From assembly GCF_022369515.1 (NCBI RefSeq), contig NZ_CP059724.1, positions 372,001-436,000 on the forward strand: a DNA stretch of 64,000 nt, given 5' to 3'. A model generated the notes under the pieces. It saw nothing but the letters and a program-made list of their open reading frames with translations, was not told the origin of the DNA and did no database searches. A program made the position numbers and the translations under genes. Source of the stretch: Paenibacillus sp. 19GGS1-52 (GTDB lineage: Bacteria; Bacillota; Bacilli; Paenibacillales; Paenibacillaceae). This document shows positions 1-64,000 of the stretch, piece after piece (within the stretch, counting starts at the first letter, position 1; each line of letters opens with the position of its first letter).

Positions 1-1
1 T

Positions 2-649
2 CGATATAGTCATGATGAAACCTTGATAAATCTTATGGCGAAAAGCCTACAAAGACATTTAGACCCCAATGAAACAAGGGAAGTTTGTTTTAACATATAC
101 GGGTGTAATGAAGAAATAGTTGTGCTTGCAAAAAAACTTGGTTTTGCGACCGATATGGAAGGCTTTCAGCTACAATACGATTTTAGTAAGGAAAATAAGA
201 CGCTAGAGATGGCTCCACTTGTTGAAAAGGGATTTTCCTCAGCTATGCTTGATGATTTCATTCAACTGTTCGACAAAGCCTATTATAATTTGAAAGTTGA
301 AAATGGTTGGAACACAGAAACACCATCAAAAGATGCTTTCTTACAATCCATGCTAAGTTACGAATCAGAAGATCGGGTAAGATCTTTTTGGATTGAGGAT
401 ACTTTAATTGGGGCCTATATTATAGCAGGTGAGTTCATTCGAGATTTTGTTATACTCCCTGAATATCAGAATCGTGGGTATGGAAGTCTGATGTTGAAAA
501 ATTGTATTCATCGAATGGCGAATATAATGGGTATGAAAAAGATTTTTTTGCGTGTGGCAAAAACAAATAGCGGGGCCAAAAGATTTTACGAAAGAAATGA
601 TTTTATAGAGCAGTCTAATTTCGCTGAGCATACATTTGTTTCAAGATGA
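2..649 (+). CDS. GNAT family N-acetyltransferase (5' end outside window)
   Basis: Probable acetyl-CoA-dependent N-acetyltransferase. The reading frame is open from base 2 with no stop, so the gene very likely starts before the window; a TTG at 23 and an ATG at 35 are only internal candidates. The C-terminal half carries a GNAT core: a beta strand (DFVILPEYQ) followed by the acetyl-CoA pyrophosphate-binding loop NRGYGSLML, then a late strand/helix ending in GAKRFYERNDF, typical of motif B. The N-terminal part has a second, weaker 'AKKLGF' repeat, suggesting two tandem GNAT-like halves. Substrate cannot be predicted. Confidence 0.8.
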   Translation, partial: RYSHDETLINLMAKSLQRHLDPNETREVCFNIYGCNEEIVVLAKKLGFATDMEGFQLQYDFSKENKTLEMAPLVEKGFSSAMLDDFIQLFDKAYYNLKVENGWNTETPSKDAFLQSMLSYESEDRVRSFWIEDTLIGAYIIAGEFIRDFVILPEYQNRGYGSLMLKNCIHRMANIMGMKKIFLRVAKTNSGAKRFYERNDFIEQSNFAEHTFVSR

Positions 650-680
650 CACCTTTCAATCTGTCGAACAAATCGATATC

Positions 681-740
681 AAAGAAAGGGCCATTCCGCA
701 AAGGATGGCCCTAAAAAACTTGCCGTTACAGACTGCGCGG
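681..740. repeat. Dispersed hairpin repeat, copy A (5' half only)
   Basis: A perfect 8-bp stem (AGGGCCAT at 687-694, ATGGCCCT at 705-712) is followed by AAAAAACTTGCCGTTACAG and TGCGCGG. The same arrangement recurs at 2571, so the two are copies of one element. The 3' tail (ACCGTATCATAAGTA) is missing here and the element ends next to the 3' end of the SDR gene. The hairpin plus A/T run could also act as a terminator for either neighbour. Confidence 0.7.
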
Positions 741-746
741 GCTAAC

Positions 747-1565
747 TTATCTTATTTTAAACATTTTATAGACCAAACGGTCAAACATTCTATCGGACAA
801 GATTTTTCGCATGAACAAAGCTAATTTGGCATTGCCCGCCACATATCTTGTTTTCGGTTTTTTGGATTGAATTGCGGTTAAAACCAATCGTGCAATAACA
901 TCAGGGGAAAATTTACTACTTGGATTCTCAAATGTTTTTATAAAGGCGGCGGCCATTTTACTATAGGCTGTATTCCCTGAGGTTTTCTCCACATGCTCAA
1001 ATGCAACCCCTAACCATTCACTTTCCGTTGCTCCCGGCTGGATAATGACCACATCGATACCGAAGGGTTTGACTTCCAGACGAAGGCAATCGGAGAATCC
1101 TTCCAGGGCGTGTTTTGCAGCGTGGTACCATGCGCCGAGCGGAGTGTAGATTTTCCCGCCGGCAGATGAAGTATTGATGATTTTCCCTGATTTTTGTTTT
1201 CTCATCTGAGGGAGCACCAATTGTGTCAAACGGCTTAATCCAAAAAGGTTAACTTCGAATTGGCGCCGTGCCTCTTCCATCGGCACATCTTCGACTGCTC
1301 CGTAGGAACCGTATCCCGCATTATTGAACAAAATGTCGATTCTACCCTGTTCCTGTATGATGCGATTAACGCCATTTTTCATGGATGTTTCATCCGTGAC
1401 GTCCATTTCCATAATATGTGCGCCTTTGGATTCGATGTCCCGCATCTGCTCCACACGTCTGGAGGCCCCATAAACAATGAACCCTTCCTGTAAAAGCAAC
1501 TTTACGGTAGCTTTACCTATCCCTGCCGATGCACCAGTGACTAAAACAACACCTTGCGTATTCAA
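747..1565 (-). CDS. Short-chain dehydrogenase/reductase (SDR)
   Basis: NAD(P)-dependent oxidoreductase of the classical SDR family, about 272 residues. The Rossmann motif TGASAGIG is at the N-terminus, NNAG follows, and the catalytic Ser plus YHAAK (YxxxK) lie mid-protein; the substrate loop after PGATESEW is family-typical. The start was set at the TTG at 1565 because GAGGAGG sits 8 bases upstream; the longer ATG reading would place that ribosome site inside the gene. It is divergent from a TetR regulator with a perfect palindrome between them, so induction by the regulator's ligand is likely. Substrate unknown. Confidence 0.88.
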   Translation of the reverse strand: MNTQGVVLVTGASAGIGKATVKLLLQEGFIVYGASRRVEQMRDIESKGAHIMEMDVTDETSMKNGVNRIIQEQGRIDILFNNAGYGSYGAVEDVPMEEARRQFEVNLFGLSRLTQLVLPQMRKQKSGKIINTSSAGGKIYTPLGAWYHAAKHALEGFSDCLRLEVKPFGIDVVIIQPGATESEWLGVAFEHVEKTSGNTAYSKMAAAFIKTFENPSSKFSPDVIARLVLTAIQSKKPKTRYVAGNAKLALFMRKILSDRMFDRLVYKMFKIR

Positions 1566-1607
1566 TGCGCATTCCTCCTCGTTTCTTCTCAAACAAATAT
1601 CCCTTAT

Positions 1608-1625
1608 TGACGTGACGTCACGTCA
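1608..1625. promoter_or_regulatory. 18-bp perfect palindrome, probable TetR operator
   Basis: TGACGTGACGTCACGTCA is a perfect palindrome between the divergent SDR and TetR genes, 43 bases from the SDR start. Position and symmetry fit a TetR dimer site that controls both genes. Binding is inferred. Confidence 0.7.
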
Positions 1626-1704
1626 CTTAAGGCCATTATAGTGTACTCTTTATGGTTACGCAAGATTTTTATGCTATAATTTTTTTCGAAGGGAGACTAA
1701 ACTA

Positions 1705-2364
1705 ATGGAATTTGATCGGGTACGAAATGATACACAGCGAAAGATCAGAGTGGAGCAAATTAAAAATGCAGCTATTAAGCTCTTTGATACAGAGCAATTT
1801 CATGAAATTGATTTAGCTAAAATCGCAAAAGAAACCACGTTTACGCGTGGCAATCTATATAAGTATATTTCTTCAAAAGAAGAAATTTTTCTTCTTGTCG
1901 TTCTGGATGAATTCAAGGATTGGATTAGTGACCTTAAAAAAAACTTCACTATTGAAATGACTCATGAAATCCAGGCTTTTTCACAAAGATGGGCAGAGGT
2001 AGTGTATCGGCACCAACGGTTCCTAAAGTTAATTTCAATGCTTTTTACAATCATCGAGAGGAATGTGACTCTGGAGAAGCTTGTTAGCTTTAAAAGCCAA
2101 TTCTCCATTGAAACGGTTGATTTAAATCATGTAATTAAATACGTTTTCCCTGTATGGGATGATAAAACGATCGATAAATTTTTTCGGGTGCAAACGCACT
2201 ATTTAATTGGATTATTTCCGTATACATCACCAACACCGATCCAAAAAGAGGCCATGGAGCAGTTGGACATAAATTATAAATCTCTTGATTTCATTAACGA
2301 GTTTTCTGAGTTCATTTCCTTTACGGTGAGTTATTTAAATCATAATCTGAAGGTAAACAAATAA
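1705..2364 (+). CDS. TetR/AcrR family transcriptional regulator
   Basis: 219 residues. The N-terminal TetR helix-turn-helix spans about residues 15-60: the IDLAKIAKETTFTRGNLYKYISSKEEIF segment (IAKET..TRGNLYKY) is the canonical recognition-helix region. The C-terminal ligand domain is helical with no recognised signature. GAAGGGAG lies upstream of the ATG. The gene is divergent from the SDR gene with an 18-bp palindrome between them, so it most likely represses itself and the SDR. Inducer unknown. Confidence 0.88.
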   Translation: MEFDRVRNDTQRKIRVEQIKNAAIKLFDTEQFHEIDLAKIAKETTFTRGNLYKYISSKEEIFLLVVLDEFKDWISDLKKNFTIEMTHEIQAFSQRWAEVVYRHQRFLKLISMLFTIIERNVTLEKLVSFKSQFSIETVDLNHVIKYVFPVWDDKTIDKFFRVQTHYLIGLFPYTSPTPIQKEAMEQLDINYKSLDFINEFSEFISFTVSYLNHNLKVNK

Positions 2365-2979
2365 GTGCAGTACCCGTATAGTAGCAAGCTGCCGATTCAC
2401 AGCATCTCAGGAGGCGAAGAGTGCGGAAGCGAGTGGAATGGACCCGGAAATCGCTGGGCCTGTTCACCGGGCTTTCGCCTTACCGTCTATCTCTCGTACA
2501 GCAAGGTGAGATCTGGATACCAGTAAAGAAAAAGTAATGATTGTCTTAAGGATACGATAGTTGAACAAAGCGAAAGGGCCATCCCGCAAAGGATGGCCTT
2601 AAAACTTGCCGTTACAGACAGCGCGAGGAACCGTATCACAAGTAGGGCGAAGTTTTTGTGGGTTTTCTCTTGGTTGGTCCTTAAACAGCTTCGGAATCTA
2701 TCGGGTATATCTTTCCTTACCTCGGGAATAAAAACTTGTTAGCGTCGTTATTTTGGGCTTGTTTGGGTTTGTTATAAGGGAGTGCTACCAAGTGAGTGAA
2801 TCATTTTGAATTATTGGACCAGGGAGAAGGCATTAAACTATAATAAAAGCGACGACAGAGATATTGTTTCGCATGTCGAAATTCAGTAACGATGGCAACT
2901 GATATGTAAAGATTTCAGTTGGGAGTATAGCAAAAAAAGATTAAGCTGATAGATCGATTGCTGAGAAAGAGGTTATCGA
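2365..2979. other. Gene-free stretch with repeat copy B
   Basis: About 615 bases without a convincing gene. Short open frames at 2420-2535 have no ribosome site and no recognisable domain. The only clear structure is the dispersed repeat at 2571-2655. The region ends in the leader of the next regulator. Confidence 0.6.
2571..2655. repeat. Dispersed hairpin repeat, copy B (full length)
   Basis: Full copy. The stem is GGCCATCC (2577-2584) with GGATGGCC (2591-2598), then TTAAAACTTGCCGTTACAG, then the tail GAGGAACCGTATCACAAGTAGGGCGAA. The first 60 bases are close to identical to copy A at 681-740. The tail matches copies at 5445, 8852, 17081, 44440 and 44850. Confidence 0.75.
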
Positions 2980-3813
2980 ATGTCTTTAGAAAATGAAAAA
3001 ATCAAAATACTCGGAGACTTTTTAAGATCCCGCCGTGAGCGGATTAAACCGGATCATGTTGAGATGGTCGGCCGCTTTGGAAGAAGAAGAACGCCGGGAT
3101 TACGCAGAGAAGAGGTTGCTCATCTCGCGGGAGTAAGCATCACATGGTATACCTGGCTGGAACAAGGCAGAGTCATCACCACCTCAAGAGAAGTAATTGA
3201 GAGTATAGGAAAAGCCTTGCAGTTGTCTTCAGAAGAACATCTTCATTTGCTTCGCTTGGCAAATTACGGCGGTGATGGGGACTCTTCCCCTCACAGTGAG
3301 GAAATAAATATAGGGCTTCAGAACATTATCGATCAATTGCACTATCCTGCGATCATCGCAAACCTTCGAACTGAAGTGTTGGCCTACAACCGGATGGCTT
3401 CAGAAATCATTGTGGATTTCCATGCGATTCCTGCTGAGAATCGTGTGATGGCACGCTTGATATTTACCCACCCAAACCTCCGCAACCAGTTGGCGAATTG
3501 GAAGGAATTTGCCGATTTCACCTTAGGGGTATTTCGTTCGTATTTTGACCAAAAAGTAAACGATCCTTGGAATGAGGAATTCGTGCGGCAAATGTGCAAG
3601 GAAAGCGAGGAATTCATGACGTTATGGCGTTTGCACGATGTGCAGCAGAAGAAAGCCATACTTTACACGTTTGACCATCCCACCGCAGGGCGATTATTCT
3701 TTCAATTGAACACCTTTTCTCATATTAACGGCAATCAAAATCTACACTGCTGTGTATTTACTCCCGTCGCGGGTACCGATACTGAGCAAAAACTGGCGGA
3801 TATTCAGAAATAA
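2980..3813 (+). CDS. XRE-type HTH regulator with MmyB-like ligand domain
   Basis: 277 residues. The N-terminal Cro/C1-type HTH (about residues 10-75) contains the family signature RRTPGLRREEVAHLAGVS and WYTWLEQGR. The C-terminal part (about 105-265) matches the MmyB-type ligand-binding domain, with the AYNRMA and NRVMARLIF..P segments. Such proteins usually control a neighbouring oxidoreductase, often in response to a fatty-acid-like ligand; the MDR gene 95 bases downstream is the obvious candidate target. AGAGG lies 7 bases before the ATG. Confidence 0.87.
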   Translation: MSLENEKIKILGDFLRSRRERIKPDHVEMVGRFGRRRTPGLRREEVAHLAGVSITWYTWLEQGRVITTSREVIESIGKALQLSSEEHLHLLRLANYGGDGDSSPHSEEINIGLQNIIDQLHYPAIIANLRTEVLAYNRMASEIIVDFHAIPAENRVMARLIFTHPNLRNQLANWKEFADFTLGVFRSYFDQKVNDPWNEEFVRQMCKESEEFMTLWRLHDVQQKKAILYTFDHPTAGRLFFQLNTFSHINGNQNLHCCVFTPVAGTDTEQKLADIQK

Positions 3814-3908
3814 GCCTGTTAGTCTGGATACCTGTATAACTGCAAACAGGTTACCTTCTTGGGCATCAATTATAATGGACCTATACCAAATATAGGAGGT
3901 TATCGAAA

Positions 3909-4898
3909 TTGAAAGCTATAATAATTGATCAACCCGGAGGACCTGAAAGTTTGAAACTTCATGAAAAGCCTGATCTGCAACCAGTACCCGGTATGCTGAC
4001 CATTGATGTCGCTTATGCCGGTGTAGGTTATTTCGAAGTGTTACTGAGCCGCGGTGATTTCATTTCCGCTTTTCCGATGCCGCTTACTCCTGGCTTGGAA
4101 GTGTCAGGGTATGTACGTGCCATGGGGGAAGGAGTAGAGGGCTTCTACGTTGGACAACCCGTTGCCTCGATGACACTGCATGATCTTAACGGCTTTGCAT
4201 CAATGGCGAATGTGCGGCCGGATCTAACGGTTCCGTTGGATCAATTAGGAGCCGACCTCGACTTAGCGACAGCGGCAGCCTCCATTGTAAATCTGACGAC
4301 CGCTTACCTCGCCATAAAAGATGTAAATAGAATGAGAACGGGAGATAATGTACTTGTTCATGCAGCGGTTGGTGGGCTAGGCAGCTATCTGGGGCAAATG
4401 GCGAAACGTCTGGGGGCAGGAAAGGTATTCGGAACAGTCGGAAGTGCCGAGAAAGTGAAGTTGGCAGCATCCCTAGGATACGACGAATTATTTCTCCGAA
4501 CCGATTTTATAGAGCAAACCCTTCGGGCAACCGGAAAAAAAGGCGTTCATGCCGTCTTTGACCCTGTCGGGGGAAATATGCGCAAACAAAGTTTAGAGGT
4601 ACTTCGTCCTTTGGGGCAATTGGTTGTAGTGGGAAATGCAAGCGGTGAAGAGGATGTCATGCATTCTTTTAATCAAATATGGTTTTCCAATAATCAGTAC
4701 GCAGGCTTTACATTAGGTGGATATAGCGACAGTAATCCTGTGGAGACCGGAATAGCGGCGCGAGAAGCATTAAGTATGCTGGCAAGAAAAGAGATACATG
4801 CGGAGATTCAAGGGGTGTATCCTCTGGAAAATGCTGCAGAAGCACTTACTCTCTTGGAAAAGAGAAACACAGTCGGAAAGCTAGTTTTGAAAATGTAA
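3909..4898 (+). CDS. Zinc-independent medium-chain dehydrogenase (quinone-oxidoreductase-like)
   Basis: 329 residues, MDR superfamily, NADPH:quinone oxidoreductase/enoyl-reductase type. A GroES-like N-terminal domain (PLTPGLEVSGYV) is followed by a Rossmann domain with VLVHAAVGGLGSYLGQMAKRLGA (the A..GGVG-type cofactor loop; here AAVGGLGS). No zinc cysteine/histidine set is visible. The start is TTG at 3909, with AGGAGG 9 bases upstream. It follows the MmyB-type regulator in the same direction and is probably controlled by it. A hairpin at 5010 probably ends the transcript. Confidence 0.87.
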   Translation: MKAIIIDQPGGPESLKLHEKPDLQPVPGMLTIDVAYAGVGYFEVLLSRGDFISAFPMPLTPGLEVSGYVRAMGEGVEGFYVGQPVASMTLHDLNGFASMANVRPDLTVPLDQLGADLDLATAAASIVNLTTAYLAIKDVNRMRTGDNVLVHAAVGGLGSYLGQMAKRLGAGKVFGTVGSAEKVKLAASLGYDELFLRTDFIEQTLRATGKKGVHAVFDPVGGNMRKQSLEVLRPLGQLVVVGNASGEEDVMHSFNQIWFSNNQYAGFTLGGYSDSNPVETGIAAREALSMLARKEIHAEIQGVYPLENAAEALTLLEKRNTVGKLVLKM

Positions 4899-5009
4899 GC
4901 CTGAAGCTTTTACTTGATTTCAGCATAAGGGCTTTGACATAGGGCTATGAGATTCAAAGTTCCCAGGGGATGGTGAAATATGGATTGCTACACTATGGGT
5001 CCCCACAGC

Positions 5010-5050
5010 AGAAAGTCCCATCGGCTCGAACGGATGGGGCTTTCTTTTCT
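5010..5050 (+). terminator. Rho-independent terminator after the MDR gene
   Basis: AGAAAGTCCCATC pairs with GATGGGGCTTTCT (one bulge), followed by TTTCT. It lies about 110 bases past the MDR stop and is the first strong hairpin in that direction. Confidence 0.6.
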
Positions 5051-5398
5051 CATCAAAAATATCTCGATCTTGTCGACCTGGTGCTTTTCGTCTGGATACT
5101 GAGATGCAGTGGCGTCAGCTTGCGTCTCCTTTTCGTTGTGGATGTCCCAAGCGCGGTGAACCATATTACAAGTAAAGCCAATTTTTTGGTGAGAAGCCTT
5201 ATAGTACATGGGAAAAGGCTACTGTGAAAGTTCATATGCCATGAATAATATTTCTCGGTGAGAGGGCTCCAATATATATCGACCATCTTCTTCCCAACTA
5301 ATGATCGTATTGTTGATTCAACATAGCTAGTAGTGTAGACTTTTTATTGCGGACAACTGAGCTTTCGTAAACACCAATTAAACCCTGTACCAAACAAT

Positions 5399-5475
5399 GA
5401 AGGGCACCCAAAAGGGTGCCTTTAAATTTCGCTCTGTAGATGTTACGGTGAACCGTATCATAAGTAACGGCGAAA
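5399..5475. repeat. Dispersed hairpin repeat, copy C (full length)
   Basis: Stem GGCACCC (5403-5409) with GGGTGCC (5414-5420), then TTTAAATTTCGCTCTGTAG, then TTACGGTGAACCGTATCATAAGTAACGGCGAA. The stem sequence differs from copies A and B but pairing is kept, and the tail is nearly identical. Confidence 0.75.
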
Positions 5476-5811
5476 AAATTGTAAATTGGTTGGATATGGG
5501 GAAAATACAACCTTTGAAATCAAAGTCTAGCAACTGAAGTGCCTCAGCTTGACCTGGAGCCCCTGGCGAATCTAGAAAAACATGTGAGATGGGCGATGTA
5601 TCGACACCTGACCCTATTCACACCCCACCTTACCCCACACTTTAACAAGCCACACAAAGGAGAATGTCCATCGTAGGTGTTCTCTTTTTCATTACGCATG
5701 ATATTCTATTGCCTCTCTTAGTAAGCCCGCGTCACTTCCTCCATGCGCTGGGTCACAGCATCATGCTGCTCCATCGGGATAAACTCAAGGATAGCTATGG
5801 TGATGCAGCTC

Positions 5812-5850
5812 CATGTTACGGAGAACGTATCACAAGTACTACAAATTTTT
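5812..5850. repeat. Dispersed repeat, copy D (3' tail only)
   Basis: CATGTTACGGAGAACGTATCACAAGTA matches the tail of the family, without the stem-loop. It ends 30 bases before the start of the U32 gene, so it sits in that gene's promoter or leader. Confidence 0.6.
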
Positions 5851-5879
5851 TTTAATTTATGGATCATAAGGAGGAAAAA

Positions 5880-8123
5880 ATGACTGAATTATTAGCTCCA
5901 GCAGGAAATATGGAGGCTTTGAAAGCTGCAATTACTAATGGTTGTGATGCAATATACTTGGGAATGCAAAAATTTGGTGCACGTGCATACTCATCTAATT
6001 TTGATTTAGAATCGTTAAAAGAGGCTGTTACGTATGCGCACCTGAGGGACGTTAAACTCTATGTTACAATGAATACCATCGTTTTTGAAAATGAAGTTGA
6101 AGAGATGAAAGAGCAGATACATGAATTAAATAAAATCGGTGTTGATGGCATTATCGTCCAGGACCTGACTGCTTTCGATTATATCGTTAAAAACTTTCTT
6201 GATATGGAAGCACATTGTTCAACTCAAATGGGAATAGACGATTTAGACGGAACTTTATTATTTAAAGAACTTGGTGCTAAAAGAGTTGTTCTGTCCCGTG
6301 AGGTTGAGATTGAAAAAGTAAAAGAGATCAAAAAAATTGCTGAGATACCTTTAGAAATTTTCGTTCACGGTGCTTTATGTGTATCTTATTCGGGAAACTG
6401 TCTAATGTCAGGATTACTCGGCTATAGATGCGCAAATCGCGGAAGATGTGTGGGTTCATGCCGTAAGGATTATGAGCTAATGGATAAAACAACAGATACA
6501 TCTTTAGGGAACAGCTATATTCTATCTACTAAGGACTTAAACACAATCGATTACATCCATGATTTAAAAGAAATCGATTCTTTAAAAATCGAAGGCCGAA
6601 TGAAAGTGCCTACGTATGTTGCTAATGTTGTATCCAAATATCGCATGGCCTTAGATCATAAAATAACCGAAGAAGATAAAGAAAATCTGAAGAAAACATT
6701 CAATCGAACATTTACTAAAGGATATTTGTTTCACGAAGATAAGAAAGATATTACAAACATCTTAAGACCTAATCACTTTGGTTATGAAATTGGAACAATC
6801 AGCAAGATTATTAAAGATACGTATGAAATAACACTTACACGTCCTTTAAATCAGAACGATACCATTCGAATAAGTCACAACAATGAAGATGTTAATTTAA
6901 CTGTTGTAAAACTGTACGATAATGAGGGCGAATTAATCAACAAAGCAGAAGATGTCTGCTATTTCAAAATCAAAGAAAAGATGTCTGAGGGAGATTTAGT
7001 ATATAAAACGAAGGATTATTTCTATAACAAAGAATTAGAATCATCACTGGAAAAAGAATTTAAGCGGTTTAACCTCGATATTAGAGTATATGCATGTCCT
7101 GATTCAAAGCTTTTCATAGATGCGGAGGGCTTAGGCTTTAATTATTCATATGAAAGCGAGGAAATACTAGGCGAAGCCATTAATAATCCAACAACGAAGG
7201 ACCAGGTAATCAAGCAATTTTCAAGATTAAATGATACGATATTCGAACTTAATCACGTTGAGTTTGAGGAAAACAATGCATTTATTCCAGCTAAACTGTT
7301 AAATGCAGCAAGAAGAGAGATTGTCCTGGGCTTATATGACTTAAAGCTTAACAGCCAGAAGAAAAGAACCAAGGCTTTGGAAGCAAAAGAAAAAATAAGC
7401 TTTGCCCCTGTAAAACCATACCTTACGGCCTCTGTAACGACTAAGGAGCAGTATGATGCTTGCGTGAGCTGTGGAATTAAGGAAATCTATTTTAAAAACG
7501 TTGTTAGAAGAAATCAGATTGATTATAAGGAAAAAGAAGGGCAGTTACTAATCGGAGGATATGGTGGAATTTATCACTACAGAGAAACGAATCCGTTTGT
7601 TACGGACTATTCTCTAAATGTTGTTAATGCTACTAGTTGCTATGAATTATATAAATTAGGTGCACAACGAGTCACTTTATCTTATGAATTGAATAAGAGC
7701 CAAATTGAAGATTTAATGAATGCCTATTATGAAGAAAATGACGGCTATCCTGCACTGGAAATGATTGTATATGGTAAGGTTCCTTTGATGTTTACAAAAT
7801 ATTGTCCGATGAAAAAAATGAATCAATGCAGAATTTGCAAAACGAAGAGCTATGAGTTAAAAGATGAGCACGGAACGTTCCCTATCATTTCCCATAATGA
7901 TTGTACAACGACTCTCCTTAATGGGAAGACACTTAATCTTTTAGATGAGCTACCAAACATCAAAGGAATCGAGGCGCTCCGATTAAACTTCACAGTTGAA
8001 TCAAAAGAGCAGGTTGTGAAAGTCATTAATATGGCGTCAGGTAAATTAAATGGCTCAATGAATAATGCTGTCTTTAATCAGGAAACAGACACAAGAGGAC
8101 ATTTTAATAAAGAGATTGTGTAG
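5880..8123 (+). CDS. U32 family peptidase-like protein (RlhA/YhbU type)
   Basis: 747 residues, long form of the U32 family, like E. coli RlhA, which hydroxylates a 23S rRNA cytidine with prephenate and an iron-sulfur cofactor. The N-terminus MTELLAPAGNMEALKAA is the family hallmark. The segment GNCLMSGLLGYRCANRGRC..SCRKDY (about residues 168-198) holds the Cys cluster. A second Cys set (CPMKKMNQCRICKTK) is near residue 650. AAGGAGG sits just before the ATG at 5880, so the upstream in-frame ATG at 5859 is not used. The gene is clearly more AT-rich than its neighbours and is flanked by repeat pieces, suggesting acquisition. RNA hydroxylation is inference from the family. Confidence 0.85.
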   Translation: MTELLAPAGNMEALKAAITNGCDAIYLGMQKFGARAYSSNFDLESLKEAVTYAHLRDVKLYVTMNTIVFENEVEEMKEQIHELNKIGVDGIIVQDLTAFDYIVKNFLDMEAHCSTQMGIDDLDGTLLFKELGAKRVVLSREVEIEKVKEIKKIAEIPLEIFVHGALCVSYSGNCLMSGLLGYRCANRGRCVGSCRKDYELMDKTTDTSLGNSYILSTKDLNTIDYIHDLKEIDSLKIEGRMKVPTYVANVVSKYRMALDHKITEEDKENLKKTFNRTFTKGYLFHEDKKDITNILRPNHFGYEIGTISKIIKDTYEITLTRPLNQNDTIRISHNNEDVNLTVVKLYDNEGELINKAEDVCYFKIKEKMSEGDLVYKTKDYFYNKELESSLEKEFKRFNLDIRVYACPDSKLFIDAEGLGFNYSYESEEILGEAINNPTTKDQVIKQFSRLNDTIFELNHVEFEENNAFIPAKLLNAARREIVLGLYDLKLNSQKKRTKALEAKEKISFAPVKPYLTASVTTKEQYDACVSCGIKEIYFKNVVRRNQIDYKEKEGQLLIGGYGGIYHYRETNPFVTDYSLNVVNATSCYELYKLGAQRVTLSYELNKSQIEDLMNAYYEENDGYPALEMIVYGKVPLMFTKYCPMKKMNQCRICKTKSYELKDEHGTFPIISHNDCTTTLLNGKTLNLLDELPNIKGIEALRLNFTVESKEQVVKVINMASGKLNGSMNNAVFNQETDTRGHFNKEIV

Positions 8124-8261
8124 GTAGCCAAAGGGATGGTTCTGGCGAAGAGTATTTCTTTGATGGATTTGAAAGATTAATCGTGGAAATGATTTTCGTA
8201 TTGCTGACCAGTATATCGCTGTCTTTCTTGCTAATCGTTCAGCTTAACATAAAAGAACAAG

Positions 8262-8302
8262 AAAGAGCCGTCCAGTACTGGGCGGCTCTAAAACTTGCCC
8301 CC
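8262..8302. repeat. Dispersed hairpin repeat, copy E (5' half); likely terminator of the U32 gene
   Basis: AGAGCCGTCC (8264-8273) pairs with GGGCGGCTCT (8280-8289), followed by AAAACTTGCC, as in copies A and B. The tail is absent and replaced by a C-rich run. It is the first hairpin after the U32 stop. Confidence 0.65.
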
Positions 8303-8533
8303 TCCCCGTTAACGATATAATTCAGCTCGCCGACAAATACCACAATCTCCAGTCCAGGATTAAAATCCTTATGTATCAGCAGCAAAAGATCAATTAACGA
8401 TATCTACTATTCTTTTGCATTTAAACCACTTAATCCTGGTCCATTCTATAGAAGGATACCAACGAAATGTAACTCGTAATCGGTATTTTAGTGGGTTATG
8501 GTTAAGCGAACAGCAAATCGAAAGGAGAGTATT

Positions 8534-8803
8534 ATGGAAAAACCACCGTTTATTTTTATTGGAAACCACTTTGCATTAGATTTTGTGAATACACGGAAAA
8601 ATGTGAAGGGGATACGAACGGAACTGCTAAATAATTTTGAAAGTCTTGTGCTATGGCTTCAAGAAACGGATAGACTGGCCCTGCTTGAGGGAGACCCTTT
8701 ATCTCTTTCACAGCATGATCAAGAAAAAATCCTTAATAAAATATTGGCGAATGCTCCCCCGGCCAATGAGCTACACCTAACCGGAGCACCTTTTCAGACA
8801 TGA
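8534..8803 (+). pseudogene. Truncated CGNR zinc-finger regulator (ABATE domain only)
   Basis: 89 residues from the ATG at 8534, which has AAAGGAG 8 bases upstream. FIFIGNHFALDFVNT followed by a Leu/Trp-rich helix is the N-terminal ABATE domain of CGNR-type regulators. Full proteins are roughly 180-200 residues and end in a CGNR zinc finger; neither the end of the ABATE domain nor the zinc finger is present. The frame stops at 8803, exactly where repeat copy F begins, so the 3' part was probably lost when the repeat arrived or in a deletion at its edge. A functional short protein is possible but less likely. Confidence 0.7.
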
Positions 8804-8880
8804 GGCACCCATTGATGGGTGCCTCTAAATTTAGCCGTTATATCATGCAAGGTGAACCGTATTATAAATAAGGTGTCGCC
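8801..8880. repeat. Dispersed hairpin repeat, copy F (full length)
   Basis: GAGGCACCCAT (8802-8812) with ATGGGTGCCTC (8815-8825), then TAAATTTAGCCGTTATA, then GGTGAACCGTATTATAAATA and GGTGTCGCC. The element starts at the stop of the truncated regulator gene. Confidence 0.75.
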
Positions 8881-9082
8881 GAGGTGAAGCGGGAAATGTA
8901 GATGAAATGTGCATCTTGTAACAGTGATGAATACTTAATTTAAATTAAACTCAGGGGCCTCCATCATAAGGCATGAGTCAAAGTTACCCCTGCCACACAA
9001 GCTATACAATGGGCAGCTTCTACAGTCGATAATATCAAGAGAGGCTATTTTTACACTGCATGCAACTAAGGGAGCACAGCTT

Positions 9083-10957
9083 ATGATAAAAAGACTGGGT
9101 TTGATCATGCTAATCAGCACGTTCCTCGCAACCGGCTGTAGTCTGCAGATTGGGGAGTCAGCAATTCCAGTTCAGAGCAGACCAGGGGTGCTCGATGTCC
9201 GTGGAGGGGAGAAGGAGAACCAGCTCCTCGAGTTAAGGGGATTCTATGAATTATATTGGAATCAGCTTCTTGCACCTGATGATTTTATAGCATCTATACC
9301 GCGGATGACAGGATTTATGGAGATGCCGAACAATTGGAATAATTTTGTCTTGCAAGGGGAGCACCTTCCCAGAAAGGGGTATGCTACCTTCAGGATCAAT
9401 CTAAGGGTAGACCAGACTGGAGAGATAAGAGGACTACTTATTCCGGTCATGTATTCGAATTATAAGGTATGGGTGGATGACCGCCTGGTCGCGGTCAGCG
9501 GCACAGTTGGAACAGATCCCAAGAGCAGTGTCCCACAGAAGATAACCAAGGAGGTCTATTTTCAACCGAGGTCGGAGCGGGTGCAGATTCTTATTCAGAT
9601 ATCCAATTATGACAACTATTCCGGTGGTATGTGGGAGCCAATCCGCTATGGGTCGGCAGCTGAAATCGGGGCTAGCCATGACCGGAAGACCGCGTTTACT
9701 GCCATTCTGTTGGGTCTCGTCGTGATGGCGGGTGTTTATCATATTGGACTTGGTCTTCTCCGGCGAAAGGATACTTCCTTTCTGTATTTTGGCGCTTTTT
9801 GCCTGATTGTGGCTCTGCGCAGTCTTATGGTAGATGAGATATTCCTAACTAAAATGTTCCCGGAGTTCCCATGGCGGCTGGCCTTAAGGATGGAATATAT
9901 CTGTTTATATATCGGGGTTCCTTTGATTGCGACGTTCTTCCGCAAGTTGTTTCCCGCTGAAGTTCCAGCGGTGTTCATCAAATTCATCATGGCTGTATCG
10001 GCATTTTACATAATTTTTACTGTATTAACTCCGGCAGACATCTATTTCCGGATATTGATGTATTATCAGATCCTTACGGTGTTAGCCACAATCTACGCTC
10101 TATACGCCATAATATGTGCAGCTGTTCACAATCGGGAAGGGGCATTATATGCTCTGGTGGGTTACATTATATTCACTGTGGCGATATTATTCGATATATT
10201 TGGTTCAATGTTTGGTGTAGCGGAGCTTAGCTCCAATGTCGTGGGAGTTGCAGCTTTCACATGTTCCTTCTCGCTAGTTCTATCCAAGAAGCTTTCCCTC
10301 GCGTTCAACAAGACAGAACTGCTCGCGGAGGAGTTGGTTGGGGTGAATGACAGCCTGGATATAAAGGTCCGGGAACGAACAATGGAACTAGCCGACAGCA
10401 ACAGAAAATTGAAAGAGCTTAATCTTCAACTGAGAGAGTGGTCTGTTGTAGACGGCCTAACTGGCGTGTATAACCGGAGATTCTTCGAACAACACCTCAC
10501 AGAGCAGTTCGATAGATGCATTGCTGAGGGCTTATCGCTGGCTATTCTACTTATCGATATAGACTTCTTCAAGAGATACAATGATACCTACGGACATCTG
10601 CAAGGTGACGAGTGCCTCCGAGCAGTAGCTCAAGTCTTGAGATCCTCGCTGGAACAAAGGGACAATGAGGCAATCTTGACCCGTTATGGGGGCGAAGAAT
10701 TTGCGATTGTTCTGCCTGGATATGTATTCACCAGGGTAATGGAGACTGCCGAGGCCATGTGCGAGAAGATCAGGCAATTGCATCTTCCGCACTTTGGATC
10801 AGAGGTGTCAGAAGAGGTAACCATTAGTGCGGGCGCAGCCTGGATGGTTCCTTCCCCGGAAGACAATGCGCGTGCTCTGGTGGAAGCAGCGGATACACAG
10901 CTGTACAAGGCAAAGACGAGCGGCCGGAACCAGGCAGCAGGAGCGGTCTGCTCTTAG
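9083..10957 (+). CDS. Membrane diguanylate cyclase with 7TMR-DISM sensor
   Basis: 624 residues. A lipoprotein-type signal ends in LATGC, so the N-terminus is probably lipid-anchored outside the cell. An extracytoplasmic beta-rich domain follows (about 40-195, 7TMR-DISMED2-like). Seven hydrophobic helices (about 205-405) match the 7TMR-DISM receptor fold. A short coiled coil (about 410-450) leads to a GGDEF domain (about 450-620) with DGLTGVYNRR and the active-site loop RYGGEEF (about residue 534), which predicts active c-di-GMP synthesis. No RxxD inhibitory site is visible at the usual place before RYGG. GGGAG precedes the ATG. It stands alone; ligand unknown. Confidence 0.9.
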   Translation: MIKRLGLIMLISTFLATGCSLQIGESAIPVQSRPGVLDVRGGEKENQLLELRGFYELYWNQLLAPDDFIASIPRMTGFMEMPNNWNNFVLQGEHLPRKGYATFRINLRVDQTGEIRGLLIPVMYSNYKVWVDDRLVAVSGTVGTDPKSSVPQKITKEVYFQPRSERVQILIQISNYDNYSGGMWEPIRYGSAAEIGASHDRKTAFTAILLGLVVMAGVYHIGLGLLRRKDTSFLYFGAFCLIVALRSLMVDEIFLTKMFPEFPWRLALRMEYICLYIGVPLIATFFRKLFPAEVPAVFIKFIMAVSAFYIIFTVLTPADIYFRILMYYQILTVLATIYALYAIICAAVHNREGALYALVGYIIFTVAILFDIFGSMFGVAELSSNVVGVAAFTCSFSLVLSKKLSLAFNKTELLAEELVGVNDSLDIKVRERTMELADSNRKLKELNLQLREWSVVDGLTGVYNRRFFEQHLTEQFDRCIAEGLSLAILLIDIDFFKRYNDTYGHLQGDECLRAVAQVLRSSLEQRDNEAILTRYGGEEFAIVLPGYVFTRVMETAEAMCEKIRQLHLPHFGSEVSEEVTISAGAAWMVPSPEDNARALVEAADTQLYKAKTSGRNQAAGAVCS

Positions 10958-11173
10958 TGAATAAGAGCATGCTATGCCACATGAACGTTGTTCCTAGGCA
11001 GGGTTACAGGACGTGAAATTGTATCATACAACAATAATTGCGGTTTTGATTTTAAAAAGTCTGAGATAAATAAGCAGAATAGGCTTGCTATTATAGTTAA
11101 CAATACTACTCCCCGTCTGAGCGTAATTTTTGTTACAATAAGACTACTGTACAATTAGGGATGGTGATTAACC

Positions 11174-11742
11174 TTGGGCAGAAAGCAGGCTTATACCGAA
11201 TCGGAGTTGCTTGACCAAACCAAGAGAGTGCTTCTCGAACACGGTTATGAGGGGTTTCAGCTTAAATTATTATCGAAAAGTCTGGTGGGGCACGAAGCAC
11301 GATTTACCAATATTATTCCAATAAAGAAGAGATTGTTGCTGCATGTATGAAGCGGACAATAGAAGATGTACTAGAAAACGCGTCAGCTACAGATGAGACG
11401 GATTGTATGAATGCCCTTCAGCATCTGCTAACTGTATATCTGGAAGAGGCAAATTTTCATCAATTGCTTGGAGATGCGTATAAAATTAATAAAGCTAATT
11501 CTGCTGCGGCGGCCAATGATCTTGAATTTATTGATCAAGCACATATCACTTTAAAAAATCAACTTGAGCGGTTGTTCGTCCGTGCGCAGGAAGAGGGACA
11601 CTTAAATCCAAGTATTCCGCTTCCTGTCGTCATAGGTGTCTTTTTTAACCTTATTGAAACACCCAATATGATGAATATTCCTACATCTCAATGGAGTAAG
11701 TTATTGTACCAAATGTGGCTTGGCGGAGCGGGTAAACACTAA
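11174..11742 (+). pseudogene. Frameshifted TetR regulator (HrtR-like position)
   Basis: A TetR-type HTH gene starts at TTG 11174 (RBS-like GGGATGG upstream) and reads QAYTESELLDQTKRVLL..YEGFQLKLLSKSL, then shifts frame near 11282-11292. The other frame continues with ARSTIYQYYSNKEEIVAACMKR, the rest of the HTH, and a full C-terminal domain ending at 11742. A single-base indel in the G-run around 11285-11290 accounts for this. The gene precedes an HrtB-like permease with two operator-like palindromes between them, as for HrtR, the heme-sensing TetR protein of lactic acid bacteria. Re-initiation at ATG 11347 would give a protein without a DNA-binding domain. Confidence 0.72.
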
Positions 11743-11757
11743 GGAACATATAATATA

Positions 11758-11775
11758 TTTGACGCGGGTGTCAGA
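11758..11775. promoter_or_regulatory. TetR operator candidate 1
   Basis: TTTGACGCGGGTGTCAGA is an imperfect inverted repeat that matches the better palindrome 59 bases downstream in all but a few positions. It lies between the TetR pseudogene and the permease. Confidence 0.6.
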
Positions 11776-11815
11776 AATAGTGCATACTCAGTGTAAGTCG
11801 GATAGAAGCTGGTTA

Positions 11816-11835
11816 ATTTGACACGAGTGTCAAAT
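11816..11835. promoter_or_regulatory. TetR operator candidate 2 (near-perfect palindrome)
   Basis: ATTTGACACGAGTGTCAAAT has perfect 9-bp arms around a 2-bp centre. It lies 30 bases before the permease start, overlapping the likely promoter. The TGACAC..GTGTCA core resembles what is known of HrtR operators. Confidence 0.7.
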
Positions 11836-11865
11836 ACATTTTTTTGTGGAGGAGAGGAATAAACG

Positions 11866-12987
11866 ATGTTCTTGGCATTGAAGGAATTGAAACACAACAA
11901 GACAAGGTTTTTGATGATTGCGATCATTTTTGTGCTTATTTCTTGGTTGGTATTCATATTATCTGGTTTGGGGAATGGATTATCTACACTAGCGGCTTCG
12001 ACGTTCAAGAATATGAAGGCTGATTATGTAGTTTTTGAACAAGGATCCAAAGCTTCGATGAGTAAATCTCTGTTGTCCAATGAATTGACAATACAATTAA
12101 CAGAGATGCCGAATGTAAATGCCGTTTCACCCATGGGAACCATCCTGGCATCGGCAATCAAAGGAAATAGCACAGTGAATGAAGATAAAGTAGATATAGC
12201 TATTATAGGGATTGACCCGGGGAGTTTTTTAGAACCCAAGATTATTGAAGGTACAGGGCTGACAGCCGATAATATGACGCAGGTAATAGTAAATGAGACC
12301 ATGAAAGACGAGGGTTATAAACTTGGGGACACCTTCCAATTGGATGGATCGACGGAATCATTGACTATCGCCGGTTTTGTCAAGGATCAGACGTATAACC
12401 ACGTAGCAGCTGTTTTCACACCCATTGCAGAGTGGCGAAAGATTGCATTTGCGGCACCAGGATCGGATAAAGGGGTCACGGAACCCGTGAATGGGATAAT
12501 GCTTCAAGGCCATGATATTGATTCCAATGCCATTAATGAACAGCTGTCGGGTACCGATACGGTTACTCGTGCGGCAGCAGTACAGGGAATGCCTGGATAC
12601 AAGGAAGAGAATGGTACGATCACGATGATGCTTGCGTTTCTGCTTGCGATTTCAGCATTCGTACTTGGCGTGTTCTTCTATGTATTTACGATGCAGAAGA
12701 CCAACCAGTTTGGGATCATGAAAGCGATCGGAGCTAAAAATGGGTTCTTGGGTAAAGCGGTCGTCTCACAGGTGTTCGTGTTATCACTCTCTAGCATTAT
12801 AGTTGGCATAATCTTAACTTATGGGACAGCGGCAATCATGCCCAAAGGCATGCCATTTATGCTTGATACGAAGCTGGTATTCACGTATTCCATCGTTTTG
12901 CTGGTGATTTCATTGCTCAGTTCGTTGGTATCGGTTCGCACGATTTCGAAAATTGATCCGCTTCAAGCGCTTGGGAGGGTTGAATAA
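11866..12987 (+). CDS. FtsX/MacB-type ABC permease, HrtB-like
   Basis: 373 residues. One N-terminal membrane helix (about 16-36) is followed by an extracytoplasmic domain of about 200 residues and three C-terminal helices (about 246-270, 295-318, 335-358). This is the FtsX-like permease layout. The start FLALKELKHNKTRFLMI and the ADYVVFEQ segment resemble HrtB, the permease that expels heme in Gram-positive bacteria. GGAGGAGAGG precedes the ATG. The stop overlaps the ATPase start (ATAATGA), so the two are translationally coupled. Neighbour gene content (TetR, ATPase, heme monooxygenase) supports heme efflux; MacB-type peptide export is the alternative. Confidence 0.82.
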   Translation: MFLALKELKHNKTRFLMIAIIFVLISWLVFILSGLGNGLSTLAASTFKNMKADYVVFEQGSKASMSKSLLSNELTIQLTEMPNVNAVSPMGTILASAIKGNSTVNEDKVDIAIIGIDPGSFLEPKIIEGTGLTADNMTQVIVNETMKDEGYKLGDTFQLDGSTESLTIAGFVKDQTYNHVAAVFTPIAEWRKIAFAAPGSDKGVTEPVNGIMLQGHDIDSNAINEQLSGTDTVTRAAAVQGMPGYKEENGTITMMLAFLLAISAFVLGVFFYVFTMQKTNQFGIMKAIGAKNGFLGKAVVSQVFVLSLSSIIVGIILTYGTAAIMPKGMPFMLDTKLVFTYSIVLLVISLLSSLVSVRTISKIDPLQALGRVE

Positions 12988-13671
12988 TGACTAGGGGATT
13001 GCAAATTACGGCGGCTTCAAAGTTTTACAATGAAGGTTCGAACCGTGTTTCAGCATTGGATAATGTGTCGATTACAGTGGAGCCGGGTGAATTCATCGCG
13101 GTTGTAGGGCCGTCCGGTTCGGGCAAAAGCACCTTCTTATCCGTTGCAGGCGCATTGCTCAAACCCTCTGAGGGAGAAGTTAAGCTGAATGGGCAGGACA
13201 TAGCGAAGCTGTCAGGCAATCAACTATCTGACATCCGTTTGCATGAGGTTGGATTCATCATGCAGGCATCAAATTTGGTTCCGTACCTGAACGTTCTTGA
13301 TCAGTTGCTAGTCGTGAAGCGGATGTCTGGGAAGGTTACTGCAGCAGATAAAGCATTTGCCGTAAAATTGCTTGAAGAACTGGGTCTGGGCACAAAGTTG
13401 AAGAGTTATCCGGAGGAACTGTCGGGGGGCGAGAAACAACGTACTGCGATTGCCCGAGCATTAATTAACGATCCCAATGTTATTTTGGCGGACGAGCCTA
13501 CAGCAAGCCTTGACACCAAGCCTTGACACCAAGCGCGCCCATGAGGTTGTCTCCTTGATTGCCCATGAGGTCAGAACACGTCATAAAGCGGCGATTATGG
13601 TGACCCATGACGAACGGCTGCTTGCTTACTGCGATAAGGAATACCGGATGGAAGACGGCAAATTATCTTGA
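12987..13671 (+). pseudogene. ABC transporter ATPase, HrtA-like, frameshifted by a 13-bp duplication
   Basis: The frame from 12987 has Walker A GPSGSGKST, the Q-loop region, signature LSGGEKQR and Walker B VILADEP, then ends at 13526 after 179 residues. The remaining sequence (D-loop, then the H-loop VTHDERLL) is in the next frame up to 13671. The cause is visible: GCCTTGACACCAA is tandemly duplicated at 13507-13532. Removing one copy restores ASLDTKRAHEV and a normal 224-residue ATPase. The truncated form lacks the D-loop and switch histidine and should be inactive. Loss or gain of one repeat unit could switch the gene back on. Confidence 0.85.
13504..13533. repeat. 13-bp tandem duplication inside the ABC ATPase gene
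   Basis: Two exact copies of GCCTTGACACCAA (13507-13519, 13520-13532), plus 4 bases of extended identity. The unit length is not a multiple of three, so the duplication shifts the frame. Confidence 0.95.
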
Positions 13672-13722
13672 TCTAATATGGTGAACCATTACAATTTCAA
13701 CAAAGGTAAGGAGATGGTAAAG

Positions 13723-14049
13723 ATGATCGTCGTCACGAACAGAATTAAAGTGAAAAAAGGAATGGGTGCAGTAATGGCACCGGGTTTTACAGCGCCAGGC
13801 CCGCTAAACAGTTCCGAAGGCTTTGTGAAAGTAGAAGTATTGTTGACACAGAACTTAACCGAATACGATGAGTTAAATGTAAATATGTACTGGGCGACTA
13901 TGGATTCTTTTACAGCTTGGAGAAATAGCGACGCCTTCAAATCGGCACACAAACGTCCAGAACCGGGTTCAGAGGAAGCAAAGAAAGAATCTCCAATTCT
14001 CGGAAGTGAGATCATTACTTATGAAGTGGCATCTGTAAAAGAAATATAA
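13723..14049 (+). CDS. IsdG/HmoA-type heme-degrading monooxygenase
   Basis: 108 residues, antibiotic-biosynthesis-monooxygenase (ABM) fold. Asn6, Trp66 and His76 fall almost exactly at the catalytic Asn7, Trp67 and His77 of IsdG-type enzymes, which open heme to release iron. The segment MYWATMDSFTAWRNSDAFKSAH is the family core. AAGGAG lies 9 bases before ATG 13723, so the longer upstream reading is not used. It follows the HrtA/HrtB-like genes, giving a locus for both heme efflux and heme breakdown. The hairpin at 14064 ends the unit. Confidence 0.82.
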   Translation: MIVVTNRIKVKKGMGAVMAPGFTAPGPLNSSEGFVKVEVLLTQNLTEYDELNVNMYWATMDSFTAWRNSDAFKSAHKRPEPGSEEAKKESPILGSEIITYEVASVKEI

Positions 14050-14063
14050 ATAATGAGGACGCC

Positions 14064-14104
14064 AAAACAGCGATACGAGTCTAAGCTCTTGCACCGCTGT
14101 TTTG
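14064..14104 (+). terminator. Terminator of the heme-type locus
   Basis: AAAACAGCG pairs with CGCTGTTTT around a 23-base middle, 15 bases after the monooxygenase stop. Confidence 0.65.
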
Positions 14105-14490
14105 TCCTGTGTCCCGTAAGGCGCCCATAATTATATGTACAATATTTATAATGGAGACTACCCAACCTTCAATTGTTCAGCGGGATGTGCATGACCGAGG
14201 GCTGGGCTCATTTTCTGGCCTTAAATATGGGATTTAAGGGACACTGTTAATGACGGAACGGATATCCGGGGTTAACGTGGATATTTTTCCTACAAGCTTG
14301 TTTATGTTACCGGTCCTCAGTGGGTCTTTAGTATGGTTGAAACAAGCACTGACTGAGACTATGTGACGATTATTATCCTATATGCGGTTGGACTGTTGTC
14401 ATGGCGGGGGCGGTCGGGTAATAGGAATGATTAGAACTTTTAAACTTGGTTGAATTTGGAGTAGTAGCCAAGGAAACGGAGGGACAAATC
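14105..14490. other. Gene-free stretch, possibly decayed coding DNA
   Basis: About 385 bases with short interrupted frames only. The segment 14385-14440 reads like a membrane-protein end (YAVGLLSWRGR) but has no start. No repeat or regulatory structure was recognised. Confidence 0.4.
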
Positions 14491-14871
14491 ATGGCGGCAC
14501 AGACAATATCAGGCATCAGCCCGGTACAGGCCATTGCAGCTTACGGTGGCACACAAAGCGAGGTCAGTTCCCTGGAGAAGCAGCGAAACTTATTGCAGAT
14601 GGAACTGGACAAGGTGAATGCAGCCCAGGGTGGAGAGAGGCAGACTCCTTATCGCCGGGAGCAGCTGCAACTGAAAATTCGACTGTTGGAGGCCCAACAG
14701 ATGCAGAAAAGTGGGAGTAGCACCTCAGTCAATTTTGTACTGGCTCCTCCGCTTCAAGACCATCCCCCACTCTGGCGGACTGAAGGAAAGGGCGGCCTCA
14801 AGGGCATCGGTCTGACTGATCCCCGGACGGCAACGGTAAACTCAGAGGGCCATTTCAACGCGTTAATTTAG
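14491..14871 (+). CDS. Hypothetical coiled-coil protein
   Basis: 126 residues; family not recognised. The ATG at 14491 has GGAGGG 8 bases upstream, so the in-frame upstream extension is not used. Residues about 28-75 (SLEKQRNLLQMELDKVN and REQLQLKIRLLEAQQ) form a coiled coil. The rest is low-complexity and polar. The ISGISPVQAI start is reminiscent of small FlxA-like/flagellar-associated proteins, but this is not firm. No signal peptide or membrane helix. It lies upstream of the collagen-like gene in the same direction. Confidence 0.65.
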   Translation: MAAQTISGISPVQAIAAYGGTQSEVSSLEKQRNLLQMELDKVNAAQGGERQTPYRREQLQLKIRLLEAQQMQKSGSSTSVNFVLAPPLQDHPPLWRTEGKGGLKGIGLTDPRTATVNSEGHFNALI

Positions 14872-15007
14872 ACAAGAAAGCGTAGGTGCGAAAAGCGTCC
14901 GGTGATGAATTGGCTTCTCGCAACTGATTTTATGGATATTCGCCCAAGCGCCCTCTCCGCGAATGCATATGATGATTATGCATACTCATTGAAAGGAGCG
15001 ATCACAT

Positions 15008-15385
15008 ATGGGTTTTTTTCCAACACCGGGAACCGGCGGAGGATTTCCGGGATTCCCGGGCGAACCTGGCGTGCCGGGAGGGCCGGGTGTTCCAGGAGGA
15101 TTTCCGGGGACCCCCGGAGGTGCACCGGGAGGCGTTCAAGCGCCGACGGCTCCTCCACCGCAATTCGTACCGCAAATGTCGGCCACCACATTTGCCATCG
15201 ACCCGGGTGGGATCAGACGCTGCATGTTCCGCAACACATACATCTGGCTGAACAACGGCGAGCAATTCTGGTTCTTCCCGGTATTTGTCGGCCGTAATTC
15301 TGTTGCAGGGTTCAGATGGTTCGGTTTCTTCTGGGGGTACTTCGGCATCGATCTGAATCAGATTCGCTCGTTCACGTGCTTCTAA
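15008..15385 (+). CDS. Small collagen-like protein with conserved C-terminal domain
   Basis: 125 residues. Residues about 9-45 are Gly/Pro-rich with a run of Gly-X-Y triplets (GFPGEPGVPGGPGVPGG). The C-terminal 75 residues form an aromatic domain: DPGGIRRCMFRNTYIWLNNG, FWFFPVFVGR, a W/F-rich stretch and the end IRSFTCF with two Cys. No signal peptide is evident. Similar small proteins occur in Bacillus-type spore formers, and spore surface or coat association is a reasonable guess, not shown. AAAGGAG lies 8 bases before the ATG; a strong terminator follows. Confidence 0.82.
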   Translation: MGFFPTPGTGGGFPGFPGEPGVPGGPGVPGGFPGTPGGAPGGVQAPTAPPPQFVPQMSATTFAIDPGGIRRCMFRNTYIWLNNGEQFWFFPVFVGRNSVAGFRWFGFFWGYFGIDLNQIRSFTCF

Positions 15386-15397
15386 GACAGACAGCGA

Positions 15398-15426
15398 AAG
15401 AGAACAGCCTGCGGGCTGTTCTCTTT
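15398..15426 (+). terminator. Terminator after the collagen-like gene
   Basis: AAAGAGAACAGCC, loop TGCG, GGCTGTTCTCTTT: a 13-bp perfect stem 12 bases after the stop. Confidence 0.85.
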
Positions 15427-15742
15427 GTGGTGCGACTTTTCATGTTTGCCGCTATCATCCAAGAGTCGACGGTTCGGGTTTGCAGTGGATAGTGAGGAAT
15501 CTGTATCGCAATTTTTTTGAGGGGAAGTTCGCAGCAGGTTTGAAAAGGTGTTTTGCTAGGAGGGGGACTTTTGCTTGCGGACCCGCTGTCCACCAGTTGA
15601 CGCTCAGCCTCTGACTTGCGCAGGCTATCAATATCGCCAGTTCCTTGTCGACCTCTACTACGCTACCCGGCAGGACATTGAATATGCTTCTAGAATTATA
15701 GTTTAGGAAGGTAATTATATTTAAACTGAAGGGATAGGGCAA
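15427..15742. other. Gene-free stretch
   Basis: About 315 bases. I see no gene, repeat or operator here, other than an AT-rich promoter-like segment just before the Eis-like gene (15695-15730). Confidence 0.4.
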
Positions 15743-16861
15743 ATGGTTAAATACAGAATGGCAACTCCGAATGAGCGCGATGAATGCATAGATTTAGCCA
15801 ACTACGCTTTTCGCTTAGATTTTGAAACCTTGATGCCCAAAGCGTATGGAAAGAACATAGATTCTTCAGCCATGCATAAGGTTGCTGTGGATGAGAAAGG
15901 CAGGCTGCGCGCACAGGTGGCTGTTTTTCCAGCACCTCTGACGGTAGGTGACCATACTCTGCAAGCGGGCTATTTGGGTACTGTATCGGTCCATCCTCGG
16001 GCGCGTGGCGAAGGGCATATGAAGGCGCTCATGGACATGTGGCTTGAGGAACTGAGCAATACTTGTGATATGGTTGTATTATATGGCCAGCGGCAGAGAT
16101 ATGAGTATTTCGGCTTCACACTTGGCGGTGTAAAGTTCAAGTATTTCGTAGGCGAGGCCAACGTGCGCCATGGCTTAAAGCATATAAACGACACGGGAAT
16201 ATCCTTCTGCCCGTTATTCGAGATTGAAGGAGCAGAATCCTTTGCGCATAACATGAACACCTCGCGGCTTGCTTATATTGAACGTAACGTACAGCAATTG
16301 CCAGTTATTTTCAAGACTCTCCATCAAAATGCGTTGGGCGTCCTAGATAAAGGTAAGTTGATCGGGTATCTGATCGTAAACGAAGCGGGCGATGAAATAT
16401 CTGAATTCGCGATGGCCAATGCGGACGATATTTCGCGGACGATCAAGGCTTATAGGGCATATAGCGGAGCAGAGCGGATAACTATTTATACGCCGGAATA
16501 TGACATTCCGCTGAACAGGACGCTTGGCAGCATTGCTGAAGACTATGTTATTGAGACCTCTGATATGTATCATATTCTGGATTTTGCCAATGTATTGGAG
16601 GCTTATCTGACACTTAAGTACAAGACTACAGGGCTTGTTCAGGGAGAATTCTCCGCAGTCATGGACGGTCAGCCGATTACTGTGCGAGTGGATGTCAGTG
16701 GTGTGACTGTCGAGCGGTCTGCTAAGCCCGATGCAGTTGTCCTTAATAAGCAGCAGGCTCAGGCGCTTCTGCTTACACAACACAGTCGTTATATGGCAGT
16801 AACTGTACCCGTAGGATGGTTTCCGCTACCCATATTCTGGTACAAGGTTGATAAATTCTGA
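15743..16861 (+). CDS. Eis-like GNAT N-acetyltransferase with SCP2-type C-domain
   Basis: 372 residues, the length and layout of the Eis family: N-terminal GNAT domain (about 1-140) with the acetyl-CoA loop VSVHPRARGEGHMKAL, a second degenerate GNAT domain (about 150-285) and a C-terminal sterol-carrier-like domain (about 290-372) ending at the free carboxylate KVDKF. The conserved R-x-x-Y-E-x-F-G segment (RQRYEYFGF) is present. Eis enzymes acetylate amines, including aminoglycosides at several positions; the substrate here is unknown. Single gene, ended by a strong hairpin at 16909. Confidence 0.87.
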   Translation: MVKYRMATPNERDECIDLANYAFRLDFETLMPKAYGKNIDSSAMHKVAVDEKGRLRAQVAVFPAPLTVGDHTLQAGYLGTVSVHPRARGEGHMKALMDMWLEELSNTCDMVVLYGQRQRYEYFGFTLGGVKFKYFVGEANVRHGLKHINDTGISFCPLFEIEGAESFAHNMNTSRLAYIERNVQQLPVIFKTLHQNALGVLDKGKLIGYLIVNEAGDEISEFAMANADDISRTIKAYRAYSGAERITIYTPEYDIPLNRTLGSIAEDYVIETSDMYHILDFANVLEAYLTLKYKTTGLVQGEFSAVMDGQPITVRVDVSGVTVERSAKPDAVVLNKQQAQALLLTQHSRYMAVTVPVGWFPLPIFWYKVDKF

Positions 16862-16908
16862 CTAATCCAACTGCCAACCAATCACGATAACCCCATATAA
16901 GACAATAA

Positions 16909-16952
16909 AATAAGCCAGAGGCGAACACTTAAGAGTGTGCCTCTGGCTTATT
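16909..16952. terminator. Strong bidirectional terminator
   Basis: AATAAGCCAGAGGC pairs perfectly with GCCTCTGGCTTATT (14 bp), 47 bases after the Eis-like stop. Confidence 0.85.
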
Positions 16953-17063
16953 CCTCTATTTGATAACAAGAAGTCGAGAATACTTCGGAAGCTTTACGGG
17001 CAAATTCGGAGTGTTCACACCTTTATGAAAATTATGAATCTTAAGTACATCATGCCTAGGATA

Positions 17064-17103
17064 CTACAGACACTGCTGGGAACCGTATCATAAGTGACGG
17101 ATT
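17064..17103. repeat. Dispersed repeat, copy G (tail)
   Basis: ACTACAGACACTGCTGG followed by GAACCGTATCATAAGTGACGG. The stem-loop part is absent, though the terminator at 16909 lies 110 bases upstream. Confidence 0.65.
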
Positions 17104-17212
17104 AATTGTTCCAGTGCCGAAACCAAAAGTGGGATGGGTACGAGATTGTAGAACTTCTGGAGATTCACTTTCTTTGATAAGCTGAAATCAATTCAAAGAA
17201 GGAGTGATGATC

Positions 17213-17866
17213 ATGAAAATCAGCGTACTGGGAACGGGCAATATGGGGAAGGCTTTAGTGAAACAAGTAGCAGCACATGTAAAGGGTCAAGTGTTGTGGG
17301 GTTCACGTAATCCGGCAGAAGCAGCAGAGCTGGAAAAAAGCTTTCAACTTGATCAGATCGTTATCAGCACTTATGAGGAAGCACTTCAGGCAGATATCAT
17401 TATTCCCGCTTTTCCCGTATCGGCATTAATGGATTGGGCACTTGCTAATAAAGAACAAATTAAGCATAAGATAGTTGTCGATATTTCAAATCCCTTTAAC
17501 GAGGACTTCAGCGGATTTACTACGGCCTGGGGTGAATCTTCTGCTGAAAGTCTGCAGTCTTTACTACCGGAATCCAAAGTGGTTGGCGCTTTTAAAAATA
17601 CGTTTTTCAAAGTGTTTGAGAACCCGATATTTCAGGGTCAACAAAGCGATGTACTCGTTACCGGGGATGATGACGAGGCTGTAAACCTATTCATTGAGCG
17701 CTTCGACCCGCTTCCATTTCGTTTTATTCATGCAGGGAAGTTAGCCAATAATCGCACGATTGAACGTTTCACACTGCTGGAATTGGAGCTTGCTGTCCGA
17801 TATGGTACCTATCCTTATATTTCACTCCAAGTTTTTGGTATCAAGGAAGCCGTACTTGCAAATTAA
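17213..17866 (+). CDS. NADP/F420-dependent oxidoreductase-type dinucleotide-binding protein
   Basis: 217 residues. The start KISVLGTGNMGKALVKQ is the Rossmann GxGxxG of the 'NADP oxidoreductase, coenzyme F420-dependent' family, with the NADP-preferring WGSRNP segment at the end of strand 2. The middle (VVDISNPFN, then VVGAFKNTFF) is family-typical. The ATG at 17213 is preferred: GAAGGAG lies 9 bases upstream. The stop overlaps by 4 bases the stop of a convergent LysR gene. Substrate unknown; in non-F420 organisms these proteins use NADPH. Confidence 0.82.
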   Translation: MKISVLGTGNMGKALVKQVAAHVKGQVLWGSRNPAEAAELEKSFQLDQIVISTYEEALQADIIIPAFPVSALMDWALANKEQIKHKIVVDISNPFNEDFSGFTTAWGESSAESLQSLLPESKVVGAFKNTFFKVFENPIFQGQQSDVLVTGDDDEAVNLFIERFDPLPFRFIHAGKLANNRTIERFTLLELELAVRYGTYPYISLQVFGIKEAVLAN

Positions 17867-18711
17867 CTCAGTAACCGGAAAAGCTTCTGGCCTTTGGCTC
17901 GATTCGTACTAAACACGGCAATTGTTCTTTGGGCATCAGGATGACTTAATGGCACGCTGACTAATCGATCCGTTGATAACTGCGTAATATTTGGTTCAGG
18001 CAGTACTGTGAGTCCCCCGCCATTGACCACATAACCGAGGATAACCTCTTTGAAGTTAACCTCTGTTTTTATATTCATGGGGTAATTCATTTGTGTGAAT
18101 AGATCAGTCAATTTGGCACGAATGGTACATCCTTCAGTATAAAGAACGAGAGGCTGGCTGCTTAATTCGGATAGTGTGATAGCCTCTTTTGCTGCAAACG
18201 GATGTTCCTTGGGCATGACTACAAATAAAGGCTCCCGATACAGATCACCCATCCATATGGAAGGATGCATGGAGATTCGTTCCGCAACGAGCAGATCCAC
18301 TTCCCCATTGAACAATAGCTTGTATACATCTGTTGTGGATTGCCGGAATACTAACTCCACTTCGTGGCCATGTTTTTCTAATTTGTGTAACGAAGCCAAT
18401 AGATACTGTGAAGCGATATCGGGAACCGTACCAATTCGAATACGCTGCCATATCTTATAGGGCTCAAGCGACTTTGTAAGTGCAGATATATGATCAAGCA
18501 ATGCCCTTGAGGATTCATACAAGATCTTTCCGGCATCGGTTAATTCAACTCCTTGAGAGGAACGGACAAAAAGCTGTACATCGAACTGCTGCTCCAAGCT
18601 TCTCAACTGTTTGCTGAGTGCAGTATGCGATATATGCAGAGCCTCGCTTGCTTTGGATATACTTTTCGTCTGAGCTGTTTCCATAAATCCTTTTAAAAAT
18701 TCCGTATTCAC
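17863..18711 (-). CDS. LysR family transcriptional regulator
   Basis: 282 residues from a GTG start. The N-terminal winged HTH (about 1-60) contains SISKASEALHISHTALSKQLRSLEQ, the LysR signature, followed by LFVRSSQGVELTDAG. The C-terminal substrate-binding domain spans about 90-280. It is convergent with the dinucleotide-binding protein gene, with a 4-base stop overlap. CysL/GltC-like regulators of this length respond to small metabolites; the target is not evident from position. Confidence 0.9.
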   Translation of the reverse strand: MNTEFLKGFMETAQTKSISKASEALHISHTALSKQLRSLEQQFDVQLFVRSSQGVELTDAGKILYESSRALLDHISALTKSLEPYKIWQRIRIGTVPDIASQYLLASLHKLEKHGHEVELVFRQSTTDVYKLLFNGEVDLLVAERISMHPSIWMGDLYREPLFVVMPKEHPFAAKEAITLSELSSQPLVLYTEGCTIRAKLTDLFTQMNYPMNIKTEVNFKEVILGYVVNGGGLTVLPEPNITQLSTDRLVSVPLSHPDAQRTIAVFSTNRAKGQKLFRLLS

Positions 18712-18771
18712 GAGTCACTCTCATCCCTAGTATAGTGGCATGGCAATTATCATATATGGAGATAAACCGGC

Positions 18772-20442
18772 TTACCTTATCTTAAGTAGGGACGACAATT
18801 GTTCCAATCCTTCCTTAAGTGGGGGGTGTGCTTGTCGGACGGCCCTCGCAAGTTTGTCCGCGCTGCCGAAAATCCGGCATAGCACCAACTCACACTCATG
18901 ATTTTTTTTATTCTTCAGCACCTGAATAAGCGCTTCAGCTAGCTCGGGACGGTCGATGGTTATGTTTTTGACGGGTCTCGCTTCCTCATTGCCACCTAGG
19001 AGAATGGAAGTAAGTATCGGCATATGCTCCGTCTTTACGCCATGAGCATCAATAAATGCTTGAGCATAGCTGTCTTGCACCATTTGATGCTCCGTATCCA
19101 CTAACTCCATATAGCGGCAGACTAACGGAAAATAAGATTCGCTGTATAAACCAAGGCCAAATACGGCATAGGTACCCGGCATCACCGATTTCTCGCCCGG
19201 TACCACATCCCGGTACCACGCAAACTCCTCCATAACCAGATCCGCATATTCGGCAAGCTTAGGGAAGAGGGCCGGGTAGCTGAGCGCATTGGCAAAAAAC
19301 TGATGCAGCTTTGACTTCGCCAGATTGTGTAGCGGCAGAAAATGCTTTTGGACAGTTTTTAGCTTCAACTGGTAGCCCTTAGGGAAGCTTTCCTGCAACA
19401 GGTTGATTATATAATCTAACGCTTCTCCGTAAGCCTTCTCCTCTTCAGCAAGGATCCGGATTTCGATCGTCTGCGTTACGTCATTGTTGCTGCCTTCTAC
19501 CCGCTCTCCCCGATACGTACTCCTAAATTTACCGCTGCCGACTTTCAGATACTGCAAGGCCTGCATAGAACCTAGTTGTCCTGCAAGTTCCAGGTACTTC
19601 TGTCGGGTATCTGGCTTGGTGAACCCGATTTGCAAGGCGATATATAGGAAGAAGTCCATCTCCTCAGCATCTACAACATGACGAATAGACTCTTCCTTTA
19701 GCTTCCAATCGAATCCATAATCATCGGGACGAACAAAATACTGCGGCAGAAAATGCTCCTGAGCCCACTTATCGAAGGCCGAGGTATAGTGACCGATCCA
19801 CTCCCGTTTGCGTTGTTGGTTCTGCTGAAGCTTATCGGACAGACGCCGTATCAAGGGTTCAATGACCTCTTCTTGCTGTTTCATGAGGTCGGGATTCATG
19901 AGGTGATAAGCAAAAAAGAACATGTCTTCTGCCTTAGGCAGCACGGGTGGATCTGAGAGAACTTTGGTTTGGATGAAATCTTCGAGCGACTTTTGAAGCC
20001 CGGCCAGCTTTTGTTCATGCAACAGACGGCGACAAAGCCTCAATTCGGAATGCTCCCCTTCAAATTCAAATACCACTTGAAACTGGTAATCAAAAAAATA
20101 GGGACCGAAATCATCAGAGCGGAACAGGTTATCAACAAGCTCGTATAAAGCGGGGAAAAACTCTTGGGACAGCAGTTCATCGGTCAACTCTGCGATGTAA
20201 GGGCCTGCTTCAATGGTGTAGGAACTGTCGCTCCAGGAGAAAGGCTCATCAATATCGATATGGATGTTGCCCTGTTCCCCGTAAGCATTGCTTCTTCTCC
20301 ATGCCACGCGAAGAAAATCTCTGATTCCTGCCTGCAAGGGACTGTGCTTCTTTGTCCTATCTACCATTTGATGTTCTCTAGCGTAAATCGAAGTGACTTC
20401 CGTCCATACATCATTTAAAAAAGCTTCCACAGCCTGGTTCAC
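18772..20442 (-). CDS. Large hypothetical cytoplasmic protein (possibly DUF6138-like)
   Basis: 556 residues from the GTG at 20442, chosen because CAGGAGG lies 8 bases upstream; a longer open frame continues to 20655 without a comparable ribosome site. The protein is soluble, rich in Tyr, Phe, Glu and Leu, with no signal peptide or membrane helix. I recall similar Bacillus/Paenibacillus proteins of unknown function (DUF6138) but cannot confirm. The C-terminus (LVLCRIFGSADKLARAVRQAHPP and neighbours) looks like short helical repeats. No operon partner is evident. Confidence 0.7.
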   Translation of the reverse strand: MNQAVEAFLNDVWTEVTSIYAREHQMVDRTKKHSPLQAGIRDFLRVAWRRSNAYGEQGNIHIDIDEPFSWSDSSYTIEAGPYIAELTDELLSQEFFPALYELVDNLFRSDDFGPYFFDYQFQVVFEFEGEHSELRLCRRLLHEQKLAGLQKSLEDFIQTKVLSDPPVLPKAEDMFFFAYHLMNPDLMKQQEEVIEPLIRRLSDKLQQNQQRKREWIGHYTSAFDKWAQEHFLPQYFVRPDDYGFDWKLKEESIRHVVDAEEMDFFLYIALQIGFTKPDTRQKYLELAGQLGSMQALQYLKVGSGKFRSTYRGERVEGSNNDVTQTIEIRILAEEEKAYGEALDYIINLLQESFPKGYQLKLKTVQKHFLPLHNLAKSKLHQFFANALSYPALFPKLAEYADLVMEEFAWYRDVVPGEKSVMPGTYAVFGLGLYSESYFPLVCRYMELVDTEHQMVQDSYAQAFIDAHGVKTEHMPILTSILLGGNEEARPVKNITIDRPELAEALIQVLKNKKNHECELVLCRIFGSADKLARAVRQAHPPLKEGLEQLSSLLKIR

Positions 20443-20779
20443 CGAATTAACCTCCTGCTTATAATAGGGACTTATAAAGCCCGGAATTTTACCCATAAGA
20501 TAAACTGTTATACCTTGTAAGTCAAGGTACGAAGGTATGATAAACAAATGACAGCCTTCTTCTATTAATCCACAGGAGTAACGTGTTCTCGACAACTTGC
20601 CTGTATCAGTGCGACAGAAGCGGAGGGGGAGGTGATCCTTTAGAGCAGTATTCAACGGGTCTCAAGTGTGGAGTCATTCAAAATTAAATATCTAAATAAA
20701 AATATCTCAATATTTGAAAGATATCGTGTATGATAAGAAGTGTTTCCAGAAAATTGATTTAAAGGAAAGGAGATGTTGG
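20443..20779. promoter_or_regulatory. Divergent control region with AAATATCT repeats
   Basis: Between the unknown protein gene and the Ala-rich SLH gene. AAATATCT occurs at 20686-20693 and 20700-20707 (14 bases apart), with an inverted AGATAT at 20719-20724. The AT-rich repeats sit about 75-95 bases before the SLH gene start and could be an operator or UP-type element. Open frames in this stretch have no support. Confidence 0.35.
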
Positions 20780-23700
20780 ATGATACTTACTAATCGACCT
20801 GCAAGTTGGGTGGCTGGATCGCTAGCTTTGCTGCTATTGTTAACCTTCAGCTCTCCGGTTAGCATGGCATCTGAATCACAACAGCAAGAGACAACCCCAG
20901 CCGATTCAACTGTTTCTGCACAGTCCGTTGCTCTTGATTTGCCGCACTATTCGGACATTCCGGATCAAGCCTGGTACGCTGAGGCGGTTAACGCCTGGAT
21001 TACGCTGGGCATTCTGAACCCAACAACAGGAGAGGAGTTAAATCCTTCCCTCGTTATGACACGCGGCGATTTTGCTATTTTGCTAGCGATATCGCTCGGA
21101 CTGTCTCCGTCCACTAGCGTCTCGCCCTTTAAAGACGTGCCTGCTGGCGCATATTCAGGGTATGTTGCCGCCCTCTACGATGCAGGACTTGTGCATGGAT
21201 TTCCGGAAGGCACGTTCCGTCCCAATTTACCGGTTACCAGAGCCGAAGGGGCGAGCTTGATCGCTGCAGCCAAGAAGCTGAAGCCGGAGTCGGCAGTCAG
21301 CAGCGTATTTCTTGATGTTCCGCAGAACAGTTGGTATGCAGGCAGTATTCTTGCATTGACGAGAGCGGGTATTACCTCCGGAACATCCAAGGATCATTTC
21401 ACTCCAGATGCAAATATTGTGCTGGCTGAAGCAATTACCCTGCTGTACCGCTCCTTTTTCAGTCCTTCGATCATTCAAGACATTCGCGATGACGGCACAA
21501 TTACGATCGACGGCCAGACCTATCACGCAGGCAAATCCGTACAAGGTATTTTTCAACCCATTAACCATTCAGCTTTACGGAACGCGGCGATTCAGTTTAC
21601 AGCTGTGGGAGACACGATACAGTCTGTTGAAGGCCTAGTAATTGGTTACAAAGGTGCATTAGCCGGACGGGATACGCCTATTGGATTTGATGCTGGAGGC
21701 GATATCGTCAATGGTAGCGTGATGGTAAGCGTAAACCAGGTCTCGTTGGCTCATTTGGAAGTTAAAGGCGATTTGATTCTGACCCCGGAACTCAAATCGG
21801 ACTTCTTTGCGTATGACACGCTTGTCACAGGCAAAACAATATACCTGAAAGACAATGATCGTCCGAAATCGCAGATCGCCAATATATGGCTTCTACATAG
21901 TGATCTTGGCCAATTGTACTTAGATAACAGCGCTTTGGTGAAAAAGGTCGATACCATCCCGGACATGATGACCCAATCGGGCATCAACTTGAAGAATGCA
22001 ACCGGCATTCCTGCGGTTAGCGATATACCGGATCCATCGCCGGGCATCCATTCCAAGAGTGCAGTCCGCAACCTTGCTGTTGGTGAGAAGCCGACTCTAT
22101 CGCGGGGCATCAACTCCAATAGCGTAGTTCGCATCCTCGCTGTTGGTGATATACCCGTTCCATTACCGGGTATCGATCGTGCTCCAGGCCTTTATGTCCA
22201 AGTTAATGATGGCCTTATTCATGTGAATTCCGGTGGCGGTACACAAATATTTTCTTCATTTGCTGCTGGCCAATTCGGTTATACGCCCACCAATATGTCT
22301 CCCCCCATAAGAATTCCCAGCACTCCGGGAATACAATTCTCGCTGCCGCCCACTGTTGTTCCAACAAAGACACAGGAAGATATAGGTGTGGATGAGTATG
22401 TGGAAGGGGGAAAATATCTATTACTTCTTGAAGCCGCGAGGTTGGATAAGACCAATGGCATATATAAAGACAATTCCCCAATAAAAGTTATCGTTCAAAA
22501 CTCAAGATTCGATGTTACGGCGTCGGTGAATACCGATCTCTTTACAACTATGTCTGCCGCCGCTCAAGCAGCCGCAGATGCCGCCGCTCGCGCTACCGCA
22601 TCTGCCGCCGCTCAAGCTGCCGCAGATGCCGCCGCTAGCGCAGCCGCAGATGACGCCGCTCAAGCTGCCCGATATGCCGTCGCCCAAGCCGCCGTAGCCG
22701 TCGCAGCTCGCGCAGCCGCAGATGACGCCGCTCAAGCCGCAGCCGCTGCCGCCGCTAGCGCTAGCGCAGATGCCGCCGCCCAAACCGCCGCTGCGGCTGC
22801 TAGCGCTACCACCGCTCAAGCCGCCGCCGCTAGCGCAGCCGCCGCTCAAGCCGCCGCCACTAGCGCAGCCGCCGCTCAAGCCGCCGCCACTAGCGCCGCC
22901 GGAGTTGCCGCCACTAGGGCCGCCGCCGCTCGCGCTACCGCAGATGCCATCGCTAGCGCTATCAACTACGCCAACGCTCACGCTGCCAGCGATTTCGCCA
23001 GTCTCGCAGCCGCATATGCTGCTAAGTCCACTACTCTTAACACGGTTACTGTTCAGCCTGGAGTAAGCTTGCAATATTCCGGTGCGGAACCGATTGACAC
23101 GCTGATCTTCGGCAACTCGGATGCAGCCAACGATACGCCAGTTGGCAGTACAACGTTCTCCGGATCGGTGGACATCGACAAGGTGATCGTAAATGACAGT
23201 GCTGGCGAAGTTCATCTGAATGTAACGGGAACAATCGGAAATCTTGCGGTAACAAGCGATTCGCAGATTGTTCTAGAAGGTGATGTTTCCATTACTAATA
23301 TGGTCGTTCCTACGGGTGTGGATCCCGCAACGATCTTCGTAAATGCCGAAGGCCTATCCAGAGTGGATGCGATCAACGGGCAATCGACGGCACCAACGTC
23401 AATGTCGTCAACGGTAACGCCGACGGCAACACCAACGGCATCGCCAACGCCGACGGAAACACCGACGTCGACGGCAACACCAACGCCAATACCGACGCCA
23501 ACGCCAACACCACCTAATAGTGGCGACTCGGTCGTAACGAGCATCGCGATAACAGGAAGCAACTCGATCACGATCCCGGATAGTGGAATTACGACAGGGG
23601 ATTATACAGCTACAGTAAAAGATCAAAATAGCAGCACAATGAGCAATGAAACGGTAACTTGGAGCTTGCTTACTCCGGTAACAGGGGTAAGTGTAACTAC

Positions 23701-24523
23701 GAATGGCTTAATTACCGTAGAGAGCACTGCAAATGTAGGATCGTTTACGCTAGTGGCAACCTCTTACAGTACTCCGGCTTTAACGCAAACGCTGAATGTT
23801 GCATTGAATGCAGCATCACCGGTTGATATAGCATCGGTAACTGGAGAGAATGTCGGCTATGGTATTGATTTATCATATGGAGATACAATCACAATTGTAT
23901 TTACAAAGGACTTACATCCAGATTCACAAGCCGCTATAAAGAACCAAATTGAAACGGATGATGCCTGGGGTTATTCGGCACATCGAGCTAAGTTAAGGTG
24001 GAGAGATGGTAAGACTGCTGTTGTTACGATGGGTGCTGAGTTTACTCTGCTTAGACCGGGATATAGCGACACATTTGATATTACTGCTGCAAATGTATAT
24101 GCTACGCTTCATAATATACCTGCGGCAGATCTCACCATAACGTTGCCATCAACTTTAGCTCCTGATACAACAGCACCCGATTTCGCAGAGTCATTAGCTG
24201 AAGATGTTGATTCAAGTGGCGATTTGACAACAGGAGATACAATCACAATTTTATTTACTGAGAACTTAAATGAAAATTCAAAATCTGCAATAACTAGCCT
24301 GATTGAATCTTCAGCAGTCTGGGGAGAACCGGGAACGGCTATAGTAACATGGACAGATAATAAGTCAGCTGTCATTGAATTAGGTAATAATTTTATATTT
24401 AATTTCGTAGACACAGGCACATATCAAATTACAACTGAAGTATCTGATACAATGGGCAATACATCTGGAAGTGTTGCAGTGCGGTTACCCATCTCATTTC
24501 AGGAAAAAGGACCTGCATTATAG
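20780..24523 (+). CDS. SLH-anchored surface protein with long Ala-rich region
   Basis: 1247 residues. The ATG at 20780 has AAAGGAG upstream and opens a signal peptide (WVAGSLALLLLLTF..VSMAS). Three SLH domains follow (about 50-230) with YSDIPDQAWYAEAV, FKDVPAGAYSGYVAAL and FLDVPQNSWYAGSI, anchoring it to cell-wall polysaccharide. Three ~21-residue repeats (about 410-465, AVxxxP...GI) come next, then about 160 residues of almost pure Ala with Gln/Asp/Ser/Thr/Arg (about 590-750), a Thr/Pro linker (about 870-910) and a Big-type Ig domain (about 915-1010). Two ~100-residue homologous domains end the protein, each starting SYGDTITIVF or TTGDTITILF. The function is probably structural or adhesive. 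The Ala region is helix-forming and resembles antifreeze or stalk segments. Confidence 0.85.
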   Translation: MILTNRPASWVAGSLALLLLLTFSSPVSMASESQQQETTPADSTVSAQSVALDLPHYSDIPDQAWYAEAVNAWITLGILNPTTGEELNPSLVMTRGDFAILLAISLGLSPSTSVSPFKDVPAGAYSGYVAALYDAGLVHGFPEGTFRPNLPVTRAEGASLIAAAKKLKPESAVSSVFLDVPQNSWYAGSILALTRAGITSGTSKDHFTPDANIVLAEAITLLYRSFFSPSIIQDIRDDGTITIDGQTYHAGKSVQGIFQPINHSALRNAAIQFTAVGDTIQSVEGLVIGYKGALAGRDTPIGFDAGGDIVNGSVMVSVNQVSLAHLEVKGDLILTPELKSDFFAYDTLVTGKTIYLKDNDRPKSQIANIWLLHSDLGQLYLDNSALVKKVDTIPDMMTQSGINLKNATGIPAVSDIPDPSPGIHSKSAVRNLAVGEKPTLSRGINSNSVVRILAVGDIPVPLPGIDRAPGLYVQVNDGLIHVNSGGGTQIFSSFAAGQFGYTPTNMSPPIRIPSTPGIQFSLPPTVVPTKTQEDIGVDEYVEGGKYLLLLEAARLDKTNGIYKDNSPIKVIVQNSRFDVTASVNTDLFTTMSAAAQAAADAAARATASAAAQAAADAAASAAADDAAQAARYAVAQAAVAVAARAAADDAAQAAAAAAASASADAAAQTAAAAASATTAQAAAASAAAAQAAATSAAAAQAAATSAAGVAATRAAAARATADAIASAINYANAHAASDFASLAAAYAAKSTTLNTVTVQPGVSLQYSGAEPIDTLIFGNSDAANDTPVGSTTFSGSVDIDKVIVNDSAGEVHLNVTGTIGNLAVTSDSQIVLEGDVSITNMVVPTGVDPATIFVNAEGLSRVDAINGQSTAPTSMSSTVTPTATPTASPTPTETPTSTATPTPIPTPTPTPPNSGDSVVTSIAITGSNSITIPDSGITTGDYTATVKDQNSSTMSNETVTWSLLTPVTGVSVTTNGLITVESTANVGSFTLVATSYSTPALTQTLNVALNAASPVDIASVTGENVGYGIDLSYGDTITIVFTKDLHPDSQAAIKNQIETDDAWGYSAHRAKLRWRDGKTAVVTMGAEFTLLRPGYSDTFDITAANVYATLHNIPAADLTITLPSTLAPDTTAPDFAESLAEDVDSSGDLTTGDTITILFTENLNENSKSAITSLIESSAVWGEPGTAIVTWTDNKSAVIELGNNFIFNFVDTGTYQITTEVSDTMGNTSGSVAVRLPISFQEKGPAL
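22817..22906 (+). repeat. 30-bp tandem repeat in the Ala-rich region (about 3 units)
   Basis: Units begin CAAGCCGCCGCC at 22817, 22847 and 22877; the first two differ at one base, and the third diverges at its end. Each encodes ten residues of the type QAAATSAAAA. The wider region 22550-23000 is built from related GCC/GCT blocks. Confidence 0.85.
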
Positions 24524-24612
24524 GATAGAGAATGATACTATATAACTGATTTGTTGGAACGCAATATTAATTGTTTGTTTACATGGAGAAAGTTGACTTT
24601 CCGAGGCAATAT

Positions 24613-24642
24613 AAAACCCGACCTAGTTATGGTCGGGTTTTT
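24613..24642. terminator. Terminator between convergent SLH and TetR genes
   Basis: AAAACCCGACC, loop TAGTTAT, GGTCGGGTTTTT. It serves the SLH gene on the plus strand and can serve the convergent TetR gene. Confidence 0.85.
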
Positions 24643-24668
24643 GCTGTGCGCCCAGCATGAATAGTAAA

Positions 24669-25244
24669 TTACTGACTGCCGTTCTGAGTACATTTGGCGA
24701 CTCGTTCCGCAAGACCTGTGAGGGTACGCACAAATATCTCTTCGTCGTTGATCGCCCTAGCCAGGATCAATCCTCCCTGAATCCCGCTGACGACCTCCTC
24801 TGAAATCCTAGTTCCCAATTCAATGGGGGTACCCGCTCGAATAAGCGCACCACATAAGGCATCGATCCATCTTTTAAAGTATTGACTGATCCTCGCAGCG
24901 AACCGATTTCGAGTTTCGTCGATAGCAAAAGCGCCTATGAGACAAATCCGTTGGCCTGATCGAAAATACGCGTCGACCTCGCTCCACATTTGTTGAATAG
25001 CCGCATGCGGATCGTTCTGTTCCAGCGGTTCGAACACGTTGTGGGCGAACCAAGTATTTACATGTGTAAGAATCTCTGCGGCCATTTCCTCTTTTCCACC
25101 GGGAAAGAAATAGTACAGGCTTCCTTTGGAAAGCCCTGTGCGGGCCGTGATCTTACTCATGGAGGCCCCTTCATAACCAAGCTCTCGAAAAACCTCGGCA
25201 ACCATCGGAATTACATCAGCCTTTTCGAATACAGTACGGGTCAT
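24669..25244 (-). CDS. TetR regulator, YxaF/LmrA type
   Basis: 191 residues. The N-terminal HTH (about 8-55) reads [28 protein letters not shown]; the [12 protein letters not shown] loop is characteristic of the YxaF/LmrA branch of TetR repressors. The start ATG overlaps the stop of the upstream SnoaL-like gene (ATGA), so the two are one transcript. The operator-like site TATACCGATTGGTTTA at 25738 precedes the operon, predicting autoregulation. The inducer is probably a flavonoid-like or other aromatic compound by analogy. Confidence 0.85.
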
Positions 25245-25702
25245 AAGTCAAGATCGGTAAGTCCGGAATGGTCATCAGGACGCCGACCGAGCGGCCAATG
25301 AAATTTACGTTCAGATTCAAGTATGGGCATATCGTTAATCGACGCATATCGACGCTTCATCAAACCATCCGCAGCAAACTCCCAATTCTCGTTTCCGTAG
25401 GAGCGGAACCAACTTCCGCGATCATCATGCCACTCATAGGCAAAGCGTACTGCAATACGGTTGTCAGTGAACGACCAAAGCTCCTTAATCAGACGATATT
25501 CTAGTTCCGTAGCCCATTTACTTGAGAGAAGCTTCACGATTTCTGTACGACCGACGGGAAATTCAGCGCGGTTCCGCCAGCGAGTATCCTCCGTATAAAC
25601 AAGTGATACACGATGCGGGTCACGGCTGTTCCAACTATCCTCAGCCATTCTGACTTTTTCAATCGCAGTTTCTCGGTTAAATGGGGGTACAAGTATCTTC
25701 AT
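25241..25702 (-). CDS. DUF1348/SnoaL-like (NTF2 fold) protein
   Basis: 153 residues, a small cone-shaped NTF2-like domain. The segments [35 protein letters not shown] and [18 protein letters not shown] match the DUF1348 family almost end to end. The molecular function of the family is unknown; NTF2-fold proteins often bind or isomerise small hydrophobic ligands. It is first in a two-gene operon with a TetR regulator (4-base overlap), under an LmrA/YxaF-type operator. This suggests a role in responding to a foreign small molecule. Confidence 0.85.
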
Positions 25703-25737
25703 TTTATCTCCTCATTTCTAATCCGTTTGTTCTATTG

Positions 25738-25753
25738 TATACCGATTGGTTTA
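25738..25753. promoter_or_regulatory. LmrA/YxaF-type operator
   Basis: TATACCGATTGGTTTA fits the known TAGACCRNTYGGTCTA-type inverted repeat in 14 of 16 positions. It lies 36 bases before the SnoaL-like gene, next to the gene for a regulator of that subfamily. Confidence 0.65.
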
Positions 25754-25794
25754 CAAAAACAAATGAAGATGATAATAGTCAATAAGAGGTTCTG

Positions 25795-26886
25795 CTATTC
25801 CACTTCAATGACTTTCACGGTTTCACCTTCAACTAATACGGGCTGGTAGTAGGTATTGGTGGGCAAGTCTTTTTTGCCTTGCAAATTCTTAATAATCCAG
25901 TCCGCTGCATCGCGTCCCATTTGTTCTTGGGGGTGCGTCAGCGTCGTTAGTTGGATATTCGCATTTTTGGCGATATATGAATTGTCCTGACCGATAATGG
26001 ATAACTCGTCCGGAATGGAAATCCCCAGTTTTCTGCAGACATTGACGACTTCCAAGCCTACCTCGTCGTTGTAACACACCAGCGCGGTCAATTCATCCCG
26101 ATTGTCGTTCAGATATATTTCCAAGTTAGCGGACAGATCCGGCTTCGTCTCCGTGTCGAAAGAAAGCACATGCTCGTGCTGGAACCGTAACTTGGCTTCC
26201 CCAAGAGCCTTGATAAATCCCTTCATTCTAAACTTTCCTTGCAAATCATCCATTTTGGCGATAATGCCGATCTGGGTATGTCCCTTGGCAATCAGCTCCC
26301 GGGTGGCAAGATAGCTGGACTGCACGTCATCCAGACAGAAGAAAGGAACTTCCAATTCTTCATAATAGGCATTGATCATTGTGAACGGAACCTCTTGCTC
26401 CTTAAAAGATAGATAGTAAGCGATATTGGGGTTGAATACATTGCTTCTTGTAGGCTCTATAATCAGTCCATCCACGCCGTAGGACAGCATCATTTCCAAC
26501 GCTTTTTTTTCCTGGGAGATATCATTGTTAGTACTGGCTAACAGCAAAGAATAGTTATCTTCATTTAATCGGCTTTCAATGCCGCGGATAATGGAGGGGA
26601 AGATATAATCTGAGATATAGGTCGTGATGACACCGATCGTTTTATTCATGGACTTGGCCCCCGTCTTGGACCGGTACTGGCTGCTGACGTAAGTGCCGGA
26701 ACCCCGCTCGCTTCGCAGGAACCCCTCGTTGGATAACTCCAGAATGGCTTTTCGAACCGTCTGCCGGCTAACGCTATAGCTCTCTTGCAAAGCGATCTCC
26801 GAAGGGATTTTCTCGCCTGCTTTATAGGTTCCAGAGAGGATATGAGTTTTGATAACTTCAATAATGATCTGGTATTTTGGCTTCAT
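25795..26886 (-). CDS. araR: Arabinose operon repressor AraR
   Basis: 363 residues. The N-terminal GntR-type winged HTH (about 1-70, IPSEIALQESYSVSRQTVRKAILEL) is fused to a LacI/PBP1-type sugar-binding domain (about 80-360, TIGVITTYISDYIFPSIIRGIES). This chimera is diagnostic of AraR. It represses arabinose genes until L-arabinose binds. The start was set at 26886 (MKPKYQI) as in the family. It is divergent from the kinase-araD-araA operon; TGTACGTACA operators lie just upstream of both genes. Confidence 0.93.
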   Translation of the reverse strand: MKPKYQIIIEVIKTHILSGTYKAGEKIPSEIALQESYSVSRQTVRKAILELSNEGFLRSERGSGTYVSSQYRSKTGAKSMNKTIGVITTYISDYIFPSIIRGIESRLNEDNYSLLLASTNNDISQEKKALEMMLSYGVDGLIIEPTRSNVFNPNIAYYLSFKEQEVPFTMINAYYEELEVPFFCLDDVQSSYLATRELIAKGHTQIGIIAKMDDLQGKFRMKGFIKALGEAKLRFQHEHVLSFDTETKPDLSANLEIYLNDNRDELTALVCYNDEVGLEVVNVCRKLGISIPDELSIIGQDNSYIAKNANIQLTTLTHPQEQMGRDAADWIIKNLQGKKDLPTNTYYQPVLVEGETVKVIEVE

Positions 26887-26920
26887 GCAATCCACTTCTT
26901 TCATCGTTGTTCGAAAAAGT

Positions 26921-26930
26921 TGTACGTACA
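26921..26930. promoter_or_regulatory. AraR operator near araR
   Basis: TGTACGTACA, a perfect 10-bp palindrome in a TTGTACGTACAC context, 35 bases before the araR start. Matches the core of known AraR boxes and implies autoregulation. Confidence 0.8.
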
Positions 26931-27081
26931 CATTCTAGCATGAATTACGTGAAACGCAAGTTGTATTACATCATTTTGCAATCTATACGGTACAAATTTC
27001 ATTATTATTCATGGAAAAGTACCATTCTCAGACTGATAAGGAGTTCGGATGGGATTATGTTAGTATAACTATTAGAACATA

Positions 27082-27110
27082 TTGACAAATGTACGTACAA
27101 AAAATATACT
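27082..27110 (+). promoter_or_regulatory. araB-D-A promoter with AraR operator in the spacer
   Basis: The -35 TTGACA (27082-27087) and -10 TATACT (27105-27110) are separated by 17 bases, a consensus SigA promoter. The AraR core TGTACGTACA (27090-27099) fills the spacer, so bound AraR would block RNA polymerase. Its centre is 169 bases from the araR-proximal site, about 16 helical turns, which would permit looping. Confidence 0.85.
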
Positions 27111-27245
27111 AAAACTGTCGGTTAGTGAAACCGCCTTCTTTCGGTCCAAACCTTTCGGTTGTCTCATCGAGTGGCCGATTGGATCGGAAGCAGCTAGTAT
27201 AGGAATCGAATTTCTGTGCAAACCGTGAACAGAGAGGGGATAGAA

Positions 27246-28853
27246 GTGATCATGAATCATGTGGACTTGAAAGAAGCGATAACCCAAGGAAATATTTCAC
27301 TGGGTATCGAATTTGGATCTACGCGGATCAAAGTGGTCCTGATCGATCAGCGTTTCGAGACTATCGCATCGGGAAGCTATGAGTGGGAGAATCTGTTGAA
27401 AGACGGATATTGGACGTACAACCAGGAGGATATTATTACTGGCCTCCAAACCGCTTATCGTGAAATGAAGCAGGAAGTGGATCGGAATTACGGAGTTACC
27501 CTCCAGACTGTTGGTTCGATTGGGTTCTCCGCTATGATGCACGGCTATATGGCATTCGATAGCACGGGGGAGTTGCTAGTACCGTTTCGGACTTGGCGCA
27601 ATGCAACTACCGGGGCAGCAGCTAGGGAACTAACGGACTTGTTCCAATTTAATATCCCTGAGCGCTGGACTATTGCCCATTTATACCAAGCGATATTAAA
27701 CCAAGAGGAGCATGTGCCACACCTTGATTTTGTAACGACGTTAGCCGGGTATATCCACTGGCTGCTGACTGGCAATAAAGTGATCGGTATCGGCGATGCT
27801 TCCGGTATCTTCCCTATAGATGAGTCAACCCATAACTATCATCCAACGATGGTTAAGCAATTCGATGAAATAATCGCAGCCAAAGGCTATCCATTAAAGC
27901 TTGAGGGTCTCCTGCCCAAGGTGTTACTCTCTGGCGAGCAAGCTGGTGTACTAACTGCGGCTGGAGCCGCCATTCTGGACCCGTCTGGCGATCTGCAGCC
28001 CGGAATTCCGCTATGTCCTCCGGAAGGCGATGCCGGAACAGGCATGGTTGCGACGAATAGTGTGAGGAAGCGTACGGGCAACATCTCCGTGGGTACTTCC
28101 GTTTTTGCAATGATTGTATTGGAGAAAGCACTATCCAAGGTTTACCCGGAAATCGATATGGTTACGACACCAAACGGTAGTCCGGTCGGCATGGTGCATG
28201 CTAACAACTGTTCCAGTGATCTCAATGCCTGGATAGGATTATTCCGTGAATTCTCCGAAGCTATGGGATACGACGTGGATTCCAGCAAGTTGTTCAGCGT
28301 GCTTTTGAATAAGGCATTGGAGGCCGATTCGGATGCTGGCGGTTTGCTTAGCTACGGTTATCTCTCGGGCGAGAATATTACGGGAATGGATAAAGGCCGA
28401 CCGTTATTCGTTCGTTCGCCTGAAAGCAACTTTAATCTGGCTAATTTCATGCGGACGCACTTATTTAGTGCTTTCGGAGCATTGAAGCTCGGTATGGACA
28501 TTTTGACTGAGAATGAACAGGTAGCGATTGACAGTATCTTGGGTCATGGCGGCCTCTTCAAAACTCCTGTCGTTGGACAAAAGGCTTTAGCCGCCGCGCT
28601 AAACGTACCGATCTCAGTCATGTCGACGGCCGGCGAAGGCGGGGCATGGGGCATGGCGCTGCTAGCTTCCTACATGACCAATAAGGGTCAGGGAGAGAGC
28701 CTAGAGGACTTCCTTGAGCAGAAGGTCTTTAAAGATGTTGAAGGACTGGAGATTGCTCCAGATGCAGCGGATGTCACAGGATTCCAAGCATTTATCAAAC
28801 GATACCAAGCAGGACTAGCCATTGAACAGGCGGCTGTAGACCATCTACTATAG
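27246..28853 (+). CDS. FGGY-family sugar kinase, probable L-ribulokinase (AraK type)
   Basis: 535 residues. The FGGY kinase N-terminal ATP/substrate fold begins [16 protein letters not shown] (phosphate-1 motif), and the C-terminal lobe has [13 protein letters not shown] and [13 protein letters not shown]. By position it should phosphorylate L-ribulose between AraA and AraD. It does not look like classic B. subtilis AraB; the sequence type resembles the non-orthologous ribulokinase AraK described in clostridia. The GTG at 27246 fits GAGGGG 6 bases upstream better than the ATG at 27252. First gene of the arabinose operon. Confidence 0.82.
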
Positions 28854-28870
28854 GACAGGAGGGACTAACA

Positions 28871-29566
28871 TTGTTAGAGCAACTTAAAGAAGAGGTATAT
28901 CAAGCGAATCTGGATTTGCCAAAACACGGCCTCGTGAAATTCACTTGGGGCAATGCAAGCGCAGTCGATCGGGAAAGTAGTCTGTTCGTGATCAAACCGA
29001 GCGGAGTCAGCTATGAAAAGATGCAGCCGAGCGACATGGTAGTTGTGGATTTCGACGGTAATGTGGTCGAGGGAGACCTGAGACCCTCCTCCGATACCCC
29101 GACTCACGCCGTATTGTATAAGCATTACTCGCAAATCGGCGGCATCGTGCATACCCATTCGACCTGGGCAACTATCTGGGCGCAAGCGGGACTGGATGTA
29201 CCTGTCATGGGAACAACGCATGCGGATACTTTCTATGGATCCGTGCCTTGTGCACGGTTTCTGAACCAAGCGGAGATTGACCGCGGGTACGAAGCGGAGA
29301 CGGGTAACGTTATTATCGAAACGTTTGAGAAGCTCGGAGTGGATGTGATGTCTATCCCGGCCGTCCTGCTCCAGGGGCATGCGACTTTCACTTGGGGGAA
29401 AGACGTGAATGCAGCGGTCGTGAACAGCGTCGTGCTGGAGGAAGTATGCAAAATGAATTTGTACGCGCGGCAATTGAACCATTTTGCCAAAGAACTGCCT
29501 CAGGGCATTCTGGATAAGCACTATCTTCGGAAGCACGGAAAAAATGCCTACTACGGGCAGAAATAA
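28871..29566 (+). CDS. araD: L-ribulose-5-phosphate 4-epimerase
   Basis: 231 residues, class II aldolase fold. It converts L-ribulose 5-phosphate to D-xylulose 5-phosphate, which enters the pentose phosphate pathway. Visible family markers are GNASAVDRE, KPSGV, the zinc-binding HTHSTWATIWAQ (His-x-His) and the later HATFTWG histidine. The start is TTG at 28871 with GGAGGG upstream, 17 bases after the kinase stop. Length equals the family norm. Confidence 0.94.
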   Translation: MLEQLKEEVYQANLDLPKHGLVKFTWGNASAVDRESSLFVIKPSGVSYEKMQPSDMVVVDFDGNVVEGDLRPSSDTPTHAVLYKHYSQIGGIVHTHSTWATIWAQAGLDVPVMGTTHADTFYGSVPCARFLNQAEIDRGYEAETGNVIIETFEKLGVDVMSIPAVLLQGHATFTWGKDVNAAVVNSVVLEEVCKMNLYARQLNHFAKELPQGILDKHYLRKHGKNAYYGQK

Positions 29567-29608
29567 TAGCCTTACCCATTCTTAAATAATGAAAAGAGGA
29601 TGATCCAA

Positions 29609-31033
29609 TTGTCATTAACAGCAGCTAAACAGTTTTGGTTTATCGTAGGTTCGCAGCATTTGTACGGAGAAGAAGCGCTAGCTGAAGTAAAAGCTCATGC
29701 GCAGACGATGACGGATGCCTTAAATAATAGTGGTGTGCTCCCTTATCCACTTGTCTTGCAGGATCTGGCTGTCACTGCCGATAAGATTACAAACCTCATG
29801 AAAGAGGTCAACTATCGCGACGAGGTAGCGGGTATCATCACGTGGATGCATACGTTCTCGCCGGCGAAAATGTGGATTCGCGGTACAAAAATGCTTCAGA
29901 AGCCGCTGCTTCACTTGGCAACGCAGTTCAATGAAAGCATTCCTTGGGCAACGATCGACATGGACTTCATGAACCTGAACCAGGCTGCTCACGGTGACCG
30001 CGAATACGGCTTCATCAATGCCCGTCTGAAGAAACAAAATAAAGTCGTCGTAGGCTACTGGGAGCGACAAGAAGTGCAGCAGCAGATTGCGGACTGGATG
30101 GACGTAGCCGTTGCTTACAACGAAAGCTTCAATATCAAAGTCGCTCGTTTCGGCGACAACATGCGCAATGTTGGTGTAACAGAGGGCGATAAGGTCGAGG
30201 CTCAAATTCAATTCGGGTGGACAGTAGACTACTATGGCATCGGCGATCTGGTACAATACGTGAATGCCGTTACGGAGCAGGAAATCGATGATTTGATGGC
30301 CGAGTATGCGGAGCAGTACGAATTCGATTATGGCACGAACAGCAAGGAAGCTTGGGAAGCGAGCGTCAGAATCCAAGCAAGCTATGAAATTGCCCTCAAA
30401 CGTTTCATGGACGATAAAGGTTATAACGCCTTCACGACGAACTTCGAAGATTTGCATGGCATGAAACAGCTTCCAGGTCTTGCGGTCCAACGTCTGATGG
30501 CGCAAGGTTACGGTTTTGCCGGCGAAGGCGACTGGAAGACTGCAGCGCTTGACCGCTTGTTGAAGGTAATGAGCCACAATCTAAACACGGGCTTTATGGA
30601 AGATTACACTTACGAGATGGCGGCTGGTCAAGAAGCTATCCTGCAATCTCATATGCTAGAGGTCGATCCGTCCTTGGCAAGCAATAAGCCAAAAATCATT
30701 GTTTCGCCGCTCGGCATCGGTGGTAAAGAAGATCCTGCGCGTCTTGTATTCGATGGCAAAGCTGGCGAAGGCGTCGTCGTTTCTATGATGGACTTAGGCA
30801 CGCATTATAAACTGCTAATCAATGAAGTTACCGCATTTGAGCCAACGGCTCCGGCTCCGAACCTTCCTGTAGCTCGCGTCTTGTGGACTGTGAAACCGAA
30901 CTTCCAAGACGGAGTGAAGGCTTGGATCGAGAATGGCGGCGGCCATCATACCGTTGTTTCATTGAACTTGACGACAGACCAAATCGTGACCTACGCTAAG
31001 CTGGTTAACTTGGAATACGTCGTCATTAAGTAA
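29609..31033 (+). CDS. araA: L-arabinose isomerase
   Basis: 474 residues, family-typical. It isomerises L-arabinose to L-ribulose with a Mn2+ site. The N-terminus [14 protein letters not shown] and the metal/catalytic Glu/His regions ([35 protein letters not shown]) are all present. The TTG at 29609 is preferred because AAGAGG lies 9 bases before it; the ATG at 29600 would touch that site. Last gene of the operon, closed by a long hairpin at 31042. No arabinose transporter is in the window. Confidence 0.95.
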
Positions 31034-31041
31034 TAGTATGA

Positions 31042-31100
31042 CAAACCGTTTCTTTCGTAAATGACGAGTTCATTTACCAAGAAACGGTTTCTTTTTTTTG
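31042..31100 (+). terminator. Terminator of the arabinose operon
   Basis: A long two-step hairpin: AAACCGTTTCTT with AAGAAACGGTTT (12 bp), with an inner AAATG/CATTT stem, followed by eight T. Confidence 0.9.
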
Positions 31101-31230
31101 GGGAAGTTTTCGCTTTATGAGTGTTATCGCTGATCATACGCCAGCGCAACAATATAATCGGATTAAACTTAAGATTCATTTAAGGTTCACCCTACATACT
31201 GAGTTGAGTTAAATATGGAGGGTGAACGAG

Positions 31231-32058
31231 ATGAAGAAAATCAATTATGTTAAGTTTGCGCTTGATCTGGTAATGGGCTTATTGTTCGTCTTGTTTTTCA
31301 ACAAAAATGTGTTTGGTGGGTTGAAGTTTCATGAAATTGCGGGCCTCGTTTTTGCCGGGGCATATATCACTCATATTCTTCTGAATTGGGGTTGGGTGAA
31401 GAGGGTCACTTTAAAAATGTTCGATCGCAGATTGTCCTGGAGAGTGCGCGGCAGTTATGCATTAAATTTCTTGTTGATGGTTTCTATGACGTTCATCATC
31501 GTCAGCGGGATCTTGATTTCCCATGTGTTATTCCCAAACCTTAACGTGGGCAATGAGAATTGGTTTAAAATGACTCATATCTCGGTATCTTTTTTGGTGC
31601 TGGCGCTAATTGGGATCCATGTCGGGCTTCATTGGCAGTGGGTTGTAAACATGTGTGAAAAAATGACCAGCGTAAAGAAGAGCCGAGCTTGGATGCGGTA
31701 TGTTGCGCAAGGCCTGACTCTGATCATTCTGTTATTCGGTCTATACCAAATCAATCAGACCTCTTACGTCACTCAGCTAAAAAGCTCGGTATCGGTATTC
31801 GGCATGAACACGCAGCAATCAGGCTTCGAAGGCAAGGGGGCTTTTAAAGGCGGAGAACAAGGCGGAACGAGGGAAGGCCGGCCTTCCGGCGGAGGAGGTC
31901 AATCGGGATTCGATCGAGGGGGAAAGGGAGGAAACGTGAGCTTCGTTTCCGTTATCTTGACTTATACCGGCATCATGGGAGTGTTCGTTATTGTAGCTTA
32001 TTATCTGAAGAAATTGAGCGTATACCGTAAGAGAAAAACAGTTGCAAACCCGAATTGA
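31231..32058 (+). CDS. DUF4405-type membrane protein
   Basis: 275 residues. Hydrophobic segments at about 5-25, 35-55, 75-100, 115-135, 155-175 and near the C-terminus (about 240-262). The first four, with His residues (FHEIAGLVFAGAYITHILLNW and HISVSFLVLALIGIHVGLHWQW), look like a cytochrome-b561/formate-dehydrogenase-gamma-type bundle, as in DUF4405; the histidines could bind heme. A Gly-rich, Ser/Arg-containing loop (about 200-235) separates the last helix. GGAGG lies 7 bases before the ATG. Single gene; partner unknown. Confidence 0.75.
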   Translation: MKKINYVKFALDLVMGLLFVLFFNKNVFGGLKFHEIAGLVFAGAYITHILLNWGWVKRVTLKMFDRRLSWRVRGSYALNFLLMVSMTFIIVSGILISHVLFPNLNVGNENWFKMTHISVSFLVLALIGIHVGLHWQWVVNMCEKMTSVKKSRAWMRYVAQGLTLIILLFGLYQINQTSYVTQLKSSVSVFGMNTQQSGFEGKGAFKGGEQGGTREGRPSGGGGQSGFDRGGKGGNVSFVSVILTYTGIMGVFVIVAYYLKKLSVYRKRKTVANPN

Positions 32059-32152
32059 GAGGGAGTATAAGTACTTCGACACCTCATTGCACCTGACCGT
32101 ACAGGTAGTTGCGGACGAGCAGTTTGGATGCGGGAATGAGATCCGTCCAAGG

Positions 32153-32195
32153 AAAGAAACAAGACCCGGCTACTTATGGGTCTTGTTTCTTTTTG
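32153..32195 (+). terminator. Terminator after the DUF4405 gene
   Basis: AAAGAAACAAGACCC pairs with GGGTCTTGTTTCTTT (15 bp), followed by T-run. Confidence 0.85.
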
Positions 32196-32299
32196 TAAGC
32201 CTGCTGACATTTACCGCAAGTTTTGGCTAAAACGATAGTAGATAAGTTGAATTTACAAAAGTACGATCAAGTAGCAGGGTTCTTTTTCAGTTTTATATG

Positions 32300-32731
32300 C
32301 TACATGGTCGCTTTAACTTTGATTAATAACTTCATGAAGGTTTCGCTTTCTTCTTCGGTAAGGCCCTGGGTAATGCTCTGTTCTACTTCCATGAATATGT
32401 CGTCGAATTCTTCGACAAGGTCGGCTCCTTTTTTTAATAAGTATATTTTTTTTTGCCGCTCGTTTTCTTTTGGAATCTCCCGTTTAATGTATCCTTTTTT
32501 CTCTAACCCTTGAAGCATACTGGTAATGGTAGCACTTGTTCGGTTAAAGTGATCGGCTAAATCCTTCTGGATCAAGCCTTTGTCCTGATTTTCAAAAATG
32601 TAGCCCATCATCTGCCCTTGTTGCGCGTTCAGCTCCAATTCAGATAATCGGGTATTCGCCATAACTCTGATCTTCATTCCGATGTCTCGGATCGAATCTG
32701 AGTAAGGGGTATGTAAGCCTTGCTTCGTCAT
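32300..32731 (-). CDS. MarR family transcriptional regulator
   Basis: 143 residues. The MarR winged HTH (about 30-110) includes LIQKDLADHFNRTSATITSMLQGLEKKGYIKRE and the wing RQKKIYLLKKG. It is divergent from an amidohydrolase gene, and a 20-bp perfect palindrome covers that gene's promoter. The likely role is repression of the amidohydrolase and possibly itself; additional AT-rich half sites (TTGAAATCTAAT) lie near its own start. Ligand unknown. Confidence 0.9.
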   Translation of the reverse strand: MTKQGLHTPYSDSIRDIGMKIRVMANTRLSELELNAQQGQMMGYIFENQDKGLIQKDLADHFNRTSATITSMLQGLEKKGYIKREIPKENERQKKIYLLKKGADLVEEFDDIFMEVEQSITQGLTEEESETFMKLLIKVKATM

Positions 32732-32840
32732 CCTGCGCCGGACTCCTTTGCTATAGTTTGAAATCTAATTATAAGACCATCTTAATTTTTGGAGACCTAA
32801 TTGTCAAAGATAAATTGTTAGAATTCAATTAATCATTAGA

Positions 32841-32869
32841 TTGACAGTTTGAATTCAAACTGTTATATT
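32841..32869 (+). promoter_or_regulatory. Amidohydrolase promoter overlapped by a 20-bp palindrome
   Basis: The -35 TTGACA (32841-32846) and -10 TATATT (32864-32869) have a 17-base spacer. ACAGTTTGAATTCAAACTGT (32844-32863) is a perfect 20-bp palindrome covering the spacer and part of the -35. It fits a MarR operator for the divergent MarR-family gene. Confidence 0.82.
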
Positions 32870-32912
32870 TCAATCATAAATAAAAAATATTCTAATATAG
32901 GAGGACAATACA

Positions 32913-34205
32913 ATGATTACTGCAATCACCAACGTGCGTATTTTTGACGGCGAGAAAGTGATCAGAGCCACAACGGTCCTGATCGAAGGCGAACAGATCC
33001 TATCGGTGGGCGGGGAAATACCGGAGCATGCAGCTGTCATCGATGCGGAAGGAGGGACTTTACTGCCGGGACTAATCGATGCTCATGTTCACACTTCCGT
33101 AGAGGGCTTGCGCGATGCACTGAAATTCGGAGTTACGACTGAACTGGAAATGATGGGCGGGTTCACGAAAAGTGGTCGTGAGGCACAATTGAAAGGGTTA
33201 GAGGATATTGCCGATGTACGATCTGCTGGGATGGCGGTCACATCTCCTGGCGGGCATCCCGATGAACTCATGCCGGGTGATGGGGAAATTCCAGATTTTG
33301 TACTGAAGGAATTGGAGAAGATGAGCGAGGAGGATCGTAACGCCATGCTGGCTGCTCATGCGCATGATCACGGGGAGGCGCCCACGGTAACGAACCGAGA
33401 GGAAGCCCTGGCATTCGTGGGCGAACAAGTTAAAGAGGGAGCCGACTATATCAAGATTATGATCGAGGAAGGGACGGTATTAGCTGCGCCCGGACTGCCT
33501 GTCCTAAGCCAAGATATTCTGAGAGCAGCTGTAGAGGAAGCGCATCGGTATCGCAAGATTGCGATTGCCCATGTATTAACTGCCGAATCTGCCCGGCAAG
33601 CCATAGAAGTCGGGGTTGAGGGACTCGCTCACTTATTCATTGACCGCCCTGAAGCCACTCCAGAACTGGTGAGAATAATTGCAGAGGCTGGCGCTTTCGT
33701 TACGCCATGTCTCGTCTTGAACTCTTCGATTATCGGTAAACCTGCATCGGAATTGGCGAGGGATCCGCGTGTGAGTTCCAAGCTCAGTCCGGAATGGCTC
33801 GATACTCTGAATGCGAGTTTCAATACTTATCCGCAAGGCAGCATGGAAGATAACTACCTGAATGTAATGGACCTTCATCGAGCAGGCGTAGATATCCTAG
33901 TGGGTACGGATGTCTCCGTACCGGTTCCATCGCTGGGCGGACTTGCCCATGGAGTTAGCGTACACCACGAGATGCAGCTATTGGTGGAAGCGGGATTCAC
34001 ACCTGTAGAAGCCCTTCAGTCAGCTACCTCAAAAACAGCCCGCCGTTTCGGCCTGAACGATCGCGGACATATCGTGGAGGGGAAAAGGGCGGACTTGGTC
34101 TTGGTTGACGGGGACCCAACAGCTAATATCTCGGATACGTTATCGATTCGCGAAGTATGGCTGCGCGGTGTTCGAAAAACAGCAGAGACTACGGTTAACA
34201 ATTAG
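32913..34205 (+). CDS. Metal-dependent amidohydrolase
   Basis: 430 residues, amidohydrolase superfamily (imidazolonepropionase/prolidase-like group). Metal-site residues are visible in order: HVH in GLIDAHVHTS (about residue 58), the likely carboxylated Lys in YIKIM (about 187), His in AHVLT (about 220), His in LAHLF (about 240) and Asp in VGTDVSV (about 333). It would hydrolyse a cyclic amide, a dipeptide or a related C-N bond; substrate not predictable. GGAGG lies 9 bases before the ATG. It is controlled by the divergent MarR gene through the palindrome in its promoter. Confidence 0.87.
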   Translation: MITAITNVRIFDGEKVIRATTVLIEGEQILSVGGEIPEHAAVIDAEGGTLLPGLIDAHVHTSVEGLRDALKFGVTTELEMMGGFTKSGREAQLKGLEDIADVRSAGMAVTSPGGHPDELMPGDGEIPDFVLKELEKMSEEDRNAMLAAHAHDHGEAPTVTNREEALAFVGEQVKEGADYIKIMIEEGTVLAAPGLPVLSQDILRAAVEEAHRYRKIAIAHVLTAESARQAIEVGVEGLAHLFIDRPEATPELVRIIAEAGAFVTPCLVLNSSIIGKPASELARDPRVSSKLSPEWLDTLNASFNTYPQGSMEDNYLNVMDLHRAGVDILVGTDVSVPVPSLGGLAHGVSVHHEMQLLVEAGFTPVEALQSATSKTARRFGLNDRGHIVEGKRADLVLVDGDPTANISDTLSIREVWLRGVRKTAETTVNN

Positions 34206-34244
34206 AGACGGTGATCAACAGGGGAAGAAAGCAGAGCTTTACAA

Positions 34245-34808
34245 TCATTTAAACGCAGATTTCCTCTTTTCCTCCCACCAGCCGAAGGCAATCTTTGATT
34301 TAACGATTCCGGAGCGAGGCCCGGCGAGAAATATGACGAATGAGCCTCCAGGTGGGATAATAAACTTCCCATCTTCCTCACTGACCAAAGTTGCTTTCGG
34401 TGACGTCTCCCGGAGAAACACATTCGTACCCCCTCTCGGTATTCCCATTGTTGATCTGACAAACTGTATTTTTACTTTTGGAATTGAATTACGTGAGGTA
34501 TTGGTAGGACTAACAAGCCGTGAGGTGAGGGGATGTCCGGGTGGGAGGGAATTCAGGAAAACTTTGGCGGGAAAGGATTTGCCAGAGAAATTTGTGACAG
34601 TATAGACATTAACAAATAGATTAACTCCTGAATTTTTTGGGTTGATTAAGCCGCCCCATGCGTTTGTCCCGCGTCCAAAAGTCAATATTTGTGTTTGCCC
34701 TACAAAGTATTTGCCTTCTAGTGATTTAAATAATGGATTAGGGATAGTGACAACTTCAGGGATTCGACCAAACGCTCTTCTTTTTGAAATAACTTTGCTT
34801 GATTTCAT
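34245..34808 (-). CDS. Hypothetical protein, DUF6143-like
   Basis: 187 residues. The GRGTNAWGGLINPKNSGVNL, VTNFSG and EEDGKFIIPPGGSFVIFL segments resemble the DUF6143 family of Bacillus/Paenibacillus, as far as I recall. It is beta-rich and soluble with no signal peptide. GAGGTG lies 9 bases before the ATG on this strand. It is convergent with the amidohydrolase gene and separated from it by 39 bases. An open frame on the other strand over the same bases is an artefact. Function unknown. Confidence 0.72.
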   Translation of the reverse strand: MKSSKVISKRRAFGRIPEVVTIPNPLFKSLEGKYFVGQTQILTFGRGTNAWGGLINPKNSGVNLFVNVYTVTNFSGKSFPAKVFLNSLPPGHPLTSRLVSPTNTSRNSIPKVKIQFVRSTMGIPRGGTNVFLRETSPKATLVSEEDGKFIIPPGGSFVIFLAGPRSGIVKSKIAFGWWEEKRKSAFK

Positions 34809-39118
<4,310 letters not shown>

Positions 39119-39249
39119 GGGACTTCGTAACCGGTGATTGCTCGTTAAACGAGCGTGCGAGCTCCGGCTTCATGGAGACAGCCCCGCCACAACGGTAGAG
39201 CACATGATCGTGAAGTGTAACGCGCAAACTTAGAGTATGCTAATCCAAT

Positions 39250-39293
39250 AAGAGCCCTTTCCGCTGAACTTTCAGCAGAAGGGGCTTTGTTTT
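39250..39293 (+). terminator. Terminator after the galactanase gene
   Basis: AAGAGCCCTT and AGAAGGGGCTTTG pair, with an inner GCTGAA/TTCAGC stem, followed by TTTT. Confidence 0.75.
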
Positions 39294-39406
39294 GAAAAAA
39301 GTTAGTTTATTTTACAGCATCCTTGAAAGTCACCAGAGTCATCGTTACGTGGAAGACTTGCAAGATATGCTAAGATAGGTAACAAGTTTAATGAGGGGGT
39401 TGACTA

Positions 39407-39931
39407 ATGAAGATGGAACTTAACAGGCAAATCGCCAGGAAAATAGGTATTATGCTTGAATCTCATCTTATTTGGTATAAGCACTATTACTTCTTTTGTG
39501 ATGAAGTCATTGAAAACATGGATAGACCTCCGTATTGGATCATCGAACTTGGAACCAAAAAGTATTTAGGGGATGCAGTGTACATTGTAAATTCGTACGC
39601 CTTTTCGGAACCATTCGAAGCTTTCCCGGATTCGTTATATGATTTTCATATAGGCTGTCTGTATTTAAGGTATGAACGGAAGGAACTATCATGGGCATCG
39701 TTTCTGAAAGAATCGGGTGATTTTGCAGACAGTTATCGAGCAGTGAAACAGGACTGCCAATTTTTCTACTATATGCTCAATGATTATCAGGACAGTGAAT
39801 ACTCACTGGATTTAGAACTTAAACAAGCAGAGCTAGTGAAAAAAGAGTTTATGAATGAAATTTATGAGGTGCAAGATATGTATACCCCATTTGTTGATTA
39901 TTTTCGTAAGTATATGTTATCCCAAAGGTAA
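39407..39931 (+). CDS. Hypothetical soluble protein
   Basis: 174 residues; family not recognised. It is acidic and rich in Tyr, Phe, Asp and Glu, without signal peptide or membrane helix. The ATG has GAGGGGG 8 bases upstream. The mixed alpha/beta pattern and aromatic, acidic composition are like many small immunity or stress proteins, but there is no motif to support that. It stands alone, with its stop 16 bases from the convergent HxlR gene. Confidence 0.65.
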   Translation: MKMELNRQIARKIGIMLESHLIWYKHYYFFCDEVIENMDRPPYWIIELGTKKYLGDAVYIVNSYAFSEPFEAFPDSLYDFHIGCLYLRYERKELSWASFLKESGDFADSYRAVKQDCQFFYYMLNDYQDSEYSLDLELKQAELVKKEFMNEIYEVQDMYTPFVDYFRKYMLSQR

Positions 39932-39946
39932 ATGGCTCCGTCGTAA

Positions 39947-40282
39947 TCAGATATCTTCCCCATATAATTCGTTCAAATGAGCGATATGATCCACTCCCCA
40001 ATCATTCATGGCCTGCAATAATGGGGTTATTCGTTGGCCGTATGACGTAATGGAATATTCAACTTTGGGAGGGACTTGCGGATAGACTTCGCGATGGATG
40101 ATATCTTGATACTCTAATTCCCTTAGTTGCTGAGTGAGCATTTTTTTGGTAATGTCCGGGATCGCCTTTTGAAGTTCGCTGAATCTCATGACACCATTGG
40201 CAAAAAGGCGAAGCAGGATCACAGGTTTCCATTTCCCGACAAGAAGTTCCAGCGCCGTTTCGAATTTACAATAAGTAGCCAT
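39947..40282 (-). CDS. HxlR family transcriptional regulator
   Basis: 111 residues. The HxlR winged HTH covers most of the protein: KWKPVILLRLFANGVMRFSELQKAIPDITKKMLTQQLRELE, then EVYPQVPPKVEYSIT. A Cys at residue 5 in ATYCKFE is the position used for redox or aldehyde sensing in relatives such as HypR/HxlR. It is divergent from a DoxX-family gene, its likely target. An inverted repeat TATACTAT/ATAGTATA lies in the shared region (40325-40332, 40374-40381). Confidence 0.9.
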   Translation of the reverse strand: MATYCKFETALELLVGKWKPVILLRLFANGVMRFSELQKAIPDITKKMLTQQLRELEYQDIIHREVYPQVPPKVEYSITSYGQRITPLLQAMNDWGVDHIAHLNELYGEDI

Positions 40283-40422
40283 TAAGTGTCCTCCGATCCT
40301 TTATCTTCCTAAGGTTTCTTTTTGTATACTATGTTTATTTCAAGTGCCTACTTCCCAATAGTCACCCCATAAAATAGTATAGTCCTAGGTGTTGAAGATG
40401 CACAAGGAGGAGCGGAAGAATC

Positions 40423-40776
40423 ATGAATATGGCCTTATGGATTGTGCAGGGAATCTTGGGAGCAGGCTTTATTTTTTCTGGTTGGATGAAGGCGTTCCAG
40501 TATGAAAAAGCAAAGGCGTCCTGGCATTGGGTCAATGAGGTTTCGAGAGGATTGGTTTTCTTTATTGGAATCGTGGAATTGCTTGGAGTCCTCGGGATCA
40601 TTGTGCCCCAAGCGACGAATATTGTCCCTGTATTGACGCCGATTGCCGCAATCGGGCTTGTTATCGTTGTTCTCTTTGGAGCGTTATTTCATATTAAGCG
40701 AAAAGAATACCAAGAAATTGGCGTGAACATCGTTTTCTTGGCTTTAGCCCTATTTGTCGCAATAGGCCGCATGTGA
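40423..40776 (+). CDS. DoxX-like membrane protein
   Basis: 117 residues with four hydrophobic helices (about 1-20, 43-62, 67-87, 97-115). The N-terminal QGILGAGFIFSGWMKAF and the ELLGVLGIIVPQ segment match the DoxX-like family. Such proteins are linked to thiol/quinone stress and respiratory redox. AGGAGG lies 12 bases before the ATG. It is divergent from an HxlR-family regulator, a common arrangement that suggests induction by electrophiles or oxidants. Confidence 0.85.
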   Translation: MNMALWIVQGILGAGFIFSGWMKAFQYEKAKASWHWVNEVSRGLVFFIGIVELLGVLGIIVPQATNIVPVLTPIAAIGLVIVVLFGALFHIKRKEYQEIGVNIVFLALALFVAIGRM

Positions 40777-40787
40777 GTTCTTGGAAA

Positions 40788-40825
40788 TAAAAAAAAATCC
40801 CCTCTACCATTTCGGCAGAAGGGCA
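40788..40825 (-). terminator. Terminator of the small SLH gene (minus strand)
   Basis: On the minus strand CCCTTCTGCC, loop, GGTAGAGGGG, followed by A then nine T. It lies 20 bases past the SLH gene stop. Confidence 0.8.
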
Positions 40826-40843
40826 CTTCTATCACTTCTATTC

Positions 40844-41875
40844 TTAATGATTTGCGAATCCTTTTAAGATCTCATGCACTTGGCTGACCATAGCAGTCGC
40901 GTCTGTGCGGGTGATTCCGTCCTTTGGGTTAAAGTTGCCATCTGCGTCCAGTTTCACGATCTTCAAGGAAATCGCCGTCTGAATAGCTCCTGAGTTTAAG
41001 ATATCGATCTTGTCGTTATCCTTGATCTCTACCGGAATCAATTTAAGCATTGGCAATTGGCTGCTCGTTTGGAGCGTATGAACCAGCAGATACGTGAACG
41101 ATTCGCGGGTCATTTCGGCTTTTGGATCGATCTTGATCTGCAGGTCCGCATCCGGTCCGACGGCTTCTTTGATCAATTGAATGGCTTGCTCTGCCGTAAG
41201 GATCTCGCTCACAGCGACTGGCGCCGAATGTGCCTTCAGGTACGCCAGCGCATTGCTAATCTCTACGGCTGCCTCGGCCCGAGTAATTTCTTGCTTGGGA
41301 TTAAACTTTCCGTTTGTATCCAGCTTCACAACGCCATAGTTCAAGGCGCGCTGGATCGAACCGGAATAATCAACCTTGACTTGACCTTGGTCTTTAAATT
41401 CAACAACAACAGGCTTCACCATCGGAAGTTGACCACTTATCTCTATCGCATGAATGAGCTGGTGTGTGAATTCTTCGCGTGTTAACTTCTGGTTGGGCTT
41501 CAAATCAGTGGGCAGATCCAGTCCGTTGACGGCAGCAATAATGAGGGCTTGCGAGTACCAAGCGGAATCGCTGGCATTTGCAAAATAGTCCGAAGCCTTG
41601 GGCTCTTTAATGAAGCGGACCAGATCCAGATTCAGTCCTACCGCATTGACGATCATTTGAACGCCTTCAGCCTCCGAGATGGCAATGTGCGGACCAAACA
41701 AGTAGGTGCTGATCCCTTTGATCAGGCCACTATTTTGCAGGGCTATGATTTTCTCTTTGTCTTGAACGTTATTTAAATCTTTGAAGGTTGCGGCGGAAGC
41801 AAATTGTTGTCCAGCAAAACTGAGAGTCAAGGCAGCGGCAGCGGTTATCGTCATAATCTTGAATGTTTTCTTCAT
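40844..41875 (-). CDS. Secreted SLH-domain protein
   Basis: 343 residues. The ATG at 41875 has GAGGTG 6 bases upstream and opens a signal peptide (FKIMTITAAAALTLSFAG..ASAA). Four or more SLH-like repeats fill the rest: FKDLNNVQDKEKIIALQNSGLIKGI, the DYFANASDSAWYSQALIIAAVNGL block, ALNYGVVKLDTNGKFNPKQEITRAEAAVEI and a final AISLKIVKLDADGNFNPKDGITRTDATAM. Blocks 2 and 4 share QLPM(V/L)K and EIKD segments, so the protein arose by an internal duplication of about 130 residues. No catalytic domain. Probably a structural cell-wall protein. Confidence 0.85.
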   Translation of the reverse strand: MKKTFKIMTITAAAALTLSFAGQQFASAATFKDLNNVQDKEKIIALQNSGLIKGISTYLFGPHIAISEAEGVQMIVNAVGLNLDLVRFIKEPKASDYFANASDSAWYSQALIIAAVNGLDLPTDLKPNQKLTREEFTHQLIHAIEISGQLPMVKPVVVEFKDQGQVKVDYSGSIQRALNYGVVKLDTNGKFNPKQEITRAEAAVEISNALAYLKAHSAPVAVSEILTAEQAIQLIKEAVGPDADLQIKIDPKAEMTRESFTYLLVHTLQTSSQLPMLKLIPVEIKDNDKIDILNSGAIQTAISLKIVKLDADGNFNPKDGITRTDATAMVSQVHEILKGFANH

Positions 41876-41969
41876 TTCTTTCACCTCGTGTTGTAGTCTG
41901 TTGTTTATTTGTGATTTTAGACGTGCGATTGTACAAAAAGGTTACAACAAGATTTATTTCCTATAACTT

Positions 41970-42081
41970 GTTAAAAAACGAGGTTACTAAGAACTATCAG
42001 ATCTCAATAAGAACATACAGATATTATGAGAAAATCGGATTGCTTCAGAGCTTGAAGAAGGAAGAATCCAAGATCTATTGA
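41970..42081 (+). pseudogene. MerR-type regulator fragment
   Basis: The frame reads EVTKNYQISIRTYRYYEKIGLLQ, the MerR helix-turn-helix and wing start, then ends at a TGA after 42078. There is no start codon with a ribosome site, and no dimerisation helix or effector domain follows in any frame. Remnant only. Confidence 0.65.
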
Positions 42082-42362
42082 ATGAATTTCGGAAATTTAT
42101 GATTCAACAAATCCGAAAGAGTTGAAGCGTATCCTTAATGAGGAGAGTAATTGTCGCTAGCTGTCTGTTTTTTTCCAAGACATGGATTCGTCTCTGGAGT
42201 TACCATCTGGAATTCTCAAATGGAAGACTCGCGACCCCTTGTCCTGTATAGTTAAGCTACTCTCTGCAAAAACGAACATTCCTTTAAGAATCACAAAAGA
42301 CAAAGAGGATATCACTCAAAAAAAAGGAAATAAATGAAATTATTAGGAAAGGGTGCAGCCTT
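42082..42362. other. Gene-free stretch
   Basis: About 280 bases between the MerR remnant and the YafY-type gene, with interrupted short frames and no structure recognised beyond the A-rich leader before 42363. Confidence 0.4.
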
Positions 42363-43310
42363 ATGAACAAAACGGATCGTTTGTTAGCTATAGTGCTTGA
42401 GCTCCAGCGTAACAAAGTGTTACGAGCTGAGGATTTAGCGGCTACATTTGAAACAAGCGTGAGAACCATCTATAGGGATATTCAGGCTTTGAGTGAAGCA
42501 GGCGTATCCGTGATAGGGGCGCCAGGGCAGGGCTACTCCTTAATGGAGGGGTATTTCCTGCCGCCGGTCAGCTTTACAGTGGAAGAAGCCGTGACGTTAC
42601 TCATCGGGACAGATTTTATCGAGCAGTGGTTTGATGCCCATTATGGCAGTAAGTCTCGAACTTCTAGAAGGAAGATTGAAGCTATCCTGCCGGAATCGGT
42701 CCGCAGTGAGGCAACTCGGATTCGCAAGAGCTTTCGTCTGATTGCAACTGCTGAAGATGCAGCACGAATACAAGAGAAGGCCTACATAGAAGTGATTCGT
42801 CGAGCGATATCGGAGGGAAGGAAAATATACTTCCACTATTCCAAAAGAATCGCTGAAGCCGATGGTAACCGTCAAAGTTTTCGTACCGTTGCCCCTTATG
42901 GACTTGTTCTTCTGAATGGGGCATGGGTGGTTACCGGATGGTGTGAACTGCGTCAAGACATCCGTCATTTCCGGTTATCCCGGATGACGGAGCTTATCGA
43001 TCTGGAAGCCAGATTTGAGCTGCCAGCAGATTTTCAGTTAGATGAATACCAGCCTCCAGATGATCGCAACGTTCTTGTGCGCATCCAGGTCCAACCTGAT
43101 ATTGCCGAAAAGGTAAGGGAGTCTAACAATTTCTATACAGAAACCATAGAGGAACATCCGGAAGGATTGCTGATGACCTTTCGTGTTCGGCAGCCTGAGG
43201 AATTGCTGCAATCCGTGCTCGGTTGGGGAAGCGGAGTGGTTGTGCTGGAGCCAGAGTCCTTTAGGCATCGGGTTAGAAATGAACTGGAGAACATGTTGAA
43301 ACGCTACTGA
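42363..43310 (+). CDS. YafY-type regulator (HTH_11 + WYL domain)
   Basis: 315 residues. The N-terminal DeoR/HTH_11 domain (about 1-60) has LRAEDLAATFETSVRTIYRDIQALSEAGVSV. The WYL domain (about 140-230) begins IRRAISEGRKIYFHYSKR, and RTVAPYGLVLLNGAWVVTGWCE is the ligand-binding strand region. A C-terminal WCX-like domain follows (about 235-310). WYL regulators sense nucleotides, DNA ends or small ligands. The stop codon lies in the stem of the terminator at 43300. The DinB gene downstream is a possible target. Confidence 0.9.
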   Translation: MNKTDRLLAIVLELQRNKVLRAEDLAATFETSVRTIYRDIQALSEAGVSVIGAPGQGYSLMEGYFLPPVSFTVEEAVTLLIGTDFIEQWFDAHYGSKSRTSRRKIEAILPESVRSEATRIRKSFRLIATAEDAARIQEKAYIEVIRRAISEGRKIYFHYSKRIAEADGNRQSFRTVAPYGLVLLNGAWVVTGWCELRQDIRHFRLSRMTELIDLEARFELPADFQLDEYQPPDDRNVLVRIQVQPDIAEKVRESNNFYTETIEEHPEGLLMTFRVRQPEELLQSVLGWGSGVVVLEPESFRHRVRNELENMLKRY

Positions 43311-43335
43311 CATAAGGGTGTCAGTAGCGTTTTTG
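43300..43335 (+). terminator. Terminator overlapping the YafY-type stop codon
   Basis: ACGCTACTGACA, loop, TGTCAGTAGCGT then TTTT. The left arm contains the gene's own TGA. Confidence 0.88.
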
Positions 43336-43372
43336 TATACTTGGATAAAAAGATGGCTGAAGGAGCTAATAT

Positions 43373-43933
43373 ATGATGAGTGCAACAAAGGAAGCATTAC
43401 AACGGTTCGAGGAGACCGCGACATATTATATGCATGAACTGGATCAATACAATATGGAGCAACTGAAGCAAAAGCCAAGTGACGACGAGTGGTCCATCGG
43501 ACAGATGGTTCAACATCTTATTAACTCGGCGCTTTATATGCATCTTCCTAATATGGATCGATGCCTGGTGCCAAACCAAGACTCTTTGGTATCTCTAGCA
43601 GGAAAAACCGAGGCTGGTGCAGCTATATTCGCTCAAGAAAGTTTCCCGCCCATTCGTATTCAGGTTCCGCCTTCCCCGCAATATACACCGGCACAGCCAG
43701 AAAGCAAAGAGCAGCTAATTCAAGGATTACACACGGTCATCCAGAGAATGAAGGAGATTGAACCTACCCTTGAACAAACGTCCAAACAAAATACAGTGTC
43801 CCATCCACGATTCGGCGGACTGTGTGCGAAGGAATGGTTTCTGCTTGTTGAAATGCACTACCGTCATCATCTTCTGCAGCTGAACCGCTTAAAACAAACC
43901 TTGGTGCTTGAAAGTGACACAACCATTTTTTGA
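43373..43933 (+). CDS. DinB-like superfamily protein
   Basis: 186 residues, four-helix DinB/YfiT-like bundle. The first helix (LQRFEETATYYMHEL) and the WSIGQMVQHLINSALYMH helix with its metal-type His match the family; a second His set lies at MHYRHHLLQLNRL near the C-terminus, giving the usual three-His metal site. The activity is probably a metal-dependent thiol or glutathione/bacillithiol S-transferase by analogy; not certain. AAGGAG lies 8 bases before the ATG. The EVE-domain gene follows 22 bases later in the same transcript. Confidence 0.82.
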   Translation: MMSATKEALQRFEETATYYMHELDQYNMEQLKQKPSDDEWSIGQMVQHLINSALYMHLPNMDRCLVPNQDSLVSLAGKTEAGAAIFAQESFPPIRIQVPPSPQYTPAQPESKEQLIQGLHTVIQRMKEIEPTLEQTSKQNTVSHPRFGGLCAKEWFLLVEMHYRHHLLQLNRLKQTLVLESDTTIF

Positions 43934-43954
43934 AAAAGGGAGGGCGTTTGAGAT

Positions 43955-44425
43955 ATGCAACTGGATAAGATAAGCCAACAAAGCCGCTTCTGGATTGGTG
44001 TTGTGTCTGCATCCCATGTGAAGCGTGGAGAGTTGGGTGGGTTCGCCCAGCTCTGTCATGGTAAGTCAGCACCATTACGTAAGATGCGAGCAGGCGATTG
44101 GTTGATCTACTACTCCCCGCGTACAGAAATGGAAGGGGTGCCACTTCAAGCGTTCACTGCTGTCGGAGAAGTGGCTGATGATCAAGTCTACGAATACCAA
44201 ATGTCCCCTTCGTTTGTATCATTCCGTAGAAATATCAGCTATATTTCATGCCGGAAAGTACAGATCAGAGATTTATTAGAACAGCTTAGCTTCACGCGTG
44301 TGAACCGAAATTGGGGGTATTCTTTCCGTCAGGGTCATTTCGAGATCGGTCGGGAGGACTTCCTGATGATTGCCAGTACGATGCTGAGCAGTGAGCAGAT
44401 AGAATATTTTAAGGACTTGCCGTAA
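43955..44425 (+). CDS. EVE/UPF0310 (PUA-like) domain protein
   Basis: 156 residues. It begins SRFWIGVVSASHVKRGELGGFAQLCHGKSAPLRKMRAGDWLIYYSPR, typical of EVE/UPF0310 proteins, with FTAVGEVADDQVYEY and FRRNISY following. The EVE domain resembles the PUA-like fold and is thought to bind modified nucleobases in RNA or DNA. Its C-terminal KDLP and stop fall inside repeat copy H, so the 3' end was reshaped by the repeat. It forms a short operon with the DinB gene. Confidence 0.88.
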   Translation: MQLDKISQQSRFWIGVVSASHVKRGELGGFAQLCHGKSAPLRKMRAGDWLIYYSPRTEMEGVPLQAFTAVGEVADDQVYEYQMSPSFVSFRRNISYISCRKVQIRDLLEQLSFTRVNRNWGYSFRQGHFEIGREDFLMIASTMLSSEQIEYFKDLP

Positions 44426-44460
44426 TAGACAGCGTGCAGAACCGTACCATAAGTGAAACC
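44411..44460. repeat. Dispersed repeat, copy H
   Basis: GACTTGCCGTAATAGACAGCGTG, then CAGAACCGTACCATAAGTGAAACC. It resembles copies B and G and overlaps the last codons of the EVE-domain gene. Confidence 0.65.
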
Positions 44461-44483
44461 AGTATTTTGCGATCAATATAAAT

Positions 44484-44527
44484 AGCCCAAAGACTCCTGA
44501 CCATTCGTGGTCAAGGGTCTTTGGGCT
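44484..44527. terminator. Hairpin terminator
   Basis: AGCCCAAAGAC and TGACCA pair with TGGTCA and GTCTTTGGGCT around a TTCG loop. It ends the DinB/EVE transcript and lies at the left edge of the SLH remnant. Confidence 0.75.
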
Positions 44528-44733
44528 ATGAGCAAGCAGTCGCTCAAGCCGTACAAGCAGACATTATTAACGCTTATGAGGATAGAAGCTTCCGTCCGAA
44601 CGCAGAAATTACACGTGCCGAGATGGAAGTAATGATCGCGACGGCCTTAGGTCATTCTAGTGAAGCAAATACAGATTTAACAAGAGCTGAGGCGGTTACT
44701 GTTCTACTGAACGGTATTGGCATAGAAGAGTAA
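44521..44733 (+). pseudogene. SLH-domain remnant
   Basis: About 70 residues reading AVAQAVQADIINAYEDRSFRPNAEITRAEMEVMI and then LTRAEAVTVLLNG, which is one and a half SLH repeats, the normal C-terminal end of a larger surface protein. There is no signal peptide and no ribosome site, and the frame begins inside a terminator hairpin. Probably the tail of a deleted gene. Confidence 0.75.
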
Positions 44734-44800
44734 ATAAAAAATGATGGGTTAGCGGATCATGGTATGTGTAAAGTAAATAGTAGAGTGTTAATGAATACAT

Positions 44801-44878
44801 TAAAGGGTGCCTTCTAAGGCACCCTTTAATTTCGTTGTTATAGTGTTACGCTGGACCGTATCATAAGTAGAGCGAACA
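44801..44878. repeat. Dispersed hairpin repeat, copy I (full length)
   Basis: AAAGGGTGCCTT with AAGGCACCCTTT (44803-44826), then AATTTCGTTGTTATAG, then TTACGCTGGACCGTATCATAAGTAGAGCGAA. It shares the tail with copies C and F, and its stem has the reversed GGGTGCC/GGCACCC order. Confidence 0.78.
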
Positions 44879-44894
44879 TTGTATTAGGATACTT

Positions 44895-46298
44895 TTAAGC
44901 GGCTTTTGCTTTCAAGGGGTCCTTGCGTTTGATGAAAAAAGCTAAAACCAAGGCGATAACGGCAGCTCCGGTAGTGACCATCGAAGCAACATTCATCCCG
45001 TGTATTAAACTGTGCACATCACCTGTCTGTCCCAAGCTTCCTCCATTATAGCTCATCATGATGGTGATGAGCAGCGCGGTCCCGATGGAACCGGCTACGG
45101 TTCGCAAGGTCGTGTTAACGGGAATCCCGTGCCGAATCAACTCGGGAGCCAGTGAATTCATGCCGCTAGTTATGACAGGCATTATAGTCAGACTCACGCC
45201 AATCATCCGGATCGAATAACCAGTCATCAGAAAAGCATAGGAGGTTGTCTCCGTTAAATGGGTAAATAACAAGGTGGATATGACCGTTAAGCTTAGTCCA
45301 GTGATGACCAGGAATCGGGCACCGAATTTATCGAATAACTTGCCTGCTATGGGCGACATGGCCCCCATCAGGATCGCACCCGGCAGCAGCATCAGTCCCG
45401 ATTTAAGTGCTGAGTAACCAAGCATGGTCTGCATATAGATGGGCAATAGCAGCTGCGCGCTCAGCATGATGATCATCAGGATCATACTGATTACCGTGGC
45501 TAAGGTGAACGAACTGCTCTTGAATACTCTTAATTCCAGCAGAGGGTTATCCAGAATGAATTGCCGCCATACGAACAGACCCAGCGCTAGGAAACCAACC
45601 GCTAAGGAGACAAGAACTTCCGCGCTTTCCCAGCCTTTGCTGCTGGAGATGCTGAACCCGTATAATATCCCGCTGAATCCAAGAGAGGATAGCATCACGG
45701 ATAAAGAATCTATTTTACTCTTCACTTGCTTAGTTACGTTCTTAAGTAGAAAGATGCCGACGAGCGTAATGAACAGTGTGCACGGGAACAGAATATAAAA
45801 TAACAATCGCCAGGAATGATCTGCTACCAGCCATCCGCTCAGGACAGGTCCAATCGCCGGAGCAAAATTAATGGCTAGCCCAATCATCCCCATGGAAAAC
45901 CCTCGTTTGGCCACCGGGATTAGAATGAAGGCCAACGTTTGCACCAAAGGAAGCATAATCCCAACCCCAACGGCCTGCACAATTCTTCCGCTGAGCAATA
46001 GGCCAAAGTTCGGTGAGACCGCGCATAGGAGAGTTCCTGCAGTAAGCATCCCCATGGCAAATACAAATACTTGTTTGGTTGTGAATCTCTGAATTAGAAA
46101 GGCCGTGATTGGGACGACAATGCCAGTCACCAAGGCAAAAGCCGTCGTAAGCCACTGGGCTGAACTTGTTGAGATTTGAAAATCCCCCATAATATTCGGC
46201 AGTGCGGTATTGAGTGAAGACTGATTTAGCAGCCCCAGTATAGCGCCGGTAATTAGGATCGCCATGATAAACAGTGTTCCTTTGGGTGCCTGTTCCAT
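44895..46298 (-). CDS. MFS multidrug exporter, DHA2 family
   Basis: 467 residues with about 14 membrane helices, the EmrB/QacA layout. It contains LNQSSLNTALPNIMGDF (helix 1), FALVTGIVVPITAFLIQRF, the motif-C-like GVGIMLPLVQ and GLAINFAPAIGPVLSGWLVADHSWRLLFYI, typical of proton antiporters. The ATG at 46298 has GGAGGG 8 bases upstream. It faces the ABC-2 operon in the same direction but has its own ribosome site. Substrate is probably a toxic organic compound. Confidence 0.9.
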   Translation of the reverse strand: MEQAPKGTLFIMAILITGAILGLLNQSSLNTALPNIMGDFQISTSSAQWLTTAFALVTGIVVPITAFLIQRFTTKQVFVFAMGMLTAGTLLCAVSPNFGLLLSGRIVQAVGVGIMLPLVQTLAFILIPVAKRGFSMGMIGLAINFAPAIGPVLSGWLVADHSWRLLFYILFPCTLFITLVGIFLLKNVTKQVKSKIDSLSVMLSSLGFSGILYGFSISSSKGWESAEVLVSLAVGFLALGLFVWRQFILDNPLLELRVFKSSSFTLATVISMILMIIMLSAQLLLPIYMQTMLGYSALKSGLMLLPGAILMGAMSPIAGKLFDKFGARFLVITGLSLTVISTLLFTHLTETTSYAFLMTGYSIRMIGVSLTIMPVITSGMNSLAPELIRHGIPVNTTLRTVAGSIGTALLITIMMSYNGGSLGQTGDVHSLIHGMNVASMVTTGAAVIALVLAFFIKRKDPLKAKAA

Positions 46299-46362
46299 TC
46301 TGTTACCCTCCAAGATCAATTTGTGAGATGAATTAGTCAGTTACGGAATTTCTCCTGAATCC

Positions 46363-47112
46363 TTAGGTTTGGTCAGCATAACGCCACCAGGCAAGTGTGC
46401 CTATAACACCGATGCAACCGGTCAAATAAGGAAGTGCAAGGCTAAACGCCTGCAAATGGCTGCTTGCGTCCCCGGAACCGACGGCGAGAAGCGCGGGAAC
46501 TGCCCAGGGAATATATTCAGCGATACCCATACTCCCGCTGAGATTAGCAATCACCATGGTTAGCACGACAAATCCCAGAGGGGAGAGATAACCACGCCCA
46601 ACACTGGCGATCCAGGCTACGGGTATGCATAAACAGATAACCATAAGAGCGAGCCATACATACCCTGTAAAGCTTTGGGCAATGACCTCAAGACTCCAGC
46701 CATCCAACTGGACGAACCAGGCAGTTAACCCTCCTACGGCGAACATAAGCACTGCCAGTACCGCGCACCAAACGGTGGCAACGATCAATTTAGCGGCGGC
46801 CACTCCGTAACGGGACAGCGGAAGTGCCAGCAAATCCTTGACCGTGCGGTCTGAATATTCTCGGCCAAAAATCCAGCTATACACAAAACCAAATCCGATC
46901 AACCCCCCGATCGAAACAGCAGTACTCAGGTGATTCATGAAACCTGGTAAATTCGTTTCCCCCTCAACAGCATTCTGGGAGCCAATTAAGCCGGAAAAGG
47001 TGAGTCCGAGTATGACCGGCAGCAGTGTGCTGGCGAGCAACGAAATCCAGAGTAGTTTGGAGCGGCGAATTTTCAGGCTTTCCGTCCATATTGCGGTTGA
47101 AAGTGGGTTCAT
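46363..47112 (-). CDS. ABC-2 type transporter permease
   Basis: 249 residues with six hydrophobic helices (about 20-42, 65-87, 105-130, 145-170, 178-200 and 222-243). MNPLSTAIWTESLKIRRSKLLWISLL is the typical cytoplasmic start of ABC-2/bacitracin-type permeases. It overlaps the ATPase gene stop by 4 bases (coupled translation), giving one exporter. Likely role: efflux of a lipid-targeting or peptide antibiotic. A TetR gene lies upstream with an operator shared by both. Confidence 0.87.
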   Translation of the reverse strand: MNPLSTAIWTESLKIRRSKLLWISLLASTLLPVILGLTFSGLIGSQNAVEGETNLPGFMNHLSTAVSIGGLIGFGFVYSWIFGREYSDRTVKDLLALPLSRYGVAAAKLIVATVWCAVLAVLMFAVGGLTAWFVQLDGWSLEVIAQSFTGYVWLALMVICLCIPVAWIASVGRGYLSPLGFVVLTMVIANLSGSMGIAEYIPWAVPALLAVGSGDASSHLQAFSLALPYLTGCIGVIGTLAWWRYADQT

Positions 47113-48032
47113 CCTTTGTTTCCTCCCTCGATTTCAATCCTTCTAAGAAAATAGGTTTCCAGATCCTCTTCCTGGACGGTAAGCTGGATTGGCGGCATAT
47201 GCGCATTCACCAGCAGCTTGGCGATTCGGTCCGGATTCGCTATCGCATGACCCTCAGGGAGCAACAGCCCGTCCTCGGACATCATCACCTTATAGCCTTC
47301 CTGAGTCAGCTTTAACCGAGCTGCTTCGGGATTTCGGGTCTGTACAAGCAGGCGTTTTTGGAGGAACTGCTGCAGATCTTTTACATCTGTTTCCTGCAGC
47401 AGCTTGCCACGGTGAACAATTCCGATCCGCGTTGTCAGCCTCGCGACCTCGCCCAGAATATGGCTGGAGATAAAAATCGTTACCCCGTGATTGGCAGCAA
47501 GCTCGCGGAGCAGTTGCCGGACTTCGACAATTCCTGCCGGATCTAGTCCATTGGTAGGCTCATCCAGAATCAGTACTTTCGGATTGTGCAGCAGCGCCTT
47601 GGCCAAACCCAGCCGCTGCCCATTGCCAAGTGACAAATTTCCGGCTTTACGGTCCCGGTAGGAGGTAAGCTGAAGCTTATCCATTACAGAATCGATGGCA
47701 GCGCGATCAGGTATGCCTCGCAAACGGCGAATGATCTCCAGGTTCTCCAGAACGGTCAGTTCAGGATAGGAGTAGGGTGTTTCCACCATATATCCTACGT
47801 CTGCCCACAGCTTATGACTGCCAGCATCCACACGTTGTCCGAACAAATAAGAAGAACCAGAATCGGGCCGAATCATACCTAGCAGCATTCGTATGGTTGT
47901 CGTTTTGCCTGCCCCGTTCAGTCCCAGGAATCCGTAGATTTCCCCTTTGTCAACATGCAGTGAGATTCCCTCAACCGCTGGATTGTTTCGAAAATGTTTA
48001 GTTAGACCTTCTGTCTGAATAATCGCATTCAT
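47109..48032 (-). CDS. ABC transporter ATP-binding protein
   Basis: 307 residues. Walker A GLNGAGKTT, Q-loop, signature LSLGNGQRLGLAKALL, Walker B VLILDEPTNGLDP and the switch His (SSHILGEV) are all intact. The C-terminal 80 residues form the extra domain of BcrA/DrrA-type ATPases. The ATG at 48032 has AGGAGG 7 bases upstream. It forms an exporter with the permease encoded downstream. The TetR operator candidate CTAACTAGTTG lies about 20 bases upstream. Confidence 0.92.
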   Translation of the reverse strand: MNAIIQTEGLTKHFRNNPAVEGISLHVDKGEIYGFLGLNGAGKTTTIRMLLGMIRPDSGSSYLFGQRVDAGSHKLWADVGYMVETPYSYPELTVLENLEIIRRLRGIPDRAAIDSVMDKLQLTSYRDRKAGNLSLGNGQRLGLAKALLHNPKVLILDEPTNGLDPAGIVEVRQLLRELAANHGVTIFISSHILGEVARLTTRIGIVHRGKLLQETDVKDLQQFLQKRLLVQTRNPEAARLKLTQEGYKVMMSEDGLLLPEGHAIANPDRIAKLLVNAHMPPIQLTVQEEDLETYFLRRIEIEGGNKG

Positions 48033-48052
48033 CAACCCGCCTCCTTTTAAAT

Positions 48053-48063
48053 CTAACTAGTTG
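48053..48063. promoter_or_regulatory. TetR operator candidate before the ABC-2 operon
   Basis: CTAACTAGTTG, with the perfect core AACTAGTT (48055-48062). Ten of 11 positions match the site before the TetR gene at 48788. Confidence 0.6.
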
Positions 48064-48093
48064 TTTATATTTTGTGAAAATAAAAACCATCTT

Positions 48094-48765
48094 TTAAAGT
48101 AAAGACGGCTCTATGACACCATGAATTATAAATTTCGCAATCTGCTCAATCGTCTGTTCTCTTATCTGTGGCGAGTCCAGCTTCCCTAGCATATTCCCAT
48201 ACCGGGAAAAAGCCTGAATAGTCGCTGTGGTCATATTCATGATCAGAATCGGAAACATAGCCGGATCAAAATCCTGCCGGATGATTCCAGACTTCTTAGC
48301 GGTTTTGGCGAGCTCATACAGTTGGGTAATATCATCAGGACGGTATGTGATTTGATTCCATGTCTTCCAGTCTTCCGCGGCCTCCCAAGAAAGAATCTTC
48401 AGATAGCGCGGGTGCTCCAGAAGAAACTCATAGATTTCTCTTGTAATTGTTCCCAGGAACCGCCGAAATACCACAGGGTCCTTTATAAGATTATCGTTCT
48501 TCAGGAAGTCAGTAATTGTCGATCCTGTAGCCTGATCACCTATCTGGTCGGCACGTTTGACGACTTCTGTATAAAGTCCCAATTTGTCGCCAAAATACTG
48601 ATAGATCATACTTTTATTGTACCCGGATGCCTTGGCAATACCATCAATTCGTGCCGCCGAATAACCAAGCTCAGCAAATATCTCCTCTGCAGCGTCAAGG
48701 ATGATTACTTTGGTTCGGGCAGCATCGTAAGTTCGCGAACTTTTTTTACGCTCCGTGGGCTCTAT
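48094..48765 (-). CDS. TetR regulator of the ABC-2 exporter, with ATA in the start position
   Basis: About 223 residues if read from 48765. The HTH is complete (AAEEIFAELGYSAARIDGIAKASGYNKSMIYQYFGDKLGLY) but most of it lies upstream of the first normal start codon (ATG 48609). The frame is open to a TAA at 48771. GAGGTG sits 6 bases before an ATA (48765-48763) where the start should be; no ATG, GTG or TTG exists between. Either ATA is used or an ATG mutated and the gene is inactive. Operators CTAACT[A/G]GTTG occur before both this gene and the ABC operon. Confidence 0.75.
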   Translation of the reverse strand: MEPTERKKSSRTYDAARTKVIILDAAEEIFAELGYSAARIDGIAKASGYNKSMIYQYFGDKLGLYTEVVKRADQIGDQATGSTITDFLKNDNLIKDPVVFRRFLGTITREIYEFLLEHPRYLKILSWEAAEDWKTWNQITYRPDDITQLYELAKTAKKSGIIRQDFDPAMFPILIMNMTTATIQAFSRYGNMLGKLDSPQIREQTIEQIAKFIIHGVIEPSLL

Positions 48766-48787
48766 GTTTTACACCTCTTTTTTAAAA

Positions 48788-48798
48788 CTAACTGGTTG
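48788..48798. promoter_or_regulatory. TetR operator candidate before the TetR gene
   Basis: CTAACTGGTTG, 23 bases upstream of the TetR coding frame. It differs at one base from CTAACTAGTTG before the ABC-2 operon, fitting autoregulation. Confidence 0.6.
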
Positions 48799-48938
48799 GT
48801 TGAATTATATTGCGATATTGAAGAGAAGTCAAGTGGAAATGACGAAGCATTGGCATTCATTATACCCCAAGCGAATACTCACGCTGCTTATGCAGGAAGA
48901 ATGTATACTAGGCAGTCTTGTGAAGGAGTGAGAACTTG

Positions 48939-49075
48939 ATGAAGGTTGCAATCATAGCAGCCGGCATTTCAAAGTTGACGTTTTATTCTTGGTGTTCATT
49001 TGGGGAGGGTCTATATCTTCTTGACAGCATTCCAAATCGTAGTAAGATGAGGAATGATGGAAATAAAATGAAATA
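48939..49075 (+). CDS. Very small ORF with a good ribosome site (doubtful)
   Basis: MKVAIIAAGISKLTFYSWC and on, 45 residues ending at 49075, with GAAGGAG 9 bases upstream of the ATG. No family recognised. It may be the start of a gene that is now frameshifted, continued by the small ORF at 49076. Low confidence that it is functional. Confidence 0.3.
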
Positions 49076-49234
49076 ATGGGGGAATCCTTCGTCCCTTTCC
49101 GGGAAACAGATGAATATAAGAAAGCACAACAAGGCGATTTTACTTTAAGCGATATACGTATCAAAAAGTATAAAGATGAGATGTATCTGAACATCGAAGA
49201 TTTAAAGACAGCTGGCCTGATTGAGTCTAATTAA
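49076..49234 (+). CDS. Small hypothetical protein or gene remnant
   Basis: 52 residues, strongly charged: MGESFVPFRETDEYKKAQQ, then DIRIKKYKDEMYLNIEDLKTAGLI. The composition looks coding, and a perfect terminator starts 9 bases after its stop, but no ribosome site precedes the ATG. The last 30 residues have the look of a conserved C-terminal helix pair. Probably the end of a decayed gene. Confidence 0.4.
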   Translation: MGESFVPFRETDEYKKAQQGDFTLSDIRIKKYKDEMYLNIEDLKTAGLIESN

Positions 49235-49242
49235 GGTTTGTG

Positions 49243-49273
49243 AAAATAGCGACCCTACTTGGGTCGCTATTTT
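49243..49273 (+). terminator. Terminator
   Basis: AAAATAGCGACCC, loop TACTT, GGGTCGCTATTTT: 13-bp perfect stem. Confidence 0.85.
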
Positions 49274-49348
49274 AATGATTCTCAAGAGTGAACCTTTTTA
49301 GCAAAACGAGCCAATACCTGTTGTAAGACCTGAATGGAGGCCGGCCCT

Positions 49349-49927
49349 ATGAAGGACCTAGACTTGACCCTTTGGCTTATCCGGATGAGCCAGGGTGATG
49401 AACAAGCATTCCAAGTCGTTTATGAATCAACGCACGATCATGCTTACAGATTAATCAGCTATCTCGCTCCGAGGAAAGAAGATATTGGAGAGATCATGAG
49501 CGAATTATATTTTGAACTGTTCAGAAGTCTGAATAAGTATGATCCGGAACAGAGTTTCGCTTCATGGTTTAGTGGTTTGATTGTCAGACAAGTGCGGAAC
49601 TGGAAGCGGAAGGAGTGGCGTCTTTTTCGTATCACGGAAAAGCTGATGCAGAGTACTACCAAATCGTCCGACCCAGCGGCAGAGCTACGGTTGACGGCTC
49701 TGAGCGACCGACTGGACTTGCTTCCAATCTTGCAGACGCTACCGCTCAAATTCAAGGAGGTTATCGTCCTTCGCTACTACCAGGATTGCTCTCTGGAGGA
49801 CATTGCCAAATTGTTGAAGATTCCGTTAGGCACCGTAAAATCTAGGCATCATCATGCACTTAAGCATTTACGCCACCGATTTGATCAACAGGGTTTGCGA
49901 GAGGAGGGGGATGGCTTTGTCTATTGA
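49349..49927 (+). CDS. ECF-type RNA polymerase sigma factor
   Basis: 192 residues. Region 2 (about 10-85: YESTHDHAYRLISYLAPRKEDIGEIMSELYFELF) and region 4 (about 125-180: LPLKFKEVIVLRYYQDCSLEDIAKLLKIPLGTVKSRHHHALKHL) are both clear. It directs transcription of an extracytoplasmic-stress regulon in the manner of SigV/SigW-type factors. GGAGG lies 9 bases before the ATG at 49349. Its 3' end overlaps the anti-sigma gene by 17 bases, so they are co-translated. No GAACC/CGT-type autoregulatory promoter was pinned down. Confidence 0.92.
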   Translation: MKDLDLTLWLIRMSQGDEQAFQVVYESTHDHAYRLISYLAPRKEDIGEIMSELYFELFRSLNKYDPEQSFASWFSGLIVRQVRNWKRKEWRLFRITEKLMQSTTKSSDPAAELRLTALSDRLDLLPILQTLPLKFKEVIVLRYYQDCSLEDIAKLLKIPLGTVKSRHHHALKHLRHRFDQQGLREEGDGFVY

Positions 49928-50891
49928 GCAGCAACTAGTAGAGGCGTTCGAACAAGATTCCCGGAAGTGTCCTTCCGACCTGGATACTCGAATTGCGGTG
50001 GAATACAGGCAGCAGGTGATGCGACAAAGGGGAAAATCATTCATGCCTAGAACAAGAAAAATGCCAAAATTCGTTTTGATCGCCATCATATTTATCTTGA
50101 TTTGCGGATTCAGCTATGCAGGGAGCAAGCTCCTATTTGAAGATAAAACGGATACGTTCTCTATCAACTATCAAACTGCGCAGGAGTTGCATTTTGAGCA
50201 AGGCGATATAGAGAAGATTCGCGGTTCGCTAGAGGAAGTTAAAGCACAATTGAACCCCGGAGAAACAGCAGTCGTATACCTTCAAGATTATGACATACAG
50301 GTTGCGGGAACACCGCTTGTCTTTGGCATCAATAAGCCGATTCCTATCCCGTTAGAGGATTGGAAAGCGACATTGCAGCAACACAGCATTGAGGAAAAGC
50401 TTCCCGAATCCATTCTTGGAACATTCAACTTCGTGGAGGGCATGGAAAACTCGCCCTACCAATTTAGTTTTGGCCCGGATGGTTACCAGCTTCTGAATGA
50501 GATGAAAGCTGAAAACAAGAAGACAGGAAGTGAGTTATTGTGGCGAAAGGCAGATCTATCCAAAGCTGAACCTGTTGTCCCCTATACTTCCGTATATCGT
50601 AATTCGAGTAATGAGACGATCTATTTAACCTGGCAAATTGCCAACGGTAACCCTGATCTTAAGATGTTCCAAGTAGTTCCGCCCAACACAACCTATGAGG
50701 AGATCAATATAGGCGGCTTAACGGCACATTATATGTTGGACGATCAATCGCTGTTCGGGCAGAGCAATATTCATCAAGACGTAATGTGGCTCAAAGAAAG
50801 CGGAGGCAAGTCGGTTATCTATCATGTACAGACCGATTCTACGAAATTGACCAAAGAACAATTGATTGAGGCAGCAAAAAGCTTGTTATAA
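49911..50891 (+). CDS. Probable membrane anti-sigma factor
   Basis: 326 residues. A short cytoplasmic N-terminus (about 1-45, likely sigma-binding), one membrane helix (about 46-66, FVLIAIIFILICGFSYAG) and a long extracytoplasmic part (about 67-326). No zinc-binding HxxxCxxC motif was seen, so it is not a ZAS-type anti-sigma. Its position, overlapping the sigma gene by 17 bases, and its topology support the role. GAGGAGGGGG lies just before the ATG at 49911. The outer domain is beta-rich and not recognised. Confidence 0.78.
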   Translation: MALSIEQQLVEAFEQDSRKCPSDLDTRIAVEYRQQVMRQRGKSFMPRTRKMPKFVLIAIIFILICGFSYAGSKLLFEDKTDTFSINYQTAQELHFEQGDIEKIRGSLEEVKAQLNPGETAVVYLQDYDIQVAGTPLVFGINKPIPIPLEDWKATLQQHSIEEKLPESILGTFNFVEGMENSPYQFSFGPDGYQLLNEMKAENKKTGSELLWRKADLSKAEPVVPYTSVYRNSSNETIYLTWQIANGNPDLKMFQVVPPNTTYEEINIGGLTAHYMLDDQSLFGQSNIHQDVMWLKESGGKSVIYHVQTDSTKLTKEQLIEAAKSLL

Positions 50892-50899
50892 GCATTTAG

Positions 50900-50946
50900 A
50901 AAAAGAACGGTTGAGCCATGAACAATGGCATCAGCCGTTCTTTTTT
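50900..50946 (+). terminator. Terminator of the sigma/anti-sigma operon
   Basis: AAAAGAACGG and CCGTTCTTTT pair, with an inner CCAT/ATGG stem, followed by T-run. Confidence 0.85.
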
Positions 50947-50968
50947 GTTTAAATAAAACGATTTATTT

Positions 50969-51475
50969 CTAGCTAGTCGTATATTTCCGTATCAAAGTGG
51001 CCAGCTCGTCCCAAGTCTCACATTGATCCCAGTGGAACGATTCTGGCAGCTGATACGTGTCCTCCCATGGCAGTTCCTGCAGGAATTGCTTTAAGTTCTG
51101 TTCCACACAGATGACCTGCATAAGGGTTCTCATCCGAAATTGCAGCGGATAGCGCATCTCTTGGGAGATTGGCTGGAAATAGGTCTCTGCCATGTAATCG
51201 ACCAACGCTTCCCCTTTTTCCTGCTCCTTGTGCTGGTTCCATACCTGTTTAATTCGTTCCGTTAATTGTCGCCAAGGAGTGTCTTCGCGCGGATATACAA
51301 TTCCCATGGTTGCAGCATCCTTATAGGTCCATAGTGCCCATGAGACATCATTTTCCTCGCATAAATCCAGCATATCCTCAATAATAGTTACTTGGAAATC
51401 AATATCCTCTTTCTCAAATACTAATCCAAGCTCACCGCACCAGATAGGACGCTTATACTTCTCACCGGAGGTCGT
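50969..51475 (-). pseudogene. C-terminal fragment of a clan GH-A (GH5-type) glycosidase
   Basis: Readable on the minus strand from 51475: YKRPIWCGELGLV places the likely nucleophile Glu in WCGELG, followed by WALWTYKDAATMGIVYP. This is the last third of a cellulase-like TIM barrel. The frame begins at a TGA (51478-51476) and the first two-thirds, with the acid/base Glu, are missing. At 51468-51475 it abuts and overlaps by a few bases a truncated histidine kinase read in the other direction, so the two fragments were joined by a deletion or rearrangement. Confidence 0.72.
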
Positions 51476-52035
51476 TCAGGAAATCCAAGTCATCGAACAA
51501 CGCTGCCTCAAAGTGTATGATAGACTGGACGTAGTGCATCAGAAAACCCTGAAATCCCAAATTAGAACTAGAGCCAGTCGCTCTGCACGAGCTTATGGAG
51601 AGTGTGCTGGGCGAGATGCGCTTGGAGCTCAAGCCTATTAAAGTAAATTACACTCGACATCTGCGTCATCTAGTAATTATGGCTGACCCCTACTATTTCT
51701 CACAGGCTGTTGAGAATATTCTGTCCAATGCGGTGGACGCCCTGCAGCATGTTCCAGAGAAATCGCGACTGAACGAGATTGAGACCAATATGAAGAACAA
51801 GTGGGTGGAGTTGATTATTCGCGACAACGGCATCGGCATAGCGGATGAGGATATAGGGAACATTTTTCAGCCGTTCTTCTCTTCCAAGCCTACGGCCACG
51901 AATTGGGGAATGGGGTTGTCCTTATGCCATACCATCATAACAACACACGGGGGTAAGATCAGTGCTGCCAGCAGACGAGGCGAAGGTAGCTCGTTTCATA
52001 TTGTCATGCCTCTGCTTTCGACTTCAAATAACTAG
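51468..52035 (+). pseudogene. Histidine kinase fragment (HATPase domain) with a frameshift
   Basis: From 51468 the first frame reads VVQEIQVIEQRCLKVYDRLDVVHQKTLK, like the helix after the phospho-acceptor region. From 51554 a second frame reads LELEPVALHELMESVLGEMRLELKP and then a full HATPase domain: N-box QAVENILSNAVDAL, G1 DNGIGIADED, FQPFFSSK and G2 GMGLSLCHTIITTHGG. The H-box, sensor and membrane part are absent. A protein from ATG 51595 would bind ATP but not autophosphorylate. The response regulator after it is intact. Confidence 0.75.
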
Positions 52036-52050
52036 GGGGCGAACATCAGC

Positions 52051-52776
52051 ATGAGCATTCCAGCCATTAAGGTGCTTATCGTAGAAGACGATAACTTGAT
52101 CGCCAAGCGCTATCAGATGATTCTAACCAAAGACCCGCAGATAGAGTTTGTCGGGAGGGCCGCGAGCGGCTATGAGGGGACAATGTTGGCAGCGCTTTAT
52201 AAACCAGACATTATCCTAATGGACATTGAACTGGAGGACAAGCAAGCTGGACTACGGGCTTCATCGGAAATATTGAACTATATGCCGAACGTCAAGATTG
52301 TCATGCTCACCGTCTGTGAAACCGACGATACGGTTTTCCAAGCATTTGAATTGGGTGTAACCAACTACTTGCTCAAGAACATGCCAGCCGAGGCCATATT
52401 GAAAGCTGTAAAAGATGCCTATTATGACATGTCTTCGCTGCATTCCAACATCGCCGGGAAGATCACCCGGGAGTTTAAGCGGATCAAGACGGCGGAGGAC
52501 AGCCTCATTTATAATTTTCATATCCTGACGAAGCTTACACCTACAGAACTCGAGGTTCTAGATTTACTGATGAAGGACTACAGCCGTCAAGAAATTTGCA
52601 AAGAGCGCCATGTGGAGCCTTCTACGCTAAAATCCCAGATCAACAGTATCCTGAAGAAATTCAATAAAAACAGTGTGCAAGAGGTGATTCCTATTCTGCG
52701 TGAATTGCATATTCCACAAATTCTTTCACAGCGTAAGGGGAGCCTGCCATTGGGAGCGAATGGAGAGCAACTATGA
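52051..52776 (+). CDS. Response regulator, NarL/LuxR type
   Basis: 241 residues. The receiver domain (about 7-125) has VLIVEDD, phospho-acceptor Asp in IILMDIELED and the late Lys in NYLLKNMP. The LuxR-type HTH (about 165-220) is LTPTELEVLDLLMKDYSRQEICKERHVEPSTLKSQINSILKKF. Its kinase partner gene, 15 bases upstream, is truncated, so it may be unphosphorylated or served by another kinase. GGGGGCG precedes the ATG. It overlaps the lipoprotein gene by 4 bases (ATGA). Confidence 0.88.
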   Translation: MSIPAIKVLIVEDDNLIAKRYQMILTKDPQIEFVGRAASGYEGTMLAALYKPDIILMDIELEDKQAGLRASSEILNYMPNVKIVMLTVCETDDTVFQAFELGVTNYLLKNMPAEAILKAVKDAYYDMSSLHSNIAGKITREFKRIKTAEDSLIYNFHILTKLTPTELEVLDLLMKDYSRQEICKERHVEPSTLKSQINSILKKFNKNSVQEVIPILRELHIPQILSQRKGSLPLGANGEQL

Positions 52777-53570
52777 AGATGAAATCATGGATTGTTATAT
52801 TTATTTCAATACTAATCATTAGTGGGTGTGCCAATCCCGAAGCCAAAAGATTTAAGAACAATAAAGTTGTGCAAGCCGAAATTAAAGAATTGATTGTCTC
52901 CAAGGGAGCGGAAATGTACGGTCTAGAACTCAAGCCTATCATGGAAGGTATGGAGTTCGGTCGCGGACCTGCGCTCCCCTCCGTGGATAGTACGAAACTG
53001 GTCGTACCAGTAAAAACAACAGGAATTCCTGAATTCACATTTAACGCTATCGTAGATATTGGGGATACAGAAGCTGGGGAAATCGGAATAAAGGGTGTGG
53101 ATATTTATGGAAACCCCAATGGATTAGGTTATCTAGGTAACTTTCTAATGTCTTATGTCTTTAAGACAAAGTTCCACAAGGAAATAGATGGAATATTGAA
53201 TTATGATAAAGGTATCTATTTAGATAGAGTGATGGTTCAGTCCAAGGCATCTATCTATATTGAGGACGAAGAGGAATTAGAGCAAATGATGCGAGCAATA
53301 ACTGCAGACTATACTGCTGGAAAGTTCAATAATCCAGACGAATATACTTATCTAATAGATACGTATGGACTCGGGGGGCTGCCACAAGTATTTATCAAAA
53401 TGGATCAAGCCTCTGATTCGGCAGCAACCGAGGAAAAATTCAATAATCTTGTTGCTTACATGACGAACAATAAGGATCTTCCCGCTGCTGAATATCATAT
53501 TAAGACCTATTCTACCCCAAAAGATGTGTCCACCTTCTCCAAAGTTCTGGTCATTGGTGATCAACAGTAA
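52773..53570 (+). CDS. Putative lipoprotein
   Basis: 265 residues. The signal peptide MKMKSWIVIFISILIISGC has a clear lipobox (IISGC), so the mature protein is lipid-anchored outside the membrane. The rest is alpha/beta with no family I can name with confidence; staphylococcal DUF1672-type lipoproteins have a broadly similar layout. Its start overlaps the response regulator stop by 4 bases, linking it to that two-component system as a target or accessory. Its 3' end overlaps by 10 bases the convergent methyltransferase. Confidence 0.8.
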   Translation: MKMKSWIVIFISILIISGCANPEAKRFKNNKVVQAEIKELIVSKGAEMYGLELKPIMEGMEFGRGPALPSVDSTKLVVPVKTTGIPEFTFNAIVDIGDTEAGEIGIKGVDIYGNPNGLGYLGNFLMSYVFKTKFHKEIDGILNYDKGIYLDRVMVQSKASIYIEDEEELEQMMRAITADYTAGKFNNPDEYTYLIDTYGLGGLPQVFIKMDQASDSAATEEKFNNLVAYMTNNKDLPAAEYHIKTYSTPKDVSTFSKVLVIGDQQ

Positions 53571-54154
53571 ACCGCTTGCTGCATACGTCTGAACTCAATG
53601 AGCTCAAAGTCCTTAAAGATGGTTTTAATTTTGTCCTCAGTGTAACCTAATCCACCCTTAAGGCTACGTTGCCGATATACCTCCCAATCGGTCATATCTG
53701 CACCCATGCTGCCTAATGCAAAGCATACTAGCCCGAAGGATCCTCCCGGTTTCAAACTTTTGTTCACCATATCAAGAAAGCTAACTCTACGATGGGGGAG
53801 GATATGATGGAAACATCCGCTGTCATAAATAAAATCATAGGTTTCGGACTCCAGGTTAAGATCGAAAATATTATGGCGAAGAAAATTGACATGCACATGG
53901 TTAGTCTTAGCTCGTTCTATTCCCCAATTTATTGTTTCCTGAGAAATATCAACTGCAGTAACCTTGCAATTCTGTTGAGCCATATAGACAGCATTTCTAC
54001 CCGCTCCACAACCTAATTCGAGAACCTTTCCTGCTTGTATGTGTCCGTCATGAAAGTATTGGACTAAGTTTTCATCTGGCGCATTCACAAAAAAAGGCAC
54101 GCCTTTATTTCTGTCAGCATAGAAGTTATCCCACCATCCTATAATCGATATTGT
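53561..54154 (-). CDS. Class I SAM-dependent methyltransferase without a normal start codon
   Basis: The frame continues directly after the TAA of the ArsR-GyrB-like gene (54157-54155) for 197 codons. It reads IGWWDNFYADRNKGVPFFVNAP, then SAM motif I VLELGCGAGRNAVYMAQ, motif II VTAVDISQETI and the later IYDSGCFHHI, all typical of Methyltransf_25 enzymes. Only GTG at 54100 exists as a start in the frame and it would remove conserved N-terminal residues; no ribosome site precedes it. Use of ATT/ATA, translational readthrough of the upstream TAA, or decay are possible. Substrate unknown. Confidence 0.7.
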   Translation of the reverse strand, partial: TISIIGWWDNFYADRNKGVPFFVNAPDENLVQYFHDGHIQAGKVLELGCGAGRNAVYMAQQNCKVTAVDISQETINWGIERAKTNHVHVNFLRHNIFDLNLESETYDFIYDSGCFHHILPHRRVSFLDMVNKSLKPGGSFGLVCFALGSMGADMTDWEVYRQRSLKGGLGYTEDKIKTIFKDFELIEFRRMQQAVYC

Positions 54155-55234
54155 TTAGTCATGAATATGGATGGAGAGACTTGGATAAGCCGTTAACAGT
54201 TCATTTTTACGTAGATCCAGTTTAGTACGGTCAAAACCTACTCCAAACAAATCTGCATCCGGCTTGAAAGTAACACTTGTTCCAGTCTCAATCGATATGC
54301 CAACGGTCATTAATCCAGATTGCGGGATACCCTGTCTGTACTCTTGACGATAAACTTTCCCATCACGACGAATCTCAACAGTCAGCTTTTGGGAAAGGGC
54401 ATTAACTACTGCAATGCTAATCCCTTTCTCGGCCCCTGGAACTTGGAATTGAGCACTGCTGCTAAACCGATTGATATCGGTCAAAATGGATTGAACAAGT
54501 GCCTCAACAGGAATGCCTCTGCCATTATCAGTTACGGTCACACTCCCATCATCGTGCAGGAACAGGTCAATCTCACTACAAAACCCCGCTTGGTGCTCAA
54601 GTATTGAATTCTCAACAACCGCCCAAAGCAAGTGGTGGACATCGAAATCTTGTGATGTTCCGAAATAAACCCCCGCGTTATTCCTTGTTTCCATCATGTC
54701 CATATAATCACTTGTATCTAGTAAGTCACTGACCGCAGCTAATAGCAGAAGAAAAGGGAGGCATCGATGCATGGGGAATCCATATCGTCCTCCAGGTTCT
54801 TGCACTAATAAATTGGCTCCGATCAATGCCTTGAGATGGTGATAAAGCTGACCCGTTGTACCCATGTTTAAGCGGTCAACAAGCTCGGCCCCTGTAAGAG
54901 GTTCATTAAGAACAGTCCTTAAAATGTCTAAACGTTGCTTATTTCCTAGTGCAGCTAGAACTTTTGCCACTTTCTCACTATTCAATCCAAGCAATTCTTG
55001 CATGCGACGTTCTTGGGGTGCCCATCTTAGCCCTTGTCCGTTTAGCTGAACGTTACCGGAATAGAAAACAGAACTTGAGTCAGGGTCCTTCATAACGGAG
55101 TCTTCGTAAATAGGATCTGCAAGGTTCAGATTTGCTGCGGGTTTTCGTTCCAAAACAATATGCTGGACTAGTTGATGAAGCTCGGCCATTTGTTTCTTTA
55201 GTTCGTCAATCTCATTACTTAAATCACGGCTCAT
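54155..55234 (-). CDS. ArsR-type HTH fused to a GyrB-like GHKL ATPase domain
   Basis: 359 residues from ATG 55234. Coiled coil (about 5-30), then an ArsR winged HTH (about 88-150: AALGNKQRLDILRTVLNEPLTGAELVDRL and LYHHLKAL). From about 190 the protein matches the N-terminal ATPase of DNA gyrase B: HHLLWAVVENSILEH, DGSVTVTDNGRGIPVEAL, VVNALSQKL, DGKVYRQEYRQG, TGTSVTFKPD. Asn209 and Asp236 (ATP-binding) are kept, but the catalytic Glu (GyrB Glu42) position is Ala205 and the GVG loop is altered to GIS. It may therefore bind ATP without hydrolysis, as an ATP- or drug-sensing repressor. The promoter region has TTACGTAA repeats. Confidence 0.88.
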   Translation of the reverse strand: MSRDLSNEIDELKKQMAELHQLVQHIVLERKPAANLNLADPIYEDSVMKDPDSSSVFYSGNVQLNGQGLRWAPQERRMQELLGLNSEKVAKVLAALGNKQRLDILRTVLNEPLTGAELVDRLNMGTTGQLYHHLKALIGANLLVQEPGGRYGFPMHRCLPFLLLLAAVSDLLDTSDYMDMMETRNNAGVYFGTSQDFDVHHLLWAVVENSILEHQAGFCSEIDLFLHDDGSVTVTDNGRGIPVEALVQSILTDINRFSSSAQFQVPGAEKGISIAVVNALSQKLTVEIRRDGKVYRQEYRQGIPQSGLMTVGISIETGTSVTFKPDADLFGVGFDRTKLDLRKNELLTAYPSLSIHIHD

Positions 55235-55257
55235 AAAATGAAACCACCAACCTTTCC

Positions 55258-55301
55258 CATTACGCATTATTTCATTACGTAATTATTATATTTCGTAATT
55301 A
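55258..55301. promoter_or_regulatory. Repeated ATTACGTAAT sites before the ArsR-GyrB-like gene
   Basis: Three related boxes, ATTACGCATT, ATTACGTAAT (perfect palindrome, 55274-55283) and TTTCGTAATT, in a short AT-rich run. They fit a winged-HTH repressor site for autoregulation of the fusion gene. Confidence 0.6.
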
Positions 55302-55417
55302 TTTAAAGTCAACAGGTTTAACTTTACATATAATATCAGATTAGCGTAATGTCTATACTAAAGCCCAAAACCTGACATGAATCTTCATTTGTTATAGAGG
55401 CGAAAGGAAAATGTCCC

Positions 55418-56656
55418 TTGATTGAAACGTTACTCTTGAACTTTTTGTTTTTACTGTTTCCAGTTCTAATCGTGCTAATTTTCTTTGAAAATAGACCCTT
55501 TTCTTATAATAGAAAGATTCTTGTTTTGCTCTCTGTAGTGACAATGATTCTATGTATAGCCAAGCCCATTACATTGGAAATTGGATTTATTTTTGATTTG
55601 AGATATGTCCCGTTTATTATCGTGGCTCTATTTGGCGGCTATAAGAATGTAGTTCCGTTATATTTAATATTAAATATCTACCGTTTCTATTTGGGTGGAG
55701 ATGGAACCATCCACTCCTTTCTTTTTTCAACAGCTGTATTCATTCTGGTACCCCTATATAGTAAAAGGTTCTTAAAGCTAAATTCTAAAAACCGAATTAT
55801 AGGGGCAACTGTTATTTCTTTTCTTACGATGGGAGTCTACCTAATTATTCTAAGTAGGATTATGGGTTCCTTAGATAGACAATTCTGGCTGCTCACGTTT
55901 GATGCCTTAACGACTTATGTTGGGGTGACAAGTATCATTATGATTTTATTAGAGCAGATCATTACCAACGTCAAGAATCGTGACCGAATTTTACAATCGG
56001 AAAGATTAAATGTCGTCAGTGAGCTAGCAGCTAGTGTGTCACACGAAATAAGAAATCCACTAACCGTCACCAGCGGTTTTCTGCAGCTTTTATCTAAATC
56101 AAAGAATATAACGTCCGAAGAAAAAGGATATGTAGAATTATCTTTGCAGGAACTTAATCGAGCAGAAAAAATAGTCAGCGATTATCTTTTGTTTGCTAAG
56201 CCGCAAGCCGAGAATAGGGTGTATTCCGATATGAGAGTAGAGTCAGAGTATACCAAAAATATCATCATGCCCTATGCCGCCATACATAAAGTAGAAGTTA
56301 TATTTAGTTTCAATAACTCGTTAAATAAGAACTATGATCGAAACCAACTCCAGCAATGTTTAATTAATTTATATAAAAATGGGATTGAAGCGATGAAAGA
56401 AAAGGATGGCGGTACTCTATTCATTGATATATCAGAAAGTAAGCAGAATATTATTATTAGCATTCGAGACACTGGAATTGGGATGACAAAGGAAGAAATA
56501 TCACGTCTAGGCAAGCCATACTATTCTACCAAAGAAGATGGAACCGGTCTTGGCATGCTCATGGCCTACAGTACAATTCATAAAGTAAAAGGGAACATTG
56601 AAGTCACTAGTGAAAAAGGCAAAGGTACCACCGTCCTTATCACAATCCCTACTTAA
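55418..56656 (+). CDS. Sensor histidine kinase, KinB-like
   Basis: 412 residues from TTG 55418. Six hydrophobic helices (about 4-24, 33-55, 62-85, 95-115, 127-148, 155-175) form a 5TMR_LYT-type membrane sensor. HisKA carries the phospho-acceptor His in SVSHEIRNPLT (about residue 208). The HATPase has N-box QCLINLYKNGIEAM, G1 DTGIGM and G2 GTGLGMLMAYSTI. The architecture matches KinB-type sporulation kinases that feed the phosphorelay. No cognate response regulator is adjacent, consistent with a phosphorelay kinase. AAAGG lies about 10 bases before the TTG. Confidence 0.9.
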   Translation: MIETLLLNFLFLLFPVLIVLIFFENRPFSYNRKILVLLSVVTMILCIAKPITLEIGFIFDLRYVPFIIVALFGGYKNVVPLYLILNIYRFYLGGDGTIHSFLFSTAVFILVPLYSKRFLKLNSKNRIIGATVISFLTMGVYLIILSRIMGSLDRQFWLLTFDALTTYVGVTSIIMILLEQIITNVKNRDRILQSERLNVVSELAASVSHEIRNPLTVTSGFLQLLSKSKNITSEEKGYVELSLQELNRAEKIVSDYLLFAKPQAENRVYSDMRVESEYTKNIIMPYAAIHKVEVIFSFNNSLNKNYDRNQLQQCLINLYKNGIEAMKEKDGGTLFIDISESKQNIIISIRDTGIGMTKEEISRLGKPYYSTKEDGTGLGMLMAYSTIHKVKGNIEVTSEKGKGTTVLITIPT

Positions 56657-56812
56657 ATATAAATTGAGCCTATACTTCCCGGATCATAGTTTAATAGGTC
56701 ATTGCTGCTTAATATATACCCAAACTCTCTGATAGCTTGTGCATAAAATATATAGAGCTCATTTGCACTGAGTTCCGAAGATTGCTGATTTTATGAGTAG
56801 GGGGGTGTGTTT
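56657..56812. other. Intergenic region before the nucleotidyltransferase gene
   Basis: About 155 AT-rich bases with no hairpin of note; it should hold the promoter of the nucleotidyltransferase-GT8 pair. A GGGGGG run at 56798-56803 serves as its ribosome site. Confidence 0.45.
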
Positions 56813-57850
56813 ATGAAAGGATTAATCTTATGTGCCGGCCGAGGAACAAGACTGCAGCCTTCGACGTATACCAAACCAAAGTGTATGCTGCCCGTTAACG
56901 GGGAGTATATTATTGTCTCCATCATTAATAAACTTGTGGCGGCCGGAATTACCGATATTGGTATTGTAGTCAACGCTTCGCAAGGAGAGATCCAGGAAAC
57001 GATTGGAGCTGGGGAGCGGTGGAACGCTTCTTTAACCTTTCTGCTGCAACAAGAAGCTAAAGGACTGGCGGATGCAGTCAAAAGTGCAAAGACTTTTATG
57101 GCGGATTCCCCCTTTGTATTGATGCTTGGCGATAATTTGTATGAGGGTGAACTCGAACCGTTGATTGAATCATTGGAGGCAGAACAATCTGCGGCTTCGA
57201 TACTGCTGCAGCGAGTCAAGGACCCCCGTCAATTTGGTGTTGCTGTTATCGAAGGTGGGCAAATGGTCAGTCTGGAAGAGAAACCACGCAATCCCAAATC
57301 GGATTTGGCTATTGTTGGCGTGTATGCTCTGACTGCAGCAATCTGGTCGATCATTGAGAGACTCACGCCTTCCCCGCGCGGAGAATACGAGTTAACAGAT
57401 GCTATTCAAATGTTAATTTCAGAGGGCGGGCATGTTGCGTACAGCGTAACGACAGCGCCATTTTTTGATATCGGGACCCATGAACGCTGGCTAGAAGCGA
57501 ATCGCTACAAGATGGATCATGATCCCAAGAATTTTGCGATGCCTTCCGGCCTTAACTCTGTGCAGTGCATCCCTCCGGTTAGGGTTGATCTCACCGCTCG
57601 CGTAACGAACAGTGTAATTGGACCTCATGTGTATATTGGTCCAAATAGTATTGTCGAAGATTGCATTCTAACCAATAGTATTTTGACGGATCAGGTACGG
57701 TTGTCCCATATTCATGCAGAGGGAAGTGTATTTGGCTCACATGTTTATCTAGCTGAGCAAGAAATTCAGGAGCTACCTGCCCGTCATATCCTGGGTGATC
57801 GTGCGACAGTTACCAGAATCAATCCTGATTTGCCGAACGATTCAAAATAA
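56813..57850 (+). CDS. NDP-sugar pyrophosphorylase (RmlA-like, long form)
   Basis: 345 residues. The nucleotidyltransferase domain (about 1-235) begins MKGLILCAGRGTRLQPSTYTKPKCMLPVNG (the GxGTRxxPxTxxxPK signature), with LGDNLYEG and EKP segments. The C-terminal left-handed beta helix (about 250-330, VIGPHVYIGPNSIVEDCILTNSIL) is the long RmlA-type extension. It makes an activated sugar, probably dTDP- or UDP-glucose-type, from a sugar 1-phosphate and NTP. The GT8 gene 118 bases downstream is the likely consumer. Confidence 0.88.
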   Translation: MKGLILCAGRGTRLQPSTYTKPKCMLPVNGEYIIVSIINKLVAAGITDIGIVVNASQGEIQETIGAGERWNASLTFLLQQEAKGLADAVKSAKTFMADSPFVLMLGDNLYEGELEPLIESLEAEQSAASILLQRVKDPRQFGVAVIEGGQMVSLEEKPRNPKSDLAIVGVYALTAAIWSIIERLTPSPRGEYELTDAIQMLISEGGHVAYSVTTAPFFDIGTHERWLEANRYKMDHDPKNFAMPSGLNSVQCIPPVRVDLTARVTNSVIGPHVYIGPNSIVEDCILTNSILTDQVRLSHIHAEGSVFGSHVYLAEQEIQELPARHILGDRATVTRINPDLPNDSK

Positions 57851-57968
57851 AATGGAGGCCTACTGGGGAATAGTCCAATCCAGTCACTGGGTTAAACATA
57901 CACTTAAAGTGTCTAATGCATCAGACGGCTATGCAAAAGAATACTTTAAGGGTAGGTGAATTTCGAGA

Positions 57969-59177
57969 ATGATTGAGCTGGTCTTGACGATCAATGATAA
58001 AGACGGGAGCTATACGGAGCACGCTGGTGTTGTCCTTGCATCAATCTTTTCCAATACCCAGCAAATGATCAATGTGCACATTGTGCATGACGATTCCTTA
58101 AGTGAGGAGAACAAGTCAAAGCTCACTCAGCTGGTGGATGTATTTCATCACAATATCTTTTTTTATCATGTTACAGTTCCTGGGGATATGCAAGAAGTTG
58201 CAGCTGGCGTGTATAAAATTGACTATTGGACAATGGCTAGCATGTACCGGCTGTTGCTCCCAATATTTATTCAAGCGGAGAGAGTTATTTATCTGGACTG
58301 CGACATCTTGGTCAATATGGATATTAACGAATTGTGGAACATCGACCTGGGAGATCGTTATTTGGGTGCAGTATTGGATCAAGGCCAAAATTTGCTGGAG
58401 TACTTTATCTCACTTGGGCTAAGTGCGGAGTTGTATTTTAACTCAGGGGTTATTCTGTTTCAACTGGACAATATCCGTAAGAAAGAGAACTGGTACGGAG
58501 AAATGCTCAATTTCTTGCGTAATTATCCAATAATGACTATGCCGGATCAGGATGTTCTGAATGCTGTTTTTAGCTCCAACTATTTGCAAATGGATCAGCG
58601 ATTTAATACGTTCGCTCATCACGAACTCGATTTAGAGAATAAAATTATTCATTTCGCCGGAGATAGCAAATGGTGGGATGTAGATTCACCCCATGTACCG
58701 CTGTACAATAATTATCTGGCCATGACCCCATGGACTAAAGGACTTGCAGCACCAGAGCCAGTGTCTGAACCGGAGCAAACCCTCAGTCTGCCTGAGCCGC
58801 CTGCTCCAGAAATTCAGCCTCCAGAAATACAGCTTCCGGAAACTCCGGTTCTTGAAATCCCAGCCCCTGAAGTGGCAGCCCCAGTCCCAGTACCAGCCCC
58901 AGAGAACGTTCCCGTAAAGCCGCACAGACGGAGACGTCGTAGATCATTGCGACTACGGTTGCGGTTAATAAGACTTAGATTGAGAAGAAAAAGAATGATC
59001 CGCGCCAAATACCGTTCTATCAAGCGCGTGAAACTGATCAAGCGTCGACAGATGAAGAAGAAAAGAGTACTGCGTTCCACAAAGAAGAAACTGCATCCAG
59101 TCCGAAGAAAGCACAAACATATGATGAAAAAGGGACTCTCTAAAAGAGGCACATCCCATTTGAAGCGTACCTCATAA
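57969..59177 (+). CDS. GT8 glycosyltransferase with Pro/Glu linker and polycationic tail
   Basis: 402 residues. Residues about 1-255 form a GT8 (LgtC-like) domain: LVLTINDKDGSYTEHAGVVLASIF, the DxD motif in IYLDCDILVNMD, YFNSGVILF, PDQDVLNAVF and IIHFAGDSKWW. A linker (about 262-318) is Pro/Glu/Ala-rich. The last 84 residues are Arg/Lys-rich (HRRRRRRSLRLRLRLIRLRL and many more), almost without acidic residues. No signal peptide. The tail should bind a polyanion: teichoic acid, DNA or phosphorylated spore-coat protein. The nucleotidyltransferase upstream likely supplies its donor sugar. Confidence 0.87.
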   Translation: MIELVLTINDKDGSYTEHAGVVLASIFSNTQQMINVHIVHDDSLSEENKSKLTQLVDVFHHNIFFYHVTVPGDMQEVAAGVYKIDYWTMASMYRLLLPIFIQAERVIYLDCDILVNMDINELWNIDLGDRYLGAVLDQGQNLLEYFISLGLSAELYFNSGVILFQLDNIRKKENWYGEMLNFLRNYPIMTMPDQDVLNAVFSSNYLQMDQRFNTFAHHELDLENKIIHFAGDSKWWDVDSPHVPLYNNYLAMTPWTKGLAAPEPVSEPEQTLSLPEPPAPEIQPPEIQLPETPVLEIPAPEVAAPVPVPAPENVPVKPHRRRRRRSLRLRLRLIRLRLRRKRMIRAKYRSIKRVKLIKRRQMKKKRVLRSTKKKLHPVRRKHKHMMKKGLSKRGTSHLKRTS

Positions 59178-59193
59178 AGGTTAATAAGAGCAG

Positions 59194-59241
59194 AAAAATA
59201 GGCGTTTCCATTCGATTTATGAAATGGAAACGCCTATTTTT
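59194..59241. terminator. Terminator between GT8 and the convergent PAP2/SLH gene
   Basis: AAAAATAGGCGTTTCCATT, loop, then the complementary AATGGAAACGCCTATTTTT: 19-bp perfect stem, usable in both directions. Confidence 0.92.
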
Positions 59242-59298
59242 AAAAAAAAGATATTATAAAAACGATAAGTTTATCAGTGGTCTCTAGGGGTTATTTAG

Positions 59299-62200
59299 TC
59301 AACTCTTGTAGTAGCACCGATAGAATTTTAGCTGCTTCAGCCCTTGTTGCCCCCCTTGTGGGTCAAACTGGCTAGCGCCCTTACCGGAAATGATTCCTGC
59401 TTGTTGAAGTGTTATTACCGCATCCGCTGCCCATGTGCTGATGTGGTTACTATCATTAAAGCCTACAGCACTAACATCCTCAGGCAGTGTATAACCCGCA
59501 AGATCAGCAACCCTTACAATCATCACGCATATTTCCTCGCGGCTGATCGAAGCGTTCGGATTGAAATGATTGTTTCCTGCTCCATAGACGATATTATTAG
59601 CTGCAGCCCATGAAACGTATGGCATGTACCAGTCAGTAGTTTTTATGTCTGCAAATGCTGAGGTCGTATACTCTGAGACATCTGCATTTGCAATTCCTGC
59701 CAGCATTTTTGCGAATTCTGCTCTTGTCACACCCGTATCAGGCGAGAACTTGTTGTCGCCTTTTCCGGATATAAGGCTGTGCGCTGCCAGGTAAGTGATA
59801 TAACTGCTGCCCCAGTGACTGGCAGTGTCACTAAAGCTGACCCTTTTATAGCCTACGGCGTATTGACTAAGGTGATTGGTAACCAGGGAAACCATTCCTG
59901 TATCCTGGTTATAACCCGACTTAGTGATTGCATTTGGCTTTCCACTCTTGTCAATGTAGTAGGCGGCAATGGCGTTTTTGTCTTCACCTTGAGCCAGTGT
60001 GTATGGAATGCCGATCTTGAGGCTGCCGCCTCCAAAGCTTGTTAGGTTTGAATTTCCTGACTCGATAGTATACTCCAGCACAGGCCTTGTGCCTACCAGA
60101 GTGTTTGCTTCAGAAGATAAAGTAGCTGCATCGGCTAGTGCCATCCCAATACGAAGATTGTCACCCACAGCCTGCTTCAGCGAACCAAATACGGTTTGGG
60201 TAAAGTTCATGCTTCCGAATTGCGTAACAAGCTCTACTGTAGCCGCTTTGCTCTCAAACAGCTTGCTAAGGGCAGCTTTGGAGAGGGTTATTCCCACTGC
60301 CTTTGCCTTTTCTACGGATTCGACTTTAAGTTCCACGACCGTGTTCTTTGCTGCCGACGAATGAACCTTATCCAGCAAGTCGTTGATCTGTGAATCCTGG
60401 ATGACTGCTTCTGCTGTACCGCTAGAGTCAACAGTTGCCGTTACCGATAGGCTTTGTTTCTGCCCGTTAGCAGGCAATGGTTCGGTTGTTGGTTTCGCAC
60501 TGGCAGCAGGTGTTGCGGATGCGGAAGGACCTGGATTACTACTGCCCGTAGTGGGTTGAGTTATTGTATTGGAGGCAGTGGTCAAGGACATTAGTAACGG
60601 ACTGCTAGAGTTCCCTGCAACATCATACGCTACCACTGAGAAAGGGTAGGATGTGTCTTTGGTGAGTCCGGTCACGTTGTAAGAATAAGTCGTGCCTGTT
60701 ACCGTATTTAGTAACGTGCTGCCTTGATATACCTTATAGCTGACCACCCCTATGTTGTCTGTAGCCACCGGCCAGTTCAAGGTAAGACTATTTTGGACAA
60801 TATTCGAACCTGTCAGGCTGGCCTTTGTTGGCCAGATTGGCGTAGTCATATCTACTACTAACTGGATACTATCGGACGTATAGATAACCTTTACTTTGTA
60901 TGAGTCAGGCAAACCCACAGTCTCAACGGATGAAAATTGTCCATTCCGTTGATCCTTGCCGTTGGTGATGAGTGTGGTGATGCCTTCAGGTACATAATGA
61001 TCCGAGAAATTCAGAAGTAATGTCCCGTTGGCGTTTACTGCACCCTTAATATCGAGCAGATCCTTGTTACTGCTAAGGTTGAGCTCAAGTGTACCGTTGG
61101 CAGATTGTGTGTAATCTCCGCCAAGGGTCATCTTTCCAGAAACATTTTCAATTAGAGTACCTCCATTGTTCGCCACATTGCCACTTCCGAAAGCTGTTTC
61201 CGAATTACCCTCAAGTATGCCTTTGTTTAGCTGTGTACCTCCGGAATACGAATTGTTGCCCTGGAGCTGTAGAGTGCCTGTCCCCTCTTTGGTCAGCTTT
61301 CCAGTGCCGGAGATGTCATTCCGCCAGCGATCCAAGGCATTGAAACCACCTAGGTAAGCATCCATGGTCACCGTAACGTCATTGGTGAAAGCACCATAAC
61401 CATCCGCGGCGGCATAGAGATTAAGCCGTCCCCATCCCTCAGGATCATCAAGCACAGGATAACCTGATTCAAGGCCCGTAGTGGCTAGAACCCCGCGACG
61501 TTGCGTACTATCCAGGTAAGGCAGGCGTGTTTCCAGCAGGACTTCCGCGCCTTTAGGAACCACCACGGGTGCAGTCGTTGGATTAATCGGACTGAATCCA
61601 TAGGTCAACCGCTCTGTGTAGTCTGTTTTGTTCTTTGAATAATTGCTGAATCGATCTACCGCTGTACCGGTTTGCGTTAACAGTTCACTGTGAGCAGTAT
61701 CATAAGCAGCTTGCTTCACAAGGCTGTTGTCTGGATCAGACAAGATTGCCGCCGACAACGCAGTTGCCATGACACGTCCGCCCATGACATCCAGCGGTGA
61801 ATGCATACCGGCAACAATACGGTTGTTGCCGATTTCCGAAGCTCGCGTAAGCAGCTCCTGGTAACGCTCGGGTATGGCATAGGCCATCGCAATAGCGCTG
61901 AGATAGGCAGCATTGGTATGACCGCTGGGAAATCCTCCATCTGAGGTCGGGTTAGTGCTGATTGCAGGAACAAGAGTAGGAACAATGATTGAAGGATCTG
62001 TCCAACGATACGGGCGTTTATAGCTGTAATAATTTTTGGCTGGGGTCGTTGAAGAATAATTGCCGCGTAAAACCTTTACTAAGCTCACAATTTTACCAAG
62101 AGTGGAATTCGTGTCGCCTGCATCGGTTCCTCCGTCATCATATTTTTTAGTGGTGGCATCAGCTGGGATTTCGTTGATCGTTGTTGTCGCTCCTGCGTTC

Positions 62201-62625
62201 GTTCGATAGACATCAGTAAGTGAACCTAGGCCATCGATGACGCTGTAACTTTGTTTTCTCCGATCATCGAAATAGGCCGCATCTGCCTCACTGGATGTTC
62301 GACTGGCCGCGATATCAACCACTTTTTGAATGTTGGCATTCAGCACGCCGCTGTTTAATTTGGTGCCTGTATCCCAGGTAGCGCCGGGAGTCCAAAGCTG
62401 ATTAAATCCGGAAAGGATCCCAATGGTCGGATTGGAGTAGACTGCCATATTAACGGTGGAGTTATTCTTGTAATTATCTACAAAGTACCCCCAAGAGGGC
62501 GGTGCGGTGGGAGTCACGGTTGAGGGCACGGATGTCGCACTTGCATAACTCCCACTTACGGAACTTAGAAGTAATGACAGACCTAAAGTAAGTGATAAAT
62601 GCTTTTTTCTTAATTTCATATTCAA
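59299..62625 (-). CDS. SLH-anchored PAP2 acid phosphatase with autotransporter-type repeat
   Basis: 1108 residues from TTG 62625 (AGGAG 10 bases upstream). The signal peptide ends near SYASA. A PAP2/class-A acid phosphatase domain (about 45-340) has KRPYR, GGFPSGHTNAAYLS (about 230) and NNRIVAGMHSPLDVMG (about 277), the three catalytic signatures including both His. Then a beta-rich segment with a PATR-type repeat (GKLTKEGTGTLQLQGNNSYSGGTQLNKG, about 440-470), a fibronectin-type III domain (about 600-690), a Ser/Pro linker, a domain of unknown type (about 730-930) and three SLH repeats (about 933-1100). It is a wall-bound phosphatase, probably for phosphate or nucleotide scavenging. The PATR element is unusual outside Gram-negative autotransporters. 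Confidence 0.88.
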   Translation of the reverse strand: MNMKLRKKHLSLTLGLSLLLSSVSGSYASATSVPSTVTPTAPPSWGYFVDNYKNNSTVNMAVYSNPTIGILSGFNQLWTPGATWDTGTKLNSGVLNANIQKVVDIAASRTSSEADAAYFDDRRKQSYSVIDGLGSLTDVYRTNAGATTTINEIPADATTKKYDDGGTDAGDTNSTLGKIVSLVKVLRGNYSSTTPAKNYYSYKRPYRWTDPSIIVPTLVPAISTNPTSDGGFPSGHTNAAYLSAIAMAYAIPERYQELLTRASEIGNNRIVAGMHSPLDVMGGRVMATALSAAILSDPDNSLVKQAAYDTAHSELLTQTGTAVDRFSNYSKNKTDYTERLTYGFSPINPTTAPVVVPKGAEVLLETRLPYLDSTQRRGVLATTGLESGYPVLDDPEGWGRLNLYAAADGYGAFTNDVTVTMDAYLGGFNALDRWRNDISGTGKLTKEGTGTLQLQGNNSYSGGTQLNKGILEGNSETAFGSGNVANNGGTLIENVSGKMTLGGDYTQSANGTLELNLSSNKDLLDIKGAVNANGTLLLNFSDHYVPEGITTLITNGKDQRNGQFSSVETVGLPDSYKVKVIYTSDSIQLVVDMTTPIWPTKASLTGSNIVQNSLTLNWPVATDNIGVVSYKVYQGSTLLNTVTGTTYSYNVTGLTKDTSYPFSVVAYDVAGNSSSPLLMSLTTASNTITQPTTGSSNPGPSASATPAASAKPTTEPLPANGQKQSLSVTATVDSSGTAEAVIQDSQINDLLDKVHSSAAKNTVVELKVESVEKAKAVGITLSKAALSKLFESKAATVELVTQFGSMNFTQTVFGSLKQAVGDNLRIGMALADAATLSSEANTLVGTRPVLEYTIESGNSNLTSFGGGSLKIGIPYTLAQGEDKNAIAAYYIDKSGKPNAITKSGYNQDTGMVSLVTNHLSQYAVGYKRVSFSDTASHWGSSYITYLAAHSLISGKGDNKFSPDTGVTRAEFAKMLAGIANADVSEYTTSAFADIKTTDWYMPYVSWAAANNIVYGAGNNHFNPNASISREEICVMIVRVADLAGYTLPEDVSAVGFNDSNHISTWAADAVITLQQAGIISGKGASQFDPQGGQQGLKQLKFYRCYYKS

Positions 62626-62855
62626 ATCGTATCCACTCCTGTAGTTTTTGTATTTGGTGCGGCTTTAACTTAGCATTTGGGTGTAAGGAGCTTCAATATA
62701 ACAATTTCCCTATTCTATAGAATTAGTATCTTCTTCAGTGCTGTGGCCTTCCGATTGAATTGATTTGTAAATTAGGATTACGCTCCGTGTTAAATTTCAG
62801 TTAAGCCTCAAAGCAGGCTATATATGTGTAGTATAATTCGAGCGGGGAGGCGATT
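62626..62855. other. Divergent control region of the PAP2 and sensor genes
   Basis: About 230 bases. TATAAT at 62832-62837 is a plausible -10 for the rightward sensor gene. No clear operator was seen. The leftward gene's ribosome site is at its left edge. Confidence 0.4.
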
Positions 62856-64000
62856 ATGAAACATTCAAAGTCTGTTTTGGCCAATCTGGCTATCTCTTAT
62901 TTGACCATCGTTATTGTGATTGTTCTGTTTCTCTGCTCCGTCTTCTACCTGTATTTCCCTAGAAATTACAAAGAAGAAATAAGAAATAAGAATCAAATTA
63001 TACTAGAGAATGCCGCCAACTATATCGAATCGGCTGTTTTTCAGAGAGTGCAACAAATCTATCTCGATCTTTCTCTGGAGAACTCCGTCAACATCGATTT
63101 ATATACGAAAGAGACCCTTCAGGGAAATCATAGCAGGATCATAGATATTCAGGATTTGCTGAAGAAGGAAGTCACCAATAACTCGGATATTGTCTATGCT
63201 GTCCATTTATTTTATCCATTGCAGAAAGTTCTGATTTCGTCTGTCTATGGGTTGAAATACTATGATGAGGCAAGCAAGGACACCTTCGCGACCATGGACT
63301 GGATCGATAAGATGCAGGGGAATGATACAGGTTTTGTGTGGAACGAAGTACGTATGGTGCCTCAGGATATAAATACCAATGTGTCCAGCAATAATAGCAT
63401 GAACCCGCTGATCTCCTATGCCCATAGCTTTCCGTTTAACTCCACCGGTGAACAAAGCAAGCTTATTATTGCCATTGATATAAAGGAAGCCGCCGTCAGT
63501 GAAATTATCCGGAACGTGATGCCTTCCGACTATGCCAACACTTTTATTATAGGGGAAAGCGGGCAGATTATTTCAGCAGCGGATGATAGGATACTTGGCA
63601 GCAGAACGGATAACAACGCCTATATAACTAAAATTCTCTCATCCAATACGGCAGCCGATAGCTTCACGGACACGATTAACCAAATCCCTTCTGTAGTTTC
63701 CTATCATAATTTCACAACCAATAAATGGAAAATATATAATGTAACCTCTACAGATGACTACTATAGCAAATCTATACTCTTGCAGAAGGTAGTGCTGCTA
63801 ATCTGTCTGCTGACGATCATTATGGGCATTATCCTGTCGGGTATGTTCACGATCGCCATTTATAATCCATTACAACGTTTGATGAGCAGAATCAAAGGTT
63901 TATTCGACACCGTACCCGATGCCGAGCGGAATGAATATACCTTAATTGGTACAGCCTTCAATACACTGACCCATAAGGTGAGTAGTCTGGAGGAAACCCT
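62856..64000 (+). CDS. Membrane sensor with extracytoplasmic Cache-type domain (cut by window end)
   Basis: 381 residues visible; the gene runs past the window. ATG 62856 has GGGGAGG 6 bases upstream. Helix 1 (about 7-32), an extracytoplasmic domain (about 33-300) and helix 2 (about 305-332) are followed by a HAMP-like stretch NPLQRLMSRIKGLFDTVPDAERNEYTLIGTAFNTL. This layout fits the large membrane-bound AraC-type regulators of Paenibacillus (about 750 residues) or a YesM-type kinase; the missing C-terminus decides. Such regulators usually control a nearby ABC sugar importer. Confidence 0.78.
   Translation, partial: MKHSKSVLANLAISYLTIVIVIVLFLCSVFYLYFPRNYKEEIRNKNQIILENAANYIESAVFQRVQQIYLDLSLENSVNIDLYTKETLQGNHSRIIDIQDLLKKEVTNNSDIVYAVHLFYPLQKVLISSVYGLKYYDEASKDTFATMDWIDKMQGNDTGFVWNEVRMVPQDINTNVSSNNSMNPLISYAHSFPFNSTGEQSKLIIAIDIKEAAVSEIIRNVMPSDYANTFIIGESGQIISAADDRILGSRTDNNAYITKILSSNTAADSFTDTINQIPSVVSYHNFTTNKWKIYNVTSTDDYYSKSILLQKVVLLICLLTIIMGIILSGMFTIAIYNPLQRLMSRIKGLFDTVPDAERNEYTLIGTAFNTLTHKVSSLEET

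Follow-up and report, generated by a model that had tools for sequence, protein, structure and literature searches.

A gyrase-type ATPase pocket fused to an ArsR-like winged helix: a predicted one-component repressor family of Paenibacillales

The window, by which we mean the whole stretch of 64,000 nucleotides of Paenibacillus sp. 19GGS1-52 that was analysed, contains a gene whose product joins a winged helix-turn-helix (wHTH) to an ATPase domain of the GyrB type. The gene, the parts of its product discussed below, its promoter and its downstream neighbour are the following:

54155..55234, minus strand: coding sequence of the fusion regulator, 359 aa (ATG at 55234, stop at 54155)
54785..54976, minus strand: ArsR-like wHTH, with a recognition segment, MGTTGQLYHHLKAL, that is invariant or nearly so across the family
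54158..54691, minus strand: GyrB 24-kDa-type GHKL domain, with Ala205 at the Glu42 position and Asn209, Asp236, Arg239, Arg290 and Thr319 kept
53561..54154, minus strand: degraded copy of a SAM-dependent methyltransferase gene, directly downstream of the fusion gene
55307..55312, minus strand: -35 hexamer TTGACT
55285..55290, minus strand: -10 hexamer TATAAT, after a 16-bp spacer
55274..55299, minus strand: predicted operator, made up of ATTACGAAAT (55299-55290) and the perfect palindrome ATTACGTAAT (55283-55274), at a spacing of 16 bp; the pair lies on both sides of the -10 hexamer and overlaps it
55259..55267, minus strand: third, partial operator copy ATGCGTAAT, found by inspection

Orthologues start at the position corresponding to 55234; an alternative in-frame ATG lies at 55267. 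The protein consists of a coiled N-terminus (residues ~1-28), a variable linker with a conserved FYSG...RWxPQER stretch, the wHTH (~86-150), a hydrophobic helix (155-185) and the GyrB24-type domain (182-359). Residues 182-359 match GyrB/ParE ATPase models far above chance (NCBIfam PRK05644, E 1e-38; TIGR01059, 4.5e-36; PDB GyrB24, 6e-30; Pfam HATPase_c, 8.7e-10), and the hallmarks of the GHKL ATPase fold, namely the N-box and the DxGxG and GT motifs, are present. In an AlphaFold2 model based on a shallow alignment of window and related-locus sequences only, most of the ATPase part has a pLDDT of about 87-96 and the lid (251-271) is disordered; the wHTH part is of low confidence because the alignment is shallow. 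The top matches of a Foldseek search were all GyrB 24-kDa structures (best E 5e-18). Thus, profile matches, AlphaFold2 and Foldseek bear out the ArsR-GyrB fusion that the initial annotation had read in this ORF, and the ATPase half has the GyrB fold predicted there, not a different one. The 24-kDa domain is the last of the protein, which terminates at residue 359 and lacks the transducer, TOPRIM and C-terminal domains. The true GyrB and ParE of the host (46% and 44% identical to the fusion, respectively) are encoded elsewhere in its genome, and the fusion is therefore a separate protein.

With regard to the surroundings, the start of a divergent histidine kinase gene (55418-56656) lies about 180 bp from the fusion gene, and of the relatives only the nearest (L066) has it in this position. 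The N-terminus of the kinase is multi-spanning and 5TM-LYT-like. A 146-aa ORF (51595-52035) encodes the ATPase part only of a histidine kinase, is probably a truncated kinase gene, and is directly followed by a response regulator gene (52051-52776). Finally, the C-terminal tail of a glycosyltransferase-like ORF (57969-59177), about 80 residues long, is extremely rich in Arg and Lys.

Full-length orthologues of the fusion are present in 95 of the 395 Paenibacillales genomes sampled (24%), distributed over 23 of 50 genera, and one further orthologue was seen outside this order (G236). The first 20 orthologues show identities between 94% and about 53%. In a tree with GyrB/ParE relatives, the GHKL domains of 20 representatives group as one clade, with a support of 100/100 and a stem of 1.3 changes per site. 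Furthermore, the dN/dS ratios of three informative pairs were 0.05-0.07 for the GHKL domain, 0.04-0.05 for the wHTH and 0.13-0.29 for the N-terminal linker. On these comparisons, the fusion is an old, conserved family of single origin. A local mutation or pseudogene is ruled out by the conserved family and the low dN/dS, and a species-specific partial duplication of GyrB by the single old clade with its long stem. Carriage on phages or plasmids was rejected as well, the fusion being absent from the viral contigs, phages and plasmids searched, and so was a function in anti-phage defence, since PADLOC matches only the wHTH, to Csa3.

The wHTH of the window protein scores just below the cut-offs of Pfam HTH_5 and HTH_20 and is matched by NCBIfam HTH_metalloreg at 8e-8. 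Among 20 orthologues, 18-19 match HTH_5/HTH_20 at E<=0.01, some of them under the gathering score, and the closest wHTHs in the PDB include HlyU and NolR. The ArsR wHTH had originally been placed at the N-terminus; a wHTH is indeed present, at residues about 90-150 and not at the extreme N-terminus, and the designation ArsR applies to the wHTH fold alone, without the metal-binding motif. No conserved Cys was found in the wHTH of the 20 orthologues, and the metal sites of ArsR/SmtB (for instance, ELCVCDL) are absent from it, which rules out a metal sensor. Stand-alone ArsR-like proteins of ~170 aa from Kocuria, Deinococcus and Streptomyces align across the whole N-terminal half of the fusion with 24-33% identity, and this suggests that the fusion arose by the joining of a regulator of this type to a GyrB24 domain.

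The region at 55258-55301, which had been pointed out earlier as an autoregulatory site, corresponds to a predicted operator that is conserved in the family. Palindromes of the type ATTACGTAAT are common to the upstream regions of the orthologues. Of 96 members, 84 carry the pattern TTACGTAA <=160 bp upstream of the gene, as compared with a mean of 1.16 and a maximum of 5 in dinucleotide shuffles, and with 7 copies in the remaining 731 kb of these loci. Consecutive TACGTA cores over the -10 region lie 8 bp apart in 50 cases and 16 bp apart in 23, and the sites overlap or come after the -10 hexamer, usually starting 7-17 bp past its start. In the window, the site overlaps the TTGACT-16-TATAAT promoter and therefore indicates repression; from the operator position, we infer that the protein would repress rather than activate. 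In whole-genome pattern searches, strict double sites were confined almost entirely to the fusion promoter in carriers and were absent from most non-carriers, and single ATTACGTAAT sites in the host genome are about as many as the reversed-pattern control gives. Searches for double sites that allowed 0-3 mismatches gave no sign of a larger regulon: apart from the methyltransferase discussed below, no further target recurred consistently. In one genome (G045), a second site falls within a gene for an ABC transporter.

In 17 of 97 loci, the fusion gene is directly followed, on the same strand and mostly at a distance of 5-54 bp, by a class I SAM methyltransferase gene. No neighbour of the fusion gene is more conserved if a DedA-like gene, which is syntenic within one clade, is set aside. 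The methyltransferase resembles TPMT, TehB and thiol methyltransferases, and Rv0560c weakly. The copy in the window lacks a start codon and the N-terminal ~25 residues and is truncated at its C-terminus after RRMQQ, with its core intact in frame, and an internal deletion affects the copy in the sister genome G017. This decay indicates that the pair has lost its methyltransferase partner in the window lineage, in which the regulator is still under constraint. Two carriers, G074 (L104) and G501 (L420), possess an unlinked methyltransferase gene, whose product is 77% and 58% identical, respectively, to the query methyltransferase. The promoters of both genes contain a double operator (ATTACGTAATTACGTATT; TTTACGTAATTACGTAAT), and such a site was found at the methyltransferase gene in none of the 16 genomes that have this gene and lack the fusion. 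Together, these observations provide evidence in trans that the fusion would regulate the methyltransferase where it is present. A recognisable methyltransferase, linked or not, is found in about 19 of the 97 carriers. As most carriers are without one, autoregulation would be the common core, and the main role of the regulator in methyltransferase-less carriers may be something else.

Some loci contain additional genes that may be possible outputs. In G074, the methyltransferase gene (L104, from about 1643) is divergent from an arylamine N-acetyltransferase-like gene, and the double operator sits in the intergenic region shared by the two (L104:1450-1520), so that both could respond. Three loci (L075, L076 and L345) have genes for a short-chain dehydrogenase and a TetR-type regulator downstream of the fusion gene on the same strand, and six other genomes have an alpha/beta hydrolase gene downstream of it.

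The pocket of the GyrB-like domain was analysed in an alignment of E. coli GyrB, 39 other GyrB/ParE proteins and 20 fusions, and residues were then counted over 97 fusions. Glu42, Asn46 and Asp73 of E. coli GyrB correspond to Ala205, Asn209 and Asp236 of the window protein, and the lid loop GLHGVG to AEKGIS; the replaced glutamate, the two retained residues and the changed lid described in the initial annotation are hereby confirmed. The position of Glu42 is occupied by Ala in 87 fusions, by Ser in nine and by Glu in one, meaning that 96 of the 97 homologues share the loss of Glu and that it is not a local mutation. The single exception (L411, genome G509) has an otherwise fusion-type lid and a long low-complexity insert rich in His, Arg and Asp, and no operator was found near its annotated start. 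Lid residue Lys103 is present in all 40 GyrB/ParE relatives and deleted in all 20 fusions examined. In addition, G101 and G102 are lost, G119 is changed, GLHGVG is replaced by AEKGIS or a similar sequence, and D49 is Leu in most fusions; E269 and K270 form a new conserved lid motif. Other pocket residues are conserved: Glu50, Asp73, Arg76 and Gly77 in all 97 fusions, Asn46 in 95, Pro79 and Thr165 in 94 each, and Arg136 in 93. In GyrB, Asp73, Arg76, Arg136 and Thr165 are residues that contact adenine or aminocoumarins. The deletion of Lys103 beside retained drug/adenine contacts was not part of the initial annotation, nor was the methyltransferase as a predicted second target. On this residue pattern, the pocket has retained its base/drug side and lost its triphosphate/hydrolysis side, which argues for a binding module rather than an enzyme. 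We favour a ligand without triphosphate; E269 and K270 could bind phosphates in a different manner, which makes a nucleotide possible. In GyrB24, novobiocin binds in the nucleotide site and overlaps ATP competitively (PMC7956263), and Asp73 is the adenine-region anchor for synthetic inhibitors (PMC9964621).

Based on these data, we consider it fairly probable that the fusion is a one-component repressor of itself, and of the methyltransferase where present, that uses a hydrolysis-dead gyrase pocket as its ligand sensor. At the promoter of the fusion gene, and at that of the methyltransferase gene where there is one, the wHTH would bind the tandem TTACGTAA palindromes located over the -10 region. 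The C-terminal GyrB24 domain, with its adenine/antibiotic side conserved and its triphosphate lid dismantled, would be the sensor. Binding of a ligand in the adenine site would then release the operator, by which regulator and methyltransferase would be switched on. The fusion, its fold, the residue pattern, the operator and the target genes are each supported by sequence evidence, whereas the steps upon ligand binding are what this arrangement leads us to expect. As to the class of ligand, we slightly favour a natural compound resembling gyrase inhibitors over ATP or another adenine nucleotide, and the methyltransferase probably acts on a small molecule, which it may detoxify by methylation. 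In its most specific form, which we advance tentatively, a decoy copy of an antibiotic target would sense gyrase drugs: having kept the drug-binding half of the pocket and dismantled the ATP-hydrolysing half, it would release a drug-methylating enzyme.

A rather doubtful alternative is that the protein is an energy sensor, whose GyrB domain would bind ATP or ADP but not turn it over, so that operator occupancy tracks the adenylate pool. A change of Glu42 in GyrB is expected to spare binding and abolish hydrolysis, the equivalents of Asn46 and Asp73 are retained, and the new E269/K270 pair could contact phosphate. However, Lys103 is deleted, the lid glycines are lost, and neither the N-terminal arm nor the transducer domain with its phosphate-contacting lysine is present. 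Moreover, the patchy spread of the family and a methyltransferase target are unlike housekeeping energy control. It seems improbable that the GyrB domain is a ligand-free scaffold, serving dimerisation or protein contact in a constitutive autorepressor. The loss of catalysis and lid, and the disorder of the latter in the model, would fit such a role, but a scaffold does not need the residues E50, D73, R76, G77, P79, R136 and T165, which are 96-100% conserved, and the dN/dS of the GHKL domain is only a little above the low value of the wHTH. Least probable is activation of the methyltransferase and of the fusion gene itself, because, although HlyU, by name an activator of the ArsR family, is among the closest wHTHs in the PDB, sites that overlap or follow the -10 are typical of repression.

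We found no description of one-component regulators with a gyrase ATPase sensory domain in the literature searched. Since the family, the operator and a second target gene are now defined, a joint test of ligand, DNA site and output is feasible. Should the ligand of the proposed repressor prove to be a gyrase inhibitor, the protein would constitute a natural biosensor of antibiotics that act at the ATP site of gyrase, usable for screening, and would mark a methyltransferase route for inactivating these compounds; if it is ATP, the protein would be a directly ATP-responsive repressor.

Compared with known systems, the fusion has in common with the GyrB 24-kDa subdomain (for example, PDB 6m1s, 1kzn and 7ptf) the Bergerat fold, the HHxxxxVVxNxxxEH, DNGRGIP, VVNAL and GT motifs and the adenine/novobiocin contact residues, and it is about 37% identical to PDB GyrB24, against 46% to the host GyrB. 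It differs in the replacement of Glu42 by Ala or Ser, the deletion of Lys103 and the exchange of GLHGVG for AEKGIS; unlike GyrB, it has no N-terminal arm, transducer, TOPRIM or tail, and has a wHTH fused on. With the ArsR-type wHTH regulators HlyU and NolR, and with the ~170-aa proteins, it shares the recognition segment GTTGQLYHHL(R/K)xL. None of these regulators has a GyrB domain, in contrast to the fusion, and two of the ~170-aa relatives (WP_284563940.1, WP_225523915.1 and WP_239577166.1, from Kocuria, Deinococcus and Streptomyces) precede an M23-peptidase gene or an unknown gene instead. In the latter cases, on Kocuria and Deinococcus plasmids (L422:2492-3834 and L423:2501-3876), the regulator gene has an ATGA-type overlap with the downstream gene, which encodes an M23 metallopeptidase or an unknown membrane protein. 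Finally, in Mycobacterium tuberculosis, the MarR protein Rv2887, which is released by ligand, represses Rv0560c, an enzyme that inactivates a drug by N-methylation (PMC5526998). Rv2887 differs from the fusion in having a MarR fold, small aromatic ligands and no gyrase ATPase pocket, and the similarity of Rv0560c to the methyltransferase is weak. Both systems nevertheless place the site of a wHTH repressor before a SAM methyltransferase gene, and the mycobacterial pair is a functional precedent for the regulation proposed here.
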